Shown here: positions 1 to 64,000 of the stretch, piece after piece | How the letters are laid out: every line of letters begins with the position of its first letter | Position numbering within the stretch: position 1 is the stretch's first letter | Assembly: GCA_018268375.1 (NCBI GenBank) | Contig: JAFDWS010000006.1 | Span: forward strand, 355,115 to 419,114 | Source of the DNA: Armatimonadota bacterium | GTDB taxonomy: Bacteria; Armatimonadota; Fimbriimonadia; Fimbriimonadales; Fimbriimonadaceae | Length of the DNA stretch: 64,000 bases | Direction: 5' to 3' | Program-made: the position numbers and the translations under genes | Notes under the pieces: generated by a model | What the model saw: the letters and a program-made list of their open reading frames with translations, nothing else | Database searches by the model: none | What the model was told of the DNA's origin: nothing

Positions 1-19
1 TGCACCGGGAGAAGAAGTA

Positions 20-202
20 ATGCCGAACCCCAAACGCAAGTTTTCGCACCAGCGCACGGCCAAGCGCCGAACGAACTACACCACCGACCTGCCCGAGGTC
101 ACGCAGACCAAGAACGTCAGTGGCGAGCCGCTGGCCAAAAATCACTGCGCGAGCCCGGACGGATACTACAAAGGCCGCCGCCTTCCCGGCTTCAAGGACT
201 GA
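20..202 (+). CDS. rpmF: 50S ribosomal protein L32
   Basis: This 60-residue basic protein is a structural component of the large ribosomal subunit. The N-terminus (MPNPKRKFSHQRTAKRR) and the C-terminal GYYKGRRL match the L32 family. The family's zinc-binding CxxC pairs are almost gone: the first pair position reads TQTKN and only one Cys survives, in NHCASPDGYY. This is therefore a zinc-independent (C-minus) type. A purine-rich Shine-Dalgarno (GGGAGAAGAAG) lies just upstream of the ATG. The gene ends at a strong hairpin terminator. Upstream genes lie outside the window. Confidence 0.93.
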   Translation: MPNPKRKFSHQRTAKRRTNYTTDLPEVTQTKNVSGEPLAKNHCASPDGYYKGRRLPGFKD

Positions 203-222
203 GGCGGAAGACAGTTCAATTT

Positions 223-258
223 GAGAGCCCTGGCGATTCGCCAGGGCTCTCTTTCGTT
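223..258. terminator. Intrinsic terminator between rpmF and deoB
   Basis: A perfect 13-bp stem (223-235 with 239-251) with a 3-base ATT loop is followed on the plus strand by TTTCGTTT. It sits between two convergent genes. The stem is symmetrical, so it could stop transcription from both sides, although the T-rich tail favours the rpmF direction. Confidence 0.85.
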
Positions 259-1388
259 TAGGCCAACGGAGTTCCCACCTTCCAGTCCACACCGAGGTGG
301 CGTGCGACAGTCGCGCCGATCGCTGTCATCCCTTCCACGTCGCCCAGTTGGGCGGGACGGGCGCCGGAGCCTAAAACCGCGACCGGAACGTACTCGCGGG
401 AGTGGTCGGTGGACGCGGTGGTCGGATCGTTGCCATGATCGGCGGTCAGAAGCAGCAAGTCAGCCGGCGTCATCCGCTCAAGGATGCCTTGCAGGGTTTG
501 GTCGAACCGTTCGAGGCACTTGGCGAACCCGATCGGATCGTTGCGGTGGCCGTAGAGCATGTCGGTGTCTTCAAAGTTGGCGAAGATGAAGCGGGCGTCC
601 GATTGCATGGCCTCCCACAACATGCCCTCGTGCTCGGCGTTGTTCTGGGTGCGTTTGACCGCGCGAAAACCCCTCCCGTCGAAGAGTTCAGGCACGACGC
701 CGATGCCGAAGACGTCCCCGATCTTGTCCACCAGGTTGGGTGGCGCCGGCAACGGGAAGTCCTTTCGGTGCTGAGTGCGCGCGTAGCCTCCAGGCTTGCC
801 GATGAACGGCCGGGCAATGACTCTCTGGACGTTGTTCGGCGCGACACAGAGCTTCCTGGCTATTCGGCACCAGTCGTAGAGCTTTTCGACCGGCACCACC
901 TCTTCGTGGCAGGCGATCTGGAAAACGCTGTCTGCGCTCGTGTAGACGATCGGGAACCCGGTGTCGTGGTGAAGATCACCCAAACGGTTGATAATCTCGG
1001 TTCCGCTTGCCGCACAGTTGCCCAAGGACTGAGTGCCGATGGCTTTCTCGAAGTTCTTGATGAGGGGAATGGGAAAGCCTTCCGGGTAGGTCGGGAACGC
1101 CTTCTCGGTCACCACCCCCATCATTTCCCAATGGCCGGTGACAGAGTCCTTGCCTTGACTCAGTTCGCGCAGCCGTCCGTAGCGCCCATTTGGAGCTTTG
1201 CCGACCCCTCCTGCGGCAAGGAAGCCCGCTTTCTCGAGCGCCGGGGCCTTGAAGCCGCCCACCGCGTCCCAAACGTGTCGGATGGTCGAAGGGTTGTCGA
1301 GGTCGCCAAAGGCGGCGGCGTCGGGAGCCTCACCGGCCCCGACGCCGTCCAAGACGACCACAATCGCACGCGGCTGGGTTTCAGGCAC
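258..1388 (-). CDS. deoB: Phosphopentomutase
   Basis: The enzyme interconverts (deoxy)ribose 1-phosphate and 5-phosphate in cytosolic nucleoside salvage. The 376-residue length is close to the family norm of about 390. Metal-site motifs of the alkaline-phosphatase-like fold are visible: VVLDGVGAG near the N-terminus, DSVTGHWEMMG around residue 80, YTSADSVFQIA mid-protein, NFEDTDMLYGHRND, and TADHGNDPT near the C-terminus. The GTG start has a TAGAAT hexamer six bases upstream, predicting a leaderless mRNA. The gene converges on rpmF across a shared hairpin. Confidence 0.95.
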   Translation of the reverse strand: MPETQPRAIVVVLDGVGAGEAPDAAAFGDLDNPSTIRHVWDAVGGFKAPALEKAGFLAAGGVGKAPNGRYGRLRELSQGKDSVTGHWEMMGVVTEKAFPTYPEGFPIPLIKNFEKAIGTQSLGNCAASGTEIINRLGDLHHDTGFPIVYTSADSVFQIACHEEVVPVEKLYDWCRIARKLCVAPNNVQRVIARPFIGKPGGYARTQHRKDFPLPAPPNLVDKIGDVFGIGVVPELFDGRGFRAVKRTQNNAEHEGMLWEAMQSDARFIFANFEDTDMLYGHRNDPIGFAKCLERFDQTLQGILERMTPADLLLLTADHGNDPTTASTDHSREYVPVAVLGSGARPAQLGDVEGMTAIGATVARHLGVDWKVGTPLA

Positions 1389-1394
1389 GCGGCG

Positions 1395-1400
1395 ATTCTA
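1395..1400 (-). promoter_or_regulatory. -10-like box of deoB (leaderless)
   Basis: TAGAAT on the minus strand ends six bases before the GTG start of deoB. No good -35 box is visible. Confidence 0.5.
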
Positions 1401-1405
1401 CGCCG

Positions 1406-1891
1406 TCACCGTCCGCCTGCGCGAGGCCGTGCGGGCACGGCTGTACCCGGAGGAACCGCCATCTGTCCAGGCATGGCCATCTGCATGCGCGGCTCGGGGG
1501 AAGGCAACATCGTCATCTTCTCGACAGCGAGATCGGACTTCCGCACTTTGAGCAACTGGTTGCCACGAAGGATGAACAGGTACACGCCACCATCCATCAT
1601 GGTGGCTTGGCCACCTCCTGGCATCGGCGGCATCATGGCCATCGGCGGCGCTGGCGTGAACTGCCCCGGGAATTCTTGGGCAGGGACGGTCATCTCCGAA
1701 CGGCCCGCTCGGGCAATGCCTTCTTGCGCGGGCGCCGTAGCGCCGGCTCTAGCCGTGTCTTGAGCTTGCGTCCTCTCCTGGGCCGGCGCGGCAAGCGGCG
1801 CCTCTTGCGCCCTCGCGATGGCAAGGGGAAGGGCGAAGGCAAGGCTGGCCAAGCCGAAAACTCCGAGGGCCACGTTCTTCGTGCTGTTCAT
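1406..1891 (-). CDS. Hypothetical exported low-complexity protein
   Basis: I do not recognise a named family for this 161-residue protein. It has a Sec signal peptide (about residues 1-28, with a hydrophobic LGVFGLASLAFALPLAIA stretch), then an Ala/Gln/Pro-rich linker and a Met/Pro-rich stretch. A short core near residues 100-130 reads GGVYLFILRGNQLLKVRKSDL and resembles one beta-propeller blade. It ends in another Pro/Met/Ala-rich tail. A GAGG Shine-Dalgarno lies about seven bases before the ATG. It probably acts outside the cytoplasm. Confidence 0.7.
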   Translation of the reverse strand: MNSTKNVALGVFGLASLAFALPLAIARAQEAPLAAPAQERTQAQDTARAGATAPAQEGIARAGRSEMTVPAQEFPGQFTPAPPMAMMPPMPGGGQATMMDGGVYLFILRGNQLLKVRKSDLAVEKMTMLPSPEPRMQMAMPGQMAVPPGTAVPARPRAGGR

Positions 1892-1951
1892 GTCGCTACC
1901 TCAACTGGGTCAGCCACATGATACGCCGACTAGAGCGCTGCGTCACCAAAG

Positions 1952-3808
1952 TCACGGAAGATCCGCCAAGAACACAGTGCCTGAGGCCTTACAAACGAGC
2001 ATCTTACGGTGTAAGTTGTCGACCTTGATGTCATTGATCTCGGCGCAGTCGACATCCAAGAAGCGCTGCTCGGCCCCATCAGAGGTTCTTACGACGTGGA
2101 GGGAACCGAAGCCGTCGCCGATATAGAGTTGCGAATCGTCTGGGCTGTAGGCAATGCCGACAAGAGAACTCGTCAGGTAGGTGTAAAGGCGCTCCGTCGC
2201 GTCTGCGGTCGAAAACCGATAGAGCAAGCCCCCGTACGCAGTTACCGCCACTTCATCCTCGGCGTTAGAGAAGGCGAGCTTGTACGTGTACCCGTACATC
2301 GGGAGCGTCTGGGCAATCAACGATCCGTCGGCAGGATCGAGGAACGCGACCGTTCCTTCTGGGTCGATCGTGATCGCAAGTTTAGTGCGGCTCGGGCTCG
2401 TCCAGACCCGGATCATTGCCTTCGGCACGATCCTGACCCAAACCGTCTCCCGGGTTCTCCAGTCGACGCACCAAATGTAAGTTTGATTCTTGGAGACAGT
2501 CCTCGCGATGACCATCCTCGATCCGTCACCCAATAAGACCATCGACGTCGCGTTCAATCCTTGTTGGCCGCCAACAAATGGTAGCGGAAGGACTGTATCG
2601 TCAAGGTTCGTCAATAGGTTTCGGACAACAATCTGTGACTCCTGGGGAATGGCGAGCAGTGGCAGCGTTGGATGAAAGTCGCAGCGCCCCCAACCATTCT
2701 CCATCAGAACGACATGGGTACGTGACGGATCACCAGCGGACCAATATCTTGTTTGCGAGCTCCCGTCTCGGCATACGAACTTGCCGTCAGGAGACATACT
2801 GGCAGCGATCGCGTCTTCCGAATCAAACGTAATCTCGCCTAGTTGATCCAACGTCTGAGGATCGACTTTCACGACTGAGTTCAGTGTCTCGAATGCGATC
2901 GCATGGGTCAAGGGGTCCACCTTGAGAACGCGAACGAAATCGGAGTGCATCCAGTGGCTCGCCGCAAGAGTCCAATTCGACGTGTCCCATGATCGCAGCC
3001 TGCGCCCATTGGCTTGAATCAGTCGCTCTCCGTTCTCGCTCCAAGCGATCAACGAGAATCCCCCATCACGCCTGTGCATCAAGGGAAAGGTATTGACGAC
3101 CGCCACTTCATTACCGTCAGGAAGCGAAACAATACGCACCTTTCCACCATTTACTGAAACCGCCAATTTTGTTCCGTCCGGGGAGACGGCAACCATCCCT
3201 TGGCGGGAAAATGGGGGGCCATAACTGACCGATCCAACAACCCTGCCGTCCGCAGTCGAATAGAGCTTCGCGCCTGAACCTCCGCAAACGGCGATCCATT
3301 CACTATGTCGCGGCCAGCACAAATCGGTAAATGAGCCAACAGGCAGATCGAACGCAATCGTCTGATCACTGGTGCGAATCAGGACTAGTCGACTTTCGTC
3401 CAGAGTTGCCGCAACGAACCGGCCGTCGGGGCTGTACAAAACACGCCCGAGAGGCTTGTTGAATGTAATTCGTTTCGTGACACGGCCATCAGGAATCGAA
3501 CAGAAGTCAAAGCAGTACCCGTGCGACAATACGAACACGGGCAGATCAGGGGCAGTATCAAATCCCCGAGCTTCAAACAAGGGCGAAGGGTAAACCGAGT
3601 GCTCATACAGTCCCGTTCGGTTGTCGAACATGGTTATTTCCCGGTCCGATGCAGTCACAATCCAGCGACTCCCGTCGGCGGACGGCGCACTGCCAGAAGG
3701 ATTTGTGCGGGAAGGAACAATCCATTCGATCGTCGGTGCCCCCTGGCCATGGCAGACGGTGGCAGCGAGGAACAGTAGGGGCCAGATTGAACGTATGTTT
3801 GCTCTCAC
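1952..3808 (-). CDS. Exported WD40/YVTN-type beta-propeller protein
   Basis: This 618-residue protein starts with a signal peptide (MRANIRSIWPLLFLAATVCHG). Repeated blades follow, with phrases such as SPDGRFVAATLDESRLV, SPDGTKLAVSVNGGKVRIV, SPDGKFVCRDGS and SPDDSQLYIGDGFGSLHVV, typical of WD40-like or YVTN propellers. These usually act as binding scaffolds, and no catalytic motif is visible. The GTG start has TACACT seven bases upstream. Base composition looks somewhat less GC-rich than its neighbours by eye. The ligand is unknown. Confidence 0.75.
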   Translation of the reverse strand: MRANIRSIWPLLFLAATVCHGQGAPTIEWIVPSRTNPSGSAPSADGSRWIVTASDREITMFDNRTGLYEHSVYPSPLFEARGFDTAPDLPVFVLSHGYCFDFCSIPDGRVTKRITFNKPLGRVLYSPDGRFVAATLDESRLVLIRTSDQTIAFDLPVGSFTDLCWPRHSEWIAVCGGSGAKLYSTADGRVVGSVSYGPPFSRQGMVAVSPDGTKLAVSVNGGKVRIVSLPDGNEVAVVNTFPLMHRRDGGFSLIAWSENGERLIQANGRRLRSWDTSNWTLAASHWMHSDFVRVLKVDPLTHAIAFETLNSVVKVDPQTLDQLGEITFDSEDAIAASMSPDGKFVCRDGSSQTRYWSAGDPSRTHVVLMENGWGRCDFHPTLPLLAIPQESQIVVRNLLTNLDDTVLPLPFVGGQQGLNATSMVLLGDGSRMVIARTVSKNQTYIWCVDWRTRETVWVRIVPKAMIRVWTSPSRTKLAITIDPEGTVAFLDPADGSLIAQTLPMYGYTYKLAFSNAEDEVAVTAYGGLLYRFSTADATERLYTYLTSSLVGIAYSPDDSQLYIGDGFGSLHVVRTSDGAEQRFLDVDCAEINDIKVDNLHRKMLVCKASGTVFLADLP

Positions 3809-3815
3809 GAAAGGA

Positions 3816-3821
3816 AGTGTA
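3816..3821 (-). promoter_or_regulatory. -10-like box of the propeller gene (leaderless)
   Basis: TACACT on the minus strand ends seven bases before the GTG start at 3808. Confidence 0.45.
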
Positions 3822-3829
3822 CAGCAACT

Positions 3830-4738
3830 TTACTGCGCCACTTCGATCCCGAAATGCTCGCAATACCGGTCAAACAGGTTCCGCGCAGCCAGGTAGCACG
3901 AATTCGGCGACATAAAGTGGGGGAACTCGAACGTGATGAGCTTCTCCGCCACCTTCGACGCCGCCTCCATTTTCAGGCGCAGATAACGCCAGTCTGCGGG
4001 CGGGAACTTGATCGGCATGTCGCGATCGAAAGACTCGACGTTCGACCAGCAAGCCACCCCGTGCTGGTCGCAAAGCTCTTTGATGCCGCGATGGAACTCA
4101 GGCAACTCGGAGTACTGGATCTGACCGTCCTGGAAGGCGCAAATATCGAAAGCGCCCTTCGTGTCAGCGAAAACTCGCGACCAGTGTTCAAATGTCTCTG
4201 CCAAAGTGAAGGTGTCGCCCGGGCCAAATTGCTTCGAGCCCATTGGGTAGGGGGAGATCAGCACCGGGACGTCCAAGCGTGACTTGCAGTGCCGGCCCAG
4301 TTCATTGAAGAGCTCGATGATGTGGAGGTCGTTCCGTGAGGCCTCGTGGCACATGTACCACCCCTTGAACGCCGGGCTTTTGCCATACCGTTCGACCACC
4401 TCGTCCACGAACGCTTTGTTGATCTCGACCTCGCGCCACCACGTGCGGCGCAGCCAGTAAGTGCCAGAGTCGTAAAGCCCCCAATAGAGCGACAGACCGT
4501 TTTCTTCAGCCAGCTCGAGGAAGAGAGCTCCGAGATCATCGTGGACAGGCAGCAGGCCGGGCACCGATCGAGCCGGAAAGACGCATTTGTCACGATAGCC
4601 GGCTCGGATGAGGACGACGGTGTCAATGCCGATCTGGCTGTAAAGCCGGAACTCGCGCGCCCACTCCTCGCGGCCCCAGTTCTGGCTAGGGATGTCGTGA
4701 GTGATCTCGTCGAGGAACGTGCCTGTCAGCCGCAGCAT
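3830..4738 (-). CDS. DUF4434-type (TIM-barrel glycosidase-like) protein
   Basis: The chain (302 residues) looks like a (beta/alpha)8 barrel of the DUF4434 kind found among putative glycoside hydrolases. It contains LTGTFLDEITHDIPSQNWG at the N-terminus, IDTVVLIRAGY, KGWYMCHEASRND, PVLISPYPMGSKQFGPGD, DICAFQDGQIQ and CWSNVESFD. There is no signal peptide, so it is probably cytosolic. I chose the ATG at 4738 over an upstream in-frame codon at 4780 because TACACT lies seven bases before it and the longer form would overlap the protease gene. Substrate unknown. Confidence 0.72.
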   Translation of the reverse strand: MLRLTGTFLDEITHDIPSQNWGREEWAREFRLYSQIGIDTVVLIRAGYRDKCVFPARSVPGLLPVHDDLGALFLELAEENGLSLYWGLYDSGTYWLRRTWWREVEINKAFVDEVVERYGKSPAFKGWYMCHEASRNDLHIIELFNELGRHCKSRLDVPVLISPYPMGSKQFGPGDTFTLAETFEHWSRVFADTKGAFDICAFQDGQIQYSELPEFHRGIKELCDQHGVACWSNVESFDRDMPIKFPPADWRYLRLKMEAASKVAEKLITFEFPHFMSPNSCYLAARNLFDRYCEHFGIEVAQ

Positions 4739-4745
4739 GCGGGCG

Positions 4746-4751
4746 AGTGTA
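4746..4751 (-). promoter_or_regulatory. -10-like box of the DUF4434 gene (leaderless)
   Basis: TACACT on the minus strand ends seven bases before ATG 4738. It sits immediately downstream of the stop codon of the protease gene. Confidence 0.45.
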
Positions 4752-6254
4752 TCACTGGCCCTTGCCGACAATCTGCTCACGGAAGGCGGGAACTGTCTTC
4801 GCGAACGTCGTGATCCATTCCTTCACGGTACCGATCGAGACGCCGCCCTCAATGTCGAAGTCAGAAACGAGGAACGGGTCGCCGTCGTCGTCGAGGAACG
4901 CCTTGACGAACCGGACCGACTCGTTGAAGGCATTGACCTTGGCCATGTCGCACTTCGTCGGCAAGTCTAGTCCGAGCGACAGTGTCAGGCTCTTGGCGCC
5001 CTCCTTGCCCTCAACGAACTGGTAGAGCGAGACCTCGTTGCCATTGATGGTGAAGCTGAAGCGGTTGCAGCCGCTGCCATCATCGTCAATCTTCGGTTTG
5101 ACACCTATTTCGGCCAGCATCGCGAGAATGGACTTCTCGTCCATGGATGTGACCAGCTTGTCCTCGCCCGTGCCCTTATGAAACGCCGTGAACCCGCCGT
5201 CGCCCTTCTCGCGCCCAAGGACATCGGTCTCGAACTCCTTGACGGATTCGACGAAGTCGGTCACGTAGCGGGAGATGGCAGCAGAAGACGTTCCTGCGGC
5301 GAGGTCGAGATCGTTTTCGATGTAGACCTTGCCTTCCGTGTCTTTGTACGAGCGGGCAAAGCGATGGGTCCGGTTAAAGATGTTGAGCTTGGTGAGTGCG
5401 ATCTGCGAAGTCGAGTCATAACTCGCGCTCATGGCCAGGTTGGTGGTCGGACCTGGATCGTTGGTCACCGCGTATTGAAATAGCGCGATCTTCGAGCCCT
5501 CAGAGTCGAAGATAAGGGCCATCTTGCCAGTTCCGTCGTCCATTCCCTTCGATTCGAGGTCGTTTTCAGACAGGATGGCGACAAGGTCATCGTCAGCGAC
5601 CGTCGTGAAGACCTTCGGCGGGCCCGGCTCAGCTTTCACGAGGAAAGACACAGCGTTCTTGCTTGCATCGAGGTCGGAGACGAACCGCGAGGGCACCGCG
5701 AAGTTCAAGTTCTGGGCGTCCTTGAACTGCCACGAGACGACGCCGAGGACTTCCCCGTTCGAGTTCAAGAGCGGCCCACCGCTGTTGCCGGGTGAGACCG
5801 GACAGGTGAACTGGTAGAGCTTGCCTTGCCCGAAGTACGGAGTCTGGCTGATGATGCCGTCGCTCATGGAAAAATCGAGCCCCTTCGGCGCTCCGATGAC
5901 GTAGGCCTTGGCTCCGATCTTCGGATCTCCATCTGCCAGAGGCAGGATTGGACGGCTACCGGAGTCAACCTGGAGAAGGGCAACGTCGAGGTCAGCGTTC
6001 TTGTCGATCACGCCGAGCACCTTCACCTCTGACCCGTCCGAGAGCTTGGCGGTTATGGACCGGGCCCCTTTGAGCACGTGCCAAGCGGTGACGGCCACGT
6101 CCTTCTGGATGGCAAGGAACGCGGTGCCGACCGATTCTGCGCCATGGGCGCGGTGAACCGTGATCGTCAGAACGGACTGGGAGGCCCTTTCATAGACCTT
6201 CTCGGCAGAATCTTGAGGGTTTGCACCCAGGCAGGCTAGGAGGAAAGGCACCAT
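4752..6254 (-). CDS. HtrA-like trypsin-fold protease with two YbjN-like domains
   Basis: Residues about 20-195 form an S1C/trypsin-like serine protease domain with the full triad: His59 (VTAWHV), Asp90 (ADLDVALL) and Ser158 (PGNSGGPL). No PDZ domain follows. The C-terminal 300 residues carry two similar alpha/beta modules (about 215-350 and 370-500), each with LYQF/LFQY-type strands, an acidic DDD/DLD loop and a final ISRYVTDFVESV or VKEWITTFAKTV helix. They resemble YbjN/type III chaperone-like domains. The N-terminus MVPFLLACLGAN is a very short hydrophobic signal or lipobox-like (LLAC) without positive charge. A GAGG Shine-Dalgarno precedes the ATG. It is divergent from a two-component system, which suggests an envelope-stress role (inference). 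Confidence 0.8.
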   Translation of the reverse strand: MVPFLLACLGANPQDSAEKVYERASQSVLTITVHRAHGAESVGTAFLAIQKDVAVTAWHVLKGARSITAKLSDGSEVKVLGVIDKNADLDVALLQVDSGSRPILPLADGDPKIGAKAYVIGAPKGLDFSMSDGIISQTPYFGQGKLYQFTCPVSPGNSGGPLLNSNGEVLGVVSWQFKDAQNLNFAVPSRFVSDLDASKNAVSFLVKAEPGPPKVFTTVADDDLVAILSENDLESKGMDDGTGKMALIFDSEGSKIALFQYAVTNDPGPTTNLAMSASYDSTSQIALTKLNIFNRTHRFARSYKDTEGKVYIENDLDLAAGTSSAAISRYVTDFVESVKEFETDVLGREKGDGGFTAFHKGTGEDKLVTSMDEKSILAMLAEIGVKPKIDDDGSGCNRFSFTINGNEVSLYQFVEGKEGAKSLTLSLGLDLPTKCDMAKVNAFNESVRFVKAFLDDDGDPFLVSDFDIEGGVSIGTVKEWITTFAKTVPAFREQIVGKGQ

Positions 6255-6298
6255 CTGTGGCCTCGACAGACTTCATTGTCGGTAAGGATTTGCGTCCG

Positions 6299-6345
6299 TT
6301 GAGGGGAATCTCACAAGTTTCTTGAGGTTTTTCGACAGTGTTGAG
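6299..6345. promoter_or_regulatory. TTGAG direct repeats in the protease/regulator intergenic region
   Basis: Three TTGAG copies (6299, 6322, 6341), and three GTTTC/GTTTT/GTGTT half-sites spaced 10-11 bases (6317, 6327, 6338), lie in the roughly 220-base divergent region. OmpR-family regulators usually bind phased direct repeats, so this is a candidate site for the adjacent regulator. Statistical support was not assessed. Confidence 0.25.
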
Positions 6346-6463
6346 CGAACTGCAGTATCCGGGGCGGAATAATCGTAGCGACTTCTCCGGCCGACCCTTC
6401 GATCGTACGGCTTCTTTCAGAACAAAACATCGAGAATAAGGAACCATTTGAACCTAATTTGCG

Positions 6464-6469
6464 TACTAT
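6464..6469 (+). promoter_or_regulatory. -10-like box of the response regulator (leaderless)
   Basis: TACTAT ends six bases before ATG 6476. The GTG at 6470 immediately after the box is therefore unlikely to be the start. Confidence 0.5.
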
Positions 6470-6475
6470 GTGGCG

Positions 6476-7192
6476 ATGTTTGCTACTCAGGGTGCTGAAG
6501 CCAAAGAGGCTGGTAAGAAAGTCTTGGTGGTGGAGGACGAACCTCGCGTAGCCGAATTCATATCATCCGCTCTGAACGAATTTGGCTATATCGTCACTTG
6601 GTCCGAATCGGGGGCCGATGGGCTCCAACGGCTTCAATCCGGTGATTTCGACCTCGCGATCCTTGACGTCTTGCTGCCGGATTGCGACGGTTTCGAAGTC
6701 CTTGCCGCTGCCCGGCGCAAGGGCATGAAGACGCCGGTCATGATGCTGACCGCGAAAACTGCGGTCGAGGACCGCGTCAAGGGGCTCGACCTGGGCGCGG
6801 ACGACTACATTCCGAAGCCGTTCGAGCTCTCCGAGCTCATGGCGCGGGTTCGCGCTTTGCTCCGAAGACGATCGGCCGAGTACGACTGGCTTACTTTGGC
6901 CGACCTCACCTTGGAGCCGGTGACCCGTCAGGTGACCCGGGGCGAGAAGCGGATCGACCTCACGGCGCGCGAGTTCTCGCTGCTCGAGTACATGCTCCGC
7001 AACAAGGGCAAGCCCCTCAGCCGTGCCCAGATCATGGAGAACGTCTGGAACGACCCGAACGGTGACTCCACGGTCGTACCGGTCTACATCAACTACCTCC
7101 GCACGAAGATCGAGCTTCCTGGTTGCGTAAGACTGATCCACACGGTGCGCGGTGTGGGGTATGTCTTGGAAGTCCGTGACTTCACGTCGTAG
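6476..7192 (+). CDS. OmpR/PhoB-family response regulator
   Basis: The N-terminal receiver domain has the acidic pair (VVEDEP), the phospho-acceptor Asp in LAILDVLLPD, the conserved Thr in MMLTAK and the Lys in YIPKPF. A C-terminal winged-helix DNA-binding domain follows ([36 protein letters not shown]). I prefer ATG 6476 over GTG 6470 because of the -10 placement. The kinase gene overlaps its 3' end, so the two are translationally coupled. The divergent HtrA-like protease gene is a plausible target. The phospho-acceptor is residue 64 with this start. Confidence 0.95.
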   Translation: MFATQGAEAKEAGKKVLVVEDEPRVAEFISSALNEFGYIVTWSESGADGLQRLQSGDFDLAILDVLLPDCDGFEVLAAARRKGMKTPVMMLTAKTAVEDRVKGLDLGADDYIPKPFELSELMARVRALLRRRSAEYDWLTLADLTLEPVTRQVTRGEKRIDLTAREFSLLEYMLRNKGKPLSRAQIMENVWNDPNGDSTVVPVYINYLRTKIELPGCVRLIHTVRGVGYVLEVRDFTS

Positions 7193-8480
7193 CAGCCATA
7201 GCCTTCGACTGACGCTGATCGTAACAGTCCTCTTCGGGACCATCCTTGGAGGACTGTTCGGCTTTGCCGTCTCGCTTTATGAGCACCAGGAGAACAAGGC
7301 GGCCGACGATGAACTTGAGACCGTCCTCAACGCCCTCTCCGCTGCAGCATCGCACGAGTCCCGCCTGAACGAAGTTGCCGAACTCATTGAGAGCCCGCGG
7401 AACCCGAGCGCGGCAATCTTTGAGAAAGACGGGCAGTTGGACATCAACGCGGGCACGATCAAGGTGACCAACCTCAAGGGCTCAGGATTCGCCCACATGG
7501 GCGGCAGCCTCGTCCGCTATTCTTCTGTCGACGCGTCCGACAAGCACATCGTCGTCGCGACGAACTGGGCTGGCACTGTCGAATCCTTGTTTCGCCTCAA
7601 GGTGCTTTTGACCATCATTTGGTTTCCACTGACCGCACTGGTGGCGCTTACGACGTGGATCAGCGCGACGCGCACGTTTCGGCCCCTGATGCAAATGGCT
7701 CTTGAGGCCGACCGCCTCTCACAAACCGGGCCTGGCTCGCGCCTGGCAGTGCCGGAGGACGCTGAGTTCGGGCCGCTCGCCGAGAGGCTCAATGTCTTCC
7801 TCGACCGCCTTGAGGAAGGAGTCCGACGTCAGGCTCGGTTCGTGACCGACGCGGCTCACGAATTGCGCACTCCCCTCACGATTGTCCGGGGTCAAAGCGA
7901 GACGGCCCTCCTCCGCGAGCGCACGCCCGAAGAGTACGAAGGCGTCTTGCGGATGGTGGTCGAGGAGGTCGACCGCCTCTCACAAGTCGTGAACAGCCTC
8001 CTCGTCAGCTCCAGCACGCCAGAGGGGCCAGTGGGGATCCACGAGTTGGCCGTCGTCGTTCAGGACACCGTTGACCGTTGGCAACCCAGGTTCTCACGCA
8101 AGGGGGTCAAGCTTCGCTCACGGATCGGCTCCGTAGAGGCCCGGATGGCCCCTCGCGAAGCTGAAACGGTTCTCGACAACTTGCTCGCCAACGCACTCCG
8201 CCACAGTCCCGGAAACTCCGAGTGCATGGTGACACTTTCCAAGCGGGAAGGTTTCGCCGAAATTCGTGTCGAAGACCAGGGGCCTGGAATCCCCGACGAT
8301 GAGAAGGCCAACGTGTTCGAGCGGTTTTATCGCTTGGATGAGTCCAGGAACCGTTCGGAGGGAGGGTTCGGGATCGGCTTGTCGATCTGCCAACGGCTTG
8401 TCCAGCAGCGCGAGGGCAAGATCACCATCGAAGACAACGATCCGCACGGAACGGCCTTCGTGGTCCGTGTTCCCTATTGA
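7161..8480 (+). CDS. Sensor histidine kinase
   Basis: This inner-membrane kinase pairs with the upstream regulator. Transmembrane segments fall at about residues 15-39 and 146-168, flanking a roughly 105-residue extracytoplasmic sensor. A HAMP region follows, then the dimerisation domain with phospho-acceptor His233 ([10 protein letters not shown]). The ATPase domain has an N box (LLANALRHS), G1 (VEDQGPGIP), F box ([11 protein letters not shown]) and G2 (GGFGIGLSI). An in-frame GTG at 7152 is possible, but ATG 7161 gives a better N-terminus. Either start overlaps the regulator gene. The last seven bases overlap ruvB convergently. Confidence 0.94.
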
Positions 8481-9505
8481 TCGAAAAGCCCGCCGTCTGC
8501 TTGGCCACGCGGAGCAGTGAGTCCGAGATGGCGGTACGCCAGCGCCGTAAGGACGCGTCCACGAGGGGTGCGTTGGATCATGCCTTGCTGGAGGAGGTAC
8601 GGCTCGTAGACGTCTTCGATCGTGCCTGCGTCCTCTCCTATGCTGGCGGCAAGAGTCTCCACTCCCACGGGGCCCCCCGAGAACTTCTTGGCAATCGTCT
8701 CCAGCAAGAGGCGGTCGACCCGGTCAAACCCGGACTGGTCGATTTCGAGGGCTCCGAGAGCCTTTTGCGCGACGCCTTGGTCGATGGCTTCCATCCCGTC
8801 GACCTGAGCAAAATCGCGCACGCGCCGCAGGATGCGGTTGGCGATGCGGGGCGTTCCCCGGGCGCGCTTGGAAATCTCTTCGGCCCCCGTGTTGACAATT
8901 GGAAAACCGAGCAACCCCGCTGAGCGCGAGACGATCTCGAAGAGCGCCTGGTTGGAGTAGAACGAGAAGCTCAGTACGATCCCGAACCGGTCCCGCAGGG
9001 GCCCCGTCAGGAGACCTTGGCGGGTCGTGGCACCGATCACAGTGAACGGCGGCACGTCAAGCCGGACAGACCTCGCCGCTGGCCCCTTGCCAATCAAGAG
9101 ATCAACCTTACGGTCCTCCATGGCGGGGTAAAGCATTTCTTCCACCGCTCGAGGGAGACGGTGGATCTCATCAATGAAGAGGACGGCGCCCTCGTCCAAG
9201 TTTGTCAAGATGCCGACGAGGTCGCCGGGGATTTGCAGAGCTGGACCACTTGTGACATGGATTGGTGCCTCCATCTCCTGGGCCACGATGTGCGCCAACG
9301 TGGTCTTGCCCAGCCCAGGAGGCCCGTAGAGCAGGAGATGATCGAGCGGTTCGCTGCGTTGCCGGGCAGCCCTGAGAAACACGTCGAGGTTGGAGCAGAT
9401 CGATTCCTGGCCGATGAACTCCTGGAGCCTCCGCGGACGCAAGGAAAGTTCATAGGCCCTCTCTTCGGGCAAGGCTTCGGTGGCCAGAGCCTGCTCGCGG
9501 TTCAT
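8474..9505 (-). CDS. ruvB: Holliday junction branch migration helicase RuvB
   Basis: RuvB is the hexameric AAA+ motor that drives branch migration of Holliday junctions with RuvA. This 343-residue protein has the family hallmarks: [12 protein letters not shown], Walker [10 protein letters not shown], Walker B with FIDEIHR, sensor 1 GATTR, the arginine-finger region GPLRDRFG, and the C-terminal winged helix ([17 protein letters not shown]). Its ATG overlaps the ruvA stop by four bases (TCAT at 9502-9505), so ruvA-ruvB form one coupled unit. No ruvC is present in the window. Confidence 0.97.
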
Positions 9506-10095
9506 CGCGTCAAGCTCCTGAGGGCCACCTTGAGCTGGTCGGGAACGGTCTCGGCCTCGTTGCGGGCCTTGTCCGCGGCCGCTTCTGCTTCGCCCCGACG
9601 ATAGCCGAGCCCGACAAGCGCGTCCACAAGCTCGTCTTCAATCGGCTTGCGTCGGTCAGCGATCGCAACGGCAGCGAGTTTGCGATCAAGCTCAACCTGA
9701 GGAACCTTGTCCTTGAGCTCGACGATGATCCGTTCAGCAAGGCGGGGGCCGACACCAGGAACACGGGTCAAGAGCTTGACGTCCTGGGTGAGAATCGCCG
9801 TCAGGGCTGCTTCCTCGCCAAGGTCGCCGATTACCGCCAAACTTGTCTTGGGGCCGCAACCCTTTACGTCGCGAAGCATGTCAAAAGTGCGTCGCTGGCC
9901 CGAGCTAAGGAAGCCGTACAAGGCTTGATCGTCCTCTCGGACGACGTGGCGGACGAAGAGGTCTCCCTCACTGTCCACAGGAAGATGGAAGCTGACGCTG
10001 CTCGGGACTTGAACCTCGTACCCGACCCCGTTGCAGTCCACGACGACCGAGGAGCCGTCGTTCTCGATCACCTTGCCCCGGATTCGAGCGATCAT
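9502..10095 (-). CDS. ruvA: Holliday junction branch migration protein RuvA
   Basis: RuvA is the junction-binding tetramer that loads RuvB. The 197-residue protein starts with the OB fold ([24 protein letters not shown]). Two helix-hairpin-helix motifs follow ([14 protein letters not shown] and [17 protein letters not shown]), and a C-terminal UBA-like domain that contacts RuvB ([16 protein letters not shown]). TAACCT lies seven bases upstream of the ATG, predicting a leaderless operon mRNA. It is translationally coupled to ruvB. Confidence 0.97.
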
Positions 10096-10102
10096 CCTAG
10101 AC

Positions 10103-10108
10103 AGGTTA
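10103..10108 (-). promoter_or_regulatory. -10-like box of ruvAB (leaderless)
   Basis: TAACCT on the minus strand ends seven bases before the ruvA ATG. Confidence 0.45.
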
Positions 10109-10127
10109 CCATGTGTCTAGGTCTTTT

Positions 10128-11807
10128 TCAGCCACCGTTCTTCCCGGTCGGTCCGAGCGGGAGGATCGGGAACTGGCTGAAGTCGATCTCTTGACCCTGG
10201 GTCGCCTGGGCGACCTCAATATGGAAGCTCACCTTCACCTCATAGGCCCTCGGCCAGGGAAGGCCGATGTCGATGTCCTTGAGTCCGACCACCTCATACC
10301 GATCCGATCCAGCGAAGAACTTTGTCCCTCGCAACTGCTCGTCGAAGAGCTTCTGGAGCCGGTCGCCAAGGTCTGTCTTCACCAGATTGTCGACCTTTTG
10401 AAGTTCGGTCCCATACGTCTCCTCCCGGCTTGCGCTTGGTAGCTTGTCGATCATGGCGTAGGCCTCGGGGCGCACGTACTTGTGGTACTCGAAGTCGTTG
10501 ACCAGTCGGTGCAAGATAAAAGCACGCAAGGCCACCTCCCTCCTGAGGGGATCGACACCGTTCCGCCGAGCGAGCATGTAGACGTTCGCCGCGGGGATCG
10601 TGGTGCCCATGGTGTTCCCTGCTGTGTTCCACCCGGCGTACGCGAGCACGTGGGAGGAGCGGCCCTCAGCGGTCAAAGTGCCAAAGAGGCGAGGGTCGGC
10701 TGTGCCGCTCGAACCGAGGTTCACGTCGGCGACGGCGACTGGGAACCCCTGATCGACCTCGCTCGCCATGGACTTAAGGAAGGCGTCGAGAGCGAAGCTC
10801 CGAGGATCGGGAGTGTTCACGTACAACGAATAGTCGAACGACTCGCCGGGCTTGGCGAAGCTGGCACCAGACCCAAGGATCTGGTCCCTCAGACTGTTGT
10901 CGATCGTGTCGGACTCGTAGAACGCGACCTTCTGGCGACCGGCCTCGTCGGCGTACACGACGCGGATCTTTGGGTTCCAGTCGGACGAAGCCATGAGGGA
11001 GCGGCTCAGAAGCACGTTGGCCAATTGGTCGATGCCAGCGGCAAAAAGTGTCTTCCCACCTAACTTGAGGTTCTGGGACATGGCCTTCAGCCGCTTCGTT
11101 TCCGGAACGTGCGGCCCGACAGGCTTCGCGTCGTCTTGCCCAAAGGCGAGGTAGTCGAACACGCCCTGACCCGCCATGCGTAGCAATTCTTGCTGAATCC
11201 GATGATCCCTGTCTCGAACCGCGTAATATCGCGCGACTTCAGCCGGAGGCACGACCTTTTGCAAGTTTTTGATCGAGGCCGCGACCTTAGGGTCAGGCGC
11301 AAGTTTCTGCTTTTCGCCCAGTTCAACAAGCCGAGCAAGTTGGGCGCGCCATGCCGCTGACTGTTTCGTTGCGGTCGGGGCCAGCCGCATGACAGACGAA
11401 AAGCAATACACCTTGAGGTTCGGGTACTGCCGACGGATCGCGGCAAAGTCACGAATGCGACCGAGCGCCAGGTTGTAGCTCGAGCGATCAGTCCGGGATG
11501 CGATCAGCCCACCGTATGCGATCATGTCGGCGTTCACCACCAGCACGTCATAGTCGGCGAGGTTCTTGCTCAACCAAGAGTTGATCGAGTCGGGCTTGCC
11601 AGGCTGCAAGAAATGGCCCAAAAGCGGCCCGGGCGGTGTGTCCACCCTCACGTCGGCAAGGTCACCGATCATCTGTGCGAACTGGGTCGTCGCTGGGCGA
11701 TCGTCGAGGGGCACGAGGAGCACGCGCCGCACTCCCGTCGAGGCGTGCGAATAAGCCGACAGAGCGACAAGCAAGGCGATCCATCCATGGCGCCGCACCG
11801 CGTTCAT
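10128..11807 (-). CDS. DUF4127 family exported protein
   Basis: The 559-residue protein begins with a Sec signal (MNAVRRHGWIALLVALSAYSHAS) and continues with the DUF4127 signature VLLVPLDDRPATTQF. Further conserved blocks are GPLLGHFLQPGKPD, NADMIAYGGLIASR, FGQDDAKPVGPH, VYADEAGRQKVAFYES and AYAGWNTAGNTMGT. No biochemical function is established for the family as far as I know. The mature protein should be extracytoplasmic. TATCCT lies 11 bases before the ATG, leaving only a few bases of leader. It is divergent from the AraC-type gene. Confidence 0.85.
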   Translation of the reverse strand: MNAVRRHGWIALLVALSAYSHASTGVRRVLLVPLDDRPATTQFAQMIGDLADVRVDTPPGPLLGHFLQPGKPDSINSWLSKNLADYDVLVVNADMIAYGGLIASRTDRSSYNLALGRIRDFAAIRRQYPNLKVYCFSSVMRLAPTATKQSAAWRAQLARLVELGEKQKLAPDPKVAASIKNLQKVVPPAEVARYYAVRDRDHRIQQELLRMAGQGVFDYLAFGQDDAKPVGPHVPETKRLKAMSQNLKLGGKTLFAAGIDQLANVLLSRSLMASSDWNPKIRVVYADEAGRQKVAFYESDTIDNSLRDQILGSGASFAKPGESFDYSLYVNTPDPRSFALDAFLKSMASEVDQGFPVAVADVNLGSSGTADPRLFGTLTAEGRSSHVLAYAGWNTAGNTMGTTIPAANVYMLARRNGVDPLRREVALRAFILHRLVNDFEYHKYVRPEAYAMIDKLPSASREETYGTELQKVDNLVKTDLGDRLQKLFDEQLRGTKFFAGSDRYEVVGLKDIDIGLPWPRAYEVKVSFHIEVAQATQGQEIDFSQFPILPLGPTGKNGG

Positions 11808-12000
11808 AGGTGGCTTCGAGGATACCTTGCCTGCGGACTCCTGCCGCGATCGCCAATCGCCTCACGGTAGCTAGCTCAAAACGGATAACCTTCGAGTTGT
11901 CCGAATGAGGGATGATCGAAGCCAACAGTTCGCCAGCGACGATCACGGGCAAGCCACCGCCCACCGTTGCCCGTTCCATCCTGACGCAGGAACGATCTCT

Positions 12001-12645
12001 TTGTCAGAGATTCCTGGCATCGTGAGAGCCTGGGACAGACCGAGGTTCAAACAAGCTTTGCAACAGCTCGAGCGCGCGCTCACCACTGAGCAAGAGCTCG
12101 ATGAAGCTCGTGGCCAGGCGCTGACCTTTATCGCCCTCGTGACATCCGCGACCCTCGAGGCCGGGGGGACGAAGGGAATGCACAAGGTGCAATTGGAAGC
12201 TGCGCGGGCCATGGAGACGGCGACGAGTCACGCGGAGATCGCATCGATCGCGGTCAAGTTCGTCACGAAAGTCGTGCCATTGCTCTTCCAAGAAGCGCGC
12301 GATCCTCACGTCGAGTTGATCGACGTGGCGCTCCTCCTCATCGACAAACACTATTCGAAGCCCTTGACCGATGCCGATATCGCGAGGGCGGTCGGCCTCA
12401 GCACCTCGCACTTTCGGCACTTGTTCAAGGAGGCGACGGGTCTTCCCTTCCACCGTTATCTTCTGGGCTTAAGGTTGGAGAAGGCGCACGCCCAAATGGG
12501 ATATCCCGGCGTCTCTGTCACCGAAGTGGCGGAGTCCGTCGGGTTTGCATGCTTGTCCCATTTCAGCCGCGCCTTTACGAAGCGCTTTTCGGTGCGGCCC
12601 AGCGAAGTTCGGAAGAGCCTTGAAGGCCTCCCGGCCCGCGCCTAG
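12001..12645 (+). CDS. AraC-family transcriptional regulator
   Basis: The C-terminal 100 residues carry the two helix-turn-helix motifs of AraC/XylS proteins (LTDADIARAVGLSTSHFRHLFKEATG, and VTEVAESVGFACLSHFSRAFTKRFSVRPSEVRK). The N-terminal part is helical and resembles the linker in PocR-type AraC regulators without the sensory domain. The start is uncertain. I prefer TTG 12001, which has AGG about ten bases upstream, over ATG 11905, whose extra 32 residues look non-coding. It shares the tetranucleotide CTAG (12642-12645) as opposite stop codons with the convergent prepilin gene. Target genes unknown. Confidence 0.88.
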   Translation: MSEIPGIVRAWDRPRFKQALQQLERALTTEQELDEARGQALTFIALVTSATLEAGGTKGMHKVQLEAARAMETATSHAEIASIAVKFVTKVVPLLFQEARDPHVELIDVALLLIDKHYSKPLTDADIARAVGLSTSHFRHLFKEATGLPFHRYLLGLRLEKAHAQMGYPGVSVTEVAESVGFACLSHFSRAFTKRFSVRPSEVRKSLEGLPARA

Positions 12646-13457
12646 GGCGCAAGGCCGTTCCAATAAATGTCGAGGGTCTCTGGCGTCGTCCCTGTTCCGA
12701 TGAGCTTCTTCAGCGGCGTCACCTTCATGTGCCCGTCCACCCAGCCAATGATGACCAGGTCTCGTGAGTAGCGCGGCCAAAGTTGGCCCTGGCCGGTTGC
12801 GTTGGGGTAGGCCGCGTTCGTCCAGTAGCTCGGCGGTTCGATCCGTGCATAGCCAATGGGCTTGTCGATGATGCCTCCGTTAGGTCGAGACTTGTCCTTG
12901 GCTGTCGACTCTCCAAACATGACGGTCGACGAGGTCGCGGCCAGAGATGTCAGGGACTTGCCTACGTAATAGAACGGATAGGGGTTGTTCCCATTTGGAT
13001 CAGCCGTGTCGATCCTCGTGTTGAGGTAGCGGTAATTGAGCCCGTAGCTCGGGAACCCGCCAATCACGTAATCGCGGTAAGCGTTGTTCTCGTCAAACCG
13101 GCCGCGGCCCTGGTCGTCGTGCACGACTTGGTCATCGTCGGTGTCCAGCGGATCCAGAAGCACCTTGACGTTCTTGACATAGGGTTGGATCTTGATCCCC
13201 CAGTAATAGAAGCCCTGCGTGGTCGGCGAGTGAAGGTCGGCGGAATCGTAGTAGTAAAGGGACGGCAGGACGTCGTCACTGTCGGTGCAGTAGATCGTCG
13301 TGCCGAGGCTGATCTGCTTGACATTGCTGATGCTCGTCGTCTTCTTCGCACTTAACTTTGCTTGCGCAAAGACAGGGAACAAGATCGAGGCAAGGATGGC
13401 AATGATCGCGATGACAACGAGAAGTTCGATGAGGGTAAACGCACGGTTCGTTCTCAT
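12642..13457 (-). CDS. Prepilin-type N-terminal cleavage/methylation protein
   Basis: The protein has a type IV pilin/type II pseudopilin leader ([23 protein letters not shown]), with prepilin peptidase expected to cut before the Phe of FTLIE and methylate it. The next stretch ([27 protein letters not shown]) and the late VDGHMKV fit the DUF1559-like large pseudopilins abundant in Armatimonadota and Planctomycetota. I start at ATG 13457 because the 21 residues upstream would precede the pilin leader. It is related to the gene at 42887-43786. The role may be surface filaments or type II secretion (inference). Confidence 0.88.
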   Translation of the reverse strand: MRTNRAFTLIELLVVIAIIAILASILFPVFAQAKLSAKKTTSISNVKQISLGTTIYCTDSDDVLPSLYYYDSADLHSPTTQGFYYWGIKIQPYVKNVKVLLDPLDTDDDQVVHDDQGRGRFDENNAYRDYVIGGFPSYGLNYRYLNTRIDTADPNGNNPYPFYYVGKSLTSLAATSSTVMFGESTAKDKSRPNGGIIDKPIGYARIEPPSYWTNAAYPNATGQGQLWPRYSRDLVIIGWVDGHMKVTPLKKLIGTGTTPETLDIYWNGLAP

Positions 13458-13516
13458 GCCCTGAGTCTGGCGAGGAGCCCGACCGCTGGATTTGCCTCCT
13501 TTGATGAAGACAGGTC

Positions 13517-13532
13517 GCAAATGACGATTTGC
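13517..13532. repeat. Inverted repeat between prepilin and SDR genes
   Basis: GCAAAT-GACG-ATTTGC, two 6-base arms with a 4-base spacer, lies in the 160-base divergent region and may be an operator. No regulator is assigned. Confidence 0.3.
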
Positions 13533-13619
13533 CTGATCCTCGTCGGGACAGGCAAGTCATCGTCAAGTTCGCACAGTGTCCGGAGACGAAAGTAGCCCGT
13601 AGGTAGACTCCCGGCCTTG

Positions 13620-14339
13620 ATGGAGCAACTCTTCCAGGGACAGGTGGCCCTCGTGACCGGTGGCGGTAAGGGAATCGGACTGGGGATCGCCCAGGCTCTC
13701 GCAAAGCGTGGCGCCCGGGTCGCGCTGACTGGACGTCACCAAGCCACGCTCGATAATGCCGTGGAATCGCTTCATGGACGAGGCACAAGCTTCATCATGG
13801 ACGTGCGCGACCCTGCTTCGGTCGAGGCTGGCGTCCGCGCGACCATCGCCTGGGGCGGCAGGTTGGACATCCTCGTCAACAACGCGGGCATCGGCCTCTT
13901 GCGAACACCCTTGTCCGACACGACCCTCGAAGCCTGGCGCGATGTCATCGATACAAACCTGACCGGTTCCTTCGTCGTCACCAAGGCTGCCTGGCCCCAC
14001 CTCACTGCGAGCAAGGGACAAGTGATGAACGTGAGCAGCATTTCCGGAACGCAAGGGTTCCCTGGAGCAAGCGCCTACTGCGCCTCAAAGTTCGGCCTGT
14101 CTGGATTCACCGAGGTGCTGAAGCGGGAGGGAGCTGAACTCGGGGTCAGGGCGCTGGCGTTGTGCCCCGGCCCGATTGCGACAGATATCTGGGGTGATTG
14201 GGCGACCGAAGAAGAAGTGGCGCGAATGATCACCATCGACCAACTCGGTGAGATTGCCGTTGCGATGCTGGGAGCTCCGAGGAACATCGACCTCAGTTCA
14301 CTGGTCGTAACGAACGCCGTGAGTCCATGGTCGACGTGA
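13620..14339 (+). CDS. Short-chain dehydrogenase/reductase
   Basis: This classical SDR oxidoreductase of 239 residues has a Rossmann cofactor motif TGGGKGIG at residues 13-20, a conserved NNAG at 87-90, and the catalytic Ser140 (NVSS), Tyr153 and Lys157 (YCASK). The region after the first beta-alpha-beta (ALTGRHQATLD) favours NADP(H), since a basic residue follows beta-2. This is an inference. The substrate cannot be read from the sequence. It starts at ATG 13620, with TAGACT ten bases upstream. It is divergent from the prepilin gene. Confidence 0.93.
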   Translation: MEQLFQGQVALVTGGGKGIGLGIAQALAKRGARVALTGRHQATLDNAVESLHGRGTSFIMDVRDPASVEAGVRATIAWGGRLDILVNNAGIGLLRTPLSDTTLEAWRDVIDTNLTGSFVVTKAAWPHLTASKGQVMNVSSISGTQGFPGASAYCASKFGLSGFTEVLKREGAELGVRALALCPGPIATDIWGDWATEEEVARMITIDQLGEIAVAMLGAPRNIDLSSLVVTNAVSPWST

Positions 14340-14349
14340 GGGCAAACGG

Positions 14350-15855
14350 TCACCGTTCTTGACCACGGTACTGCACCGCTTCGCTGAGGTGGGTCTTGTT
14401 CACCTGCGGCTCGCCAGCAAGGTCAGCGATGGTGCGGGCCACCTTGAGCAAGCGGTCAAACACGCGGGCAGACAGGTTCAGCCTCGAGGTGACGACGCGC
14501 ATGAACTCTCTGCACTCATCGTCCATGGCCACCAGGGTCTGGATCTCTTTCGGGGTCATCGCAGCATTGACCTTCGCCTTGCCAAAGCGTTCGTTCTGAA
14601 CCTCGCGCGCCTTTGTGACACGTTGGCGGATTTGTTCCGAGCCCTCGCCGGTCGGCCGCTCGATCAGATCGTCTGGCTTCAGCCGAGGCACGGTGATATG
14701 AAGGTCGATCCTGTCCATGAGCGGCCCACTGATGCGGCCCGCATACCGGTCACACAGGTTGGCACCGAGGCACTTGGCCTCGGGATAGCCCTTGAACCCG
14801 CAGGGACAAGGGTTCATGGCCCCGACAAGGATGCAGCCGGCCGGAAACTCCATGCTTGCCGTGACTCGTGAGACGCTCACGACGCCATCCTCCAAAGGTT
14901 GACGCAAGGCCTCGAGTACACCACGGTCGAACTCAGGCATTTCATCCAGAAACAGCACACCGAGGTGCGAGAGGCTAACCTCGCCAGGCTTCGGGTTCTT
15001 CCCACCACCGACGACCGCCGCGTAGGAGGTCGTGTGATGGGGAGACCGGAACGGCCGCTGCCACACCAGGCCCTCAGTGCCACCTTTCTTGCCGCTCGCA
15101 CTGTAGATTCGAGTGACCTCGATCGCTTCTTCGACAGTCAGGCTCGGCATGATCGTGGGCAGCCTCCTGGCCAGCATGGTTTTCCCCGATCCAGGCGGTC
15201 CGGTCATCAAGACGTTGTGGCCCCCCGCGGCAGCGATCTCAAGGGCACGGACGGCATGGGCTTGCCCCTTGACGTCAGAAAAGTCAACCTCGTACCGTGC
15301 CTCATGGCCCTCGGCGAAGGTGTGCTCGAAGGGGGTGAAAGCAAGGGAGCCGTTCAAGAGTTCGACGGCCTCAGTCAAGCTCCTGACACCATAGACCTCG
15401 AGGCCGGGCGCTACCGAAGCCTCTGCCGCGTTCTGGAACGGCGTTACCAACCGGCGAAACCCTTGGCTGTGGGCCATCAGAGCGACGTTGACAGCACCGT
15501 CGACGGGCCTTAACATCCCATCAAGCCCCAGCTCTCCCAGCAACATCGTGCCCTCAAGCGCCGAGTGGGGCAATTGCTTGCCTGCGGCGAGCACAGCGAC
15601 GGCGATCGGGAGATCGAGGGACGGCCCCTCCTTGCGCACGTCGCCCGGTGCGAGGTTGCAAACCAACCTTGTGAACGGGAAGTCCATGCCGCTGTTCACG
15701 ATCGCGGCTCGCACACGGTCTTGGCTCTCTTGGACAGCCTTGTCCGGCAATCCGACAAGGACGAAGTCTGGCTTTCCCCCTTGGAGATCGACCTCTACGA
15801 CAACTGGCAGCGCGTCGATGCCGGCCAGCGTCGCCGCATGGGCTTGGGCGATCAT
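14350..15855 (-). CDS. comM: YifB/ComM-family Mg chelatase-like AAA+ ATPase
   Basis: ComM-type proteins are hexameric helicases that promote branch migration during natural transformation and recombination. The 501-residue protein has the N-terminal ChlI-like domain (DLQGGKPDFVLVGLPDKAVQESQDRV), Walker A GPPGSGKTML, Walker B VLFLDEMPEF, SHHTTSYAAVVGGG-type loops, and a zinc-ribbon-like MNPCPCGFKGYPEAKC segment. A C-terminal helical domain (RVFDRLLKVARTIADLAG) completes it. Together with ruvAB and recN nearby, it adds to the recombination functions of the region. No dprA or other competence genes are visible. Confidence 0.94.
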   Translation of the reverse strand: MIAQAHAATLAGIDALPVVVEVDLQGGKPDFVLVGLPDKAVQESQDRVRAAIVNSGMDFPFTRLVCNLAPGDVRKEGPSLDLPIAVAVLAAGKQLPHSALEGTMLLGELGLDGMLRPVDGAVNVALMAHSQGFRRLVTPFQNAAEASVAPGLEVYGVRSLTEAVELLNGSLAFTPFEHTFAEGHEARYEVDFSDVKGQAHAVRALEIAAAGGHNVLMTGPPGSGKTMLARRLPTIMPSLTVEEAIEVTRIYSASGKKGGTEGLVWQRPFRSPHHTTSYAAVVGGGKNPKPGEVSLSHLGVLFLDEMPEFDRGVLEALRQPLEDGVVSVSRVTASMEFPAGCILVGAMNPCPCGFKGYPEAKCLGANLCDRYAGRISGPLMDRIDLHITVPRLKPDDLIERPTGEGSEQIRQRVTKAREVQNERFGKAKVNAAMTPKEIQTLVAMDDECREFMRVVTSRLNLSARVFDRLLKVARTIADLAGEPQVNKTHLSEAVQYRGQER

Positions 15856-15892
15856 AAACTTGGAGGCCGAGGTTACCCGCTAAGGGACTTTC

Positions 15893-16567
15893 TCAGGCCC
15901 GACGTTTCCAGGTGACGTGGAGGTCGACCTTCGCCAAGAGTTCGTCGCCCGGAACGATCGTATTGTGCAAAGTGACGTCGCTTGAGTCGATCCATCCGTC
16001 CTTGCGGTTCAAGGCAATCGAACCCTCGGCCGTAATAGCACGGTTTGTATTGACTTCCTTGTAGTCCAAACTAACGACAACCTGAGATTCATTGACACTG
16101 GAAACCGTCCATTTCCAGGACGCGGCGGGAATGTCGAGCGTCGCATCGGCGGCCTGGTCTTGGCCCCATTCGAACCCAACTGTGAGGGGGTCGCTCGACC
16201 GCAGTATAAACAAGGGGTTCTCCTGTCTCGCCCTCAATTGCGGGAGATGGGGATAGGGCTCGCGATCCAGGACTTGGCCGAGGCCTGACCAAACTTGATT
16301 GAGTTGAGTCACCTGTTCGGTGTCCGTTTGAACGAACTCTTGTGTGTCCACAATGATCTTGAGGAGCCTGGTTTCTGTCTTTACCGCGTATTTGCCGGCC
16401 TCATGTCCAGGTGCAACCGTGAGCGTTAAAGTCTCGAAATACGCGTTGCGGTCGCCGGCTTCGGGGTCGCGATAATCACGAACCACGTCGTAGGCAACGC
16501 TCTTCCCGGGCTTCATGTCGAGCTTGAGCGTGACGGATGCTTGCAGGGCAAGGAGAGCCAGAATCAT
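15893..16567 (-). CDS. Hypothetical exported protein
   Basis: I do not recognise this 224-residue protein. It starts with a short uncharged hydrophobic segment (MILALLALQAS) followed by beta-rich sequence with alternating charged strands (GKYAVKTETRLLKIIVDTQEF, QVVVSLDYKEV, DVTLHNTIVPGDELLAKVDLHVTWKRR). The start at 16567 overlaps the stop of the upstream septum-initiator gene (ATGA), so the two are coupled. A much longer reading upstream in the same frame is very Arg/Gly/Pro-rich, antisense-like, and was rejected. It is probably a periplasmic or surface protein. Confidence 0.62.
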   Translation of the reverse strand: MILALLALQASVTLKLDMKPGKSVAYDVVRDYRDPEAGDRNAYFETLTLTVAPGHEAGKYAVKTETRLLKIIVDTQEFVQTDTEQVTQLNQVWSGLGQVLDREPYPHLPQLRARQENPLFILRSSDPLTVGFEWGQDQAADATLDIPAASWKWTVSSVNESQVVVSLDYKEVNTNRAITAEGSIALNRKDGWIDSSDVTLHNTIVPGDELLAKVDLHVTWKRRA

Positions 16568-16827
16568 TTCAGGTCTTCGACGGGGACTTCGCCAGGCTTC
16601 CGATAGCCGCGCTCCCTGGCCAGGGCTTCTCTTCCTGCGGGGTTCTTCAGCCGCGACTCCTGCCGCGCGAGATCCGCCCGCTCGGCCTCGACGCGCTTCA
16701 TTTCGTCGCTGGCGTCTCGGGAAAGGGCCCGCTGCTCCCTGAGTTCGGCCCACGGCTTACGGCTCAGATAAAGGCCCGTTCCGATGGCCACAGCTATGAC
16801 CGCGATGGTCCAACCAATCCTTCTCAA
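16564..16827 (-). CDS. Septum formation initiator (FtsB/DivIC-like) protein
   Basis: The 87-residue protein has one transmembrane helix (GWTIAVIAVAIGTGLYL), then a charged coiled coil (ELREQRALSRDASDEMKRVEAERADLARQ) and the diagnostic NPAGREALARERGYRKPGE segment of FtsB/DivIC proteins. These proteins join FtsL and FtsQ/DivIB in the divisome. I chose TTG 16827 because GGAGG lies eight bases upstream and longer versions add unlikely sequence. Its stop overlaps the start of the downstream exported-protein gene. Confidence 0.78.
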   Translation of the reverse strand: MRRIGWTIAVIAVAIGTGLYLSRKPWAELREQRALSRDASDEMKRVEAERADLARQESRLKNPAGREALARERGYRKPGEVPVEDLK

Positions 16828-16920
16828 AGGCGTCCCTCCATGGACTTCAGACGAGTCTACTCGAACCCGAGTTTCCAAGGTCAGGGGCACAGGGGCCTCG
16901 CTGAGAGCCGGACACCCACC

Positions 16921-16926
16921 CATAAT
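16921..16926 (+). promoter_or_regulatory. -10-like box of the M3 peptidase gene
   Basis: CATAAT ends seven bases before an in-frame GTG at 16934. The annotated ATG at 16925 overlaps the box, so GTG 16934 may be the true leaderless start. Confidence 0.4.
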
Positions 16927-18760
16927 GGGAATTGTGTCTGCACCCGCCTTAGAATCCGCCGCGTCTGGAATCCGCTGGGATCTCAGCGCCCTGTTCGATT
17001 CGACCAGCGACCCGCGCATCTCCGTCACGTGGGAGAACGCCCTCCGCGAAGCCGAGCGATTTGCCGAGCGCTACCGTGGCATGGTCGAGAAGCAACAGCT
17101 CGACGGCGAGGGCCTGCTCGGCGCGATCAAAGCGTATGAGTCTCTGACCAACGAAGCGTCGAAACCAGTGCTATACGGGAACCTGCTTTTCGCCGCGGAC
17201 ACGGGCAACCCCAGCTTAGGCGCGTTCCTCCAATCGCAAATGGAGAAGATGAGCGAGCTCCGCATCGGGCTCATGTTCTTCGAGCTCGAGCTACAGGGTG
17301 CGGACGACGCGTACATCCAGCGGCTGCTTGAATATCCAGGATTGGCGGACTACCGGCACTTCGTGCAGACGACCCGGGCTTTCAGCCCCCACAAGCTTTC
17401 TGAGACGGAAGAAGTGCTGCTCGAGGAAACCGCAAACACTGGCAGCCGAGCTTGGCAAAGACTCCACGACGAGGCGACGGCAAACCACACCTATCACTAC
17501 AAAGATCCGCTGACAGGCGAGACCGAAGACTGCGCCCAAGAAATGATCTTGGACAAGCTCCGCGACCCAGACCGGCGGATTCGACAGGCCGCTGCCGACG
17601 CCTTCACAGAAGGCCTTAAGGAGTTGCAACGTGTCGTCGTCTTCCTCTACAACACGCTTCTCGCCGACAAGAAACTCGAGGACAGGCTCCGCAAGTTCGA
17701 GCATGCCGAGAGTTCGCGTCACCTTGCAAACGAGCTCGACAAAGACACTGTCGATCTCGTCATGCAGCTTTGCAAGCAGCGCAGCGACCTTGTTGCGCGC
17801 TACTACACCGTGAAGCGGGACATCCTCGGGTTGCCAGAGCTCACGCACGTGGACCGGTACGCACCGCTCTTCGAGACCAAGGAGAAGAAGACCTGGGAAG
17901 AGGCGAAAGAGATCGTCCTCAAGTCCTTCGCGAGCTTTTCACCGGAAATGGCCGAGCGCGCCCAGGAGTTCTTCGACAAGTCCTGGATCGATGCCGAGCC
18001 GCGCCCCGGAAAGAGCGGTGGCGCCTTCTGCAGCAGCAACACGGTCGACACCCATCCGGTCCTCTTCCAAACCTACTTGGGGGACTTGAGCGACGTCATG
18101 ACCCTGTCCCATGAAATGGGGCACGGTGTCCATGCTTCTTTGAGCCGTGTCCAGTCTCCGCTGAACTACCATGGAACGCTTCCGCTGGCGGAGCTCGCAT
18201 CGATCTTCGGCGAAATGATCACCTTCGAGACCATCGTTGCCGGGGCGAGCCTCAAGGACAAGCTTGCGCTTTATGCTGAGAAGATCGAAGGCATCTTCGC
18301 GAGCGTCCACCGCCAAGCTGCCATGTTCCGTTTCGAACAGCGCTGCCACAAGAAGCGAAGAGAGGAGGGGGAGCTCAGCCCCGAAGACTTCCGCTCCATC
18401 TGGCAGGAGGAAATCCAGTCCATGTTTGGCTCCTCGATCAAGCTGGGAGAGCAACACAGCTACTGGTGGGAGTATGTCGGTCACTTCGTTTTCGCTCCCT
18501 TCTATGTGTACGCGTACTCGTTCGGCGAGCTCTTGACACTCTCGACTTACCAAATGGCCAAGGCGCAGGGGCCCGAATTTGCGGACAAGTACGTCCAGGT
18601 GCTCCGGTTGGGCGGGTCGAAGACCCCGCACGAGCTGATGTCCATCATCAACGTGGATCTCCGTTCCAAGGAGTTCTGGCAGGGCGGCTTTGCTGCCATT
18701 GACTCCCTTGTCAGTGACTTCGAGCGACTTTGGGCACAGTACAGGTCTGAAGGCAGCTGA
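16925..18760 (+). CDS. M3-family oligoendopeptidase (PepF-like)
   Basis: This cytosolic zinc metallopeptidase degrades short peptides. The 611-residue length and fold match the oligoendopeptidase F group. The zinc motif is HEMGH in TLSHEMGHGVHASLSR, and the third ligand lies in the downstream ASIFGEMITFE region. The HSYWWEYVGHFVFAPFYVYAYSFGELL block near the C-terminus forms the substrate cleft. The start is ATG 16925 or GTG 16934. An extended frame starting at 16784 overlaps the divergent septum gene and was rejected. Pyruvate kinase follows after 17 bases, probably in the same operon. Confidence 0.94.
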   Translation: MGIVSAPALESAASGIRWDLSALFDSTSDPRISVTWENALREAERFAERYRGMVEKQQLDGEGLLGAIKAYESLTNEASKPVLYGNLLFAADTGNPSLGAFLQSQMEKMSELRIGLMFFELELQGADDAYIQRLLEYPGLADYRHFVQTTRAFSPHKLSETEEVLLEETANTGSRAWQRLHDEATANHTYHYKDPLTGETEDCAQEMILDKLRDPDRRIRQAAADAFTEGLKELQRVVVFLYNTLLADKKLEDRLRKFEHAESSRHLANELDKDTVDLVMQLCKQRSDLVARYYTVKRDILGLPELTHVDRYAPLFETKEKKTWEEAKEIVLKSFASFSPEMAERAQEFFDKSWIDAEPRPGKSGGAFCSSNTVDTHPVLFQTYLGDLSDVMTLSHEMGHGVHASLSRVQSPLNYHGTLPLAELASIFGEMITFETIVAGASLKDKLALYAEKIEGIFASVHRQAAMFRFEQRCHKKRREEGELSPEDFRSIWQEEIQSMFGSSIKLGEQHSYWWEYVGHFVFAPFYVYAYSFGELLTLSTYQMAKAQGPEFADKYVQVLRLGGSKTPHELMSIINVDLRSKEFWQGGFAAIDSLVSDFERLWAQYRSEGS

Positions 18761-18777
18761 GCAAGGGAACCGCGAAC

Positions 18778-20181
18778 ATGAAGCGCCGCACGAAGATCGT
18801 CGCCACCATGGGGCCTGCCGTGGCCAACGAGGCGGCGATCGCCCAACTCAAAGAGGCGGGGATGAACGTCGCCCGGCTGAATTGCAGCCATGGCGACTGG
18901 GAGCAGAAGTGCGATTTCATCAAGTGGGTGCGCCAGTTGCACGACGGGATGAGCCCCATCGCGATCCTCGCCGACCTCCAGGGCCCGAAGTTCCGGATCG
19001 GAGATGTTGAGGGCGGAAGCGTCGAACTTGCGGTCGGCGGAACGGTGACCATGGGTCATGGTCACGGGGCGGTTCTGCCGATGAAGGAGGACGAGATCTG
19101 GGCCGCGATGTCGAAGGGCGACCGCGTCCTTTTCGGCGACGGCGACGTCGAGGTCAAGCTTGCTTCCATGTCAAAGGGCGTTTACGAGGCGAAGGTGGTC
19201 ACGGGCGGCAAGGTCAAGTCGCGACAAGGTGTCACTCTCGTCGGAAAGTCATTCGATGTGCCCAGCCTGACTGAAAAGGACTTGGCAGACGTCGAACAAG
19301 CCTGCCGCTTCGGAGTCGACTTCATCGCCCTGAGCTATGTGCGCAAGGGCGACGACATGCGCAAATTGCGCGACATTGTCATGGAGTTCGACGCTGGCGT
19401 GCGGCTCGTGGCCAAAGTCGAGACGCGCGAGGCACTACGCGACATCGAAGACGTCGTGGCGGCAAGCGACGCCGTCATGGTCGCCCGTGGCGACCTCGGC
19501 TTGCAGATGGACCTCGAGGACGTTCCACTCGCCCAGAAGAAGATCATCCGGCGCTCTCATCTCGCCGGCAAGCCGGTCATCACCGCCACTCAGATGCTCG
19601 AGAGCATGATCGTCAATGGCAGGCCGACACGGGCAGAAGTGAGTGACATCGCTAATGCGATCCTGGATGGTACTGACGCGGTGATGCTCAGCGGAGAGAC
19701 GGCCAGCGGCGCGTATCCGGTCGAGGCCGTCCGGGTCATGGCGCGCGTCGCCGAAAAGGCAGAGGGCCTCATCCACTCAAGCGACTACTACAACGAATTC
19801 GACGAACTTCCCAACCGGGACGAGACGACCGAAGCGGTCGCGCTGGCGGCGGTCACCGTGGCGAACTCGCTCAAAGTCAGGGCCATTCTCACCATGTCCG
19901 AGTCCGGCTTCACACCGAGAATGGTGGCAAAGTACCGGCCGACGGTTCCCATCTATTGTGCGTCCTGGAACCCTCGCGTTCAGGCCCAGAACTCTCTGGT
20001 GTGGGGCGTGCAGTCCCTCATGATGCCGCCGACGAGCAACACTGACGATGCGGTCGCCCACTTGATCGCTGGATTCAAGTCGCGGAAGCTCCTCAAGGAC
20101 GGCGACAGGGTCGTCGTCACGGCAGGAATCCCTCCCGGCACCCCTGGCAACACCAACATGGTGATGGTCAAGACAGTCTAG
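18778..20181 (+). CDS. pyk: Pyruvate kinase
   Basis: It catalyses the last step of glycolysis, phosphoenolpyruvate plus ADP to pyruvate plus ATP. The 467-residue protein has the N-terminal RRTKIVATMGPA, the substrate-binding NVARLNCSHG (usually NFSHG), a DLQGPKFRIG loop, the metal/catalytic block VAKVETREALRDIEDVVAASDAVMVARGDLGLQM, and TATQMLESM with SGETASGAYPVEAV. The C-terminal allosteric domain ends in GIPPGTPGNTNMVMVKTV. An AAGGGA Shine-Dalgarno lies about eight bases upstream. It shares CTAG stop codons with the convergent CDF gene. Confidence 0.97.
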   Translation: MKRRTKIVATMGPAVANEAAIAQLKEAGMNVARLNCSHGDWEQKCDFIKWVRQLHDGMSPIAILADLQGPKFRIGDVEGGSVELAVGGTVTMGHGHGAVLPMKEDEIWAAMSKGDRVLFGDGDVEVKLASMSKGVYEAKVVTGGKVKSRQGVTLVGKSFDVPSLTEKDLADVEQACRFGVDFIALSYVRKGDDMRKLRDIVMEFDAGVRLVAKVETREALRDIEDVVAASDAVMVARGDLGLQMDLEDVPLAQKKIIRRSHLAGKPVITATQMLESMIVNGRPTRAEVSDIANAILDGTDAVMLSGETASGAYPVEAVRVMARVAEKAEGLIHSSDYYNEFDELPNRDETTEAVALAAVTVANSLKVRAILTMSESGFTPRMVAKYRPTVPIYCASWNPRVQAQNSLVWGVQSLMMPPTSNTDDAVAHLIAGFKSRKLLKDGDRVVVTAGIPPGTPGNTNMVMVKTV

Positions 20182-21083
20182 CCGTCGTGTTCCCGCCGGC
20201 GGTGCTCAAGTTCCGCCTCGAACGGCTCGTAGTGGAGCGTAACGAGTGCGCCGCCGAGGGCTGAACTCAGCTCCTTTTCGATTTGTTCGGCGATATCGTG
20301 GGCGGCGACGAAACTCAGGTGGTCATCGAGCATCACGTGGAGGCTGACGATCCGAAGGAGGCCCGTGTCACGAGTCCGTACGTTGTGGTAGCCGCGGGAC
20401 TCGGGGTGAGCGTCGAGCACCGCCGAGATCTTCGACAGCTCGTCGGGCGGCAGTGAACCATCCATGAGCGGATGCAGCAACGAACGCAACTGACGGAGGG
20501 CAAAGAGGGCTCCAAGGCCGGTGAAGAGGATGGCCACGAGCGGGTCGATCACCCTCCAGCCGGTGGCGATGTATGTGAGCAGGCCGACGAGCACGCCGAG
20601 TGAGGCAAATGTGTCACCTACGAGGTGGGCGCTCTCGCCTGCCAGCGCGGCAGATCCCGTCGACCGGGCGGCGCGCCGGAGATAAAGGACGACCAGTGAG
20701 TTCGCGACGACCGAGTAGCCCATCGCTGCCACACCAAAATCGGGCCTGATTGGCTGGGGGTCGTGAAGGCGCAATGCCGCTTGCCAAGCGATCACGCCTG
20801 CCGTCAACACCACGAGCACCATCTGAAAGGCGCTCAACAAGACCTCTGCCTTTCCGTGGCCGTAGGGATGGTCTCGGTCGGGTGGCTTTGCCGCAACGCG
20901 GATAGCCCAAAGCGCCGCCATGGACATGGCCACGTCCAACGTGGACTGGAGCCCCTCCGCCAAGACAGCTATGCTGCCACTGACGGCGGCGGCGACAAGT
21001 TTGAAGGCGACGACGACAGTGGTAGAGACCAGGGAAACTGTCGCTGCCCTCTGGGCCAACTGAGTCCGTTCGCCTGCTTGCAC
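20178..21083 (-). CDS. Cation diffusion facilitator family transporter
   Basis: CDF proteins are dimeric antiporters that export divalent metals (Zn, Co, Fe, Mn). Six membrane helices are apparent. The metal-site signature of TM2 reads EGLQSTLDV (usually HSxxD) and that of TM5 reads HLVGDTFAS. A DRDHPYGHGKAEVL loop links TM2-TM3. The C-terminal cytoplasmic domain is present (YHNVRTRDTGLLRIVSLHVMLDDHL). The TM2 site having Glu/Gln in place of His may shift metal preference. The start is ambiguous: GTG 21083, or TTG 21125, which would abut the recN ATG. Confidence 0.9.
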   Translation of the reverse strand: MQAGERTQLAQRAATVSLVSTTVVVAFKLVAAAVSGSIAVLAEGLQSTLDVAMSMAALWAIRVAAKPPDRDHPYGHGKAEVLLSAFQMVLVVLTAGVIAWQAALRLHDPQPIRPDFGVAAMGYSVVANSLVVLYLRRAARSTGSAALAGESAHLVGDTFASLGVLVGLLTYIATGWRVIDPLVAILFTGLGALFALRQLRSLLHPLMDGSLPPDELSKISAVLDAHPESRGYHNVRTRDTGLLRIVSLHVMLDDHLSFVAAHDIAEQIEKELSSALGGALVTLHYEPFEAELEHRRREHDG

Positions 21084-21124
21084 CTCATGCCGATTCTGAC
21101 ACTTCGGTATCGTCTGAACAATCA

Positions 21125-22801
21125 ATGCTCATTGAGCTGACCGTCGAGAACATAGCGATCATTGACAAGGCGACGCTTCAGTTCGAGCGTGGCTTCACCG
21201 CGTTGACTGGTGAAACTGGCGCGGGCAAGTCGCTGCTCTCCGACGCGATTTCGCTCGTACTGGGAGACCGTGCCGATTCCTCTCTGGTCCGGTCGGGGGC
21301 TGCGCGGGCTTCAGTGAGCTTGCTCGCGAGCGTGGATGGATCGGCCCTGTTGCTCGCCAAGTGCGCTGAACTCGGAATTGAAGTCGAGGAGGGTCAGCTT
21401 GTGGTGCACCGGGAGCTCAGCGCTGAGGGCCGTTCAACCACTCGGTTAAATGGTAGACCCGTGTCTGTTTCCTCACTTCGAGAAATCGGCGCGCTCCTCG
21501 TGGATCTCCATGGTCAACACGACCATCAAGCGCTCCTCGTGCCTGAGAGACAGGTGGACTTTCTGGACGAGTGGATCGGTGAAGGTGCCTTCGCCCTGCT
21601 CGCGAAGGTGGGCGACCTTGCGGACACTGTCGAGGCCCTCCGCCGGCGCCTGCACCACTTGACCGCGTCGAGCCGAGACCGCGAGCAACGCGTCGACATG
21701 CTCAATTTTCAGATTGAAGAGATCGAGGGGGCCGGTGTCCGGGTCGGAGAGATCGACGCTCTTCAGTCTCAAATCGAGAGAATGAGGCATGCGGAGCGGC
21801 TTGTCTCCGGCCTACGTTCTGCACTCGAGCACTTGAACGGCGACGAGGCCTCGGCCCTGAATTCCATGGGCTCCGCAGTTCGCGAAATCGAAGGGCTCGT
21901 AGCCTTCGACAACGCCCTTCGCGAACCCTCTGAAGAGCTCCAAGCGAGCGTTGCCGCGGTCAAGGAGACAGTCGCCAGCCTACGCGCCAGTCTTGACTCG
22001 TTAGACCTTGACCCTCGAACCCTCGAAATCACCGCTGAGCGCTTGGATGCTTTGAAACGATTGCTGAGGAAGTATGGGGACTCGGAAGAAGCCGTTCTGC
22101 AGCACCTTGAGAGTTGCAAGCGGGAGCTCGCCGACCTGACCGGCGACAGTTCCGACCTGGAGGAACTGACCTCGCAGGTGGCCACTGCCGGAGCCGAACT
22201 TTCCGCTGCGGCGGCCCAGCTGACTCAATTGAGAACCTCGAAGGCTCAGGAGTTCGAAACCCTGGTCGAGAGCCATTTGCGCGAGTTGGCGATGGAGAAG
22301 GCCGCGTTCAGCGTGCAGATCACCCCCAAGCAGGTCGATAGAACCGGTGCCGACGAGGTGGTCTTCGCGTTTTCAGCCAATGTCGGCGAACCCCAGCGCC
22401 CGCTCAGCAAAGTGGCGAGCGGCGGCGAGATCTCCCGCGTGATGCTGGCGATCAAGATTGCCGGTGCCGGACGTGCCGGTGTCCCAACCATGATTTTCGA
22501 CGAGGTCGACACTGGCCTCGGGGGCAGGGCCGCGGCCGTCATGGCGAAGAAGTTGGAAGAGCTCTCAGCCCACTATCAGGTCTTGGTCATCACCCACTTG
22601 CCTCAGATCGCGGCCCGCGCCGACCATCAGTTCCGGATCGAAAAGTCAACTATCGGGGGGCGCACAGTGACGAATGTGAGCGTTCTTGCCGGGGAAGAGA
22701 GGGTCGAGGAGATTGCAAGGATGCTGTCGGGCGAATCGGTCGGGGAAACTGCCCTTGCGAACGCCCGGGAAATGGCTCAGGGGAAGGTCGCTCTCTTCTG
22801 A
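21125..22801 (+). CDS. recN: DNA repair protein RecN
   Basis: RecN is an SMC-like ATPase acting early at double-strand breaks. It has the N-terminal half-ATPase with Walker A (GETGAGKSLL), a DLHGQHDHQALL motif typical of RecN, a coiled-coil middle (about residues 170-370), then the signature motif (VASGGEISRVMLAIK), Walker B (TMIFDEVDTGLGG) and the H-loop (VITHLPQIAARADHQF). The 558-residue length is normal. TATCGT lies 11 bases upstream of the ATG. It is divergent from the CDF gene. Confidence 0.97.
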   Translation: MLIELTVENIAIIDKATLQFERGFTALTGETGAGKSLLSDAISLVLGDRADSSLVRSGAARASVSLLASVDGSALLLAKCAELGIEVEEGQLVVHRELSAEGRSTTRLNGRPVSVSSLREIGALLVDLHGQHDHQALLVPERQVDFLDEWIGEGAFALLAKVGDLADTVEALRRRLHHLTASSRDREQRVDMLNFQIEEIEGAGVRVGEIDALQSQIERMRHAERLVSGLRSALEHLNGDEASALNSMGSAVREIEGLVAFDNALREPSEELQASVAAVKETVASLRASLDSLDLDPRTLEITAERLDALKRLLRKYGDSEEAVLQHLESCKRELADLTGDSSDLEELTSQVATAGAELSAAAAQLTQLRTSKAQEFETLVESHLRELAMEKAAFSVQITPKQVDRTGADEVVFAFSANVGEPQRPLSKVASGGEISRVMLAIKIAGAGRAGVPTMIFDEVDTGLGGRAAAVMAKKLEELSAHYQVLVITHLPQIAARADHQFRIEKSTIGGRTVTNVSVLAGEERVEEIARMLSGESVGETALANAREMAQGKVALF

Positions 22802-22806
22802 CGCTG

Positions 22807-23493
22807 TCACTCGGCTGAGTTCAGGATCACCGAAACGAGGTCTCTGAATTCTGCAAAGACCCGCCGCTTGATCGGCGTACTCGCATTTGCGAGTTCAGGG
22901 AGGAGCGCATGGAAGGTGCTCGCCACGTTGGCGAGCATATGGACAGCCTGTTTCGAATTGGCGCCGCCCATGTCCGCCATGTCGTCAATGTCCTGCTTGT
23001 TCTTCTCGATGAGTTGGGAGGCGCGCTTCCATGTCCGCCAAAACTCGTCCTGGCTCGAACCCGGCATCTTTGAACTGGGATGCAGCACGTCGGCAATCGC
23101 CTCCTCGACGTCGGCGGCGCAGCCTGCCGAGATCGGGTTCCACATGGTTCCTCCACCCGTGAAGGCTCGACCGACATCAACGCAATTTGCCAGCGTCGAG
23201 GCAAAGTCCTTGTCCAGGCGGTCGACGAGGCGTTGGACAGGAGCTGTGGCCGTTGCCCGCCACGCCGCGTTACGTTGCTTCAGACCGTCCGCGAACGTCA
23301 TTTCGGCGAAGGTCTCGCCTGCGGTGCTCAAGCCGCCGCGAGAGCCGTCCGTGTACCACTCGTGCCACTTCGTGCGACCCATGGCCAACATCTGGTCCAC
23401 AGATTTGCCAAAGCGGTCCTCGTTTGTGAACTGTTGGCCGACGAGGGAGAGCAAGAGCGCGATCGAGGTGAACACAACCATACGGGACGGCAT
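22807..23493 (-). CDS. Hypothetical exported protein
   Basis: I find no recognisable family. This 228-residue protein has an N-terminal signal-like segment (MVVFTSIALLLSLVGQQF), then a largely alpha-helical body with Trp-rich helices (RTKWHEWYTDG, DEFWRTWKRASQLIEKNKQD) and two Cys residues (ANCVDVG, SAGCAADV) that could form a disulfide. It converges on recN with five bases between stops. The next upstream gene (23510-23977) points the same way, 16 bases off, and the two may form one unit. Confidence 0.62.
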   Translation of the reverse strand: MPSRMVVFTSIALLLSLVGQQFTNEDRFGKSVDQMLAMGRTKWHEWYTDGSRGGLSTAGETFAEMTFADGLKQRNAAWRATATAPVQRLVDRLDKDFASTLANCVDVGRAFTGGGTMWNPISAGCAADVEEAIADVLHPSSKMPGSSQDEFWRTWKRASQLIEKNKQDIDDMADMGGANSKQAVHMLANVASTFHALLPELANASTPIKRRVFAEFRDLVSVILNSAE

Positions 23494-23509
23494 AGGAGAG
23501 CGTTGGTTT

Positions 23510-23977
23510 TCAAGACACTTGCTGGAAAGCGCACCATTGGAACAGAGTCGCCCACTCTGTCCGCTGGAGGCTCACCGCTGCCGGTTCGTTCTCGCGGACA
23601 GACTGGATGAGGCGTTCGGCCGAGAAATCCGTTATCCGCTCCATGACCGGGTGGTGGCCCGCGTTCCGATACCAGTACAACGAATTGGCGAAATCTCCCT
23701 CTCGGCGGTGCATGATCGCGTGCCAGAAGCTCCCCGTTTGGCTCACCATCGACTGGCTGAGCTTGTGGCTAGGCTCCAGTTCGTCGACGTACAACCAGAT
23801 CCCTGCCGCCAAGTCAGGGCGCGCCGAAATCACACCCTTGGACATGATGTCATGGGCGATCTTCAAGACTAGTTGGTCTGCCCGTTGACGGACGACGAGT
23901 TGCCCCATCGCCTTCTCCAGAGGCATGGCGTTGAACAAGGGCTGGACAACATCGCCAATCTGGGGAGGCAGGGTCAC
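23510..23977 (-). CDS. Conserved protein of unknown function with HxxMHRREGD motif
   Basis: This 155-residue soluble protein has a dense conserved-looking core: GIWLYVDELEPSHKLSQSM, then TGSFWHAIMHRREGDFANSLYWYRNAGHHPV. I recall similar uncharacterised proteins in many bacteria, but assign no function. The His/Glu/Asp cluster (HAIMHRREGD, plus HHP) could bind a metal or act catalytically (inference). The start is GTG 23977, with TACGCT six bases upstream. It is divergent from the CocE-type hydrolase, sharing an upstream region with an 18-bp palindrome. Confidence 0.75.
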   Translation of the reverse strand: MTLPPQIGDVVQPLFNAMPLEKAMGQLVVRQRADQLVLKIAHDIMSKGVISARPDLAAGIWLYVDELEPSHKLSQSMVSQTGSFWHAIMHRREGDFANSLYWYRNAGHHPVMERITDFSAERLIQSVRENEPAAVSLQRTEWATLFQWCAFQQVS

Positions 23978-23983
23978 AAGCCG

Positions 23984-23989
23984 AGCGTA
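23984..23989 (-). promoter_or_regulatory. -10-like box of the 155-residue gene (leaderless)
   Basis: TACGCT on the minus strand ends six bases before GTG 23977. Confidence 0.4.
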
Positions 23990-24013
23990 CCTGCGATTTC
24001 GTCGTGCGAGAAA

Positions 24014-24031
24014 CGTGGCACGCGTGCCACG
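24014..24031. promoter_or_regulatory. Perfect 18-bp palindrome, candidate operator
   Basis: CGTGGCACGCGTGCCACG is a perfect 9+9 palindrome between two divergent genes. It ends eight bases before the -10-like box of the CocE-type gene and covers its -35 region, so a repressor bound there would block that promoter. The cognate regulator is not evident. Confidence 0.55.
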
Positions 24032-24039
24032 CTGTCCCC

Positions 24040-24045
24040 TATACT
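24040..24045 (+). promoter_or_regulatory. -10-like box of the CocE-type gene (leaderless)
   Basis: TATACT ends six bases before ATG 24052. Confidence 0.55.
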
Positions 24046-24051
24046 TCGTCC

Positions 24052-25893
24052 ATGCGCACAGGTTTGGCCGTTGTCATTGCCGGACTGGCGGTCCTCGCCG
24101 GAGCCCAGAGCGTCAAAGACCGTTACGTCAAATACGAATACAACGTCCCCATGCGGGACGGCGCCCGCTTGTACGTGAGCGTCTATGTGCCGAAGGACAA
24201 ACCAGGCGATCACCCAATCCTGCTGGAGAGGACGCCCTATGGAGCCGGACCCTACGGACCCGAAGCCTACAAGGGCGGTTTCGGCGGGAGCAAGAAGTTT
24301 GCCGATGCCGGTTACATCTTCGCCTTCACCGACGTGCGCGGAATCCATATGTCAGAGGGCGTCTTCGAGGACGTCCGCCCCCAGCTACAGGTCGTGACGA
24401 AGCCTTCAGACGTCGATGAGAGCACGGACAGCTATGACACCATCGATTACCTGGTCAAACACGTTCCCCACAACAACGGCCGCGTCGGCACCTGGGGAAT
24501 CAGCTATCCCGGCGGTTACGCTGCCCTGAGTGCGATCAACAGTCATCCTGCACTTAGGGCGGCGAGTCCCCAGGCCCCAGTCAGCGAGTGGTTCATCGGC
24601 GACGACATGCACCACCACGGTGCCTTTTTCCTCCAAGACTGCTTCAGCTTCTTCAGCGGCATGGGAGCCCCGAAGAACAATCCCGCCCCCAACTGGCCAC
24701 CCGTCTTCCGATTCAACATCAACAACGACGCCTACAAATTCTTCCTTGACCTTGGCCCCATCGCCAACGCAAACAAGGAACCCTACTTTGCTGGCAAGAG
24801 CAAGTTCTGGAACGACGCGACGACCCATCCCGACTACGACGATTTTTGGCAGGCTCGCAACGTTGAGCACAACATGAAGGGCGTAAAGTGCTCGGTCCTC
24901 ACGGTCGGTGGATGGTTCGATGCCGAGGATCTTTACGGAGCCCTCCACATCTACGATTCGACCGAAAAGCAGAACAAGACCTGGAACAGCCTCGTGATGG
25001 GACCGTGGTCGCACGGTGGTTGGGCTTCTCGTAACTTCACGCAACTCGGTGACGTCACGTTCGGCTCGAACACCTCTCAGTGGTTCCAAGACAACGTTGA
25101 GTTCCCATTCTTCGATGCCTGCCTGCGCGGCGATGGCAAACCGAAACTTCCCGAAGCGACGGTGTTCGAGACGGGGCGGAACGTTTGGCGCCAGTTCCCG
25201 AGTTGGCCGCCAAAGGGCACGAGGCCCACAAACTACTACTTCGCGGACAACAAGGCCCTTTCCTCGGCGCCAGACACACGGCCGGGCTCATTCGACCAGT
25301 ACGTCAGCGACCCGATGAACCCCGTTCCCTATGAGGGAGGGACTTTGCGTGGCAGGAGCCGCACTTACATGCTGGCCGACCAGCGTTTCGCCGAATCGAG
25401 GCCCGACGTGCTCACGTACCGCTCCACGGTGCTCGAATCCGACGTCACCTGGGCCGGACCGGTTGTTGCAGACCTCTGGACAACCATCAGCACGACCGAC
25501 GCCGACTTTGTCGTCAAGGTAATCGACGTTTGGCCCGATGGCTCCAAGAACGGTGCCGGCAAGGACATGTCGGGCTTCGAGCAACTGGTGCGAGGGGACA
25601 TCATGCGCGGCAAGTACCGCAGGAGTTACCAAAACCCACAACCCTTTGTGCCGGGTTCTGCGGAACAGGTCAAGTTCGCCCTGCCCGATGTGTTCCACAC
25701 GTTCCTGAAGGGCCACCGCATCATGGTACAGGTTCAATCGTCCTGGTTCCCGCTCGCGGATCGGAACCCCCAGACGTTTTGCGACATCTACCATTGCGAC
25801 CAGTCTGCGTTCAAGACGGCCAACGTCCAAATCTGGCGCGGACTATCGCACGGATCGCACATCGAAGTTGGCGTGGTGGGGCCCACCAAGTAA
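24052..25893 (+). CDS. CocE/NonD-family (X-Pro dipeptidyl-peptidase S15-like) hydrolase, exported
   Basis: After a signal peptide (MRTGLAVVIAGLAVLAGAQS), an alpha/beta-hydrolase domain carries VPMRDGARLYVSVYVP, DVRGIHMSEG and the nucleophile elbow GISYPGG (Ser151). The C-terminal jelly-roll of this family follows (GRSRTYMLADQRF to KGHRIMVQVQSSWFPLADRNPQ). Family members are cocaine esterase-like and glutaryl-7-ACA acylase-like ester or amide hydrolases. The substrate here is unknown. The 613-residue length is typical. Start at 24052 chosen from the signal peptide and -10 box. DoxX follows after three bases. Confidence 0.92.
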   Translation: MRTGLAVVIAGLAVLAGAQSVKDRYVKYEYNVPMRDGARLYVSVYVPKDKPGDHPILLERTPYGAGPYGPEAYKGGFGGSKKFADAGYIFAFTDVRGIHMSEGVFEDVRPQLQVVTKPSDVDESTDSYDTIDYLVKHVPHNNGRVGTWGISYPGGYAALSAINSHPALRAASPQAPVSEWFIGDDMHHHGAFFLQDCFSFFSGMGAPKNNPAPNWPPVFRFNINNDAYKFFLDLGPIANANKEPYFAGKSKFWNDATTHPDYDDFWQARNVEHNMKGVKCSVLTVGGWFDAEDLYGALHIYDSTEKQNKTWNSLVMGPWSHGGWASRNFTQLGDVTFGSNTSQWFQDNVEFPFFDACLRGDGKPKLPEATVFETGRNVWRQFPSWPPKGTRPTNYYFADNKALSSAPDTRPGSFDQYVSDPMNPVPYEGGTLRGRSRTYMLADQRFAESRPDVLTYRSTVLESDVTWAGPVVADLWTTISTTDADFVVKVIDVWPDGSKNGAGKDMSGFEQLVRGDIMRGKYRRSYQNPQPFVPGSAEQVKFALPDVFHTFLKGHRIMVQVQSSWFPLADRNPQTFCDIYHCDQSAFKTANVQIWRGLSHGSHIEVGVVGPTK

Positions 25894-25896
25894 CCC

Positions 25897-26304
25897 ATGG
25901 CGCTCGACCCCCTTTTCTGCGGCAGGATCTTCGTGTCCGTCTTCTTCGCGATCCTCTTCCTCCAGTCGGGTTTCGACAAGGTGACGGATTGGAAGGGCAA
26001 CCTCGACTGGCTATCGGGGCACTTCGCGTCTTCACCTCTGCGGGGCATGGTGCCCCTCATGCTCGGCACGGTCACCATCGTTGAACTGAGCGCGGGGCTC
26101 GCCAACGCCATTGGCGCTGTCGGCATGTTCATCCCTTCAATGCCAGCCCTGGGAGTGCTGGGGCTGTCGCTCGCCTCGCTTGCCCTCGTGATGCTCTTTT
26201 TTGGTCAGCGTGTCGCCAAAGACTACGCAGGCGCGGCCACCCTTGCTTGTTACTTTGGGGTCGCGCTGCTCGGGTTCGCCTTGTGGGCAGCCCGGCCGGC
26301 CTGA
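25897..26304 (+). CDS. DoxX-family membrane protein
   Basis: This 135-residue protein has four predicted membrane helices. It begins with RIFVSVFFAILFLQSGFDKVTDW, which matches the DoxX family's N-terminal helix. DoxX proteins are small inner-membrane proteins, some linked to oxidative-stress or thiol systems. Activity here is unassigned. The gene lies three bases after the CocE-type hydrolase, and its TGA overlaps the ATG of the DUF503 gene (ATGA-type, 26302-26306), so the three are probably co-transcribed. Confidence 0.85.
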   Translation: MALDPLFCGRIFVSVFFAILFLQSGFDKVTDWKGNLDWLSGHFASSPLRGMVPLMLGTVTIVELSAGLANAIGAVGMFIPSMPALGVLGLSLASLALVMLFFGQRVAKDYAGAATLACYFGVALLGFALWAARPA

Positions 26305-26591
26305 TGGTCGTCGGTGTCCTCGTCCTTGAACTCGGGCTGATGGGATGCCATTCGCTCAAGGACAAACGCAGTATCCTGCGCAGTCTCGTCGAGAAAGCGA
26401 GGCACGATTTCCACGTCTCCATCGCCGAGGTGGGCGACCACGAAATCTGGAGTCAAGCCGTGGTCTGCGCCTCCGTTCCGAGCACCGATGCTGCCCACGC
26501 GCTGGAGGTCCTACAAAGCGTTGAGCGCTTGTTCGGCGAGCATCACGCCGTGGAGATCACGAACGCCTTTCGCGATATGTGGCGGCCCTAG
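26304..26591 (+). CDS. DUF503 (YlxP-like) protein
   Basis: The 95-residue protein matches the DUF503/YlxP pattern: VVGVLVLELGLMGCHSLKDKRSILRSLVEKARHDFHVSIAEVGDHEIWSQAVV. In Bacillus the homologue lies in the nusA-infB operon, and its function remains unclear. Here it is coupled to doxX by a one-base overlap rather than to translation genes. It shares CTAG (26588-26591) as stop codons with convergent hemW. Confidence 0.88.
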   Translation: MVVGVLVLELGLMGCHSLKDKRSILRSLVEKARHDFHVSIAEVGDHEIWSQAVVCASVPSTDAAHALEVLQSVERLFGEHHAVEITNAFRDMWRP

Positions 26592-27703
26592 GCGAGCTCG
26601 AGGGCAACGTCAGAACAATAATGTCGGCCCTTAGTGGTCAACCGCACGAAAGAAAGCCCCGGCTCGACAAGCCCCTTTCGCTCCAAGTGCTCGATGGTCG
26701 CGACGTCCAAAGCAACCGCGTCTTTCGGGAGCCCCTCGTTGAGACGAATGCCGAGCATGATGCGCTCGAGCCTCAAAGTCGTCTTGTCGAGGTGTTCTGA
26801 GTCGCACCACAACCCTTCCCGCGAGTCAACCGCCTGGCAGTAACGGTCGGGATGCTTCGTGTTCGTGTAGCGCGTCCGGTCGCCGCTTGGGCCCACGCAG
26901 CCCACCGCTCCCGGGCCGTAGCCCACGTACTCTTCGCCCCTCCAGTAGCAGAGATTGTGCCGACATTCCTTTCCGGGCTTGGCGAAGTTCGAAATCTCGT
27001 ACTGGTGATAGCCACGGGAGTCACAAACCTCGCACGCGGTGTCGTACATCTCGGTCTGGACATCGTCGTCAGGCAGATCCAACATTCCCCTGACGTGCAG
27101 GCGGTAATAGCGGGTGTTCGGCTCGATCGTGAGGCAGTACAGGCTGAGATGCTCGGGCTCGATGCGCATCGCCAAGTCAAGGTTACGCTGCCAGGCTGCC
27201 GCGGACTGGCCGGGAAGCCCGAACATGAGATCCAGGTTCAAATTGTGAAATCCTGCAGATCGAGCAGCGTCCACCGCACGCCCGATATGGCTCGCCTCGT
27301 GAACACGGCCCAAGCGAATGAGGTCCGACGTGTCGAAGCTCTGGGCACCGAGGCTGATCCGGTTGAACCCCATTGACCTCAGTTCATTGAATTTTGGGAT
27401 ATCGACGGTGCCTGGGTTTGCCTCGCTCGTGATCTCGCAGCCTTCGATCGGAGGATGCGCGCTCAGCACGGCCTCAAGGAGTCGCCGGGACTGCTCGGCG
27501 GCGATGAAGGTGGGAGTTCCACCCCCGAAGAAGACGGTCTTCGCCGGCCGGCCGCGGTGGGGCGATTGGTTGACCTCCTTGACCATGGCCGCGACCGTCC
27601 GTTCCACGATCTCGCCGTCCATCGCGTAGGAGTTGAAGTCGCAGTAACCACACTTGGACGGGCAAAACGGGACGTGCAGATAAACGGCGATGGGGTCCGA
27701 CAT
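26588..27703 (-). CDS. hemW: Radical SAM heme chaperone HemW
   Basis: HemW is a radical SAM protein related to HemN that binds heme and delivers it to apoproteins. The 371-residue protein has the cluster motif CPSKCGYC (CxxxCxxC), the HVPFC lead, the GGGTPTF glycine motif, ITSEANPGT, and QSFDTSDL with DLMFGLPGQS. The fourth Cys typical of HemN (CxxxCxxCxC) is replaced by Phe after YCDF, as in HemW. It starts three bases after argS on the same strand, so argS-hemW is probably one transcript. Confidence 0.93.
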   Translation of the reverse strand: MSDPIAVYLHVPFCPSKCGYCDFNSYAMDGEIVERTVAAMVKEVNQSPHRGRPAKTVFFGGGTPTFIAAEQSRRLLEAVLSAHPPIEGCEITSEANPGTVDIPKFNELRSMGFNRISLGAQSFDTSDLIRLGRVHEASHIGRAVDAARSAGFHNLNLDLMFGLPGQSAAAWQRNLDLAMRIEPEHLSLYCLTIEPNTRYYRLHVRGMLDLPDDDVQTEMYDTACEVCDSRGYHQYEISNFAKPGKECRHNLCYWRGEEYVGYGPGAVGCVGPSGDRTRYTNTKHPDRYCQAVDSREGLWCDSEHLDKTTLRLERIMLGIRLNEGLPKDAVALDVATIEHLERKGLVEPGLSFVRLTTKGRHYCSDVALELA

Positions 27704-27706
27704 GGG

Positions 27707-29863
27707 TCACATCTTCTCCGGTGCGCTCACGCCCAAGAGGTCGAAAGTGGCCTTCAAGGCGGTTCGGGCTGCCTGGCAGTACGCAAGGCGGCGCACGGTC
27801 GTTTCGGGGTCCTGCGGCTCGATGACCCGGCACGCATCGTAGAAGTGGTGGTAGGTCCGGGCAAGTTCTGTCGCGTAGGTGGTCAACCGGTTAACGGCAT
27901 AGTCTTCGGCGCACCGAAGAACCTCGTAGGGGAGGTCGAGGATCTTGAGGAGCAAGGCACGCTCCTTTGGATGGAGCGCTCCCGTACTGGAAGGCGCTGT
28001 TGGCGGGGCAAACCCAGCCTCTTCGGCCTTCCTGAGGACTCCGCAGATGCGCGCATGCGCGTACTGGACATAGAACACGGGATTCTCGTCGCTCTGCTTC
28101 GCGGCCAGGTCGAGGTCGAAATCAAACGTCGTGTCGTGGTTCCGCATGAGATAGAAGAACCGCGCCACGTCCTTGCCCGCTTCCTGCTTTTCTGCCGTCG
28201 TGCCCTCGGGCTTGACCATCTGCCCAATCTCGTTGACAAGATCGATGAGGGCGTAGATGTTCCCGTCGCGTTTGCGCATGGGAGCCGGCTTTCCGTCCTT
28301 AACGAACCTCACGAGTTGGAAGATCAGAACTTCAAGACGCTTGTCGCTCTCGGCTTTGGCCGCTTGGCACTTGTCACGCAGCGCAAGGTTCCCGCCGTAG
28401 AGGTCGCGTTCGGAGTCAGAGGCCCAGGCCCCTCCGACGGGGACGTCGGCGGCTACCCCTTCGGGCATAAGGTCAGCGGCGACGACGGCGTGGAGGCGGC
28501 CGATGTAACCGTGGTGGTCAGGCCCAAGCACCGTGATCAGCTTGTCAGCGTTTGCTGGCCGGTTGAACTTGTCCTCGTGGTAGGCGACGTCACTGGCAAT
28601 GTAGGTCAGGCGGCCATCCTTACGGCGCAGGACGCGGTCCATGTCATCGCCAAAGAGAGTGCTCCGCAGCCAGAGGGTGGCTGAGGTCTCTGAGGGGCTT
28701 GGTTCGGAAGCCGCTGCCTCGCCTGCAGTGGTGGTCGTGCCAGAAGTTGAGGAGGGGGTTGTGGGTGGATCATCCCCGTGTCCGTCTTCCTCCAAGACCT
28801 CAGCCTTGCCAACTTGGCTCTCGTGCTCGACCTCGGTCAGGACGCCGCCTTTTGCGAGCTTGACCTTCGTCCGCACAGGCTCATCGTCCGCCACACCTTT
28901 GTCCTTGAGTTTGCCGATGCACTGGTCGACTTTGCCGCTGTCGTGGAGGGACTGTTCGGAAAACCAGGTGTCGAAGGTGACACCGAAGGCTGCCAGATCT
29001 TGCCGCTGCTTGGCAAGCATCAGATCTTGTGATACGGACTGGTAGAAACTCAAGCCCAAGCTGGCCATCCTCTCACCAAACGCCTCTGTATATTTGACTC
29101 CGCTCCCGAGACACTGGCCTATCCATTCGAGAGAAGCGACGGTCTCGGAATCGAACCTGTGAGAGCCCAATGCCAGGACCCTCAACAGGGCCTTGGCTCC
29201 ATCGACCTGTAGTGTCTTCGCGGTTTCAGCGACATAGTCGCCTTTGTAGCCGTTCTCCGGGGCGGACTGACCAAGCACCATCGCCTTGACCGACTCCGCA
29301 AACAACCGCATCTGCTCGCTGTTCACTCCGTCGTTGATGTAGTACTCGCGGTGGACTTCGTTTCCTGCTGCCTGGAGCACGTTGGCCAGCGTCGAGCCAT
29401 AAGCGGCTCCGCGACCGGAGCCGATGGTGATGGGGCCGTTCGGGTTCACGGAAACGAACTCAATGTTGATCTTCGACCTTGGAGTGAGTCCGGATTGGGG
29501 CCGGGCGTAGTGACCGGCGTCGTCCAGCACCGACTGGCCGGCAGAACCCAAGACTGACTCCAAGAAACTTGAAACCGCGGAAGACTCGAGCGTGATGTTC
29601 ACGAAGCCAGGCCCAGCCACCTCCGCCTTGGTGAGCTCGGGGTCGGTGGCCAGTTCGCCTGCAAGCATCTCGCCCAATTCGCGAGGGTTTTTGCCAGCGA
29701 GTTTGACCGCCATCATCGCCCAGTTAGTGGCGAAATCACCGTGCTCGGGCTGCTTCGTGTCCATGACCTCCGGAGTCGGATAGTCAGCCACGGCCAACGC
29801 GCCACGGGACACGAGGCGAGCGATGGCGGCCTCGATCTTCCCGGCAACGACTTGGCGGAGCAT
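27707..29863 (-). CDS. argS: Arginyl-tRNA synthetase with altered HIGH motif
   Basis: It charges tRNA-Arg. The fold is clear: an N-terminal Add1 domain (PEHGDFATNWAMMAVKLAG), NIEFVSVNPNGPITIGSGRGAAYG, REYYINDGVNSEQM, FVKDGKPAPMRKRDGN and a DALR anticodon domain at the C-terminus. Two oddities stand out. The class I HIGH signature (normally HVGH after NPTGPL) reads TIGS at residues 146-149. A roughly 35-residue Thr/Ser/Pro/Glu low-complexity insert lies near residues 361-395, making the protein 718 residues instead of about 560-590. I chose ATG 29863 because TACCAT lies six bases upstream. ATG 29899 with a GGAAGGGG Shine-Dalgarno is the alternative. Confidence 0.92.
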   Translation of the reverse strand: MLRQVVAGKIEAAIARLVSRGALAVADYPTPEVMDTKQPEHGDFATNWAMMAVKLAGKNPRELGEMLAGELATDPELTKAEVAGPGFVNITLESSAVSSFLESVLGSAGQSVLDDAGHYARPQSGLTPRSKINIEFVSVNPNGPITIGSGRGAAYGSTLANVLQAAGNEVHREYYINDGVNSEQMRLFAESVKAMVLGQSAPENGYKGDYVAETAKTLQVDGAKALLRVLALGSHRFDSETVASLEWIGQCLGSGVKYTEAFGERMASLGLSFYQSVSQDLMLAKQRQDLAAFGVTFDTWFSEQSLHDSGKVDQCIGKLKDKGVADDEPVRTKVKLAKGGVLTEVEHESQVGKAEVLEEDGHGDDPPTTPSSTSGTTTTAGEAAASEPSPSETSATLWLRSTLFGDDMDRVLRRKDGRLTYIASDVAYHEDKFNRPANADKLITVLGPDHHGYIGRLHAVVAADLMPEGVAADVPVGGAWASDSERDLYGGNLALRDKCQAAKAESDKRLEVLIFQLVRFVKDGKPAPMRKRDGNIYALIDLVNEIGQMVKPEGTTAEKQEAGKDVARFFYLMRNHDTTFDFDLDLAAKQSDENPVFYVQYAHARICGVLRKAEEAGFAPPTAPSSTGALHPKERALLLKILDLPYEVLRCAEDYAVNRLTTYATELARTYHHFYDACRVIEPQDPETTVRRLAYCQAARTALKATFDLLGVSAPEKM

Positions 29864-29869
29864 GCCTTC

Positions 29870-29875
29870 ATGGTA
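29870..29875 (-). promoter_or_regulatory. -10-like box of argS (leaderless)
   Basis: TACCAT on the minus strand ends six bases before ATG 29863. Confidence 0.4.
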
Positions 29876-29993
29876 CCGGTCAGTGAGACCGAGTCCCATC
29901 CGGAGTTCCCCTTCCTCGTCTGCAGGGGATGCTTGTGCGCCGAAGATGAGGAAGGGGCCAGGGGATGGAGCGAGGCTGTTGCGTCGGATCGAC

Positions 29994-29999
29994 TACAAT
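29994..29999 (+). promoter_or_regulatory. -10-like box of the deacetylase gene
   Basis: TACAAT lies 12 bases before ATG 30012, predicting a leader of only about five bases. Confidence 0.45.
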
Positions 30000-30011
30000 G
30001 CAGGCATTGCC

Positions 30012-30962
30012 ATGGGTGCTCTGCGCAGGATCTGGTCTTCCCGGTGGACCCCGGCACTCCTGCTCGCCCTCGTCGGCGCCGGATGGATCCTCCTTCCTAA
30101 GATCAAGCCAAGGCAGACCTTCCAGCTCGAAGGAGACATGCTCGTTTCGGGCAACCCGAGCCTCCATGAGGTTTGCCTCACGTTCGACGACGGCCCGCAC
30201 CCGGAATCGATGAACCGGATTCTTGACGTGCTCAAGAAGGAGAACGTGAAAGCGACGTTCTTCGTCGTCGGCAAGGTGGTCGAACAGCACCCCGAACTCG
30301 TTCGCCGCATGATGGCCGAAGGGCACGAGGTCGGCAACCACACCTATTCGCACAAGCGCCTGAACCAGATGCCGCTCGGCAGTGCTCGGCAAGAGATCCT
30401 TGCCTGCGCCGCGGCGGTCAAGCGGGCGACAGGCGCTAGCATGGACCTCCTCCGCCCGCCGGGCATGGAATACAACAACAACGTCCTGTACTTGAGCCAA
30501 GAGCTCGGCTACGTGACCGTCCACTGGAACGTTGTCGCCGCCGACTACGTGCCCGTCCGGCCCGATGTCGTCGTCCAGCGTGTGATGGACCAGGTCAAGG
30601 ACGGCTCCGTCATTCTCTTGCACGACTCGCCTGACACGGCGCTTGCGCTCGAGACTGTGATCCGCAAACTGAAGGCCCAGAAGTACAGGTTTGTGACGAC
30701 GACCCAAATGCTGGCCCGGCTACCGCGCCCCGTCTTTATTGCGACGAACGCCTTTGCGGTCGCGCCGGAGACACCGGTGGCTCAGACCGTCTCGATCCCG
30801 ACCAGCGAAGGCACGCGCAAGCCAAAACCGATCACTGGCACGAAGGGAGCGCCCGTCAAGGCAGCATTACCGAGGGGCCGGACAACGCCGCCCATCGACT
30901 CTCCAGCTTGGGACGGCCACAGCGAGAAAAGCTCGGGCCAAGAGCGGTCCGAAGCGTCCTGA
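30012..30962 (+). CDS. Polysaccharide deacetylase (NodB homology, CE4)
   Basis: CE4 enzymes remove N-acetyl groups from peptidoglycan or other glycans. An N-terminal membrane anchor (PALLLALVGAGWILL) precedes a NodB domain with motif 1 TFDDGPHPE, motif 2 HTYSH (HxxxH-type metal ligands), motif 3 RPPG and motif 5 LLHD. The last 70 residues are a Pro/Lys/Thr-rich tail without known domain. It is extracytoplasmic and membrane-tethered. Start at ATG 30012 fits the anchor and the nearby TACAAT. The longer frame from 29823 overlaps argS and was rejected. Confidence 0.92.
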   Translation: MGALRRIWSSRWTPALLLALVGAGWILLPKIKPRQTFQLEGDMLVSGNPSLHEVCLTFDDGPHPESMNRILDVLKKENVKATFFVVGKVVEQHPELVRRMMAEGHEVGNHTYSHKRLNQMPLGSARQEILACAAAVKRATGASMDLLRPPGMEYNNNVLYLSQELGYVTVHWNVVAADYVPVRPDVVVQRVMDQVKDGSVILLHDSPDTALALETVIRKLKAQKYRFVTTTQMLARLPRPVFIATNAFAVAPETPVAQTVSIPTSEGTRKPKPITGTKGAPVKAALPRGRTTPPIDSPAWDGHSEKSSGQERSEAS

Positions 30963-30979
30963 GAACCGCTGTTCTGGGG

Positions 30980-30985
30980 CAATAT
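30980..30985 (+). promoter_or_regulatory. -10-like box of the ABM-like gene (leaderless)
   Basis: CAATAT ends seven bases before ATG 30993. Confidence 0.35.
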
Positions 30986-30992
30986 TGAATCG

Positions 30993-31283
30993 ATGTACAT
31001 CGTCGTTTCGAAGTGGAGCCCTAAGCCAGGCATGGCCGACGAGTTCAAGTCTCGGTCTGTCCCCATGCGGTCGCTCATGCGCGGCATGCCCGGCGTCGAG
31101 TTCGTCCACGGATTCGTGAGCGAGTCGGGGGACCCCGTCGCCATCGTCGGCTACCGTGACAAGGACACCTACGAGCAAATCGTCAACGCACCTGACGGCC
31201 CCTTTATGAAAGCACTCGCCGACCACCGGTTGGAGGAGGTCAGCGAGTGGGTTTGGTCAGAGCGCGGGGAATCGGCAGACTAA
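30993..31283 (+). CDS. Antibiotic biosynthesis monooxygenase-like (dimeric alpha/beta barrel) protein
   Basis: The 96-residue sequence has the beta-alpha-beta-beta-alpha-beta arrangement of ABM/ferredoxin-like proteins: MYIVVSKWSPKPGMADEF, PGVEFVHGFVSES, PVAIVGYRDKDTYEQI, and FMKALADHRLEEVSEWVWSE. Such proteins may be cofactor-free monooxygenases, heme-degrading enzymes or simply stress-related. No family-specific catalytic residues can be assigned. Its stop lies three bases from that of convergent msrB. Confidence 0.65.
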   Translation: MYIVVSKWSPKPGMADEFKSRSVPMRSLMRGMPGVEFVHGFVSESGDPVAIVGYRDKDTYEQIVNAPDGPFMKALADHRLEEVSEWVWSERGESAD

Positions 31284-31286
31284 GCG

Positions 31287-31856
31287 CTAGCTCTTGTCGG
31301 GCACGAACTTCAGTACCGTCCCGTTGATGCAATAGCGCAGGCCGGTGGGCGGTGGCCCGTCGTCGAACACGTGGCCGAGGTGGCCATCGCACCGTGAACA
31401 AAGGATCTCGGTGCGGATCATTCCATGCGACCGGTCGCTGTGGTACCAGACGTTGTCAGGATCGATCGGCTCGCCGAAACTCGGCCATCCCGTGCCAGAG
31501 TTGAACTTGTTTCCCGAGCGGAACAGTGGCAGGCCGCAACCAGCGCACTCGTAGACGCCGGGGCCCTTGTTCTCGAGGTTCACGCCGCAAAAGGCGGGCT
31601 CAGTGCCCTTGTTCCGGAGGATTTTGTACTGCTCGGGCGTCAGAATCTTTTGCCACTCCTCGTCAGTCTTCACCACCTTGTCCTTTCGCTTGGGGCTTTC
31701 CTGGTTCAAATAGGCTGTCCTTTGGTCCACTTTCTTGCTTCCTTGTGATTTGTCTTGGCCACCTTTCAAGAAGGGGCCGTTACCGACGAAGGCTACAGCC
31801 AAACCGACCGCAGCCAGGGCAGCGATCACGAATCCGATCTTCATGGTCGTTCTCAT
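31287..31856 (-). CDS. msrB: Peptide-methionine (R)-S-oxide reductase MsrB, membrane-anchored or exported
   Basis: MsrB reduces the R-epimer of methionine sulfoxide in oxidised proteins. An N-terminal hydrophobic segment ([23 protein letters not shown]) implies membrane anchoring or export, then a charged linker. The MsrB domain spans about residues 60-187: the zinc pairs CAGCG and CSRCDGH, the SGTGWPSF loop, and the catalytic Cys in [13 protein letters not shown]. The start could be ATG 31856 or the in-frame ATG at 31844. Extracytoplasmic location suggests repair of envelope proteins. Confidence 0.94.
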
Positions 31857-31924
31857 CGTCAGGGTTTCTTCCGATAGTGTAAGCGCGAATTGGGCCGTGC
31901 GGTTCCGCGGATGGGACCCGCAGG

Positions 31925-31930
31925 TACCTT
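31925..31930 (+). promoter_or_regulatory. -10-like box of the rlmI-like gene (leaderless)
   Basis: TACCTT ends six bases before GTG 31937. Confidence 0.4.
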
Positions 31931-31936
31931 GACGCC

Positions 31937-33097
31937 GTGGAACTCGGCGTCGTCAGGCTCAAGAAAGGCAAGGAACGGAAGATCCGGAACTTCTATCCTT
32001 GGGTTCAACGAGGAGAGTGCCGGGCAGACGGCGTGGAGGACGGATCGCTTGCTCGGCTCGTCGACGATGAAGGCAAGTTCCTCGCGGTCGGGACTTACAA
32101 CGCACAGAGCAGGTTTCAGTTCAGAGTCCTCTCGACCACCGACCGCCTAATCGACCAAGACTTCTTCAAGGAGCGGTTCGCCGCCTGCGCAGAACTCAGA
32201 GAGAAACTGCTACCCGGCGTCACCGCCCGACGGCTTGTTTACAGCGAGTCGGACATGGTGCCTGGATTGATCGTCGACCAGTACGGCCCCGTCCTCATTG
32301 CTCAAGTCCGATCCCTCGGCATGGATCGCTTGAAGCCCTTGTGGCTACCGGCCCTGGTCGCCTCGGCCCACCCCGGCGGGATTCTTGAGCGCAGCGAAAT
32401 GGCAGGAAGAGAGGAGGAGGGCCTTAAGCCGAGAACCGAGCTCCTTCACGGCGACGTGCCGGACGAGATCGAGATCGAAGAGGGAGGATTGAAGATGGTC
32501 GTCCCGGTGCGCGAGGGTCTGAAGACGGGGCACTACCTCGACCAGCGTGAAACGAAGCGCCAGTTCGCAGAACGTGTCCAAGCGGGGGACAAGGTCTTGG
32601 ACTGCTTCTGCTATACGGGCGGTATCACACTCGCCGCCGCAAAGGCAGGCGCCCTGGCTTATGGTGTCGACATCCACAAGCCGGCAATCGAAATTGCACG
32701 GAGGAACTCAGCTTTGAATGGCCTGGAGGCTGTGTTCGTCGAGGCCAACGTCTTCGAGTATCTCGACCAGGATGTGCTTGGTCCCTATGATTGGATCATC
32801 CTGGATCCTCCTGCCCTGGCGAAGACATCAGAGAAGAGGGACTCGCTCAAGTGGGCAGTCTGGAAGCTGGCGCACAAGGCCCTCCCCTTGCTCAAACCTG
32901 GGGGCCGCATGATCGTGTGTTCCTGCTCGTACCAACTCTCGTTGCAAGAACTCATTGAGACGGCCCGCCTCGCGGCGAGCGACCGACAGACCCGTCTCTT
33001 CCTTGAGAACGTGACCTATCAAGATCTGGACCATCCGGCCCCTATCCAGTTCCCTGAATCGCTTTATTTGAAGTGCGCCTGGCTCCGAAAAGGATGA
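31937..33097 (+). CDS. RlmI-like class I SAM-dependent rRNA methyltransferase
   Basis: The 386-residue protein has an N-terminal PUA domain ([24 protein letters not shown]), an EEHD-like middle ([17 protein letters not shown]), then a Rossmann methyltransferase with motif [20 protein letters not shown], acidic [15 protein letters not shown], and catalytic [15 protein letters not shown] with SCSYQLS. The E. coli homologue RlmI makes m5C1962 in 23S rRNA. The exact target here is not proven. It starts at GTG with a -10-like box six bases upstream. Its last 56 bases overlap the convergent VanZ gene. Confidence 0.9.
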
Positions 33098-33506
33098 TAC
33101 AAGCGAGCGCCAGTGCGACGCCGGTGGCGTCGATGAGCCAATCGCTCACACGCCCGCCCCGCATGGGGACAAAGGTCTGGTGGAACTCGTCTGTCGCCGC
33201 GTAGGCAAGAGACAGGACAGCGACCGTGGCAAGCGACGCCGCCTTCGGCCTAGCGCTCTCGATCAACCACTTGGCGAGGAAAAAGGCTAGGACGAAGTAC
33301 TCCAGCACGTGCCACCCCTTGACGAATAGCCACCACCAGCTATTCCAAAAGGCGGCAAATTGATCTTCTGTGACGACAACTGGCGCCGAGGTCGCGACAG
33401 CTTTGACGAACCTCTTGGAGGTAACGACTGTCGAGGAGGTCACGAAAATCACGAGGGCCCACAAGAGCGTGGGCACCCATGCGCGGTCAGCAGCCCGTGA
33501 GTTCAC
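33042..33506 (-). CDS. VanZ-like family membrane protein
   Basis: The 154-residue protein has four predicted membrane helices and the VanZ hallmark AYAATDEFHQTFVPMRGGRVSDWLIDATGVALA. VanZ family proteins are of uncertain function. The founding member gives low-level teicoplanin resistance. It starts at GTG 33506, with no convincing Shine-Dalgarno. The 3' end runs 56 bases into the convergent methyltransferase gene, in coding sequence on both strands. Confidence 0.85.
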   Translation of the reverse strand: MNSRAADRAWVPTLLWALVIFVTSSTVVTSKRFVKAVATSAPVVVTEDQFAAFWNSWWWLFVKGWHVLEYFVLAFFLAKWLIESARPKAASLATVAVLSLAYAATDEFHQTFVPMRGGRVSDWLIDATGVALALACIILFGARRTSNKAIQGTG

Positions 33507-33541
33507 TCAAAAGTGCCAACAAGAGGCGGCGCCAGTAAGTT

Positions 33542-34426
33542 TCAGGACCTCACCACCAACACGTTGTGCTCTTCTCTCACCACATGGTGGAGAGCCGTGC
33601 TGCCGATGAGCAGGCGCTCAAGGAACCCATGGCCTTGGGCACCCATCACCAACAGCGCAGCGCCCGACGACGCCATCGTTTGGTTGATGACCTCGTTGGG
33701 GTTCCCCTCCGAAACAATGCGCTCCACATGCGGAGCAACCTGAGCGAGTCTTGCCGCAACCGCCTCCTGCAACGTGTCGATCTGGCCCCGGGCAGTTCCG
33801 ACCGTCTCGCCTGCAAACTCGGGGTTGTCGTGCTCGATCAGGGCAGCGATGCTTGGATCGGTGGTGTCAGCGGTGACAAGTACGATACGTTCGATCCCCG
33901 TCGGCGACCAACTCACGAACCGGTCGAGGGCCCTCCCTGCGTAATCAGATAGGTCGTGGGCAAAGACTGCCGTCAACCCTTTGGTGGATGCGGGCTCGTG
34001 TTTGCCGACCAGGATCGAAGCCTTGCTTGCGGAGGTCAGAGTGCGGGCCACCGAACCTGTGAAAAGACTGCCGATCAGCGACTTCCGGTGAGAGCCCACG
34101 ACGACCAGGTCGTGACCGTGCTTCTCCGAAACCAGGAGGAGTTCGGAGGCTGCACCCCCCATGAGCACGTCTGTCGATACCTTCCGGCCCTTTGCCGCAA
34201 AGGAGTCAGCGACCCCTTGGGCAAGTTGCTTGCCTGCAGCGGTCAGGTCGTCCAGAACCTGAATGATCGGGTTCGTTACTTGGAGTTCGGGAAACGCGCC
34301 GTCAGGCAGGATCGGCTCGACCACATTGACGACCTCGACCTCCCATGAGTCTAAACCGAGTCCTTCGAAGAGGCGAATGGCGGGTTCATAAGAGCCCGCG
34401 AGGTCGACACCGATCAGTGCTTTCAT
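33542..34426 (-). CDS. Tandem universal stress protein (UspA) domains
   Basis: The 294-residue protein has two Usp domains, about residues 1-140 (MKALIGVDLAGSYEPAIRLFE to DLVVVGSHRKSLIGSLFTGSVARTL) and 150-294 (AVFAHDLSDYAGRALDRF to LLVMGAQGHGFLERLLIGSTALHHVVREEHNVLVVRS). The GxxGH-type ATP-binding loop is kept in the second domain (GAQGHGFLERLLIGS), while the first has GSHRKSLIGSLFTGS. Start 34426 overlaps the lnt stop (ATGA), so it is coupled to lnt. A longer upstream extension in the same frame lies within lnt and was rejected. Confidence 0.9.
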   Translation of the reverse strand: MKALIGVDLAGSYEPAIRLFEGLGLDSWEVEVVNVVEPILPDGAFPELQVTNPIIQVLDDLTAAGKQLAQGVADSFAAKGRKVSTDVLMGGAASELLLVSEKHGHDLVVVGSHRKSLIGSLFTGSVARTLTSASKASILVGKHEPASTKGLTAVFAHDLSDYAGRALDRFVSWSPTGIERIVLVTADTTDPSIAALIEHDNPEFAGETVGTARGQIDTLQEAVAARLAQVAPHVERIVSEGNPNEVINQTMASSGAALLVMGAQGHGFLERLLIGSTALHHVVREEHNVLVVRS

Positions 34427-35790
34427 GACTCTGCCCCGACTGGGGGCCTTCGCTCGTCCCGTTTTCGCTGGACGCTTAGCCACAAGTCTGTTCCCGCAGC
34501 CAACGCGCAGAGCACGAGGAAGAAGTCTCCCAATCGCGAGTACAGCGTACCCACCCTCTGTCGTGCCAAGCCTGCCACGAGGACCTTGTCTGGCTCGAGG
34601 CGGCACTCGGCGAGCACCACTCCATGCTGGTCGGCAATGAGTGAGTAGCCAGTTAGGTCGGCCCTGAGCATGGCGACCCCTTGCTCCGCACATCGGAATG
34701 GTACGTAGGCAGCATGGAGCGCCTGGCAGACGCCGTGCGGAGTGTCCGGGCACAGAGTGGGCAGGACGATAGCAGTGACATTCGGCAAAGCGGCCGTTTG
34801 TGCGATGACGGACGGGTACGTCACGTCAAAGCAGACGTTCAAGCCATAGACAACCCCGTTTGCCACAGCTGAAGCGGGCTTCGACCCGGCCTCGACCGTC
34901 GCCTTCTCGCCCGCGAACGGCCGTCTCTTGTCGTACTCTCCCAAGACACCGGTCGAGTCGACCATAACAAGATGGTTGTGAGGCTTAGGCGTGTTCTTGT
35001 CGTGGTAGGTCGTAACGATAGCCGGAAGCGAGGACCGGCGCGCCATCTCCACGAGCGCCTCGGCTGATCCGCTGAGTTCAGGCCAGACAACGAGGACGGC
35101 TCCTTGCGTCGAGGCAGTGGCCGTCAACTGTTGGAGCGTCTGAGGATCGACCTTGTCGGTCTGGATGACAGCGACGCGGTCAGGGCCAGACATCGGCTGC
35201 CGATGGATCCATCCAGTCGCTGCTAACAGCGCGACAGCCACGGTTACAACCTTCGTGGTCTTCGGATTACTTTGGCCGAAGGTCGAGGCAAGTATCAAAT
35301 TGCTGGCCCAGAGCACCCATGAAACTCCCCAGATGCCGGTGACCGAGGCCAAGGCAAGCATGGCGGCGCTCTTGGATTGCGAAAGGGCAAAGTGGGCTGG
35401 AACGAGGACGACCGTGACGCCCTCGAAGAGCACGGCCCAACAAGCAATGGCGAGTGCTGAGGACGCCGTTGTCGCCCTTCGTTCGGCGAACAGACCAAAG
35501 ACGACGCCAACCACGAGGCCTATCAAGACGAAACCAAGGTAGATCCAGCCCGGATCTCGATCGTTGAGCGCCGGCAAGGACATGAAGCCAAAAGCCGCGA
35601 GGACGCTGGCCGTGACGGTGGCCAGCAACCCAGTGACGAACCCCCAGAGGAAGCCGCGGCCCCGCACAGCCCACATGGCAGGGGCCAAGGCGAACCATGC
35701 CAGGGCGCTCCAACCGACCGGCGGAAGGGACAGGTAGAAGAGCACCCCGCACGCGATCGCTGATGAGAGCGAGCCGATCGCCGCCTTCAT
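34423..35790 (-). CDS. lnt: Apolipoprotein N-acyltransferase-like protein
   Basis: Lnt adds the third acyl chain to lipoproteins in the inner membrane. The N-terminal half has six or so membrane helices (residues about 5-195). A nitrilase-type domain follows with the expected triad: Glu238 (VVWPELSG), Lys288 (EYDKRRPFAGE) and Cys320 (LNVCFDVTYP). A final membrane helix lies near residue 430. At 455 residues it is shorter than E. coli Lnt (512). Two lipoprotein-like genes occur in the window. Its stop overlaps the Usp gene start. Confidence 0.88.
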   Translation of the reverse strand: MKAAIGSLSSAIACGVLFYLSLPPVGWSALAWFALAPAMWAVRGRGFLWGFVTGLLATVTASVLAAFGFMSLPALNDRDPGWIYLGFVLIGLVVGVVFGLFAERRATTASSALAIACWAVLFEGVTVVLVPAHFALSQSKSAAMLALASVTGIWGVSWVLWASNLILASTFGQSNPKTTKVVTVAVALLAATGWIHRQPMSGPDRVAVIQTDKVDPQTLQQLTATASTQGAVLVVWPELSGSAEALVEMARRSSLPAIVTTYHDKNTPKPHNHLVMVDSTGVLGEYDKRRPFAGEKATVEAGSKPASAVANGVVYGLNVCFDVTYPSVIAQTAALPNVTAIVLPTLCPDTPHGVCQALHAAYVPFRCAEQGVAMLRADLTGYSLIADQHGVVLAECRLEPDKVLVAGLARQRVGTLYSRLGDFFLVLCALAAGTDLWLSVQRKRDERRPPVGAES

Positions 35791-35836
35791 GACTCTGAGA
35801 CGGAGCCTGGGCCGAGAACGTCCATTCGGGACATCC

Positions 35837-35849
35837 AGTAATCATTACT
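35837..35849. promoter_or_regulatory. Palindrome upstream of sufC
   Basis: AGTAAT-C-ATTACT is a perfect 6+1+6 inverted repeat in the 128-base region between divergent lnt and sufC. It is a candidate operator for either gene. It does not match the palindrome upstream of rrf2. Confidence 0.35.
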
Positions 35850-35900
35850 TTTCTGTCAAGTTACTGAGCCCTTCGGAGGCACCTCTCTTTCCAATTACCG

Positions 35901-35906
35901 TAAAAT
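35901..35906 (+). promoter_or_regulatory. -10-like box of the suf operon
   Basis: TAAAAT lies 12 bases before the sufC ATG. A leader of about five bases would follow. Confidence 0.4.
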
Positions 35907-35918
35907 TCAATCGCCGCC

Positions 35919-36683
35919 ATGCTCTTGATCAAGAACCTGCACGCCAACGTGGCAGAAGAGGGCCGCAAAATCCTCAAGGGGGTCGACCTTACCGTCGGCA
36001 AAGGTGAAGTCCATGCGATCATGGGCCCGAACGGCTCTGGTAAGTCCACCCTCGCCAACGTCATTGCCGGTCGCGAGACCTACGAGGTCGTCGAAGGAGA
36101 CGTCCTGCTCAACAACGAAAGCCTGCTGGAGCTTGAAGCCGAAGAACGGGCGCATCAGGGCGTGTTTTTGGCCTTCCAGTACCCGGTCGAAATTCCGGGA
36201 GTAAGCAACGCTTACTTCCTGCGCACCGCGCTGAACGCAAACCGCAAGGCCCAAGGGCTGGCGGAAATGGACGCCGCCCAGTTCATGACCCACATCCGCG
36301 AGAAAGTGAAGCTGCTCGGGCTTCCGCAGGAAATGCTGACCCGCTCGGTCAACGAGGGGTTCAGCGGTGGCGAGAAGAAGCGGAACGAGATCTTCCAAAT
36401 GGCCGTTTTGGAGCCGGCCTTGTGCGTCCTCGACGAGACCGACTCTGGCTTGGATATCGATGCACTCCAGACGGTGGCCCACGGGGTCAACTCACTCCGA
36501 TCGCCAGACCGCGCCTTCGTTGTCGTCACCCACTACCAACGGCTGCTGAACTTCATCGTGCCTGACTTTGTCCACGTCATGATGGACGGTCGCATCGTGC
36601 AGACCGGCGGACGCGAGCTGGCGCTGGAGCTCGAGGACAAGGGTTACGGCTGGATCGAGCAGCAAGTAGCGGCCCAGGTTTAA
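35919..36683 (+). CDS. sufC: Fe-S cluster assembly ATPase SufC
   Basis: SufC is the ABC-type ATPase of the SufBCD scaffold. The 254-residue protein has Walker A GPNGSGKSTLAN, a Q-loop in LAFQYPVEIPGVSN, the signature FSGGEKKRNEI, Walker B LCVLDETDSGLDIDAL and switch His in VVTHYQRLL, all in SufC-specific form. It is the first gene of a run sufC-sufD-sufS-sufU-sufT-rrf2-sufA. sufB is not adjacent. Confidence 0.97.
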   Translation: MLLIKNLHANVAEEGRKILKGVDLTVGKGEVHAIMGPNGSGKSTLANVIAGRETYEVVEGDVLLNNESLLELEAEERAHQGVFLAFQYPVEIPGVSNAYFLRTALNANRKAQGLAEMDAAQFMTHIREKVKLLGLPQEMLTRSVNEGFSGGEKKRNEIFQMAVLEPALCVLDETDSGLDIDALQTVAHGVNSLRSPDRAFVVVTHYQRLLNFIVPDFVHVMMDGRIVQTGGRELALELEDKGYGWIEQQVAAQV

Positions 36684-36688
36684 GAGAA

Positions 36689-38026
36689 ATGCTACTGAAG
36701 CAGTACGAGCGCGAACTTGACAAAGTCTTAGCCAGGGCCGAGGGCAGTGGTGCGGACATGCCCGCATGGGTCAAGGACCTTAAGGCCAAGGGACTTCGTA
36801 CACACCGCGAGCACGGAGTACCCACGCCCAAAGTCGAAGATTGGAAGTACACGCCACTCCGTGATTTCTCTGAGCGAGATTGGAAAGTGGCCGAACCCGG
36901 CCCCGCCGTTTTTAAAGCCGAGCTTCCGCGCTACGACGCTGGCTCCGTTCGCATCGTGCTCGTCAACGGTCGCTACGACCGGAACCTGTCGGAAACCGCC
37001 CCCGGGGTCACCACAGTCAGCCTGCGCGATGCAATGGTCTCTCACGGGGCCCTGATCGAGGCACGACTGGCGCAAGCAGGCCCCGACACGACAAAGACGG
37101 TCGACCGCGAGATCCGGCCGGACGTTTTCACCTTCGGCGAACTGAACACAGCTTCATTTGAAGACGGGCTCTTCCTCATGGTGGAGCCGGGCGTCGAAGT
37201 GGCGCCTCTCCTCGAGGTCGTGCACGTCCTTTGCGCCGAGGACGGTGAGCCGACGATCGCTTTCCCGAGAATCCTCGTCATCGTGGAAGACGGGGCAAGA
37301 ATCCGATTCACGGAGACGTACGTCACGGACGGATGCAACGACTCTGCCTGTGTTCCAGTCACAGAAGTCTTTGTGGGGGGCGGAGCGGACGTCGAACACG
37401 TGAGGGTTCAAGACCAGTGCGCGTGCTCGACCCACATTGGTCTTTGGCAGACGCGGCAGCAAGCTGAGAGTAGCTACCGAAGCTACAACGTTTGCTTTGG
37501 ATCAAAGCTTGGTCGGCTCGACCAGGGTATCTGGATCGGAGGCGAGCAAACGGTCACGAGGCTGGACGGCGTCGTCTGCGCCAACGGAGAGCAGCACCTC
37601 GACAACCACACCCGGCTCGACCACGCGGTGCCGAACGGGAACAGCTTTGAAATCTACAAGCAGGTTATCGACGATTCGGCGACGGTGGTGTTCAACGGAA
37701 AGATCTTTGTCCATCAGGACGCCCAGAAGACCGACGCCAAGCAAACGAACCAAGCTCTGCTCCTCTCCCCAAACGCGACCATCGACTCCAAGCCGCAGCT
37801 CGAGATATTCGCCGACGACGTTAAGTGCACTCACGGGGCCACCGTCGGACAGTTGGAGGATCTGCCTCTGTTCTACATGCGTCAACGCGGAGTCCCTCGT
37901 GACGCGGCCGAAGCGGTCCTTGTCTACGCGTTTGCGGCTGAGGTCCTTGAGCTGATCTCGATCGAGCCCGTGCGCCGCGCGCTAGAAAAAAGGCTTTACA
38001 GCAAGCTCGGAATTGACCTAACCTAA
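36689..38026 (+). CDS. sufD: Fe-S cluster assembly protein SufD
   Basis: SufD is the non-cluster-binding partner of SufB in the scaffold complex. The 445-residue chain has the SufD-type N-terminus (PTPKVEDWKYTPLRDF) and a long beta-helix core (about 180-400) with LDNHTRLDHAVPNGNSFEIYKQVIDDSATVVFNGKIFVHQDAQKTDAKQTNQALLLS. The C-terminus is helical (YMRQRGVPRDAAEAVLVYAFAAEVL). It lacks the longer, Cys-bearing pattern of SufB. It follows sufC by five bases. Confidence 0.94.
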   Translation: MLLKQYERELDKVLARAEGSGADMPAWVKDLKAKGLRTHREHGVPTPKVEDWKYTPLRDFSERDWKVAEPGPAVFKAELPRYDAGSVRIVLVNGRYDRNLSETAPGVTTVSLRDAMVSHGALIEARLAQAGPDTTKTVDREIRPDVFTFGELNTASFEDGLFLMVEPGVEVAPLLEVVHVLCAEDGEPTIAFPRILVIVEDGARIRFTETYVTDGCNDSACVPVTEVFVGGGADVEHVRVQDQCACSTHIGLWQTRQQAESSYRSYNVCFGSKLGRLDQGIWIGGEQTVTRLDGVVCANGEQHLDNHTRLDHAVPNGNSFEIYKQVIDDSATVVFNGKIFVHQDAQKTDAKQTNQALLLSPNATIDSKPQLEIFADDVKCTHGATVGQLEDLPLFYMRQRGVPRDAAEAVLVYAFAAEVLELISIEPVRRALEKRLYSKLGIDLT

Positions 38027-38035
38027 GGAGCACAC

Positions 38036-39262
38036 ATGCCGACAAAAGCGCCAACCGACCTAAGAAGCCAGTTTCCCGCCTTGGCTCAAGAGGTCAACGG
38101 CAAGCCGTTGGCCTACCTCGACAATGCTTCGACAACTCAGCGGCCCGCCGTCGTTCTCGAGGCCATGCAGTGTTTCTATCAGCACGACAACGCCAACGTG
38201 CACCGCGGAGTCCATGCGTTGAGCCAGCGTGCGACTGACGAGTTCGACGCGGCGCGGAGCACGGTCGCCAAGTTCATCCACGCCTCAAACGCCAATTCGG
38301 TGATCTTCACGAAGGGCTGTACTGAGAGCATCAACCTTGTTGCCGCTACCTGGGGATTTCAGAACATAAGGGAAGGTGATCGCGTTCTCGTCTCCACGAT
38401 GGAGCACCACGCCAACATCGTTCCCTGGCAGGTGGCCACCGAGCGCGCCGGTGCCGTGGTCGAGCCCGTTCCGATCTTCGACGACTGCAGCCTGGACATG
38501 GAGGCTCTCGAGTCCATGTTGAAGAAAGGCCGTGCCAAGGTCGTCGCCGTGAAGCATGTCTGCAACGCGAGCGGTACTGTCAACCCGATCGGAGAGATCA
38601 CCAAGCTGGCTCACGAACATGGAGCCGTCGTCATGATCGATGGCGCCCAAGGCTTGGCCCATCAAGCCGTGGATGTTCAGGCTCTTGACGTTGACTTCTA
38701 CTCCATTGCCAGTCACAAAGTGTACGGCCCGATGGGCTTTGGTGCGCTCTACGGCAAGCCCGAGCACCTGGAAGGAATGCCGCCCTATCAGACCGGCGGC
38801 GGCATGATCAGGTCAGTCAGCTTCGAAGAGACGATCTATGCCGCGGTTCCGGACAAGTTCGAACCCGGAACCCCGAACGTGGCCGGGGCAATCGGGCTCG
38901 CCAGGGCTCTGGATTGGGTCACGGAGGTCGGTCTCGACCGAATCCAGGCTGTCGAGCACGAGTTGGGACGGTCATGCACAGAACAGTTGCAGGACGTGCC
39001 GGGAGTCAGAATCATCGGAACCGCCCCCGGGAAGGCGTCTATTGTGAGCTTCGTAATGGAGCAAGCGCACCCGCACGATGTGGGAACGATCCTCGACTCC
39101 GAGGGCGTCGCCGTGCGAACCGGGCAGCACTGCTGCCACCCACTGCTCGATCGAATGGGTGTTCCCGCAACGACGAGGGCCTCGATCTCGGTCTACAACA
39201 ACGAAGAGGACATCGATTCACTGATGCGCGGCGTCAAGAGGGTCGCCCAACTCTTCGGCTAG
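38036..39262 (+). CDS. sufS: Cysteine desulfurase SufS
   Basis: This PLP enzyme extracts sulfur from cysteine for Fe-S assembly. The 408-residue protein has YLDNASTTQRP at the N-terminus, VHRGVHALSQRAT, the PLP lysine in SIASHKVYGPMG, MIDGAQGLAHQ, and the active-site Cys loop VRTGQHCCHPLL with the group II (SufS/CsdA) layout. An AAGGAG Shine-Dalgarno lies six bases upstream. It lies nine bases after sufD and nine bases before sufU, consistent with a SufS-SufU pair. Confidence 0.97.
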   Translation: MPTKAPTDLRSQFPALAQEVNGKPLAYLDNASTTQRPAVVLEAMQCFYQHDNANVHRGVHALSQRATDEFDAARSTVAKFIHASNANSVIFTKGCTESINLVAATWGFQNIREGDRVLVSTMEHHANIVPWQVATERAGAVVEPVPIFDDCSLDMEALESMLKKGRAKVVAVKHVCNASGTVNPIGEITKLAHEHGAVVMIDGAQGLAHQAVDVQALDVDFYSIASHKVYGPMGFGALYGKPEHLEGMPPYQTGGGMIRSVSFEETIYAAVPDKFEPGTPNVAGAIGLARALDWVTEVGLDRIQAVEHELGRSCTEQLQDVPGVRIIGTAPGKASIVSFVMEQAHPHDVGTILDSEGVAVRTGQHCCHPLLDRMGVPATTRASISVYNNEEDIDSLMRGVKRVAQLFG

Positions 39263-39271
39263 GAATCCTTC

Positions 39272-39754
39272 ATGTCCCTAAGCGAGCTCTACCAAGAGGT
39301 CATTCTTGACCACGGCAAGAACCCACGCAACTTGCGCGAGATGCCCGATGCCACACATGTGGCCGAGGGATACAACCCACTCTGTGGGGATCAGATCAAG
39401 GTCTTTCTGAGGGTCGCCGGGGATGTCGTTGAAGATGCAAGCTTCCTAGGCCGGGGCTGTGCGATCAGCCAGGCCAGCGCGAGCATGATGACCCAGGCAA
39501 TCAAGGGACAGACCCTGGCCAAGGCGGAAGAACTGTTCGAAAACTTTCGCGACGCTGTGACGACCCAAGCGGACGGGGGTTGTGACCATTCCAGTGAACC
39601 GACCTTTGAAGACGCCTTCCAAGACGAGAGCCTCGGCGTCCTGAGCTGCCTCACCGGCGTTCGCAACTATCCGAACCGGATCAAGTGTGCCGTCCTCGCT
39701 TGGCACGCCATGCATTCTGCCCTTCATGAAGGGAGCAAGGTGACCACCGAATAA
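39272..39754 (+). CDS. sufU: SufU-type sulfur acceptor / Fe-S scaffold protein
   Basis: SufU accepts sulfur from SufS by a zinc-dependent exchange in Gram-positive-like Suf systems. The 160-residue protein has the U-type Cys ligands in NPLCGDQIKV, GRGCAISQASASMM and NRIKCAVLAW. The 19-residue-scale insertion that separates SufU from IscU appears present between the second and third Cys regions. It follows sufS directly, which supports SufU rather than an IscU role. Confidence 0.94.
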   Translation: MSLSELYQEVILDHGKNPRNLREMPDATHVAEGYNPLCGDQIKVFLRVAGDVVEDASFLGRGCAISQASASMMTQAIKGQTLAKAEELFENFRDAVTTQADGGCDHSSEPTFEDAFQDESLGVLSCLTGVRNYPNRIKCAVLAWHAMHSALHEGSKVTTE

Positions 39755-39764
39755 CGCCACCGCC

Positions 39765-40121
39765 ATGCCTGAGCCAATCTCTGTGCCCCACGACCCGCTC
39801 AACTCGATCCAGCGATCCCTGCTGGAGCACGAGGTCATCGAGTCCATCCGTACGGTCTATGATCCGGAAATTCCGGTCAACGTCTACGACCTGGGGCTGA
39901 TCTATTCGATCGATGTCAAGGAGGACGCGAGCGTAGACATCACCATGACCCTCACGAGCCCGGCATGTCCGGTCGCAGGAACTTTGCCGGGAGAGGTCGA
40001 GACCGCCGCAGCGAGCACGAAGGGCGTGAAGTCGGTGAGCTTGGAACTGGTCTGGGACCCACCGTTCAGCATTGACCGAATTCCGGAGCACATCCGACTT
40101 GAGCTTGGGCTCTATTGGTAG
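39765..40121 (+). CDS. sufT: SufT-like (DUF59/MIP18 family) protein
   Basis: The 118-residue protein is a MIP18/DUF59 domain: IRTVYDPEIPVNVYDLGLIYSIDV, then TMTLTSPACPVAGTLPGEVETAA and VSLELVWDPPFSIDRIPE. These proteins aid Fe-S protein maturation, and the Cys in SPACP is the conserved one. It is placed ten bases after sufU, the usual SufT location. A palindromic site follows before rrf2. Confidence 0.93.
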   Translation: MPEPISVPHDPLNSIQRSLLEHEVIESIRTVYDPEIPVNVYDLGLIYSIDVKEDASVDITMTLTSPACPVAGTLPGEVETAAASTKGVKSVSLELVWDPPFSIDRIPEHIRLELGLYW

Positions 40122-40131
40122 GCGGCAAATC

Positions 40132-40147
40132 GTTCTAAAATTAGAAC
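40132..40147. promoter_or_regulatory. Palindromic operator candidate upstream of rrf2
   Basis: GTTCTAA-AA-TTAGAAC is a perfect 7+2+7 inverted repeat in the 63-base gap between sufT and the Rrf2 gene. It is AT-rich against a GC-rich background. The position suggests autoregulation by the Rrf2 protein of an internal promoter for rrf2-sufA. Confidence 0.6.
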
Positions 40148-40184
40148 AGCAAGTCGAAGACTGAATCGTGCCAGGAGCACACAG

Positions 40185-40646
40185 ATGAAATTCAGCGCAC
40201 AAGAAGAATACGGGCTACGTTGCCTTTCCACGCTCGCCAAAGAGGGCCCGGGCGGATTCCTCACGATCCCGACAATCAGCAAAAGAGAGGGTTTGAGCCA
40301 CTCCCACGTGGCCAAGCTCCTGGGCATCCTGAGGGAGGCAGGCTTTATCGTCAGCGTCCGAGGGCAGTCAGGCGGATATATGTTGGCCAGACCCGTCGAC
40401 CAGATCGCAGTCCGCGACGTGCTGTCCTCGCTCGGCGGCAGATTGTTCGACGATTCGTTTTGCGAGCGGCACACTGGAAACCTGCCCGATTGCGTCCATG
40501 AGTCAGATTGTTGTTTCCGTCCACTGTGGTCGCGACTACAAAACGCAGTCGACAATGCCCTCGAGGGCATGACCATGGCCGACCTCCTCGGCGGGAACCT
40601 TGGGCCATCGCCGATCCTTGTAACTGACATGGGAGCGTCCGCCTGA
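40185..40646 (+). CDS. Rrf2-family (IscR/SufR-like) transcriptional regulator
   Basis: The 153-residue protein has an N-terminal winged helix (FSAQEEYGLRCLSTLAKEG, then LSHSHVAKLLGILREAGFIVSVRGQSGGYMLARP). A Cys-rich loop (FCERHTGNLPDCVHESDCCFRPLW) could bind an Fe-S cluster, as in IscR-like sensors. It probably senses Fe-S status and controls the suf genes. A GGAG Shine-Dalgarno lies eight bases upstream. A 16-base palindrome precedes the gene. sufA starts one base after its stop. Confidence 0.92.
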   Translation: MKFSAQEEYGLRCLSTLAKEGPGGFLTIPTISKREGLSHSHVAKLLGILREAGFIVSVRGQSGGYMLARPVDQIAVRDVLSSLGGRLFDDSFCERHTGNLPDCVHESDCCFRPLWSRLQNAVDNALEGMTMADLLGGNLGPSPILVTDMGASA

Positions 40647-40647
40647 A

Positions 40648-40998
40648 ATGGAGAGTCAGCGCTTCCCTGTCGATGTGTCGCCCGAGGCTGTGGACCAGCT
40701 CAAGCGGCTAAAGGAACGAAAGGGCAGTGCTGCGTCGTTCGTCCGTTTGGGCGTCAAGGGCGGCGGTTGTAGCGGCTTGGAGTACGTCCTCCGGTTGGAC
40801 GAGACGCCACTCCCCGTCGACATCACGGTCGAAATGGACGGTCTCACGCTGGCGTGCGACAGTAAGTCGGCAAAGTTCTTGGCCGGCTCAAAACTGATGT
40901 GGACCGGCAACCTCATTGGCGGCGGGTTCAGCTTCGAGAACCCCAACGCGCAGCGCTCCTGCGGCTGCGGCACCAGCTTCACGCCCAAGAGCGCCTAA
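40648..40998 (+). CDS. sufA: A-type Fe-S carrier (HesB/IscA/SufA family)
   Basis: This 116-residue A-type carrier has the three conserved cysteines: GGGCSGLEYV near residue 41 and the C-terminal SCGCGTSF pair. It transfers clusters to apoproteins. The gene is coupled to rrf2 with one base between them and closes the suf unit. Its stop is two bases from that of convergent csaA. Confidence 0.94.
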   Translation: MESQRFPVDVSPEAVDQLKRLKERKGSAASFVRLGVKGGGCSGLEYVLRLDETPLPVDITVEMDGLTLACDSKSAKFLAGSKLMWTGNLIGGGFSFENPNAQRSCGCGTSFTPKSA

Positions 40999-41000
40999 AG

Positions 41001-41333
41001 TCAGAACAGCCGCGAGCCGTTCGGTGCTGGCTTGTCCGGAACGCACAGAATCACTGCCCCGCTGTCATCGGCGAACCCCGTCACCAAGCACTCGCTGACG
41101 AACGGACCGATCTGCTTGGGAGGAAAATTGAGGACGCCCACGACCTGCTTGCCGACAAGCTCCTCTGCCGTGTAGTGGACGGTGAGCTGGGCGCTGGATG
41201 GGCGCTCTCCGGCCTCGCCGAAGTCGACCCACAGCTTGTAGGCGGGCTTCCTGGCCTCCGGGAAAGGCTCGGCGCGAAGGATTGTGCCGACTCGGATCTC
41301 GACCCGCTCAAAGTCGTCCCACGTGATCGCCAT
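41001..41333 (-). CDS. csaA: CsaA-like tRNA-binding domain protein
   Basis: The 110-residue OB-fold protein matches CsaA: MAITWDDFERVEIRVGTILRAEPFPEARKPAYKLWVDFG, QLTVHYTAEELVGKQVVGVLNFPPKQIG, SECLVTGF. CsaA has tRNA-binding and reported chaperone activity in Bacillus. It follows the lytic transglycosylase gene by two bases on the same strand, so both may share the tRNA-Ser transcript. Confidence 0.93.
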   Translation of the reverse strand: MAITWDDFERVEIRVGTILRAEPFPEARKPAYKLWVDFGEAGERPSSAQLTVHYTAEELVGKQVVGVLNFPPKQIGPFVSECLVTGFADDSGAVILCVPDKPAPNGSRLF

Positions 41334-41335
41334 CT

Positions 41336-42367
41336 TTACTTGCCGCAGAGCTGGCGGTAGATGCCGATGACCTTACGCACGTAGTTCTGCGTCTCTCGAT
41401 AGGGTGGCACGCCACCGTACTTCTTGACGGCGCCGTTTCCGGCGTTGTAACCCGCGAGAGCGAGCACCAGAGCCTCGAAGGAGTCATCGGTCTGAGCCGA
41501 GTACTTGTCGATGTGCCCCCTCACGAGCCTGACCGTGCCCCAGAGGTTCTGCTCGATGTCGTAGGCGTCGGTCAACCCAAGCTCCCGCTTGTTCACCGGC
41601 ATGAGCTGGCCGAGGCCCATAGCGCCAGCGCGGCTCGTCGTATTCGGGTTGAAGTCGCTCTCGGTGATGATGATCGCCACGATCAGCCGAGCGTCGACCC
41701 CGAAATGGGCGCTATAAGCCAGGATGCTCTGCGCGATGCGCTGGGCTTGATCGTCGGTCAAGCGCTTGTTCCGCTGCTTGACGAACGCCACATACTGAGG
41801 CAAAGCGGCGGAGAGATTGGCGGAAATGTTGGTCGGTGGCTGGCCGACGGGGTTCGTGGTGACCCGCGGGACGTCGCCTTGCATCGGCTGAGGGCGTCCG
41901 CCCTTTCGCGAGCTCTTTGAACCCCCGATCCGGCCCGAAAGCGGTGCCTTCAGGGGCTTGGCCGTCTTCGCTTCATAAGCAGCGACGGTGGACTCGCTCG
42001 CTGCGCCGATCAAGGTGGCGTGGAGGAGGGCATGCTCGCTGTCCCGGCTAGCCTGGACAATGAGCCTGGCCGGCACTGAGCCGGACTTGAGCCAGTCGGG
42101 AGTGTTCGTCGAGCTGACGAAGTGCTGCTCTCCCTCCGGGCCGACCAGCATCAGAATCTCAGAGTCGCCTGAACCGACGACGCCGGTGACCGTTCCTTTG
42201 ACCTCCATGACACGGTTGCCCACAAAGGAGTTCAGGGCGTCCGCGTCCGCCGACGACGAGATACCGTATTTTTTCCGGAGTTGGATGTACTCGTCGAAGG
42301 TCTGCGACCACGCAAGGAAGGGGGTTGCAACAAGGAAGAGGGCGAGGGTTCGGGCGAATCGACTCAA
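41336..42367 (-). CDS. Lytic transglycosylase (SLT domain), exported
   Basis: The 343-residue protein has a signal peptide (MSRFARTLALFLVATPFLAWSQ), a roughly 100-residue N-terminal OB-like region, a basic Ser/Gly/Pro linker, and a C-terminal SLT domain. The catalytic Glu is in ITESDFNPNTTSRAGAMGLGQLMP, and the domain closes with ALAGYNAGNGAVKKYGGVPPYRETQNYV. It would cleave peptidoglycan glycan strands with 1,6-anhydro product formation. The TTG start is only 11 bases downstream of the tRNA-Ser CCA end, with GAAGAG as Shine-Dalgarno inside that trailer. Confidence 0.92.
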   Translation of the reverse strand: MSRFARTLALFLVATPFLAWSQTFDEYIQLRKKYGISSSADADALNSFVGNRVMEVKGTVTGVVGSGDSEILMLVGPEGEQHFVSSTNTPDWLKSGSVPARLIVQASRDSEHALLHATLIGAASESTVAAYEAKTAKPLKAPLSGRIGGSKSSRKGGRPQPMQGDVPRVTTNPVGQPPTNISANLSAALPQYVAFVKQRNKRLTDDQAQRIAQSILAYSAHFGVDARLIVAIIITESDFNPNTTSRAGAMGLGQLMPVNKRELGLTDAYDIEQNLWGTVRLVRGHIDKYSAQTDDSFEALVLALAGYNAGNGAVKKYGGVPPYRETQNYVRKVIGIYRQLCGK

Positions 42368-42378
42368 AACGGCTCTTC

Positions 42379-42468
42379 TGGCGGACAGGTCGGGATTCGA
42401 ACCCGAGAAGGGTGAATACCCTTACCCACTTAGCAGGCGGGCGCTTTCGACCACTCAGCCACCTGTCC
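42379..42468 (-). tRNA. tRNA-Ser(GCT)
   Basis: This 90-base tRNA has acceptor stem GGACAGG/CCTGTCC, D arm GCTGAGTGGTCGAAAGC, anticodon stem CCCGC/GTGGG with loop CTGCTAA (anticodon GCT), a long variable arm typical of serine (AAGGGT/ACCCTT), T arm TCGGG-TTCGAAT-CCCGA, discriminator G and an encoded CCA. It decodes AGC/AGU. TAGAAT lies about ten bases upstream as a -10 box. The lytic transglycosylase gene starts 11 bases after the CCA. Confidence 0.96.
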
Positions 42469-42478
42469 GTTGGCTCCT

Positions 42479-42484
42479 ATTCTA
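42479..42484 (-). promoter_or_regulatory. -10-like box of tRNA-Ser
   Basis: TAGAAT on the minus strand lies ten bases upstream of the tRNA 5' end, which allows a few bases of 5' leader. Confidence 0.5.
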
Positions 42485-42518
42485 CATCTTCGGACGGTGT
42501 CCGGTCTAGGTTCAGTTC

Positions 42519-42663
42519 AGTCCTACCCTGAGGAAGCCGAGTGCGTCCTGCCGACAATTCTCTCTAGGCTGACGAAGATCAGCCAGCAAAGACTTGCCGA
42601 GGGCAAGACGCAAGCGAGATAGGGTACTAGGCGCCGGAGGGTTCACCTCGGCGCCCTTTTTTT
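42519..42663 (+). ncRNA. Candidate structured small RNA, family not identified
   Basis: No protein fits this roughly 145-base plus-strand stretch. It has nested pairing: an outer stem TACCCT/AGGGTA (42524-42529 with 42621-42626), an inner GCGTC/GACGC (42543-42547 with 42607-42611), and two perfect hairpins, GGCTGA-loop-TCAGCC (42567-42584) and CTTGCC-GAG-GGCAAG (42593-42607). An intrinsic terminator follows. TAGGTT at 42507-42512 could be the -10 box, placing the 5' end at the outer stem. It does not match tRNA, SRP, tmRNA or RNase P signatures. The next gene is convergent, so a cis-riboswitch is unlikely. Confidence 0.5.
42630..42663 (+). terminator. Intrinsic terminator of the candidate RNA
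   Basis: GGCGCC-GGAGG paired with CCTC-GGCGCC (one bulge, loop GTTCA) is followed by seven T residues on the plus strand. The gene after it points the other way, so a plus-strand transcript must end here. Confidence 0.85.
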
Positions 42664-42899
42664 CATTTCCTCTTGCCTGCCCCGTCCGGGTCGGAATCGT
42701 CCAATCCTTTGCGAGCCCGCTCGTGGGCTAGTTTGAAGCCGGCCTTTTGCTCTTCCGTCCACTCACTTGCCGCTTGTTGGGCGGCCGCTTTGGACTCGAC
42801 CGATTCACTACTGGCGGTTTCTTCCTTTGGTGCACAGCCTTCCAAAGTCATCGCCGCCAGCAGGGAGACGATTAGAACCAGAATTCTCAGTCTTTCCAC
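42663..42899 (-). CDS. Small lipoprotein
   Basis: The 78-residue protein begins with [27 protein letters not shown], a signal peptide ending in an LEGC lipobox. Lipidation would fall on the Cys near residue 22. The mature part is short, charged and helical ([29 protein letters not shown]). The GTG start at 42899 lies inside the last codons of the upstream prepilin gene (13-base overlap), so the two are translationally coupled. Function unknown. Confidence 0.72.
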
Positions 42900-43786
42900 C
42901 AGACCACACCGCTGGCTTCCGGATACGCCACGAACGTGCTGCACTTCCAGCCCTTGCCGATCGGGAAGCCGTCACGTGGGAACGGATTGATCAAGCCGTT
43001 CGGATCAGAACAGTAGCCGTCCACGCGGGCTTGGAAATTCTTCGGGGATGCGATGACGGTGCCATCTGGAAGATAGCCGCCCTTCCAAGGCACGATCCCG
43101 GCATGGCCGTCACCGAAGACCATGGTGATCTTCCCATCGAAGTAAATACGGTTGTTGTTCCCGTTGGTGGTGCCGCCCGGGAAGTCGTCGAAGAACCAGT
43201 CCACGCCGCCGATCGTCTGGCGCGGAGTGTCATATGTATTGCCGAACAAGAAGAGCCGAGCAGGGCTCGCGAACTGCGTCGTCGACTTGCCCGCATTGAA
43301 TCGGGTCGCGCGACCGCCCAGCCAGTTACGGTTTCGGCAACCCTGAACCAGACCACCATCGATGCACTGCTCCTCGTTGATAGCGCCTTCGGCGGCCCGG
43401 ATCTCGTAGCCCCAGTTGTAACCGACGTCGTTGTTTCCGTAGGTCAGGTTGCCGTTAGCATCGTTGCCCACCTTGTCCACGTTCTGCCGGTACTTGGCCC
43501 ACATCTCCGCGTTCTTCATGTAAGGCTGTAGCGTGCAGATCGGGTCTCCCCCGCAGTTGAAGCTCTGGTTCCCGTCCGAGTTGTCATAGACGGACGGAAG
43601 AAAGTCGTCTTGATCGGTGCTGTAGATCATTGAGGCAGTTCCGATCTGCTTCATGTTGCTCAGAGCGGAGGTCTTCTTGGCCGCTACCTTGGCCTGGGCG
43701 AAGACGGGGAAGAGGATCGCCGCCAAGATAGCGATGATGGCGATGACAACAAGAAGTTCTATTAATGTGAAGGCTCTCTTACGCAT
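42887..43786 (-). CDS. Prepilin-type N-terminal cleavage/methylation protein
   Basis: The 299-residue pseudopilin-like protein has the leader [22 protein letters not shown], then [41 protein letters not shown], nearly the same as the gene at 12642-13457. The rest is beta-rich with Cys pairs ([23 protein letters not shown]) and a GDGHAGIVP segment. It is probably exported and assembled via a type II/IV pilus machinery encoded elsewhere. A GGGAG Shine-Dalgarno lies upstream. It is coupled to the downstream lipoprotein gene. Confidence 0.88.
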
Positions 43787-43883
43787 GGCTCGTCTCCCGA
43801 GACATGCCTATGTTCGCCGTCGATTGTTATGGCCGCGTCGCGATTGCGTGAAGGCGCGGTAAAGAATCCTCCAAGAGATGAAC

Positions 43884-43889
43884 TAACAT
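43884..43889 (+). promoter_or_regulatory. -10-like box of the zinc-ribbon gene (leaderless)
   Basis: TAACAT ends six bases before ATG 43896. Confidence 0.45.
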
Positions 43890-43895
43890 GGGGGC

Positions 43896-45032
43896 ATGTC
43901 TTTCTTCAAGAAGCTTTTCGGTGGTTCCGAGGAGGAGGGCCAGGGCAAAGAGCAAGGTCAGGGACTTGGAGACCTGATCAAGCAAGCCAAGGCCATGCAA
44001 GAGCAGTTTGCGAGCCAGGTCCAGCAAGGCTCACAGCAGAACCTGGACGTGAGCCAACTGATGGCCCAGGCCACCGCCAATATGGAAGCGCTGACCGGCC
44101 AGACGGCGGAACCGCGAGCCCAGTTCGTCAAAAAGACGAATTGCCACAACTGCGGCGGGGCCAAGACCCTGCCGCCCAAGACCGCCTACGTCTACTGCGA
44201 CTTCTGCGGCAGCCTCACCGATTACGACTTCCAGAAAGCCTGCGAGAACCCGCAGTCCATGATGCCCGGGCCCGCTTACGAGCAACTCATCCGCGACACC
44301 AACGCCGATGCCCAGCTTGCCCGTGAGACCAAAGACCGGGACAAGTTCATCGAGATCCAGCGCCGGCTCTTCGACCGGTGGATCGAGCTATGCCCGAACG
44401 CCGTCTCGCCCCGCGCCAAGCGAGACGAGAACTATCGCAAGCAACTCGTCGAATACATGGCCCAGACCGCCACGGTGAACGAGTTCGACGAGAAGTATCA
44501 AGAGTTTGCGGCCCAGGTCACCAAGGACACGATGGGCATCAAGTGGCAAGGCATGTATCCCAAGATGACGGCGGAGAGCTCCACTTTCTGGCCGCTCTAC
44601 CAGACGGTCAAAGCCCAGCTTGAATACAGCTACGGCATCCTGAAAGCGAACGGCGTGCTCGACCTTCACCCCGACCAAGCCCCCGAAGACCTTCAGCGCC
44701 GCATGACCTGGTCGATGTTCTGCCAGGGCTGGCTGCCGACGCTCGGCCCAGAAGACTCGGAGAGGATGATCGCGGATGCTGGCCTCAAAGGCGAGTACAC
44801 GCGCATGGAACCGGTCGAGACAACGGTGCGCCACTGCGGCGGCTGTGGAGGGGAGATGCACATGCTGAAAGGCGCCAAGGTGATGATCTGCGAAGAGTGC
44901 GGGACCAAAGTGGACGTCGGCAACCCCGAGGTCAACTGCAAGAACTGCGCAGGCATGATCAGCTTCCCGGTCGGGGTGAACCGGCTGCAATGCCCCTACT
45001 GCACCTCCGAAGCGCAGCGGATGAGCTGGTAG
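43896..45032 (+). CDS. Cytosolic protein with several zinc-ribbon CxxC pairs
   Basis: I do not recognise a family. The 378-residue protein starts with a Gly/Glu/Gln-rich segment (SFFKKLFGGSEEEGQGKEQGQG). Zinc-ribbon knuckles follow: CHNCGG with CDFCG (about 83-108), then CGGCGG with CEECG, then CKNC with CPYC at the C-terminus. A helical middle region of about 200 residues separates them. The pattern suggests a scaffold or nucleic-acid/protein-binding role. No transmembrane helix is seen. A hairpin (CGCCAG/CTGGCG) lies just after the stop, but lacks a T run. Confidence 0.68.
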   Translation: MSFFKKLFGGSEEEGQGKEQGQGLGDLIKQAKAMQEQFASQVQQGSQQNLDVSQLMAQATANMEALTGQTAEPRAQFVKKTNCHNCGGAKTLPPKTAYVYCDFCGSLTDYDFQKACENPQSMMPGPAYEQLIRDTNADAQLARETKDRDKFIEIQRRLFDRWIELCPNAVSPRAKRDENYRKQLVEYMAQTATVNEFDEKYQEFAAQVTKDTMGIKWQGMYPKMTAESSTFWPLYQTVKAQLEYSYGILKANGVLDLHPDQAPEDLQRRMTWSMFCQGWLPTLGPEDSERMIADAGLKGEYTRMEPVETTVRHCGGCGGEMHMLKGAKVMICEECGTKVDVGNPEVNCKNCAGMISFPVGVNRLQCPYCTSEAQRMSW

Positions 45033-45073
45033 CCCGCCAGCGAGACCTGGCGAGGAATGGAAGGTGACTTTGA

Positions 45074-46618
<1,545 letters not shown>

Positions 46619-46701
46619 TCCGAGCTTATCCGTCCGGCGGGTGCAGGCGGTTCGTGGCAACCGTTCGTACGCATTCAACGTCAACTAGCTAGGGGCTAGA
46701 T

Positions 46702-47175
46702 TTGACGAGCCAAAAGTTAGGATTTGTGGTGTCGAGGGCGCTCGCCGTCTTATTCGCTTACCTGGGAGCGGTCCGCCTAGTGTCGGTCGTCATGCTGCCG
46801 ATCGGAACGCCCAACCCGATGGAAGACCCGATGCGTAGCTTGATCATGACGCACGGTTCAGTCGCCCTAATCAGCTTCATCATCGCTCTCCTCTGTTGGT
46901 TCCGAGCCAGCCGCTTCGCGCCTCTTGAGGAGCCTTCGGGCGACGCCACTGCCGCCAATTGGGGCACCATCCTTGTCCGGGCAGTGGGTGTCGGCGCGAT
47001 CATCTGGGGAACCGCTGCCCTCGTGACGAGCTTGGTTGTCCTGATTGCGAAGCAAGGGTCGTCCACCCCGCTTCAGCTCTCCTGGACGGATCTAGTGGAG
47101 GGCGTTACGAAAAGCTTGCTTGGCCTCATTGTCACATTAGACGCCGCGCGGATCAGCCGCTGGAAGGCGACATGA
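46702..47175 (+). CDS. Hypothetical membrane protein
   Basis: The 157-residue protein has four predicted membrane helices (near residues 10-32, 47-67, 88-115 and 135-150) and no recognised motif. The start is uncertain: TTG 46702 gives MTSQKLGFVVSRALAVLFAYLG, and in-frame GTG codons follow. Its TGA overlaps the ATG of the next gene (ATGA at 47172-47175), so the pair is coupled. Function unknown. Confidence 0.65.
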   Translation: MTSQKLGFVVSRALAVLFAYLGAVRLVSVVMLPIGTPNPMEDPMRSLIMTHGSVALISFIIALLCWFRASRFAPLEEPSGDATAANWGTILVRAVGVGAIIWGTAALVTSLVVLIAKQGSSTPLQLSWTDLVEGVTKSLLGLIVTLDAARISRWKAT

Positions 47176-47681
47176 CTGCGATTGGCCTTCGGATTATTGG
47201 GATCCGTTCCTTGCGTGTCGTCTCACTCTACTCCCTCATCGACTTTGCGGCATCGTGTCTCAACTCTGCCGCAGTGTCGCCGAGGCTTTCTCGGTTCAAT
47301 CCGACCCTTGCGCTCCCGGGGCTTGTTTTGCCCTTTGGCATAGCCCTGGGTTGCATTGCCTTCGCACCAGAACTGGCCTCGCGACGAGGGCCGAACCGGA
47401 CGCCCGCCGGCATCAGCGTGTGGTGGGTCGGTGCACTTATCGCACTCTGGAGCCTGTTGGATGTCCTCCAAAGGGGTGCACGGGTCGGAAGATTCTCACT
47501 TATGGGGCTTCAAGACCCGGTAAGCCCGGATCCCCAGTTCTGGACTTTGGTCATCGTCACGTTCGCGCCTTTCTGGGCCCTGTTGCTCGGCCTCATGGTG
47601 ATGGGCTCTTCAGAGCGGTTGGCCACATTGTTCCAGCAGCAAGACGCCGTTGTTCAAGCCCGCTCACAGGCGAACGACTAA
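47172..47681 (+). CDS. Hypothetical membrane protein
   Basis: The 169-residue protein has hydrophobic segments near residues 15-35, 49-70, 80-100 and 125-150, suggesting four membrane helices. I recognise no family. ATG 47172 overlaps the stop of the preceding membrane-protein gene, so the two products may act together. The final tail is Gln/Ala-rich and cytosolic-looking. It shares CTAA (47678-47681) as stop overlap with the convergent FGE-like gene. Confidence 0.65.
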   Translation: MTAIGLRIIGIRSLRVVSLYSLIDFAASCLNSAAVSPRLSRFNPTLALPGLVLPFGIALGCIAFAPELASRRGPNRTPAGISVWWVGALIALWSLLDVLQRGARVGRFSLMGLQDPVSPDPQFWTLVIVTFAPFWALLLGLMVMGSSERLATLFQQQDAVVQARSQAND

Positions 47682-48469
47682 CCTTTCGCGACCCGGAAAC
47701 CCTGATTGCTGAAAGAGGCGTGGATGCTCACATTGCCGATGTCCGCTGAGTTAAAGAAGCAACAAGCGTGGGCACTGCACCACCACGATCCGCCCCGCGA
47801 ATGGACGAGAGACTTCGACTTGTCCCGCGGCATCCTGCCACTGCAGAACTCGAAGACGTTGCCGTACATGTCGTAGAGCCCCCGTGGGTTTGGGAGGAAC
47901 GAGCCCACGGGCGAGGTGTACTCATAGCCGTCCGAAGAGTCCGGCTCCGTGTGGTCACGGCCGTGCCAAACGTTCGCGTAGTACCCCATGAGACTGAAGT
48001 CGTCGCCAAAGAACCAGTCGCCTTTCGTCCCTGCGCGACAAGCCACCTCCCACTCGTCAAGCGTCGGCAAGCGAACCTTGGCCCATTTGCAATAAGCCAG
48101 CGCATCGGCGAAGCTGATTGAAGTCACAGGGTGGTCCATCTTGTCTCCAATGCCGCCGAGACGGAGCCCGTTCGGATATCGCCAGCTCGCGTCCTTGTCG
48201 GGAATCCATCGGAACTCCGGCAGTGGCGTCCTGAAGGTCAAGGCATTGTGAAGCCGTTCGGCGTCGGTGACGTAGCCCGTAGCAGAAACAAACGCCGCGA
48301 ACTGAGAGTTCGTCGTCTCGTAGGCTGCGATCTCGTACGCCTTCAAGCGGACTTTGCGGGGCGGCGTGTCGAGCCGACCCTTCTTGCCCACCTCGTAGAC
48401 TCCTGCTGGAACCGTGACAAACGCGGGCGGAGAGCCGGTTGCAGCGCAAGCAAGGACAAACGAGATCAA
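47678..48469 (-). CDS. Formylglycine-generating enzyme (FGE/SUMF1)-family protein, exported
   Basis: The FGE-sulfatase fold is clear: VPAGVYEVGKKG, YEIAAYETTNSQFAAFVSATGY, HPVTSISFADALAYCKWA, RLPTLDEWEVACRAG, GLYDMYGNVFEFCSG and the end RGGSWWCSAHACC. The two active-site Cys of FGE (Cys-x4-Cys after GGS) are conserved in GGSWWCSAHAC, so real formylglycine formation is possible, although no sulfatase is seen nearby. The start at TTG 48469 overlaps the preceding stop. The leader MISFVLACAATG is short, uncharged and lipobox-like. The protein is 263 residues. Confidence 0.86.
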   Translation of the reverse strand: MISFVLACAATGSPPAFVTVPAGVYEVGKKGRLDTPPRKVRLKAYEIAAYETTNSQFAAFVSATGYVTDAERLHNALTFRTPLPEFRWIPDKDASWRYPNGLRLGGIGDKMDHPVTSISFADALAYCKWAKVRLPTLDEWEVACRAGTKGDWFFGDDFSLMGYYANVWHGRDHTEPDSSDGYEYTSPVGSFLPNPRGLYDMYGNVFEFCSGRMPRDKSKSLVHSRGGSWWCSAHACCFFNSADIGNVSIHASFSNQGFRVAKG

Positions 48470-49197
48470 TGCTTTTCGTTCTTGTAGAAGTCGCTCGCCC
48501 GAGCCAAGATGAGTTTCTGGTTCGCCACCGAAGCGTCCAAATAGGCTTGCCAATTGGCGTCCTCGCCATAGAGCTTCTTGTAGGAGGCCGAATTCAAGAA
48601 CGGGCCGTACTTGCCCTCCTTCATCAGCAACATCAGGACGGTGAGGATGTCTTGGTCCTTGCGGTCCTTCGTGTAGATTCTCTCGAGGTCGGGAATGAGC
48701 TCGATCGCGTTCGTTGTCACGATCGCCAGCTTCAGATTGACGCCGACCCTCCCTTTCTTCTGAATCGTGTTCCTCAGAAGGGCGACCACTTTTGTCCGAT
48801 TGTTCTTTAAGAACGCAAGCTGGCGGTCGCTCCAAACGCCCTCGTCACCGAACGCGCCGACCGGATAGGCAAAGATCTTCTTTTCCTCATCGACCAGGGG
48901 CGGCATCACCGAGCAGTTCTGGCTGAACTGCTCAGCGTGGATCATGGTGTACGTGAACCTCTCCTCCACGCTGAGCGCGTTGTAAGTCTTGACGGGGAGA
49001 ATTCGATCGTCCTCCTCGTTGGGTTTGAGCTTTCTTACAAGTGCCTTCACCTTGCTCAGTCCGTAGCTCGGCTCCGTCGATTGCTCCCGAAAGCGGCGAT
49101 AGGCTTGGCTTTTCTGGCTGGCCTTGGGGAACTCCTCCTGGGCGACGGTGATGGCCGCAATGCAGGTCACGGAAAGGAGCGACAGCGCGTACTTCAT
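48466..49197 (-). CDS. Hypothetical exported protein
   Basis: The 243-residue protein has a signal peptide (MKYALSLLSVTCIAAITVAQ) and a mainly helical body (FTYTMIHAEQFSQNCSVMPPLVDEEKKIFAYPVGAFGDEGVWSDRQLAFLKNNRTKVVALLR), with a weak HEAT-like feel in the second half. No family is assigned. ATG 49197 is preceded by TACAAT at a six-base spacing, so it is probably leaderless. Its TGA overlaps the TTG of the FGE-like gene, which suggests linked expression and perhaps a shared extracytoplasmic function. Confidence 0.7.
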   Translation of the reverse strand: MKYALSLLSVTCIAAITVAQEEFPKASQKSQAYRRFREQSTEPSYGLSKVKALVRKLKPNEEDDRILPVKTYNALSVEERFTYTMIHAEQFSQNCSVMPPLVDEEKKIFAYPVGAFGDEGVWSDRQLAFLKNNRTKVVALLRNTIQKKGRVGVNLKLAIVTTNAIELIPDLERIYTKDRKDQDILTVLMLLMKEGKYGPFLNSASYKKLYGEDANWQAYLDASVANQKLILARASDFYKNEKH

Positions 49198-49203
49198 GCC
49201 CGG

Positions 49204-49209
49204 ATTGTA
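49204..49209 (-). promoter_or_regulatory. -10-like box of the 49197 gene (leaderless)
   Basis: TACAAT on the minus strand ends six bases before ATG 49197. Confidence 0.5.
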
Positions 49210-49268
49210 CTGTCCTCGTCTAGACCACCAACACGGGCTGGACGAATTGCCGCCCAGCCCGGTTGTCA

Positions 49269-50402
49269 TCAGGCCTTCTTCAGGAGGAACACGCGGTTGC
49301 GTCCGTTCAAGATGGCCGTGCACTGGACGGTGTCCTGTGCATTGACTGCCCACGCGTCGCTTAAGACGACGCCCTGCGGCAACCCGATAGTCTGGGTGTT
49401 CAGGTCGACCATGATCCCTTTATGGTCGTAGTACGCGACGTTTCCAGAAGGCGTGAAGCAGGTTCCGACGACCGTGCCCAAGTCGTTCATCTGTTGTGCG
49501 ATCGCGCCGTACGAGCCTGGGAGGCCCTGGATCGCAAAGAACTCACCCTTGCCGTTGGTGCGGAACGCAAACCCACCATTGATCGTGTAGAAGTTCCCGC
49601 AAGTCTCAAAGAATCGGTTGACAGAGGTGACGGTGCCCGGATTCGTGGTGCTCATAACCATCGGCATCCGGTTCACGAACATTGTTGGGACTGCGCCAAG
49701 GGAACTGATTCCGCGCACACTGCACCCGGTGGCGTTAACGCTGTTCAGCACCGGCAGATCAAAGCCGCCCCCGCCGTCGGGCACGCCTGGTGCAAGATCC
49801 ATGATCTCGCCGTTGACGATGACAAACGGGTGCATGGTCGCTGAAGGAGTGTCCGACATACCAGTGATCGAGCCGTCGTTGTTGATGAAGTAAGCCTCGG
49901 AGTTCGCACCCCCCAGGTTCTGCGTGGGATAGACAGTGTTGTTCTGCCAGATCGCCGCCACTCGATTGCCCAAGACGTTGTTCGAGGATCCCACAACGAC
50001 GCCGGAATCATTGACGCTGTTTGCAGAGCTAGACTGTCCGCCAAGGGTTCCGAGGTCTTTCATGACGCCGGTCGAGACGGTGTAGAGGAAAGCGTGGGCC
50101 TTGCCGTTGGCGAGTGCCGACTGGCCGACGATGAAGCTGCCGTTGGGGCTGATTCCGAGGGCAACGCTGAAACTGCCGCCCAGGGTGCCCAGATCCTTCA
50201 GCGACGAGCCGTTCCAGACGGCGGCATGGATCTGACCGGTGGCGGTCGTTGCCCGTACGGCCGTTGTCCCGTTGTTGGCCATCGGGCCGTTGAAGACGCT
50301 CCCATTCGAAGTCAGGGATCCGATGTCGACCGCCTTGTAGTCTTGAGCGAAGATCGTAGCGGCGCCGGCCACGGCGACCACCGAAAAGATTGCGCGTTTC
50401 AT
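49269..50402 (-). CDS. Exported HAF-repeat protein
   Basis: After a signal peptide (MKRAIFSVVAVAGAATIFAQ), the 377-residue protein carries extracellular HAF-type repeats: AVWNGSSLKDLGTLGGSFSVALGISPNGSFIVGQS, then HAFLYTVSTGVMKDLGTLGGQSSSANSVNDSGVVVGSS. Later repeats are more degenerate. HAF proteins are predicted beta-propeller-like surface or secreted proteins without defined function. Start at ATG 50402 chosen from the signal peptide. The 102 bases upstream separate it from the 50505 gene and should hold its promoter. Confidence 0.85.
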   Translation of the reverse strand: MKRAIFSVVAVAGAATIFAQDYKAVDIGSLTSNGSVFNGPMANNGTTAVRATTATGQIHAAVWNGSSLKDLGTLGGSFSVALGISPNGSFIVGQSALANGKAHAFLYTVSTGVMKDLGTLGGQSSSANSVNDSGVVVGSSNNVLGNRVAAIWQNNTVYPTQNLGGANSEAYFINNDGSITGMSDTPSATMHPFVIVNGEIMDLAPGVPDGGGGFDLPVLNSVNATGCSVRGISSLGAVPTMFVNRMPMVMSTTNPGTVTSVNRFFETCGNFYTINGGFAFRTNGKGEFFAIQGLPGSYGAIAQQMNDLGTVVGTCFTPSGNVAYYDHKGIMVDLNTQTIGLPQGVVLSDAWAVNAQDTVQCTAILNGRNRVFLLKKA

Positions 50403-50504
50403 GTCGGTCAGAGTTTCGACCTGACACGAAAAGGGATCGTCCCTCCCTTCGGTAGTCCCATGACCTAACTTTGGTTGGGGTTCACAAGGGCACAAATGGG
50501 GCCG

Positions 50505-51650
50505 CTACGAGCTGCGTAGTTCCCAAAAGACGTTGTCCAGGTCGACGATCCATGCGGGCGTCACAGCAGGGGCGGTCTGGTATATGGCAAACCTCATCAT
50601 GAGCCGCCGGTCTGAAGAATAGAACCTCATGGCATCCGTCGAAACCTCGGTGCTGTCCGAAAGGTAAGTCGTCCCTAGCGGCATTTCCTTGAGGAAGACA
50701 AAGCTTCCGCTCCTGAAGTCGTACAAAAGGAGACGCTGTAAAAAGCCGCCGCCTGTGGTTTCCATTCGGCTCCGCGTCTTGAGTTCCAGCCTGCCATACG
50801 CTGGCGTGACGCCTTGTCCAACGACGTCGACCACGACGCCTGGCGAAGTGAGATTGGGAACGACGAACCTGGCAATCCTCAGTGCATCGTCGTCTTCGCC
50901 CCGAAGGCTCTGCAGGTCGCCCCCGACCCGCTTTCCGAGGCGAACAAAATAGTCTTGCGGCCACACTTTCTCAAGAAGTTGGGAGCCGCCACTCGCGCGG
51001 ACGGAATAGGCGATGTTGGTGTTCGTTGTTATCAATCGCCCTGCCCCGAAACCCTCGCCAGGGTTGACCCCTAGCCCGTTCAAGGGATTGATGCCAAGCT
51101 GGGATGGATTGGAATGGCTGAGGCCCATCGTTTGACCGTTTGGGTCGAACGAAAGGATAGGCGCCACTCCCACCCAAAAGACGCCGGGAGGGAGAAAGAG
51201 TGCGGTCGGAATCGTCACGCGGAATGTGCGTCCCTCCGCTTGCGTATTGAATATCTCTTGGACAACTACGGCCGAGGTCGGAACGAGCGTGGTGCCAACC
51301 GTGTTCTGATCGAGGTTCAGGCCCGAGTTGGCAGCGTCCCCAGGACTAGTCCACATGCTGACTCGCCACCCTTGTACGTTGTTAAAGTCAAGGCTGGCCG
51401 CCGTAATGTAAAAGGCGATTTCAACCTGATCCACAATCCCGCCACCGGACACAAAATCGTCGATCTGGGTCGAACTAAAGGCCGGGTAGTCAGGGAATAT
51501 CTGGGCAGGACCCCATCTATCGGTCATCCTCAGATTGGGCCCAACCGGATCGATCTGATTCATGAGCATGAAGCTCTGCCCAGACGCGGCCGTTGCACCG
51601 AGCCAAATGAGGCACGCACCGATCCATCGCGTTACCTTGCTGAGCTTCAT
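50505..51650 (-). CDS. Hypothetical exported protein
   Basis: The 381-residue protein has a signal peptide (MKLSKVTRWIGACLIWLGATAASGQ). The body is beta-rich: IVDQVEIAFYITAASLDFNNVQGWRVSMWTSPGDA, then GRTFRVTIPTALFLPPGVFWVGVAPILSF. This looks like a jelly-roll with a later DALRIARFVVPNLTSPGVVVDVVGQ stretch, perhaps a degraded carbohydrate-binding or PEP-CTERM-like module. No catalytic motif is seen and no family is assigned. TAGGTT lies eight bases before the ATG, overlapping the stop codon of the upstream BNR gene. Confidence 0.68.
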   Translation of the reverse strand: MKLSKVTRWIGACLIWLGATAASGQSFMLMNQIDPVGPNLRMTDRWGPAQIFPDYPAFSSTQIDDFVSGGGIVDQVEIAFYITAASLDFNNVQGWRVSMWTSPGDAANSGLNLDQNTVGTTLVPTSAVVVQEIFNTQAEGRTFRVTIPTALFLPPGVFWVGVAPILSFDPNGQTMGLSHSNPSQLGINPLNGLGVNPGEGFGAGRLITTNTNIAYSVRASGGSQLLEKVWPQDYFVRLGKRVGGDLQSLRGEDDDALRIARFVVPNLTSPGVVVDVVGQGVTPAYGRLELKTRSRMETTGGGFLQRLLLYDFRSGSFVFLKEMPLGTTYLSDSTEVSTDAMRFYSSDRRLMMRFAIYQTAPAVTPAWIVDLDNVFWELRSS

Positions 51651-51658
51651 ACCACTCG

Positions 51659-51664
51659 AACCTA
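51659..51664 (-). promoter_or_regulatory. -10-like box of the 51650 gene
   Basis: TAGGTT on the minus strand ends eight bases before ATG 51650 and overlaps the stop codon of the upstream BNR gene. Confidence 0.3.
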
Positions 51665-53758
51665 TCCGCCGGTCGTCGGTGCCGAGCTCTGTGACAGCAC
51701 GATCGACCAAGCGCCTCGGCCCTGTGTTCCCACGACCATCCTGTTGTGCGCCGTGTCGATCTTGATGTCGATCACGCAGCACGTCGGAAGGCCGGTTCCG
51801 TAGGGGCTCCAGTGCACACCATCGTCAAGGCTTCGGTACACGCCCGTGTCGGTACCCACAAAGAGCATGCGCTTGCCTTTGAATTTCGTGACGGCAATGA
51901 CATTGACGGGCACGTCGGGCAAATTGCCGTCGAGCGTCTGCCACGTGTCGCCTCCATTCAGACTCCTCCGGATTTGATCCGTCCCGAAGTTGGAGACCGC
52001 AAGATAGACGATCTGGTCATTAGAAGGATCGATTGTAATCTCCCTCGTCACCCGTGGCCAGCCAGGGATGCTCTGCAGTTTCCTTGCGAACGTGGCTCCA
52101 CCGTCAGTTGACTTGGAAACGTTCCCATCGGTCGTCGCGACCCACACCGTGCTGGGATTCGAAGCGGAAATGGCGAGGGCTCGGATGGAGCCCGCTCCGT
52201 TCGAGAGGTCGCCGCTTAGGACAGACCAAGAGGTGCCTCCGTTGAGGCTACGGTAGACACGGTAGGTCCCCAGCAACATGCGATTGGAGTTCGTGGGATC
52301 GATCTCCACCGGGGAGAAGAAGGCACTGCGGTCTCCGGCATTGATGCCTGAACCGGCTCCGCCCCAGCTTCCTCCTCCGTTCGTCGAGCGGAAGAGGTTG
52401 CCCGCGCCTTGGTATTGGGCAAATTCCCGAAGGGGATTCGCTTGGTCGATGGCCGTGTAGCCTCCGTCCCCACCAATGGAGCTTGTCCAAGTCTTGGTGC
52501 TTCCAATGCGCTGGGCCGTACTGTTGTCCTGCAAGCCGCCGAGGACAAGGTTTGTGTCGGTGGGATGGATGGAGATAGCGGCGTAGAACTGGGTGATCCC
52601 GAGGCCCGTGTTCAAGTTGCTCCAGGAAGTGCCATTGTTCGTCGAGCGAAAGATCCCGCCGTCGTTGCCGCACAGGAGGCGACCGGACGCGTCCCATGCC
52701 ACCGCATGGTTGTCGACATGCTGGGTCGTCACTGTCGAAAACGACGTGCCACCGTTAGTGGACCTCAGCAAGTCGTAACCCGCGTAAACAGCGACATCTG
52801 CGTTCGTCGGCTGGACGCCGACGGCGCACAGATACCACCCGTACGTCGCTTGGAAACTACCGACAGGAACGCTCGTCCAGGTGTTTCCGCCATCCATAGA
52901 GCGATAACCGCCAAGCGTCGAACCGTTGTTGCCGCTTGCGTCGCAGCGATTCACGACGAGCGCGTAAACGCGGCTCGCGTTGTTGGGAGCCGTCGCGACC
53001 GAGATGCGGCCCAAGTTTGCGGTCGGCAGACCGCCCGCCAGTTTGCTCCAGCTCGCGCCGGAGTCCGTACTCCGATAGATGCCGTTCTCAGTGGCGCCGA
53101 AGGGCCGGCCAATGGCCGCGAAAACGATGTTCGGGCTGGACGGAACAATCGCGACGTCAGTGCCGGCCTGGTTCGGCAAACCGTTCAAGAGCTGGCTCCA
53201 GGTCGCCCCGCCGTCGGTCGACTTGAAGACGCCCATCGGCCCATCTTTCAGAGGATGTCCCTTTGCCCCCGCCTTCTCGGGGAATCCGCCTGCTGCGGCA
53301 ACAGCGGCATAGACCTCTTGAGTGTTCTGGGGATTGATGACGATCTTGGAGATCGTCCTGCCAGCGAAGGAGGAGTTCCCGAGGAGAGTCCAGGTGGATC
53401 CACCGTCCATCGACTTCAAAACGCCAACGCCATAGCGGCTGTGGTTCGCGTAGTTCGCCTCGCCGGTGCCGACGTAGACGATGTTGTCGTCGTTCGGATC
53501 GAGAGCGATCGCGCCGACCGCCGAAGAGGCCTCTCGGTTTGTCATCGGATTCCACGTGACCCCCCCGTCGGTGGTCTTCCAGACTCCTCCGTCGGCTCCG
53601 CCAACGTAGTACTTGTTGGGATCCGTTCCGCTACATGCAATGGCGCTGACGCGTCCGTTCGTGCCGCCGGAAATGGGCGATGGGCCAAGATCCGTCCAAA
53701 CCTGTCCAAAGGCGGATGACGCCAAAAGGGCGGTTGAGAGAGAAAGGAGCGCCTTCAC
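51662..53758 (-). CDS. Exported BNR/Asp-box (VPS10/sortilin-like) propeller protein
   Basis: The 698-residue protein has a signal peptide (MKALLSLSTALLASSAFGQ) and about ten Asp-box repeats of the SxDGGxTW type (KTTDGGVTWNPM, KSMDGGSTWTLL, KSTDGGATWSQL, RSTDSGASWSKL, RSTNGGTSFSTV, RSLNGGTSWSVL, KSTDGGATF, RSLNGGDTWQTL). This is a multi-bladed sialidase/VPS10-like propeller without sialidase catalytic residues that I can see. It is probably a secreted binding or surface protein. The GTG start overlaps the stop of the upstream gene (GTGA, 53755-53758), so the two are co-expressed. Confidence 0.88.
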   Translation of the reverse strand: MKALLSLSTALLASSAFGQVWTDLGPSPISGGTNGRVSAIACSGTDPNKYYVGGADGGVWKTTDGGVTWNPMTNREASSAVGAIALDPNDDNIVYVGTGEANYANHSRYGVGVLKSMDGGSTWTLLGNSSFAGRTISKIVINPQNTQEVYAAVAAAGGFPEKAGAKGHPLKDGPMGVFKSTDGGATWSQLLNGLPNQAGTDVAIVPSSPNIVFAAIGRPFGATENGIYRSTDSGASWSKLAGGLPTANLGRISVATAPNNASRVYALVVNRCDASGNNGSTLGGYRSMDGGNTWTSVPVGSFQATYGWYLCAVGVQPTNADVAVYAGYDLLRSTNGGTSFSTVTTQHVDNHAVAWDASGRLLCGNDGGIFRSTNNGTSWSNLNTGLGITQFYAAISIHPTDTNLVLGGLQDNSTAQRIGSTKTWTSSIGGDGGYTAIDQANPLREFAQYQGAGNLFRSTNGGGSWGGAGSGINAGDRSAFFSPVEIDPTNSNRMLLGTYRVYRSLNGGTSWSVLSGDLSNGAGSIRALAISASNPSTVWVATTDGNVSKSTDGGATFARKLQSIPGWPRVTREITIDPSNDQIVYLAVSNFGTDQIRRSLNGGDTWQTLDGNLPDVPVNVIAVTKFKGKRMLFVGTDTGVYRSLDDGVHWSPYGTGLPTCCVIDIKIDTAHNRMVVGTQGRGAWSIVLSQSSAPTTGG

Positions 53759-54534
53759 GGACGCGGCACCTCAAAGGTCATGGTCGTTGAATACAGTTCA
53801 AATTGAGCCTCCGGATCGTCCTTCAAAGGCCGCACAAACTGAACCTCCATGTCCCAGACACCCGGTTTGTCGGGAGTGAACCGATAGCGTTCAGCATCAT
53901 CCCGCACAAGCGTCTCGCCCGAGGACCGGTGGTTGATCTTCACCGTCGCATCCTCGATCTCGAGCCCCCTCATTACGACCTCGAAAGCGATGTCTCCTCC
54001 GAGCATCAGCGACGAGGGATCCATCATCAGGTGCACGGCGCTCGTGAGGCTCGTTTCTGAAGTCGCCACCGCCGAGCCGGGCGAATCCACTCCGGGCCCC
54101 CACTGCGTCCGAAGGATCGTCACTGCCGTTCTGTAGTGGCGGATCTTAACCGTGCCTGCCCCGACTGGCGCCTTCGTCAACTTCCGGAGGTCGGTGGAGT
54201 TCACAGACTCGATCCGCGGCAAGAAGTCAATTCCGAACATGATGGGCCCAGAAGCCGGAATCTTCAGCTCGAGCCGACCGTCCGGCCTTAGCCATTCGCC
54301 AATGTCGTCACGGTTCTCCTGCACCTCACCGGTGCGAAGGAACGACCATTTGACGGGCGCATCTGACCATTCTTCGGGAACGAGGGATGGAGCGCTTGAC
54401 CGGCGCAGATCGACGAGGGCGGTGCGGCCCTTCAAGAAGAACTGATCCGGTTGCAAGAAGACGCTTTGTTGGCAAAAAGCCCAGCCGCTCACGAGTGAGC
54501 CGGCCAGCACGGCGACTGTCCTTGAAAGAAGCAT
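53755..54534 (-). CDS. Hypothetical exported protein
   Basis: The 259-residue protein begins with a signal-like segment (MLLSRTVAVLAGSLVSGWAFCQ). A beta-rich body follows (VKWSFLRTGEVQENRDDIGEW, LELKIPASGPIMFGIDFLPRIESV), ending in an Ig-like WDMEVQFVRPLKDDPEAQFELYSTTMTFEV strand pattern. It may be a beta-sandwich partner of the co-transcribed BNR protein. No family recognised. I start at ATG 54534. An in-frame GTG at 54561 would add nine residues. Confidence 0.65.
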   Translation of the reverse strand: MLLSRTVAVLAGSLVSGWAFCQQSVFLQPDQFFLKGRTALVDLRRSSAPSLVPEEWSDAPVKWSFLRTGEVQENRDDIGEWLRPDGRLELKIPASGPIMFGIDFLPRIESVNSTDLRKLTKAPVGAGTVKIRHYRTAVTILRTQWGPGVDSPGSAVATSETSLTSAVHLMMDPSSLMLGGDIAFEVVMRGLEIEDATVKINHRSSGETLVRDDAERYRFTPDKPGVWDMEVQFVRPLKDDPEAQFELYSTTMTFEVPRP

Positions 54535-54604
54535 GTCCGTAGACCAACCTTGAGTGTACACGGTTACGGTTGAGGCAAAGGCCCCGAAGAACTGCTAGAC
54601 CGGG

Positions 54605-54970
54605 TTAGGATTTCGTGAGATCCATCGACTCTTTCGAGTTCGCGAGCCGCAAGGACTTCTCCCCCGACCACGTGATCGTGTAGCGGCTCGGACGCTTCAG
54701 CACTTCAGCGTTCGCTTCGGGCGCACCGGGCGGAAGCGAAACCTTCTCTGGAGTCAGCGTCACCGAGTTGCCGTCCGCCTTGTAATGCCCCGTGACAGCG
54801 ACCCCTCCGCTCGTCCCTGCTCCGACGGTCGACTGATAGCCGCCTCCTGGATCGAAGGTCAGCTCGACACTCGCAAACCCGACCGTCCCCTTCCATGTCC
54901 CCGCCAGTTTTGAAGCAGGTTGGCAGCCCAAGGCGAGAAGGAACAAGGTCAACAGGGCGGACTGGCGCAC
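54605..54970 (-). CDS. Small lipoprotein
   Basis: The 121-residue protein starts MRQSALLTLFLLALGCQPASK, a lipoprotein signal with LALGC lipobox (Cys about residue 16). The mature part reads LAGTWKGTVGFASVELTFDPGGGYQSTVG and HYKADGNSVTLTPEKVSLPPG, a small lipocalin/META-like beta domain of the LAGTW type. CATAAT lies six bases before the GTG start, giving a leaderless mRNA. A longer frame to 55144 enters the GNAT gene and was rejected. Function unknown. Confidence 0.75.
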   Translation of the reverse strand: MRQSALLTLFLLALGCQPASKLAGTWKGTVGFASVELTFDPGGGYQSTVGAGTSGGVAVTGHYKADGNSVTLTPEKVSLPPGAPEANAEVLKRPSRYTITWSGEKSLRLANSKESMDLTKS

Positions 54971-54976
54971 ACACCC

Positions 54977-54982
54977 ATTATG
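54977..54982 (-). promoter_or_regulatory. -10-like box of the 54970 lipoprotein gene (leaderless)
   Basis: CATAAT on the minus strand ends six bases before GTG 54970, overlapping the last codons of the GNAT gene. Confidence 0.45.
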
Positions 54983-55739
54983 TTCGTAGCGTGCCCGTTG
55001 CCCCTGGCCCGCGCTTCGGTCTGAACAAGACCAATTTCCCCCAGTATTCGTAGCCAAGGGTCGGATAAAGCAGGGCACCGACATGACTTGATAGGAGGAC
55101 GCTGTGGGACACGCCGAGCCGTAGGTCTTCGGCAAGCATCGCACCCATCAATTGAGAACCCAGGCCCTTTCGACGGTGCTCGGGCAAGACGTAAAGGTTG
55201 CTGACCCAATTTCCGAACCGTGTCGCGCTCACGCTCCTCACCCATCCGACAGGCGTCCCGCCTTCCCAGGCGGCGTACAACCGGTTCGGCGACCCTTCCT
55301 CCAACTGCGAAGCCAAAACTTGACGTGAGCCCGCCGCTCGGTTCACGAGAAGTGCATCTTCCCAATTGTCGACCCGACGGACAGCTTCCGTTGCGACCGA
55401 GTGAGCCCGTTCAGGTTTCATGACGAACAGGGGCTCGCGCACCATCAGCCTCATGCCACGGGCCCTATAAGCGGCCACCTCGCCCAGATGATCGATGCCG
55501 TCGCGAACGAAGACGCATAGAAACTTACGGGACATGGGCAGCGAGTGATAGAAGTCCATCACACGATCGACCGGCTGCCCACAAGCGATCACTTCTACCA
55601 AGCGTCCGGGCCCCTTGCGCTCCGGACCGTCTCTCAAGACGCCAAACCCTTCGGTCTTCTCGTACACGTAGGGCCCGAAGAGCGATTTGCAGGCGGCGAT
55701 CCCGTGGCCGAAAACGTCGACGGCGTCCTCGAACTGCAC
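54978..55739 (-). CDS. GNAT-family N-acetyltransferase
   Basis: The C-terminal half is a GNAT domain: RLYAAWEGGTPVGWVRSVSA, then the acetyl-CoA loop VSNLYVLPEHRRKGLGSQLMGAMLAED, and VLLSSHVGALLYPTLGYEYWGKLVLF. The N-terminal 120 residues (FGPYVYEKTEGFGVLRDGPERKGPGRLVEV to RARGMRLMVREPLFVMKP) resemble a degenerate second GNAT-like lobe. The substrate is unknown. The GTG start has CAGAAT six bases upstream. It is 253 residues and divergent from the alpha/beta hydrolase. Confidence 0.85.
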   Translation of the reverse strand: MQFEDAVDVFGHGIAACKSLFGPYVYEKTEGFGVLRDGPERKGPGRLVEVIACGQPVDRVMDFYHSLPMSRKFLCVFVRDGIDHLGEVAAYRARGMRLMVREPLFVMKPERAHSVATEAVRRVDNWEDALLVNRAAGSRQVLASQLEEGSPNRLYAAWEGGTPVGWVRSVSATRFGNWVSNLYVLPEHRRKGLGSQLMGAMLAEDLRLGVSHSVLLSSHVGALLYPTLGYEYWGKLVLFRPKRGPGATGTLRT

Positions 55740-55745
55740 GCTCTG

Positions 55746-55751
55746 ATTCTG
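55746..55751 (-). promoter_or_regulatory. -10-like box of the GNAT gene
   Basis: CAGAAT on the minus strand ends six bases before GTG 55739. Confidence 0.3.
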
Positions 55752-55804
55752 GCACTCGTTCTATCCCGACCGGCGTGCAGGAACCTTGGGTCCGGTCGAG
55801 TGGG

Positions 55805-55810
55805 TATCAA
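55805..55810 (+). promoter_or_regulatory. -10-like box of the alpha/beta hydrolase gene
   Basis: TATCAA ends six bases before GTG 55817. The last base departs from the TANNNT pattern. Confidence 0.3.
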
Positions 55811-55816
55811 GGCATC

Positions 55817-57166
55817 GTGCGGCTTTTTTCTCTTCTCTTCACTGCATTCGTCGCGATCGCCCACGCTCAAGACTTGCCGCGGCGGGGGACCCTCGGGATC
55901 CCTTTGCGGGCCGCCCCTGAGGCCGTCCGAACTGAGCTCAAGATCGGGGCGCAGGAAGGTCTTGAGGTAATCGAATCCGCCAATGGGTTGGAGAAGGGCG
56001 ACGTGATCATAGGAGTCGCCCGTGAAAGCGAGCAGTCCACGGTCGGCGTCACCCCGTTCAAATCCTTCCTTGAGTGGAACGAGCTGCTACGAGCTTGGAC
56101 TGATAAGCCGCTCGCCAAGCTTGCCATCAAACGCAAGGGCAGCGATGGCTGGAAGGAACTCTTGGTCGACGTCAAGATCCAGCCAAAGCCGAAGGACGAG
56201 ACTGAAAATTACTCCACTCTGTACGACTTTGTGACCAGTAGCGGTCACAAGATCCGGACGATCGTCACCAAACCCAAGTCACCCGGCAAGCATCCGGTCC
56301 TCTTTTGGATCCAAGGTATCAACGCCAGCACCGTCGACTACCCCCTGACGGCTCAGAACTACCTGACGAGACCGATCAAGGCTTTCGCAGACGACGGTTA
56401 CGTGACCGTGAGAGTCGAGAAGCCGGGCGTCGGCGACAGCGAGGGTGGGCCGGCCAGGCTCGTCGGCTGGGAGGAAGAGATGGACATCTACCGGCAAGCC
56501 TTGAAGGCGCTCGACAAGTACGACTTTGTCGACCGGGACAAGGTCTTCGTCTTCGGCCACAGCATGGGTGGCTGCCACGCGCCTGTGGTCTGCGCCGACG
56601 TCCCCGTGAAAGGAATCATCACCTACGGCACCGTGAGCAACAGCTGGTTGGAATGGGCAGTCAGGGCGCCACGCATCCAAGGGATTTTGAGCGGCCAAAC
56701 CCACGCTCAAGTCGACCAAGACGTCCGCAAGACTGCCCAGTTCTACACCTACCTGTACACCGAGAAGCGGAGCATCGCCTGGATCAAGGAGAACCATCCG
56801 GAGCTGGCCAAATTCTGCGACGAGAACTCGCCCGACGGAGTGATGCTGGGCGACAGGAGCATCCGATACATGCAAGAGGTGAACGACCGAAACTTCTGCG
56901 AGTGGTGGCCCAAGCTCGGCAAGACAAGGGTGCTTGCGCTCTTCGGCGAATTCGATTGGATCGCCCTCAAGGAGGACAGCACTCAGGTAGCCGACTGTGT
57001 GAATGCGGCGAATCCCGGGATGGCGGATTTTCAGATCGTTCCCCAGAGCGACCATATCTTTGAGCAATGTTCGTCGATGAAAGAAAGCTTTGCCAACTTC
57101 AACCGGCTTCCCGCCAATCCGGAAATCATCCGCATCATGAAGGAGTGGATCGCGCGAGTCTCCTAA
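55817..57166 (+). CDS. Exported alpha/beta hydrolase with N-terminal PDZ-like region
   Basis: After a signal peptide (MRLFSLLFTAFVAIAHAQ), residues about 20-122 look like a PDZ module (GLEVIESANGLEKGDVIIGV, then LAKLAIKRKGSDGWKELLVDVKI). An alpha/beta-hydrolase follows with nucleophile Ser249 (GHSMGG), the acid region FGEFDWIALKED and His in QSDHIFEQC. It resembles dienelactone-hydrolase/S9-like esterases. The PDZ part may position a peptide or partner protein (inference). GTG 55817 chosen from the signal peptide and a -10-like box. Confidence 0.85.
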   Translation: MRLFSLLFTAFVAIAHAQDLPRRGTLGIPLRAAPEAVRTELKIGAQEGLEVIESANGLEKGDVIIGVARESEQSTVGVTPFKSFLEWNELLRAWTDKPLAKLAIKRKGSDGWKELLVDVKIQPKPKDETENYSTLYDFVTSSGHKIRTIVTKPKSPGKHPVLFWIQGINASTVDYPLTAQNYLTRPIKAFADDGYVTVRVEKPGVGDSEGGPARLVGWEEEMDIYRQALKALDKYDFVDRDKVFVFGHSMGGCHAPVVCADVPVKGIITYGTVSNSWLEWAVRAPRIQGILSGQTHAQVDQDVRKTAQFYTYLYTEKRSIAWIKENHPELAKFCDENSPDGVMLGDRSIRYMQEVNDRNFCEWWPKLGKTRVLALFGEFDWIALKEDSTQVADCVNAANPGMADFQIVPQSDHIFEQCSSMKESFANFNRLPANPEIIRIMKEWIARVS

Positions 57167-57179
57167 ATCGCAGCACGAC

Positions 57180-57185
57180 CATAAT
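57180..57185 (+). promoter_or_regulatory. -10-like box of the glycosyltransferase gene (leaderless)
   Basis: CATAAT ends five bases before GTG 57191. Confidence 0.4.
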
Positions 57186-57190
57186 GAGTC

Positions 57191-58117
57191 GTGCCACGAG
57201 TCTCGGTGCTCCTGACCTGTTATAACCACCTCTGCTTCTTGCCAGCGTGCTTGGAATCGGTCCGCGCCCAGACTTTCACAGACTACGAAGTCATCGTTCT
57301 CGACGACGGCTCCACCGACGGCTCGCGGGACTGGCTCAAAGACATTCAAGCTGAGCAACCGGGGAACGTGCGACTGGTCTTCAACGAGAAGAACCTGGGC
57401 ACGTATGGCACCCTGAACGTCGGACTCGAGGAAGCGAGCGGAGAGTTCATTGCGATTCTCAACGACGACGATCTGTGGGCGCCCGAGAAGCTCGAGAAGC
57501 AAGTGGCTTTGATGGACGGCAACCCCAAGGTCGGCCTCTGCCACACGGACGGCTGGTTCATCGACGGCGCTGGCAAGCGGATGGAAGGTTCACCGCTGGG
57601 GTTTGAGTTTCCGCGCACGGAGACCGGTGATGTCCTTTTGGCGCTGATGTACGCGAACAAGATCATCGCCAGCGCCGCTCTCGTGCGGGCCTCCTGCTTC
57701 AAGGAGCTTGGGGGATTCAACGACGTCTATTTCGGCTCTGGCGACTGGGAGATGTGGTACCGAATCGCCGAGAAGTACGAAGTGGGCTATGTTCCTGAGC
57801 CGCTCACCTTTTACCGCGTCCATGGCGAGAACGCTTCCCACAAGCTCGATCGCATCTGGAAGGACGACCAAATGCTGCGAGAGTGGATAGCCGAAAGGAC
57901 ACCGAAGTACCAATCGCGTTTCCTCGACGCCGAACTCCAGCGGGCTGTGGCCCATAACTGGGCTTGCCTGGGCACGGTCAGAACGTTGAACGGAGATGCG
58001 AACGGCGGCCGGAAGGCGTTTCGCCGATCGCTTGAAATCGACCCGTCGCGGTGGAAGTCACGGGCACGGCTTCTGGCGACGTTCCTGCCGCGAAGCCTTT
58101 TTCGTAGGCTATTGTGA
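57191..58117 (+). CDS. Glycosyltransferase family 2 protein
   Basis: This 308-residue GT-A fold enzyme starts VSVLLTCYNHLCFLPACLESVRAQTFTDYEVIVLDDGSTDGS. The nucleotide-sugar/metal region is LNDDDLWAPEKLEKQVA, and the acceptor region is GGFNDVYFGSGDWEMWYRIAEKYEVGYVPEPLTFYRVHGENAS. It transfers a sugar from a nucleotide donor, probably for cell-surface glycans, but donor and acceptor are unknown. The GTG start has a CATAAT box just upstream. The last nine bases overlap the convergent gene. Confidence 0.92.
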   Translation: MPRVSVLLTCYNHLCFLPACLESVRAQTFTDYEVIVLDDGSTDGSRDWLKDIQAEQPGNVRLVFNEKNLGTYGTLNVGLEEASGEFIAILNDDDLWAPEKLEKQVALMDGNPKVGLCHTDGWFIDGAGKRMEGSPLGFEFPRTETGDVLLALMYANKIIASAALVRASCFKELGGFNDVYFGSGDWEMWYRIAEKYEVGYVPEPLTFYRVHGENASHKLDRIWKDDQMLREWIAERTPKYQSRFLDAELQRAVAHNWACLGTVRTLNGDANGGRKAFRRSLEIDPSRWKSRARLLATFLPRSLFRRLL

Positions 58118-59575
58118 GCTGCCGCCCTTGCGGCCGAACCGCTTTCCACGCCGGGAAAGCTCGATCGAGTTATCACGGGGCTTGGTCAGCCCAGTCGCGA
58201 CCAAATAGTCTTGGCGGTACGTCAAATCCCTCGTGACTTGGTACTCCGCGTCACAGAGCTCCTTAGCTTGGGTGAACCCGTAGAGCGAGGCGGCTCTATC
58301 CAGAGATTCCTTCAGGCCCGCGATCTTGCCCGTGTTGACCTTGCGGTCCATGAGGGTCGCCATCCCTGCCTCGCTTCTGAACACATCGCCTAGGCGCACT
58401 GGCGTCTCGCACCCGTTGATACACACCGAGACGACGTCGTTGGCGGGATAGAACTGGTTCTTGGCAGCCTGCAACTGTGCAATCTTGAAGGCGTCGCTCT
58501 GGAGGCCGGCTCGCTGGAACGCAGCCACGAGCCGCTTGTCGTGAATGATCTGTAGAGCCGCCTCAGCGCCTGTCTTCTCGGCTCCCGACTCCAAGTCCAG
58601 AGCCACAAGGCAACCGTGCTCGTCGACATCGATCCCGTACAGATGGAAGTCGTTGGCGAATCCCTTCTGATTGGAATTCTTGTAATGGAGCATCATCTTG
58701 CCGAGCGATCCGGAGCCCTCACCCAGGCAGGCGAACTGGATGAAGCCGACGCTGACGTACCCGGTGTCGTAGGTGTTGACCGAGTCGAATCCACCCTCGA
58801 GGAGCGAGACTGATTTCATGACCCGCTGCTCCGAAACTGACATGCCCGCACGCTTGAAGAGTTGCTCGACAGTGCCTGGAGCAAGCTTCTTGACACTGAC
58901 GCCCTCGCTGTTCACCCCTTCGGCGAACCGGTAGTACGCGTACTTGGGCCGAACCCGCACGTTGTCGACATAGGTCAAAGCCAGTCCGTCAGGGAAGGTG
59001 ACGGTATGGCGCATGGGACGTACCGGTGCCGCGAACGCGGGCGCCTGACCGACCAACGCGACAAGGTCGGAAGGGCACGGATCATCGAACGGCTTCGGTT
59101 CAGGCGTCCGGTCGACCTTGTCAGTCCCGACCTTGCGGTCAAGAGTCGCTCGTTGTGTCGCTAAAGGTTGGGCCGTGGACTTGGTCGCGCCACCTGCTGC
59201 TGCGCCGGAGACGTTGAGCGCTTCCGCCTTTGCGGTTGCCGCGGTCCAATCGCGCTCGACTTGGCGATCGATCCAAGCCACCCAAGCCTGTTGCCTGGGA
59301 TCATTGCCCTGGGGATCGCGCGTTGGCATGACCTTGCCGCTGGTGAATTGGCGGTAGACCTCTCGGATCCATTTCGACCCGGACGGAGTGAGTCGGACGC
59401 ACCATTCCTGTCCCTGGTCGCCGGACGGTTGCGCCTCGTAGTGGGCACCGTTCTCCCAGAAGTTGATGATCGCCTGGGTCTCAGACGGGCTGAAGAACGA
59501 CTGTTCCGGTTGCCTCGAAGCAGCTTGAGCCACTACCGCAAGGCCAATGAGACAAACCCGAAACGCGCCCGTCAC
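58109..59575 (-). CDS. Hypothetical exported protein
   Basis: This protein (488 residues) has a signal peptide (MTGAFRVCLIGLAVVAQAA), a roughly 100-residue N-terminal domain (FFSPSETQAIINFWENGAHYEAQPSGDQGQEWCVRLTPSGSKWIREVYRQF), a linker, and a C-terminal globular part with KSVSLLEGGFDSVNTYDTGYVSVGFIQFACLGEGSGSLGKMMLHYK. The latter resembles the chitosanase/lysozyme-like 'E-GGFD..N.YD.G..S.GFIQF' pattern, so it could be a peptidoglycan- or glycan-cleaving domain (low certainty). GTG 59575 is preceded by TACAAT at seven bases. ATG 59584 and ATG 59599 are alternatives. Confidence 0.7.
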   Translation of the reverse strand: MTGAFRVCLIGLAVVAQAASRQPEQSFFSPSETQAIINFWENGAHYEAQPSGDQGQEWCVRLTPSGSKWIREVYRQFTSGKVMPTRDPQGNDPRQQAWVAWIDRQVERDWTAATAKAEALNVSGAAAGGATKSTAQPLATQRATLDRKVGTDKVDRTPEPKPFDDPCPSDLVALVGQAPAFAAPVRPMRHTVTFPDGLALTYVDNVRVRPKYAYYRFAEGVNSEGVSVKKLAPGTVEQLFKRAGMSVSEQRVMKSVSLLEGGFDSVNTYDTGYVSVGFIQFACLGEGSGSLGKMMLHYKNSNQKGFANDFHLYGIDVDEHGCLVALDLESGAEKTGAEAALQIIHDKRLVAAFQRAGLQSDAFKIAQLQAAKNQFYPANDVVSVCINGCETPVRLGDVFRSEAGMATLMDRKVNTGKIAGLKESLDRAASLYGFTQAKELCDAEYQVTRDLTYRQDYLVATGLTKPRDNSIELSRRGKRFGRKGGSSQ

Positions 59576-59582
59576 GACATGC

Positions 59583-59588
59583 ATTGTA
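59583..59588 (-). promoter_or_regulatory. -10-like box of the 58109-59575 gene (leaderless)
   Basis: TACAAT on the minus strand ends seven bases before GTG 59575. The ATG at 59584 overlaps this box. Confidence 0.4.
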
Positions 59589-59672
59589 CTTGGAATCATC
59601 GGACGGAGTTCCGATTTCAGGAGCGCGATAGAGGCGCGAAGTGGCCCCCGTCAAGTTCGAATGTTGCCTGTT

Positions 59673-60080
59673 TCAGACCATTTTTACGGCTTTCAGCCGT
59701 GCCATGGCGCGGTCGAGCTCGTGTTGCGCCTGCTCCTGAGTGAACTCCGAAGACTCGCCTCGAAGTGCGCGTCGCGCTTCCTCGAGCAGCCGCTGCTCTT
59801 CGGCGATATCAATGTCCTTCGCGACACGGGCATCGTCGGCAAGGATGATGGCGTGGTTTCCGCTGACTTCCAGGAAGCCCCCGGTGATCGCCACGTGCTC
59901 ACGCTGGTTGGTGCTGTCCAGAATCTCAACAACGCCGCTCCTCAAGGCGATGATGGTCGCCTCATGGTCGGCCATGACGCCGAAGTAGCCGGTCACGCCG
60001 GGCGCGATGATCGAAGCGACTTCATCTTCGAACACAGTCCGGTCGGGCGCGACGACACTCACCTTGAACAGCTTCGCCAT
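59673..60080 (-). CDS. atpC: F0F1 ATP synthase subunit epsilon
   Basis: The 135-residue protein is the F1 epsilon subunit: a beta-sandwich (KLFKVSVVAPDRTVFEDEVASIIAPGVTGYFGVMADHEATIIALRSG) and a C-terminal helical hairpin (EEQRLLEEARRALRGESSEFTQEQAQHELDRAMARLKAV) that inhibits or couples rotation. atpC normally follows atpD. Here it stands alone on the opposite strand, about 13 kb from atpD. TAGAAT lies 12 bases before its ATG, so it probably has its own promoter. Confidence 0.93.
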   Translation of the reverse strand: MAKLFKVSVVAPDRTVFEDEVASIIAPGVTGYFGVMADHEATIIALRSGVVEILDSTNQREHVAITGGFLEVSGNHAIILADDARVAKDIDIAEEQRLLEEARRALRGESSEFTQEQAQHELDRAMARLKAVKMV

Positions 60081-60125
60081 GGGAACTCGTGGATTCTACC
60101 TTTGCGGCCTGGTCGCTCCCGGACC

Positions 60126-61724
60126 TCAGTGCGCCTCCGCCGCGGCAGCCGACGTCCCGGCGAAACCCTTCGGCTTGCGCAAGATGAAGACCAGCGGAGA
60201 GGCGAGCAGGGCGGCCCCAGCAATCATGATGAAGCTGGCGTTGAAGGCGACTGTGCTCGCCTGGACCTGCAGTTGCCGGTCAACGACGGCCATCGCTGCT
60301 TGCTGGGCAGTCTGGAGCGGGTAGCCGTGGGCGACAAAGTTCTGGGTCAAGCCCTGTAGGCGCTCCGCAAGCCCTGGACTGCCGGTCGCCACGTGTCCAA
60401 CGAGGTTGCCCCTTGCCATCGCCATCTGGTGGGTCACGTAGGAGCCGAGAACAGCGATCCCAAACGAGCCGCCCAATTGACGGCACAGATTCATCAAGCC
60501 TGACCCCTGGGCGATCTCGGAGCCTTCGAGGCTGGCGAAAGCGGCCAGGTTGATCGGCACGAAGAGCAGCCCAAGGCCGAAACCGCGAAGGAGCAGGGGC
60601 ACGAAGGTCGCGTTCACATCGCTGTTGCTTGGCAGTCCCCCCATCATCACCATGGCGCCCGTGAACATCGCAAGGCCAGTGAAGATGAGAATTCTGGGAT
60701 CGACGAGGATCTTCGCCGGATTCGCCAGGCGCCCGGTCAAGATGGCCGAGACGCCTGTCGCGATGCCGCCAGGCAAGAGAGCGAGACCGGTGGTGGTCGG
60801 GGTCAGGCGCAAAACTCCCTGAGCAAACATCGGGAACAGGAAAACGCCACCGTACAATCCAAAGCCAAGAACGAGGAAAAGCACCAGGGCGGCGGTCAAG
60901 TCCTTGTTGCGGAGCACCCGCAAGTTGACGACTGGCATGGGGTTGCGCGGCGTCAATTGCCACCAGACGAAGAGCGGCAGTGAAACGGCCGCTAGGAACG
61001 AGAGCTTGGCGATCGTGGGGTCTTCGAGCCACAGCTTCGCGTTCCCTTCCTCCAAAACGTACTGGAGCGAGCCAAGCCCCACCGTCAGCAAAGCGACCCC
61101 CAACCAGTCGATCTTGGTGGTCTTCATGGCGTATGCCGAGTCTTGGAGGAAGGTCGAGACCAATAGGAACGAAGCGATTCCGATCGGGATGTTGATCAAG
61201 AACGCCCAGTGCCAGGAGTAGTTGTCAGTGATCCAACCACCCAGGGTGGGCCCCAAGGTGGGCGCAACGATAATGCCGAGCACATAGATGGCCTGCACGA
61301 GACCTTGTTGGCTCTTCGGAAAGACCTCCCGGATGGTCGCCTGGGCCGTCGCGAGCAGGGCCGCGCCTCCGGCCCCTTGGAGAATGCGCCAGACCACAAG
61401 CGCTTGCAGCGAGTTCGATATGCCGCAGAAGAACGAAGCCGCCGTGAAGAGCAGGATAGAACCGCTGAGGTATCGGCGACGGCCAAATCGCGATGAGAGC
61501 CAGGCCGTCATCGGCAAGACGACGACGTTCGACAGGATGTAGCCCGTCGAAACCCAACCGATCTCCTCGGTCGTCGCCCCCAAGTTGCCCGCCATTTGAG
61601 GCAGCGAAACGTTGACGATCGTCGTGTCCAAGACCTCAAGGATCGCTGCAGTGATGAGACCGACCAGGATCCACCAACGGTAAGGACTGACTTCCTCGAA
61701 GCCGTTGGTCGCCGGCCTTGCCAT
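60126..61724 (-). CDS. DHA2-family (EmrB/QacA) MFS drug efflux transporter
   Basis: The 532-residue protein has 14 predicted membrane helices. Hallmarks include LDTTIVNVSLPQMAGNLGAT (motif D1), WVSTGYILSNVVVLPMTAWLSSRFGRRRYLSGSILLFTAASFFCG (motif A) and WRILQGAGGAALLATAQATI with GPTLGGWI (motif C). It would export hydrophobic compounds by proton antiport with the EmrA-like adaptor. Its ATG overlaps the adaptor gene stop by one base (TGATG), so the two are coupled. Substrate unknown. Confidence 0.94.
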   Translation of the reverse strand: MARPATNGFEEVSPYRWWILVGLITAAILEVLDTTIVNVSLPQMAGNLGATTEEIGWVSTGYILSNVVVLPMTAWLSSRFGRRRYLSGSILLFTAASFFCGISNSLQALVVWRILQGAGGAALLATAQATIREVFPKSQQGLVQAIYVLGIIVAPTLGPTLGGWITDNYSWHWAFLINIPIGIASFLLVSTFLQDSAYAMKTTKIDWLGVALLTVGLGSLQYVLEEGNAKLWLEDPTIAKLSFLAAVSLPLFVWWQLTPRNPMPVVNLRVLRNKDLTAALVLFLVLGFGLYGGVFLFPMFAQGVLRLTPTTTGLALLPGGIATGVSAILTGRLANPAKILVDPRILIFTGLAMFTGAMVMMGGLPSNSDVNATFVPLLLRGFGLGLLFVPINLAAFASLEGSEIAQGSGLMNLCRQLGGSFGIAVLGSYVTHQMAMARGNLVGHVATGSPGLAERLQGLTQNFVAHGYPLQTAQQAAMAVVDRQLQVQASTVAFNASFIMIAGAALLASPLVFILRKPKGFAGTSAAAAEAH

Positions 61725-63259
61725 CAGCGCACCTTGATGGAGACCACGCTCGACAAACCGACCCTCAGCAGAGCTGCGTCTTCAGGACGGTCGAGCTTGA
61801 TGCGCACTGGCACGCGCTGGACGACCTTGACGAAGTTCCCGGTCGCGTTGTCAGGAGGCAGCAGGGCAAAGGTCGAGCCGGTCGCCGCAGATATGCTCTC
61901 GACGTGGCCCGGGAGCCTCTTACCCGGAAGCCCGTCGACCTCGATCTCCGCTTCTTGGCCGACCTTGATCTTCGCCGTCTGCGTCTCCTTGTAGTTCGCG
62001 ACGACATAAACCCGCTCCTCCGGAACCACGGAGAGAAGCGGCGCCCCGGCCTGGGCGAGCCCGCCAAGCTGAACAAGCTTCCGCGAAACTCGACCAGTAA
62101 TTGGCGAATAGAGCCTCGTGTGCTGCAAGTCGAGCTTTGCCGCCGTCAAGACGGCTCTGGCCTGGTCGACCTTGGCTTGAGCCTGCAATTGGGCTGCTTC
62201 CTTGAGCCTCACCTTCTCGCCTGAGGCGTTGGCTGATTGGCTCAAGCCAAGCGATTGCCTCGCCCGGCCCTCAGCCGCAGCCAACCCTTTTTCGGCAGAT
62301 TGGAGCCCGGCTTGCGCTGAAGCCGTAGCGGCGGACATTGCCCGGTGCCGTTGGACGGCCGAATCGAACCGCGAACGAGCTTGGCGAATCATCGCCTGGC
62401 TTTGAGAGACCTTCACCTTCGCCTCGTCGAGTTCCGCCTGCCGCTGCTTGATCGCGGATTCGGCCGCAGCCCGCGCCTTCTCCGCCGTGTCCAAACCGGA
62501 CTGTGCGTCGCTTTGCTCCCACCGGGCCAAGTCGAGGTCTCGCTGGCTCACGGCGCCAGCTTTGTAAAGTGTCTCCATCCGTGTGGCCTGCTTGGCGGCG
62601 GTCTCCAACTTCACACGCGCTGCGTCAACAGAGGCTTGTGCCGCGCCCTCTTGCGACTTCGCCGCCTCCAGAGCCGCCGAGGCCGAGGCGACGCCGCCAG
62701 TGGCACCTTGTTCGCCCCACTTGGCGTTCTCGACATCGATCTGTGCGCTCCTTTCGTCCTGGCTCGCGACCTGCTCGGTCGCCCGCGCCTCACCCACGTT
62801 GGCTCGGGCTTGCCCGACCCCGGCTTCGGCGACCCCGACGCTGCCAGAGGCCTCGCCGACTGTTCCAGACGCAGTTGTCCGTTCTGCTTCGCCAAGGACG
62901 CTCGTCAACCTCACGTCGATGCCCGCGGCTTGGGCGTCCGCGACCGCACTCTTGAGATTGGCCTCGGCGATATTCACCGCTGCCTCGTACTTCGACGGGT
63001 CGAGTTCAATGAGAAGGTCGCCGGCTTTGACTTCCTGGTTATCGTCGACGTGAAGCTTGGCGACATTCCCCGTAACCTGAGGCACGACCTGTACGACGTC
63101 CGCTGCGGTGGCAGCGTTGTCGGTCGTCTCGTAGCTCAAGCCGCGCACGTAGTTCGCCACTCCAAAGCCGACCGCCACGAGGATGGCGACGATGATGAGG
63201 GGCCGCAGCCAGCCCGGCCGCCCTTTCACCGGCGTCGGTTCTTCGATTGCGTCACTCAC
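61724..63259 (-). CDS. HlyD/EmrA-family membrane fusion protein with long coiled-coil hairpin
   Basis: The adaptor spans the periplasm between the MFS pump and an outer-membrane channel. After one membrane helix (LIIVAILVAVGFGVANYVRG), a biotinyl-lipoyl half-motif (VVQVVPQVTGNVAKLHVDDNQEVKAGDLLIELDP) precedes an Ala/Gln/Glu-rich helical hairpin of about 270 residues. The second half (TRLYSPITGRVSRKLVQLGGLAQAGAPLLSVVP) and a beta-barrel (VVANYKETQTAKIKVGQEAEIEVDGLPG) follow. At 511 residues it is much longer than E. coli EmrA (390), mostly from the hairpin. GTG 63259 overlaps the tetR stop. Confidence 0.92.
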   Translation of the reverse strand: MSDAIEEPTPVKGRPGWLRPLIIVAILVAVGFGVANYVRGLSYETTDNAATAADVVQVVPQVTGNVAKLHVDDNQEVKAGDLLIELDPSKYEAAVNIAEANLKSAVADAQAAGIDVRLTSVLGEAERTTASGTVGEASGSVGVAEAGVGQARANVGEARATEQVASQDERSAQIDVENAKWGEQGATGGVASASAALEAAKSQEGAAQASVDAARVKLETAAKQATRMETLYKAGAVSQRDLDLARWEQSDAQSGLDTAEKARAAAESAIKQRQAELDEAKVKVSQSQAMIRQARSRFDSAVQRHRAMSAATASAQAGLQSAEKGLAAAEGRARQSLGLSQSANASGEKVRLKEAAQLQAQAKVDQARAVLTAAKLDLQHTRLYSPITGRVSRKLVQLGGLAQAGAPLLSVVPEERVYVVANYKETQTAKIKVGQEAEIEVDGLPGKRLPGHVESISAATGSTFALLPPDNATGNFVKVVQRVPVRIKLDRPEDAALLRVGLSSVVSIKVR

Positions 63260-63873
63260 GACACGCCTCCCTTGTGAACCTCGATTCCAGCCACGAGAAG
63301 CTCGGCAAGATCCTTGGCCTTGCGCTCTACGTCCTGTAGCGACCCGATTGCCTCCGGCCGCATGCTGTAGGGCATCAGACCGTTCGTGGCGAGGACCATT
63401 GACTCTGCGGCTTTGGAAGCATCGATCGGCCGGCACAGGCCCGATCGCTCGGCTTCATTGATCAGCTCGACGATAACCGCCGCCTCCCGGGCATGGCACG
63501 CCTCCCGCTTTGAGGTCAGCTGCTTCTTGAGCTTTTCAAACGACTCGTCCATGCTCCGTTGGTGGCGCAGGAACGTCTCCTGGCGGAACAGGACTCGCGC
63601 CACAAGCAGCATTTTCAGCCTGTCTATTGGAGAGCCGTTCGCGGCCGAAATTGCCCGCAGACGTTCGATCAAGGTCTGGTGGAGGCGGTCGACCCATGCG
63701 ATCCCAATCTCCTCTTTGCTGGCAAAGTGCAGGTAGACGGTGCCTTTTCCGATCCCCGCTTCTCGGGCGATCTCGTCCACCGTCGTCTTCTGATAACCGT
63801 AACGTTCGAACAAGGCATCGGCCACATCGACGATCTCGTCGGCAACGGTCGGGTTCTGAGTTTCTAAGTGCAT
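63256..63873 (-). CDS. TetR-family transcriptional regulator
   Basis: The 205-residue protein has an N-terminal HTH (YGYQKTTVDEIAREAGIGKGTVYLHFASKEEI) and a helical ligand-binding domain. It heads a tetR-emrA-emrB type operon and probably represses it, being relieved by a pump substrate. TAGTTT lies seven bases before ATG 63873. A palindrome at 63902-63918 lies over the predicted -35 region. Its stop overlaps the GTG of the adaptor gene (GTGA). Confidence 0.94.
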   Translation of the reverse strand: MHLETQNPTVADEIVDVADALFERYGYQKTTVDEIAREAGIGKGTVYLHFASKEEIGIAWVDRLHQTLIERLRAISAANGSPIDRLKMLLVARVLFRQETFLRHQRSMDESFEKLKKQLTSKREACHAREAAVIVELINEAERSGLCRPIDASKAAESMVLATNGLMPYSMRPEAIGSLQDVERKAKDLAELLVAGIEVHKGGVS

Positions 63874-63880
63874 GACCAGA

Positions 63881-63886
63881 AAACTA
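63881..63886 (-). promoter_or_regulatory. -10-like box of the tetR efflux operon (leaderless)
   Basis: TAGTTT on the minus strand ends seven bases before ATG 63873. Confidence 0.4.
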
Positions 63887-63901
63887 AATCAGTCAACAGT
63901 C

Positions 63902-63918
63902 AGTGTAACACGTACACT
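63902..63918. promoter_or_regulatory. Candidate TetR operator
   Basis: AGTGTA-ACACG-TACACT is a perfect 6+5+6 inverted repeat 28 bases upstream of the tetR ATG, covering the expected -35 position. A related GTGTACA occurs at 63965-63971, upstream of the possible gene at the window edge, so one regulator could control both directions. Confidence 0.6.
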
Positions 63919-63981
63919 CCTGCCTTATAGGACCCTCAGACTCGCACCTTCGATTGACTCTGTCGTGTACAGTGGAAAGGC

Positions 63982-64000
63982 ATGTCCAAGCCTCTCGGTG
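63982..64000 (+). CDS. Possible start of a gene cut by the window edge
   Basis: ATG 63982 opens MSKPLG and is preceded by GGAAAGG as a Shine-Dalgarno two bases upstream of the start triplet. Only six codons are visible, so no function can be given. Confidence 0.3.

Follow-up and report, generated by a model that had tools for sequence, protein, structure and literature searches.

The question raised by this locus is what a pair of YbjN domains does at the C-terminus of an exported-type, HtrA-like serine protease, in the place that PDZ domains would occupy. In a survey of serine protease architectures in prokaryotes, published in 2008, trypsin-like domains have PDZ as their chief partner, and YbjN goes unmentioned (PMC2605481). 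What the widespread YbjN family does is not settled; its members have been proposed to stabilize or regulate other proteins by binding to them. Domain fusion is good evidence of two activities working together, and fusion to a protease makes it possible to test the notion that YbjN domains select clients for proteolysis. The reading that we favor, at a probability of about 0.6, is that the product is an exported protease whose YbjN pair would constitute a built-in, chaperone-type receptor for substrates or partners. Features of the window (that is, of the whole 64,000-nucleotide stretch of DNA that was analyzed) are collected in Table 1.

Table 1. The protease-YbjN gene, its parts and its neighbors, in window coordinates
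Feature	Position	Strand	Remark
Exported-type S1C serine protease with two YbjN domains, whole gene	4752..6254	-	500 aa
Probable signal peptide, short hydrophobic N-terminus, residues 1-15	6210..6254	-	read from sequence
S1C trypsin-like protease domain, residues 16-200, triad His59/Asp90/Ser158	5655..6209	-	
YbjN module 1, residues 217-346	5217..5606	-	
YbjN module 2, residues 367-497	4764..5156	-	
DUF4434 gene, directly downstream of the fusion	3830..4738	-	
OmpR-type response regulator, divergent from the protease gene	6470..7192	+	
Sensor histidine kinase, partner of the response regulator	7152..8480	+	
RuvB, syntenic landmark	8474..9505	-	

That the open reading frame is a real gene is established by its third-position GC content of 0.78 and by the existence of intact, full-length congeneric copies. 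An earlier note on this DNA had proposed an HtrA-like protease with a complete trypsin triad, followed by two YbjN-like modules, and the proposal holds for either half of the protein. The catalytic residues lie in the motifs TAWHVLK (His59), ADLDVAL (Asp90) and PGNSGGP (Ser158) and are invariant in an alignment of all four members of the genus; Pfam places Trypsin_2 at residues 43-172 (E 1.2e-23). The trypsin-like fold, the ordered His-Asp-Ser triad and the GNSGG motif are those of peptidase family S1C. The C-terminal PDZ domain, at least one of which defines the classical HtrA proteins rather than S1C as such, is lacking: no PDZ match is listed by Pfam at E up to 10 in the 500-residue protein. 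The best match of the protease domain to a solved sequence is with heat shock protease HtrA (1l1j; E 2.7e-17). Its NCBIfam Do-family score of 90.8 bits (cut-off 416.2) falls below what is required of full-length HtrA/Do proteins, as is to be expected because the PDZ part is missing. In the full-length model (mean pLDDT 75), the first 200 residues align to DegP, DegQ, DegS, HtrA1 and MarP at Z about 24-26 (about 26 for DegP, DegS, DegQ and HtrA1); as modeled, the N-terminal domain is HtrA-type. Also encoded in this genome are L003, a canonical HtrA that carries two PDZ domains, and L002, a further S1 protease whose tail is of another kind.

The remainder of the protein is YbjN twice over. Pfam YbjN (PF10722) matches the 500-residue protein in two stretches (E 2.4e-25); in a separate genome search, both modules exceed the PF10722 cut-off of 22, at 52.8 and 43.2 bits, and are the sole YbjN matches in the source genome. 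TY-Chap1 (PF22551) is matched weakly, at 11.9 bits, below its curated threshold of 27. The two modules are 27% identical to one another (BLASTP E 9e-21), which marks them as products of a genuine tandem duplication rather than sequences that are alike by chance. Since protease matches dominated the fold search with the full-length model, residues 211-500 were folded alone, yielding a model (from a three-sequence alignment) with mean pLDDT 82.8 and pTM 0.84 over 290 residues. The predicted fold of this half is that of YbjN: it matches 6vu7, 5fr7, 5frk and 4h5b at Z 13.5-14.6 and rmsd 2.3-3.0 over 125-130 residues, with module 2 lying on E. coli YbjN (6vu7) at Z 14.6 (rmsd 2.3, 125 residues), and module 1 on AmyR (5frk) and DR1245 (4h5b) at Z 13.7 and 13.5, respectively (VIA-align). 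Next after the YbjN structures come secretion chaperones, with Z between about 8 and 11.6; unrelated folds do not exceed 7. The earlier note's description of two tandem alpha/beta modules of YbjN or chaperone type, with no PDZ domain after the protease, is thus borne out by Pfam and by the predicted fold; a PDZ reading of the C-terminus is ruled out by the absent Pfam match and the YbjN-type model. The pTM value signifies confident relative placement of the two modules, and a tandem pair so placed suggests the expected look of a covalent YbjN dimer. An intramolecular dimer would be the likeliest arrangement, as judged from one model and its three-sequence alignment.

Residues 1-15 are short and hydrophobic and align with the clear signal peptides of close relatives (e.g., L010-L013), and GAGG, a word resembling a ribosome site, is located six bases upstream of the ATG. 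No positive charge precedes the hydrophobic stretch, and this, together with its shortness, counts against the receptor reading; export of the fusion nevertheless appears likely from these sequence features.

Gene order points to how the fusion arose. In related genera, the gene immediately downstream of RuvB is a single YbjN gene. One relative (G035) has the complete order DUF4127, RuvA, RuvB, YbjN, DUF4434, DeoB, and carries additional YbjN genes between DUF4127 and RuvA; the family order recurs in part as RuvA-RuvB-YbjN (G033) and as YbjN-DUF4434-DeoB (G032 and G060). The window and G002 have protease-YbjN-YbjN between RuvB and DUF4434, with the two-component system on the RuvB side. The order shared with the single-YbjN slot suggests that the fusion formed in place, where a YbjN gene was already resident; in the simplest account, that gene would have been duplicated and joined to a protease. 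The single YbjN proteins of relatives have signal-peptide-like starts, for example MRKLLNLSALMAALVLTMTATVAQA in G035. The RuvB match at L205 3674-4722 (G035) runs in two overlapping frames, perhaps through a frameshift or an assembly error. Between DeoB and DUF4434 the window also contains, at 1952-3808 (- strand), a gene for a 618-residue, exported-looking beta-propeller (WD40-like) protein that is not found at the matching position in G001, G035 or G058.

The neighbors of the fusion bear on what the YbjN pair might bind. DUF4434 adjoins the fusion in all three species where this is visible (G000, G001 and G002), and it also adjoins single YbjN genes in several related genera. This tight, conserved linkage to DUF4434, and likewise that to the two-component system, would fit a YbjN pair whose task is regulation or anchoring through a single dedicated partner (such as the DUF4434 product or a sensor) in a protease that signals, like DegS or MarP, rather than serving quality control; that the YbjN family has no family-wide conserved surface, suggesting specific partners (PMC5398634), would fit it too. 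We nonetheless consider such an arrangement unlikely: DUF4434 is present in relatives with no adjacent YbjN (among them G026 and G058, which lack YbjN beside DUF4434 and DeoB), and the other group of fusions, described below, recurs in different families.

The two-component system is kept in three of the four species (G000, G001, where the regulator is seen before the contig ends, and G002); its absence from the upstream side of the protease in G003 counts against the favored, receptor reading. The gaps between protease and response regulator in G000 and G002 have no word of at least 8 bases in common. In Streptomyces, htrB adjoins cssRS, whose regulator activates htrB (PMC12802291). By analogy, we infer that the protease may be controlled by its adjacent two-component system; that it serves in envelope or secretion stress is reasonable to suppose, and no more than that.

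Within the genus, the fusion is full-length in G001 and G002 and partial in G003, where the contig ends inside module 2; these copies are 47-51% identical to the 500-residue protein. In the YbjN tree, the copies of module 1 cluster with each other, as do those of module 2 (some groupings are weakly supported), so the duplication probably predates these species. The nearest proteases elsewhere are without YbjN and end in PDZ domains (L010 and L088) or other tails (L011-L013 and L087): it is the tail that distinguishes this genus. Identity in the two full-length relatives is 62-70% in the protease domain and 34-45% in the YbjN modules, and the linkers are variable (11-36%). Faster divergence of the modules and variable linkers are what one might see if the fusion were a neutral accident of gene order, with protease and YbjN functionally unlinked. 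This is barely credible for a fusion that is intact in two other species and visible in part in a third, and recurrence of the combination in a second, separate group already weakens it.

That recurrence came from a YbjN scan across 291 Armatimonadota genomes (78 positive), a search for the pairing that the earlier note had suggested. Five further protease-YbjN reading frames were confirmed by Pfam (L069, L070, L072, L073 and L074). A profile built from L069, L070, L073 and L074 (group B) matches over nearly the whole two-module protein at 31 places, spread across 19 genomes from families f43 and f45; with the one-module forms in G249 and G250, group B comes to 33 places in 21 genomes, where an S1 protease distinct from that of the window is fused to one or two YbjN-type domains. 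Of ten group-B C-terminal halves that were sampled, six are recognized by Pfam YbjN (E up to 0.01). At G264:C42:74560-77547, two group-B genes are adjacent in one genome. The protease tree, a quick one with some long rows, separates group B from the window's genus, and a single origin of all protease-YbjN fusions is rejected on it (AU p 0.0003); on the YbjN tree, one origin is neither favored nor excluded (AU p 0.38). L072, on long branches, may be a third case. Profile comparison of shallow alignments does not join the C-terminal halves of the two groups (probability 1.3), so their kinship rests on the match of each to Pfam YbjN; this counts against the receptor reading.

Beyond the phylum, some 50 long YbjN reading frames from Chloroflexota, Planctomycetota and the phylum of G294 include none with a trypsin domain; the set comprises solely matches over the Pfam cut-off, and several of its long frames are mostly out-of-gene translation, so that rarity there is not proof of absence. 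One Chloroflexota locus (L111) has a TY-Chap1/YbjN gene at 775-1740 followed directly, in an overlapping frame, by an HtrA-type PDZ protease at 1628-2629 (+). An 837-residue, secreted-looking protein (L077 2536-5046, in G260) has C-terminal YbjN-type domains that match the two-module part of the group-B profile, and no protease motif is seen in it. In Armatimonadota, YbjN genes with one or two domains and starts resembling signal peptides also occur in clusters, some of them beside RuvAB (L078, L079, L080, L081, L084 and L205); they apparently represent an exported class of YbjN proteins.

How might the receptor work? Two tandem YbjN domains would take the place of PDZ domains in an exported HtrA-type (S1C) protease and, on the evidence of the model, would most likely pack together as a covalent version of the YbjN or class I secretion-chaperone homodimer. 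In the cell envelope, the pair would bind either partly unfolded segments of a client or a partner protein dedicated to it, and would present the bound protein to the adjacent, putatively active protease, or else gate that protease. YbjN proteins are dimeric and work by contact with other proteins rather than by catalysis (PMC5398634; PMC3575483), and TY-chaperones are predicted peptide binders (PMC9503650). Receptors of substrates or partners in place of PDZ, as the earlier note had them, are plausible. The case for them draws on the gene order shared with the single YbjN genes of relatives, on the recurrence with another S1 protease, on the Chloroflexota TY-Chap1/YbjN gene beside an HtrA-PDZ protease and on the divergent two-component system; that fusions arose more than once in the phylum is a hint that YbjN domains hand proteins to the protease. 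The one-module fusions (G249, G250 and G097) argue against the covalent pair, since they would have to dimerize between chains.

The PDZ domains of DegP shape its cages. YbjN folds form dimers, and the modules could, in place of PDZ domains in that cage-forming role, mainly drive assembly or stability of a protease oligomer, with little role in client choice. This is quite improbable: a tandem pair would satisfy its own dimer interface and have less need of assembly between chains. We entertain a wider version of the receptor reading tentatively, as possible though short of probable. It posits an Armatimonadota class of envelope proteases in which tandem YbjN domains are a covalently dimerized receptor of the secretion-chaperone type that feeds the protease, and in which the exported single YbjN proteins are free-standing client adaptors for such proteases. 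If true, it would assign a definite molecular role to the YbjN family. The fusion itself shows an HtrA core with a chaperone-type domain pair, a putative receptor, where PDZ would otherwise stand.

The protease-YbjN fusion is a recurrent one, and full-text searches of a literature library turned up no paper that links YbjN with a serine protease, in keeping with the earlier note, to whose author no described protease of this architecture was known; domain-architecture databases lay outside the scope of that search, so first description is not claimed.

Comparison with known systems shows what the window protein shares with each of them and where it departs. With HtrA, DegP, DegQ and DegS (peptidase S1C) it shares the protease fold and triad, at the Z of about 26 given above for DegP, DegS and DegQ, but it is without PDZ and has two C-terminal YbjN modules instead. 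Both modules resemble the YbjN family (E. coli YbjN, E. amylovora AmyR and D. radiodurans DR1245) by Pfam and by predicted fold; those named members are stand-alone homodimers, whereas the window protein has two copies in one chain, fused to a protease and probably exported. Class I type III secretion chaperones share the fold of the modules (SycT, Z 11.6; SicP, 11.0; CesT, 10.0); unlike TY-Chap1-3 and these chaperones, the window protein shows no link to a secretion system, and no effector role is implied. Group-B fusions (L159-L178) are likewise exported-type S1 proteases followed by one or two YbjN-type domains, but of a different protease lineage and separate origin (L069 is 22% identical). 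Among the S1C proteases that also dispense with PDZ are Rv3671c (MarP), a membrane protein, and the S1C-NTF2 portion of C. thermocellum RsgI9, with Z 26.2 and 25.2, respectively, to the window's protease domain; where RsgI9 carries an NTF2-like domain, the window protein carries its YbjN pair.

Follow-up and report, generated by a model that had tools for sequence, protein, structure and literature searches.

A probable housekeeping arginyl-tRNA synthetase with TIGS in place of the HIGH signature in the Fimbriimonadaceae

The HIGH signature is the taught hallmark of class I aminoacyl-tRNA synthetases; it serves to recognise these enzymes and figures in arguments over what the first enzymes were like. 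What, then, is an arginyl-tRNA synthetase (ArgRS) that has lost both histidines of this signature: the working enzyme of its cell, a decaying or repurposed relative, or an error in the sequence? The case arose in a 64,000-nt stretch of an Armatimonadota genome of the family Fimbriimonadaceae (assembly GCA_018268375.1, contig JAFDWS010000006.1, positions 355,115 to 419,114; hereafter the window). The original prediction, made from the letters alone, had identified an ArgRS gene there in which a supposedly invariant block reads NPNGPITIGS, a surprising state for a housekeeping gene. The features concerned are the following.

27707..29863, minus strand: argS, arginine--tRNA ligase, 718 aa (P0001), assigned by its open frame, TIGR00456, Pfam domains and matches to solved ArgRS
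29417..29446, minus strand: class I signature block NPNGPITIGS, residues 140-149, in which T146 and S149 replace the two His
28259..28279, minus strand: KMSKS-equivalent MRKRDGN, residues 529-535, including K531, placed by alignment of 45 ArgRS
28679..28783, minus strand: Thr/Ser/Pro/acidic low-complexity loop, residues 361-395, placed by pLDDT and loop-length comparison
26588..27703, minus strand as argS: downstream neighbour, presumably a HemW-like radical SAM gene, named by recall from its sequence

The window argS opens with an ATG and runs as an uninterrupted 718-aa frame on the minus strand (translation 29863..27707), the plus strand of the same interval being interrupted by stops; an alternative in-frame ATG upstream would give 730 aa. 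Its identity as an ArgRS is supported by its sequence and its predicted fold. The whole protein scores 314.2 bits against the TIGR00456 equivalog (cut-off 261.65) and carries, in order, PF03485 (Arg_tRNA_synt_N), PF00750 (tRNA-synt_1d) and PF05746 (DALR_1), and the solved-structure sequences closest to it are ArgRS. The AlphaFold model (pLDDT 89.9, pTM 0.91) retrieved ArgRS at all of ranks 1-20 in a Foldseek search of the PDB, so that the predicted fold is that of an ArgRS. The PF00750 score is barely above its cut-off (25.7 vs 23.3 bits), which counts against reading P0001 as an ordinary enzyme. The canonical HxGH is indeed absent, T146 and S149 standing at both His positions (signature pattern match at G000:C9:384526-384560 of the assembly), and a helix predicted with confidence (residues 147-165) has the signature at its N-terminal end. 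The pairing of argS with the downstream gene, which we take to be HemW-like, is retained in genomes G001, G002 and G020; no hemW-like match occurred in a 13-kb stretch around argS of G063 or in a 9-kb stretch around that of G217.

P0001 keeps 37 of the 40 columns that are conserved at 95% or more in 115 ArgRS rows from outside the family; most family rows keep 37-40 of them, and one fragment keeps 29. The three departures of P0001, D157S, G465L and L695Y, count against an unimpaired enzyme. In the KMSKS-equivalent loop, K531 is conserved in 90% or more of 45 aligned ArgRS, and R532 and G534 are invariant; across a wider set of 151 rows the K531 column holds Lys in 113 and Thr in 38. Reportedly, an exclusive rule set out by Sekine et al. 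2001 has ArgRS carrying either a HIGH-loop Lys or a KMSKS Lys. This rule fails in our alignment, where 35 of the 151 rows combine a loop Gly with Thr at the KMSKS-Lys column. Pairwise comparison by the NG86 method gave dN of 0.28-0.35 and dS of 1.5-2.5 against six relatives, a seventh being saturated, and the low dN relative to dS argues that the window argS is under strong purifying selection.

The protein is also long, as had been predicted (by about 130 residues over the usual length). In the neighbouring family f5, ArgRS frames measured from stop to stop have 549, 552, 554, 558, 573, 604 and 656 aa; P0001 exceeds most of them by about 150 aa, and these residues are spread over four loops rather than held in one insert. 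Loop lengths were measured by regular expressions that left several rows unmatched, with three f5 rows measurable for the interval of the low-complexity loop. The loop before the FGVxFD block has 112 aa in P0001 vs 77 in f5, that before LWLRST 104 aa vs 39 in two of three f5 rows and 62 in the third, that after GPDHHGYIG 66 aa vs 27 (L006, L042), and that after MRKRDG 34 aa vs 18 in f5. The second of the P0001 loops consists of a conserved RTK.K.AKGG followed by an unconserved stretch rich in acidic residues, Pro, Ser and Thr. The Thr/Ser/Pro-rich insert foreseen near residues 361-395 was recovered, residues 361-388 forming the sole segment of P0001 with pLDDT below 50. Stop to stop, the frames of family argS measure 564-871 aa, leaving aside a 494-aa contig-end piece (L048). 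We infer that the long loops are lineage-specific surface padding and that the low-complexity loop is disordered rather than catalytic. They are not the cause of the changed signature, since an ArgRS of family f31 (genome G217) has TVGS in a frame of 566 aa.

How exceptional is TIGS among close relatives? The 85 genomes sampled from the window's family were surveyed with a DNA pattern open at both His codons, and the signatures were read by eye. Matches occurred at 80 places in 77 genomes, and T-[I/V]-G-S stands at 79 of them; the one differing place, T-V-A-A, is a second argS in the window's own assembly. The signature Ser is written with TCN codons in most genomes and with AGY in several, and the Thr with several codons. 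The pattern had no match in the other 8 family genomes, and none of these yielded a complete argS (nothing in 4, fragments in 4). A model search returned one argS locus each in the single-contig family genomes G010, G013, G020, G035, G063, G093, G102 and G105, and likewise one locus only in G217, which has TVGS and belongs to f31 outside the family. T[IV]GS is thus fixed in the family and borne by its only ArgRS, and we regard the TIGS of the window gene, as far as sequences can tell, as a family trait and not a mutation or defect. The loss of both histidines was therefore read correctly from the window, and the surprise attached to it gives way to a family norm.

Two irregular loci were seen in the course of this survey. 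The argS of single-contig G102 (G102:C1:2303785-2306197, L255) runs across three frames, with tblastn pieces in frames 3, 2 and 1, and the frame changes are perhaps sequencing errors or else real. Genome G015 carries two TVGS argS, one on C21 (L047) with an extra long loop and one on C6 (L048) cut by the contig end, which may be either a paralogue or the product of a mixed bin.

The second argS of the window's own assembly bears directly on whether the window copy matters to the cell. It lies on another contig (C5) within a region of unusual composition.

G000:C5:371955-373613: second argS (P0002), 566 aa, reading TVAA; an ArgRS with neither His
G000:C5:1-529700: huge-phage-like element, ~0.53 Mb (L066, L243-L246, L067, L247-L250, L068, L251-L253, L056-L060, L006, L061-L065, L123-L125)
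C5:529721-532100 (L125:9688-12100), C5:1-218 (L066) and C11:1-1053 (L271): join of element and host in groEL

From C5:1 to about 529.7 kb the GC content is 0.51-0.57 vs 0.60-0.62 beyond. This region encodes 61 tRNA genes, which serve 19 amino acids (all but Lys) and include a CUA anticodon, together with families for terminase (6e-24), portal (7e-38), tail, DnaB, DNA polymerase III-like protein, ribonucleotide reductase and RNA ligase, and with genes that we take to be DnaK-, DnaJ- and GyrB-like. We class the region as a huge-phage-like element. The assembly joins it to the host chromosome, and should the integration be genuine, this prophage would be of unusual size. At the join, groES and an adjacent small gene resemble the host (groES being 86-90% like that of the same genus), whereas groEL is only 66% like that of the window's family; reciprocally, contig C11 begins inside the cut host groEL, at 90-92% to the same genus. 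A crossover in groEL would explain the join, whether real, by homologous integration, or made by the assembler as a chimera. P0002 could not be traced to known phages: the 17 phage records and 86 plasmid records returned by tblastn all stay under 60% identity, and viral contigs scanned with the single protein gave no match.

These observations allow the competing accounts of the window gene to be weighed. One account, very unlikely, makes it a paralogue that is decaying or non-canonical, while a second argS elsewhere does the work of the cell. A second argS does exist, could in principle serve the cell, keeps 40 of the 40 conserved columns and has the higher Pfam catalytic-domain score (47.2 vs 25.7 for P0001). 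Yet it sits among terminase, portal, polymerase and tRNA genes in a low-GC element, no such second argS was found in the same-genus genomes G001 and G002, and it too lacks both His, whereas the window-type gene is conserved and is the sole copy in complete relatives. The check for a second, canonical argS that the original prediction had proposed as decisive thus yielded a second copy but not a canonical one: its TVAA departs from HIGH even further than TIGS does. As this copy is also phage-borne, it gives no ground for regarding the window copy as dispensable. A pseudogene was likewise rejected, given the family-wide signature, the sole argS of complete relatives and dN far below dS.

We consider it equally improbable that P0001 is an ArgRS-like protein with a new job, such as a regulator or an amino-acid or other ligase, that does not charge tRNA-Arg. 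The loss of both signature His and the roughly 150 extra residues would suit such a protein, and NCBIfam does include ArgS-related non-enzymes; but against the model of one of these, the anticodon-binding protein NrtL (NF045898), P0001 scores 128 bits, far below the cut-off of 340, its anticodon and N-terminal domains are kept, and complete family genomes have no ArgRS besides the window-type gene. A sequencing or assembly error has a negligible probability: the assembly is incomplete (92.57%) with contamination of 3.71%, but the same residues recur at 79 of 80 independent family places with varied synonymous codons, which refutes it. The window argS is best read as a housekeeping ArgRS whose class I signature has been relaxed, akin to the TIGN of TrpRS, and very probably it is the chromosome's only ArgRS and would be active, essential and under purifying selection.

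Nor is the block invariant outside the family, contrary to what had been assumed. The family, phylum and Chloroflexota counts all rest on the pattern NP[TNK]G[PS]..[GA].[GA]R, which leaves both His positions free and misses ArgRS such as NPVGP-HIGN, SVVN and the E. coli type. Across the phylum 143 of 291 genomes match, 66 of them outside the window's family; counted from the listed DNA, these 66 comprise 14 with both His, 38 with the second only and 14 with neither. TVGS recurs in families f31, f33 and f34, and a second branch of the phylum has TIGS or TVGS (G217, G226-G229). Reading whole proteins in the phylum adds SVVN, NVVN, AVVQ, LVVQ, SVPH, QIGN and HIGN. Among these, the ArgRS of f12, f13, f14, f16, f21 and f22 (L088, L090, L092, L093, L096-L098, L100) read SVVN, LVVQ, AVVQ or NVVN, and have lost the HIGH glycine too, a state more extreme than the TIGS of the window.

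A scan of GTDB genomes for Ser or Thr at the first His position found at least 117 stretches, and all of the 80 loci that were read are ArgRS. Among the matches listed, the hosts include Chloroflexota, Patescibacteria groups, Omnitrophota, Bacteroidota and others, with TIGR in Chlorobiota, TIGN in Oscillospiraceae, TVAA or TLAS in Actinomycetota and SVGH in Desulfobulbales; exact TIGS stands at 4 of the 80 loci, all from Chloroflexota (L129, L170, L171, L180, among the matches listed). An even draw of 151 Chloroflexota genomes gave 68 pattern matches which, counted from the listed DNA, have both His in 22, the first only in 23, the second only in 4 and neither in 19, TIGS accounting for 4 of the 68 and lying within the last group. 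A single argS above cut-off was present in 15 of 15 checked genomes of the non-HIGH type. Such sole copies read TLAS in Frankia sp. AiPa1 (a RefSeq record not marked as a MAG) and SVGH in Desulfobulbus alkaliphilus DSM 24258, and each of four Chloroflexota genomes with TIGS has it in the sole argS above cut-off. With 19 of 68 Chloroflexota having neither His, and with genomes whose only ArgRS is of the non-HIGH type, HxGH is unusable as a membership test for ArgRS. By sequence comparison, HIGH loss in ArgRS extends to SVVN, LVVQ, TVAG and TVAA.

Duplicate genes also occur. Single-contig G129 has two complete argS (C1:3783122-3784834 and 7235709-7237442), one reading TVAG and the other of 601 aa with a higher model score, and G227 and G228 have two argS loci each.

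The distribution of these signatures was followed on an ArgRS tree of 151 rows, a quick LG+G4 reconstruction in which 53 of 148 inner branches are under 80, and from which seven distant rows (of E. coli type or otherwise remote), frames below 480 aa and GTDB frames above 720 aa were excluded. The first position switches between His and another residue at least 6 times and the second at least 12 times, counted without direction on a sample biased towards Ser/Thr first; the 80 GTDB loci came from a pattern demanding Ser or Thr there, so the non-His share in the tree is not a frequency. TIGS or TVGS falls in three separated groups. The Chloroflexota TIGS enzymes are distant from those of the window's family, so that the signature arose separately or intermediates were lost. 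P0002 lies within the clade of the window's family (36 rows, 99% SH-aLRT).

How might such an enzyme work? In TyrRS, mutating either HIGH His lowers activity, which counts against a harmless replacement; the same source notes few contacts between HIGH and ligands in solved structures and puts the role of HIGH in the ATP-bound step (PMC5919687). In a LeuRS urzyme of 129 residues from Carter's group, AVGA is reported as the best variant, more active than wild type, while in full-length LeuRS the two signatures help each other, unlike in the urzyme (PMC10450160). P0001 would follow the two-step charging of tRNA-Arg common to ArgRS enzymes. The phosphates of ATP would be bound by main-chain atoms where the signature helix begins, T146 and S149 may add their hydroxyls, by analogy with the Thr and Asn of the TrpRS TIGN, and K531 and R532 of the mobile KMSKS-like loop would stabilise the transition state. 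More generally, we lean, with some reserve, towards the view that the HIGH histidines are catalytically dispensable in natural ArgRS and have been lost repeatedly, ATP activation proceeding through the loop backbone and the KMSKS-like Lys and Arg.

The alternative raised with the prediction, that TIGS might be a known variant, is largely borne out by its spread among sequences; in the open-licence PMC literature searched, we found neither a description of natural HIGH variants in ArgRS nor a biochemical test of such an ArgRS. The surprise of the window gene itself is modest; of more interest is that ArgRS in nature have lost the HIGH histidines repeatedly. If these are indeed dispensable, ArgRS would be a natural experiment on the extent to which class I catalysis depends on side chains of the signature, and natural, full-length, HIGH-less ArgRS present as sole copies would be material on which class I compensation for the lost His can be tested. 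For annotation, a missing HIGH does not make an ArgRS inactive.

Among known systems, the closest parallel in a working class I enzyme is the TrpRS signature TIGN, which PMC10201369 equates with HIGH: there too Thr replaces the first His and a small polar residue the second, but TrpRS belongs to another aaRS subclass, is no family-level homologue, and has Asn at the second position vs Ser in P0001. With the ArgRS of TIGR00456, P0001 shares the three domains, the fold, the KMSKS-like Lys and the standing of sole family ArgRS; it differs in having TIGS rather than HxGH and in four enlarged loops, one of them disordered. The Chloroflexota enzymes have the identical four residues, also in a sole argS, but stand far apart on the tree. 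P0002, finally, shares with P0001 the family clade and the Thr at the first His position, and differs in its TVAA, its 566 aa without the long loops, and its place on a phage-like element.
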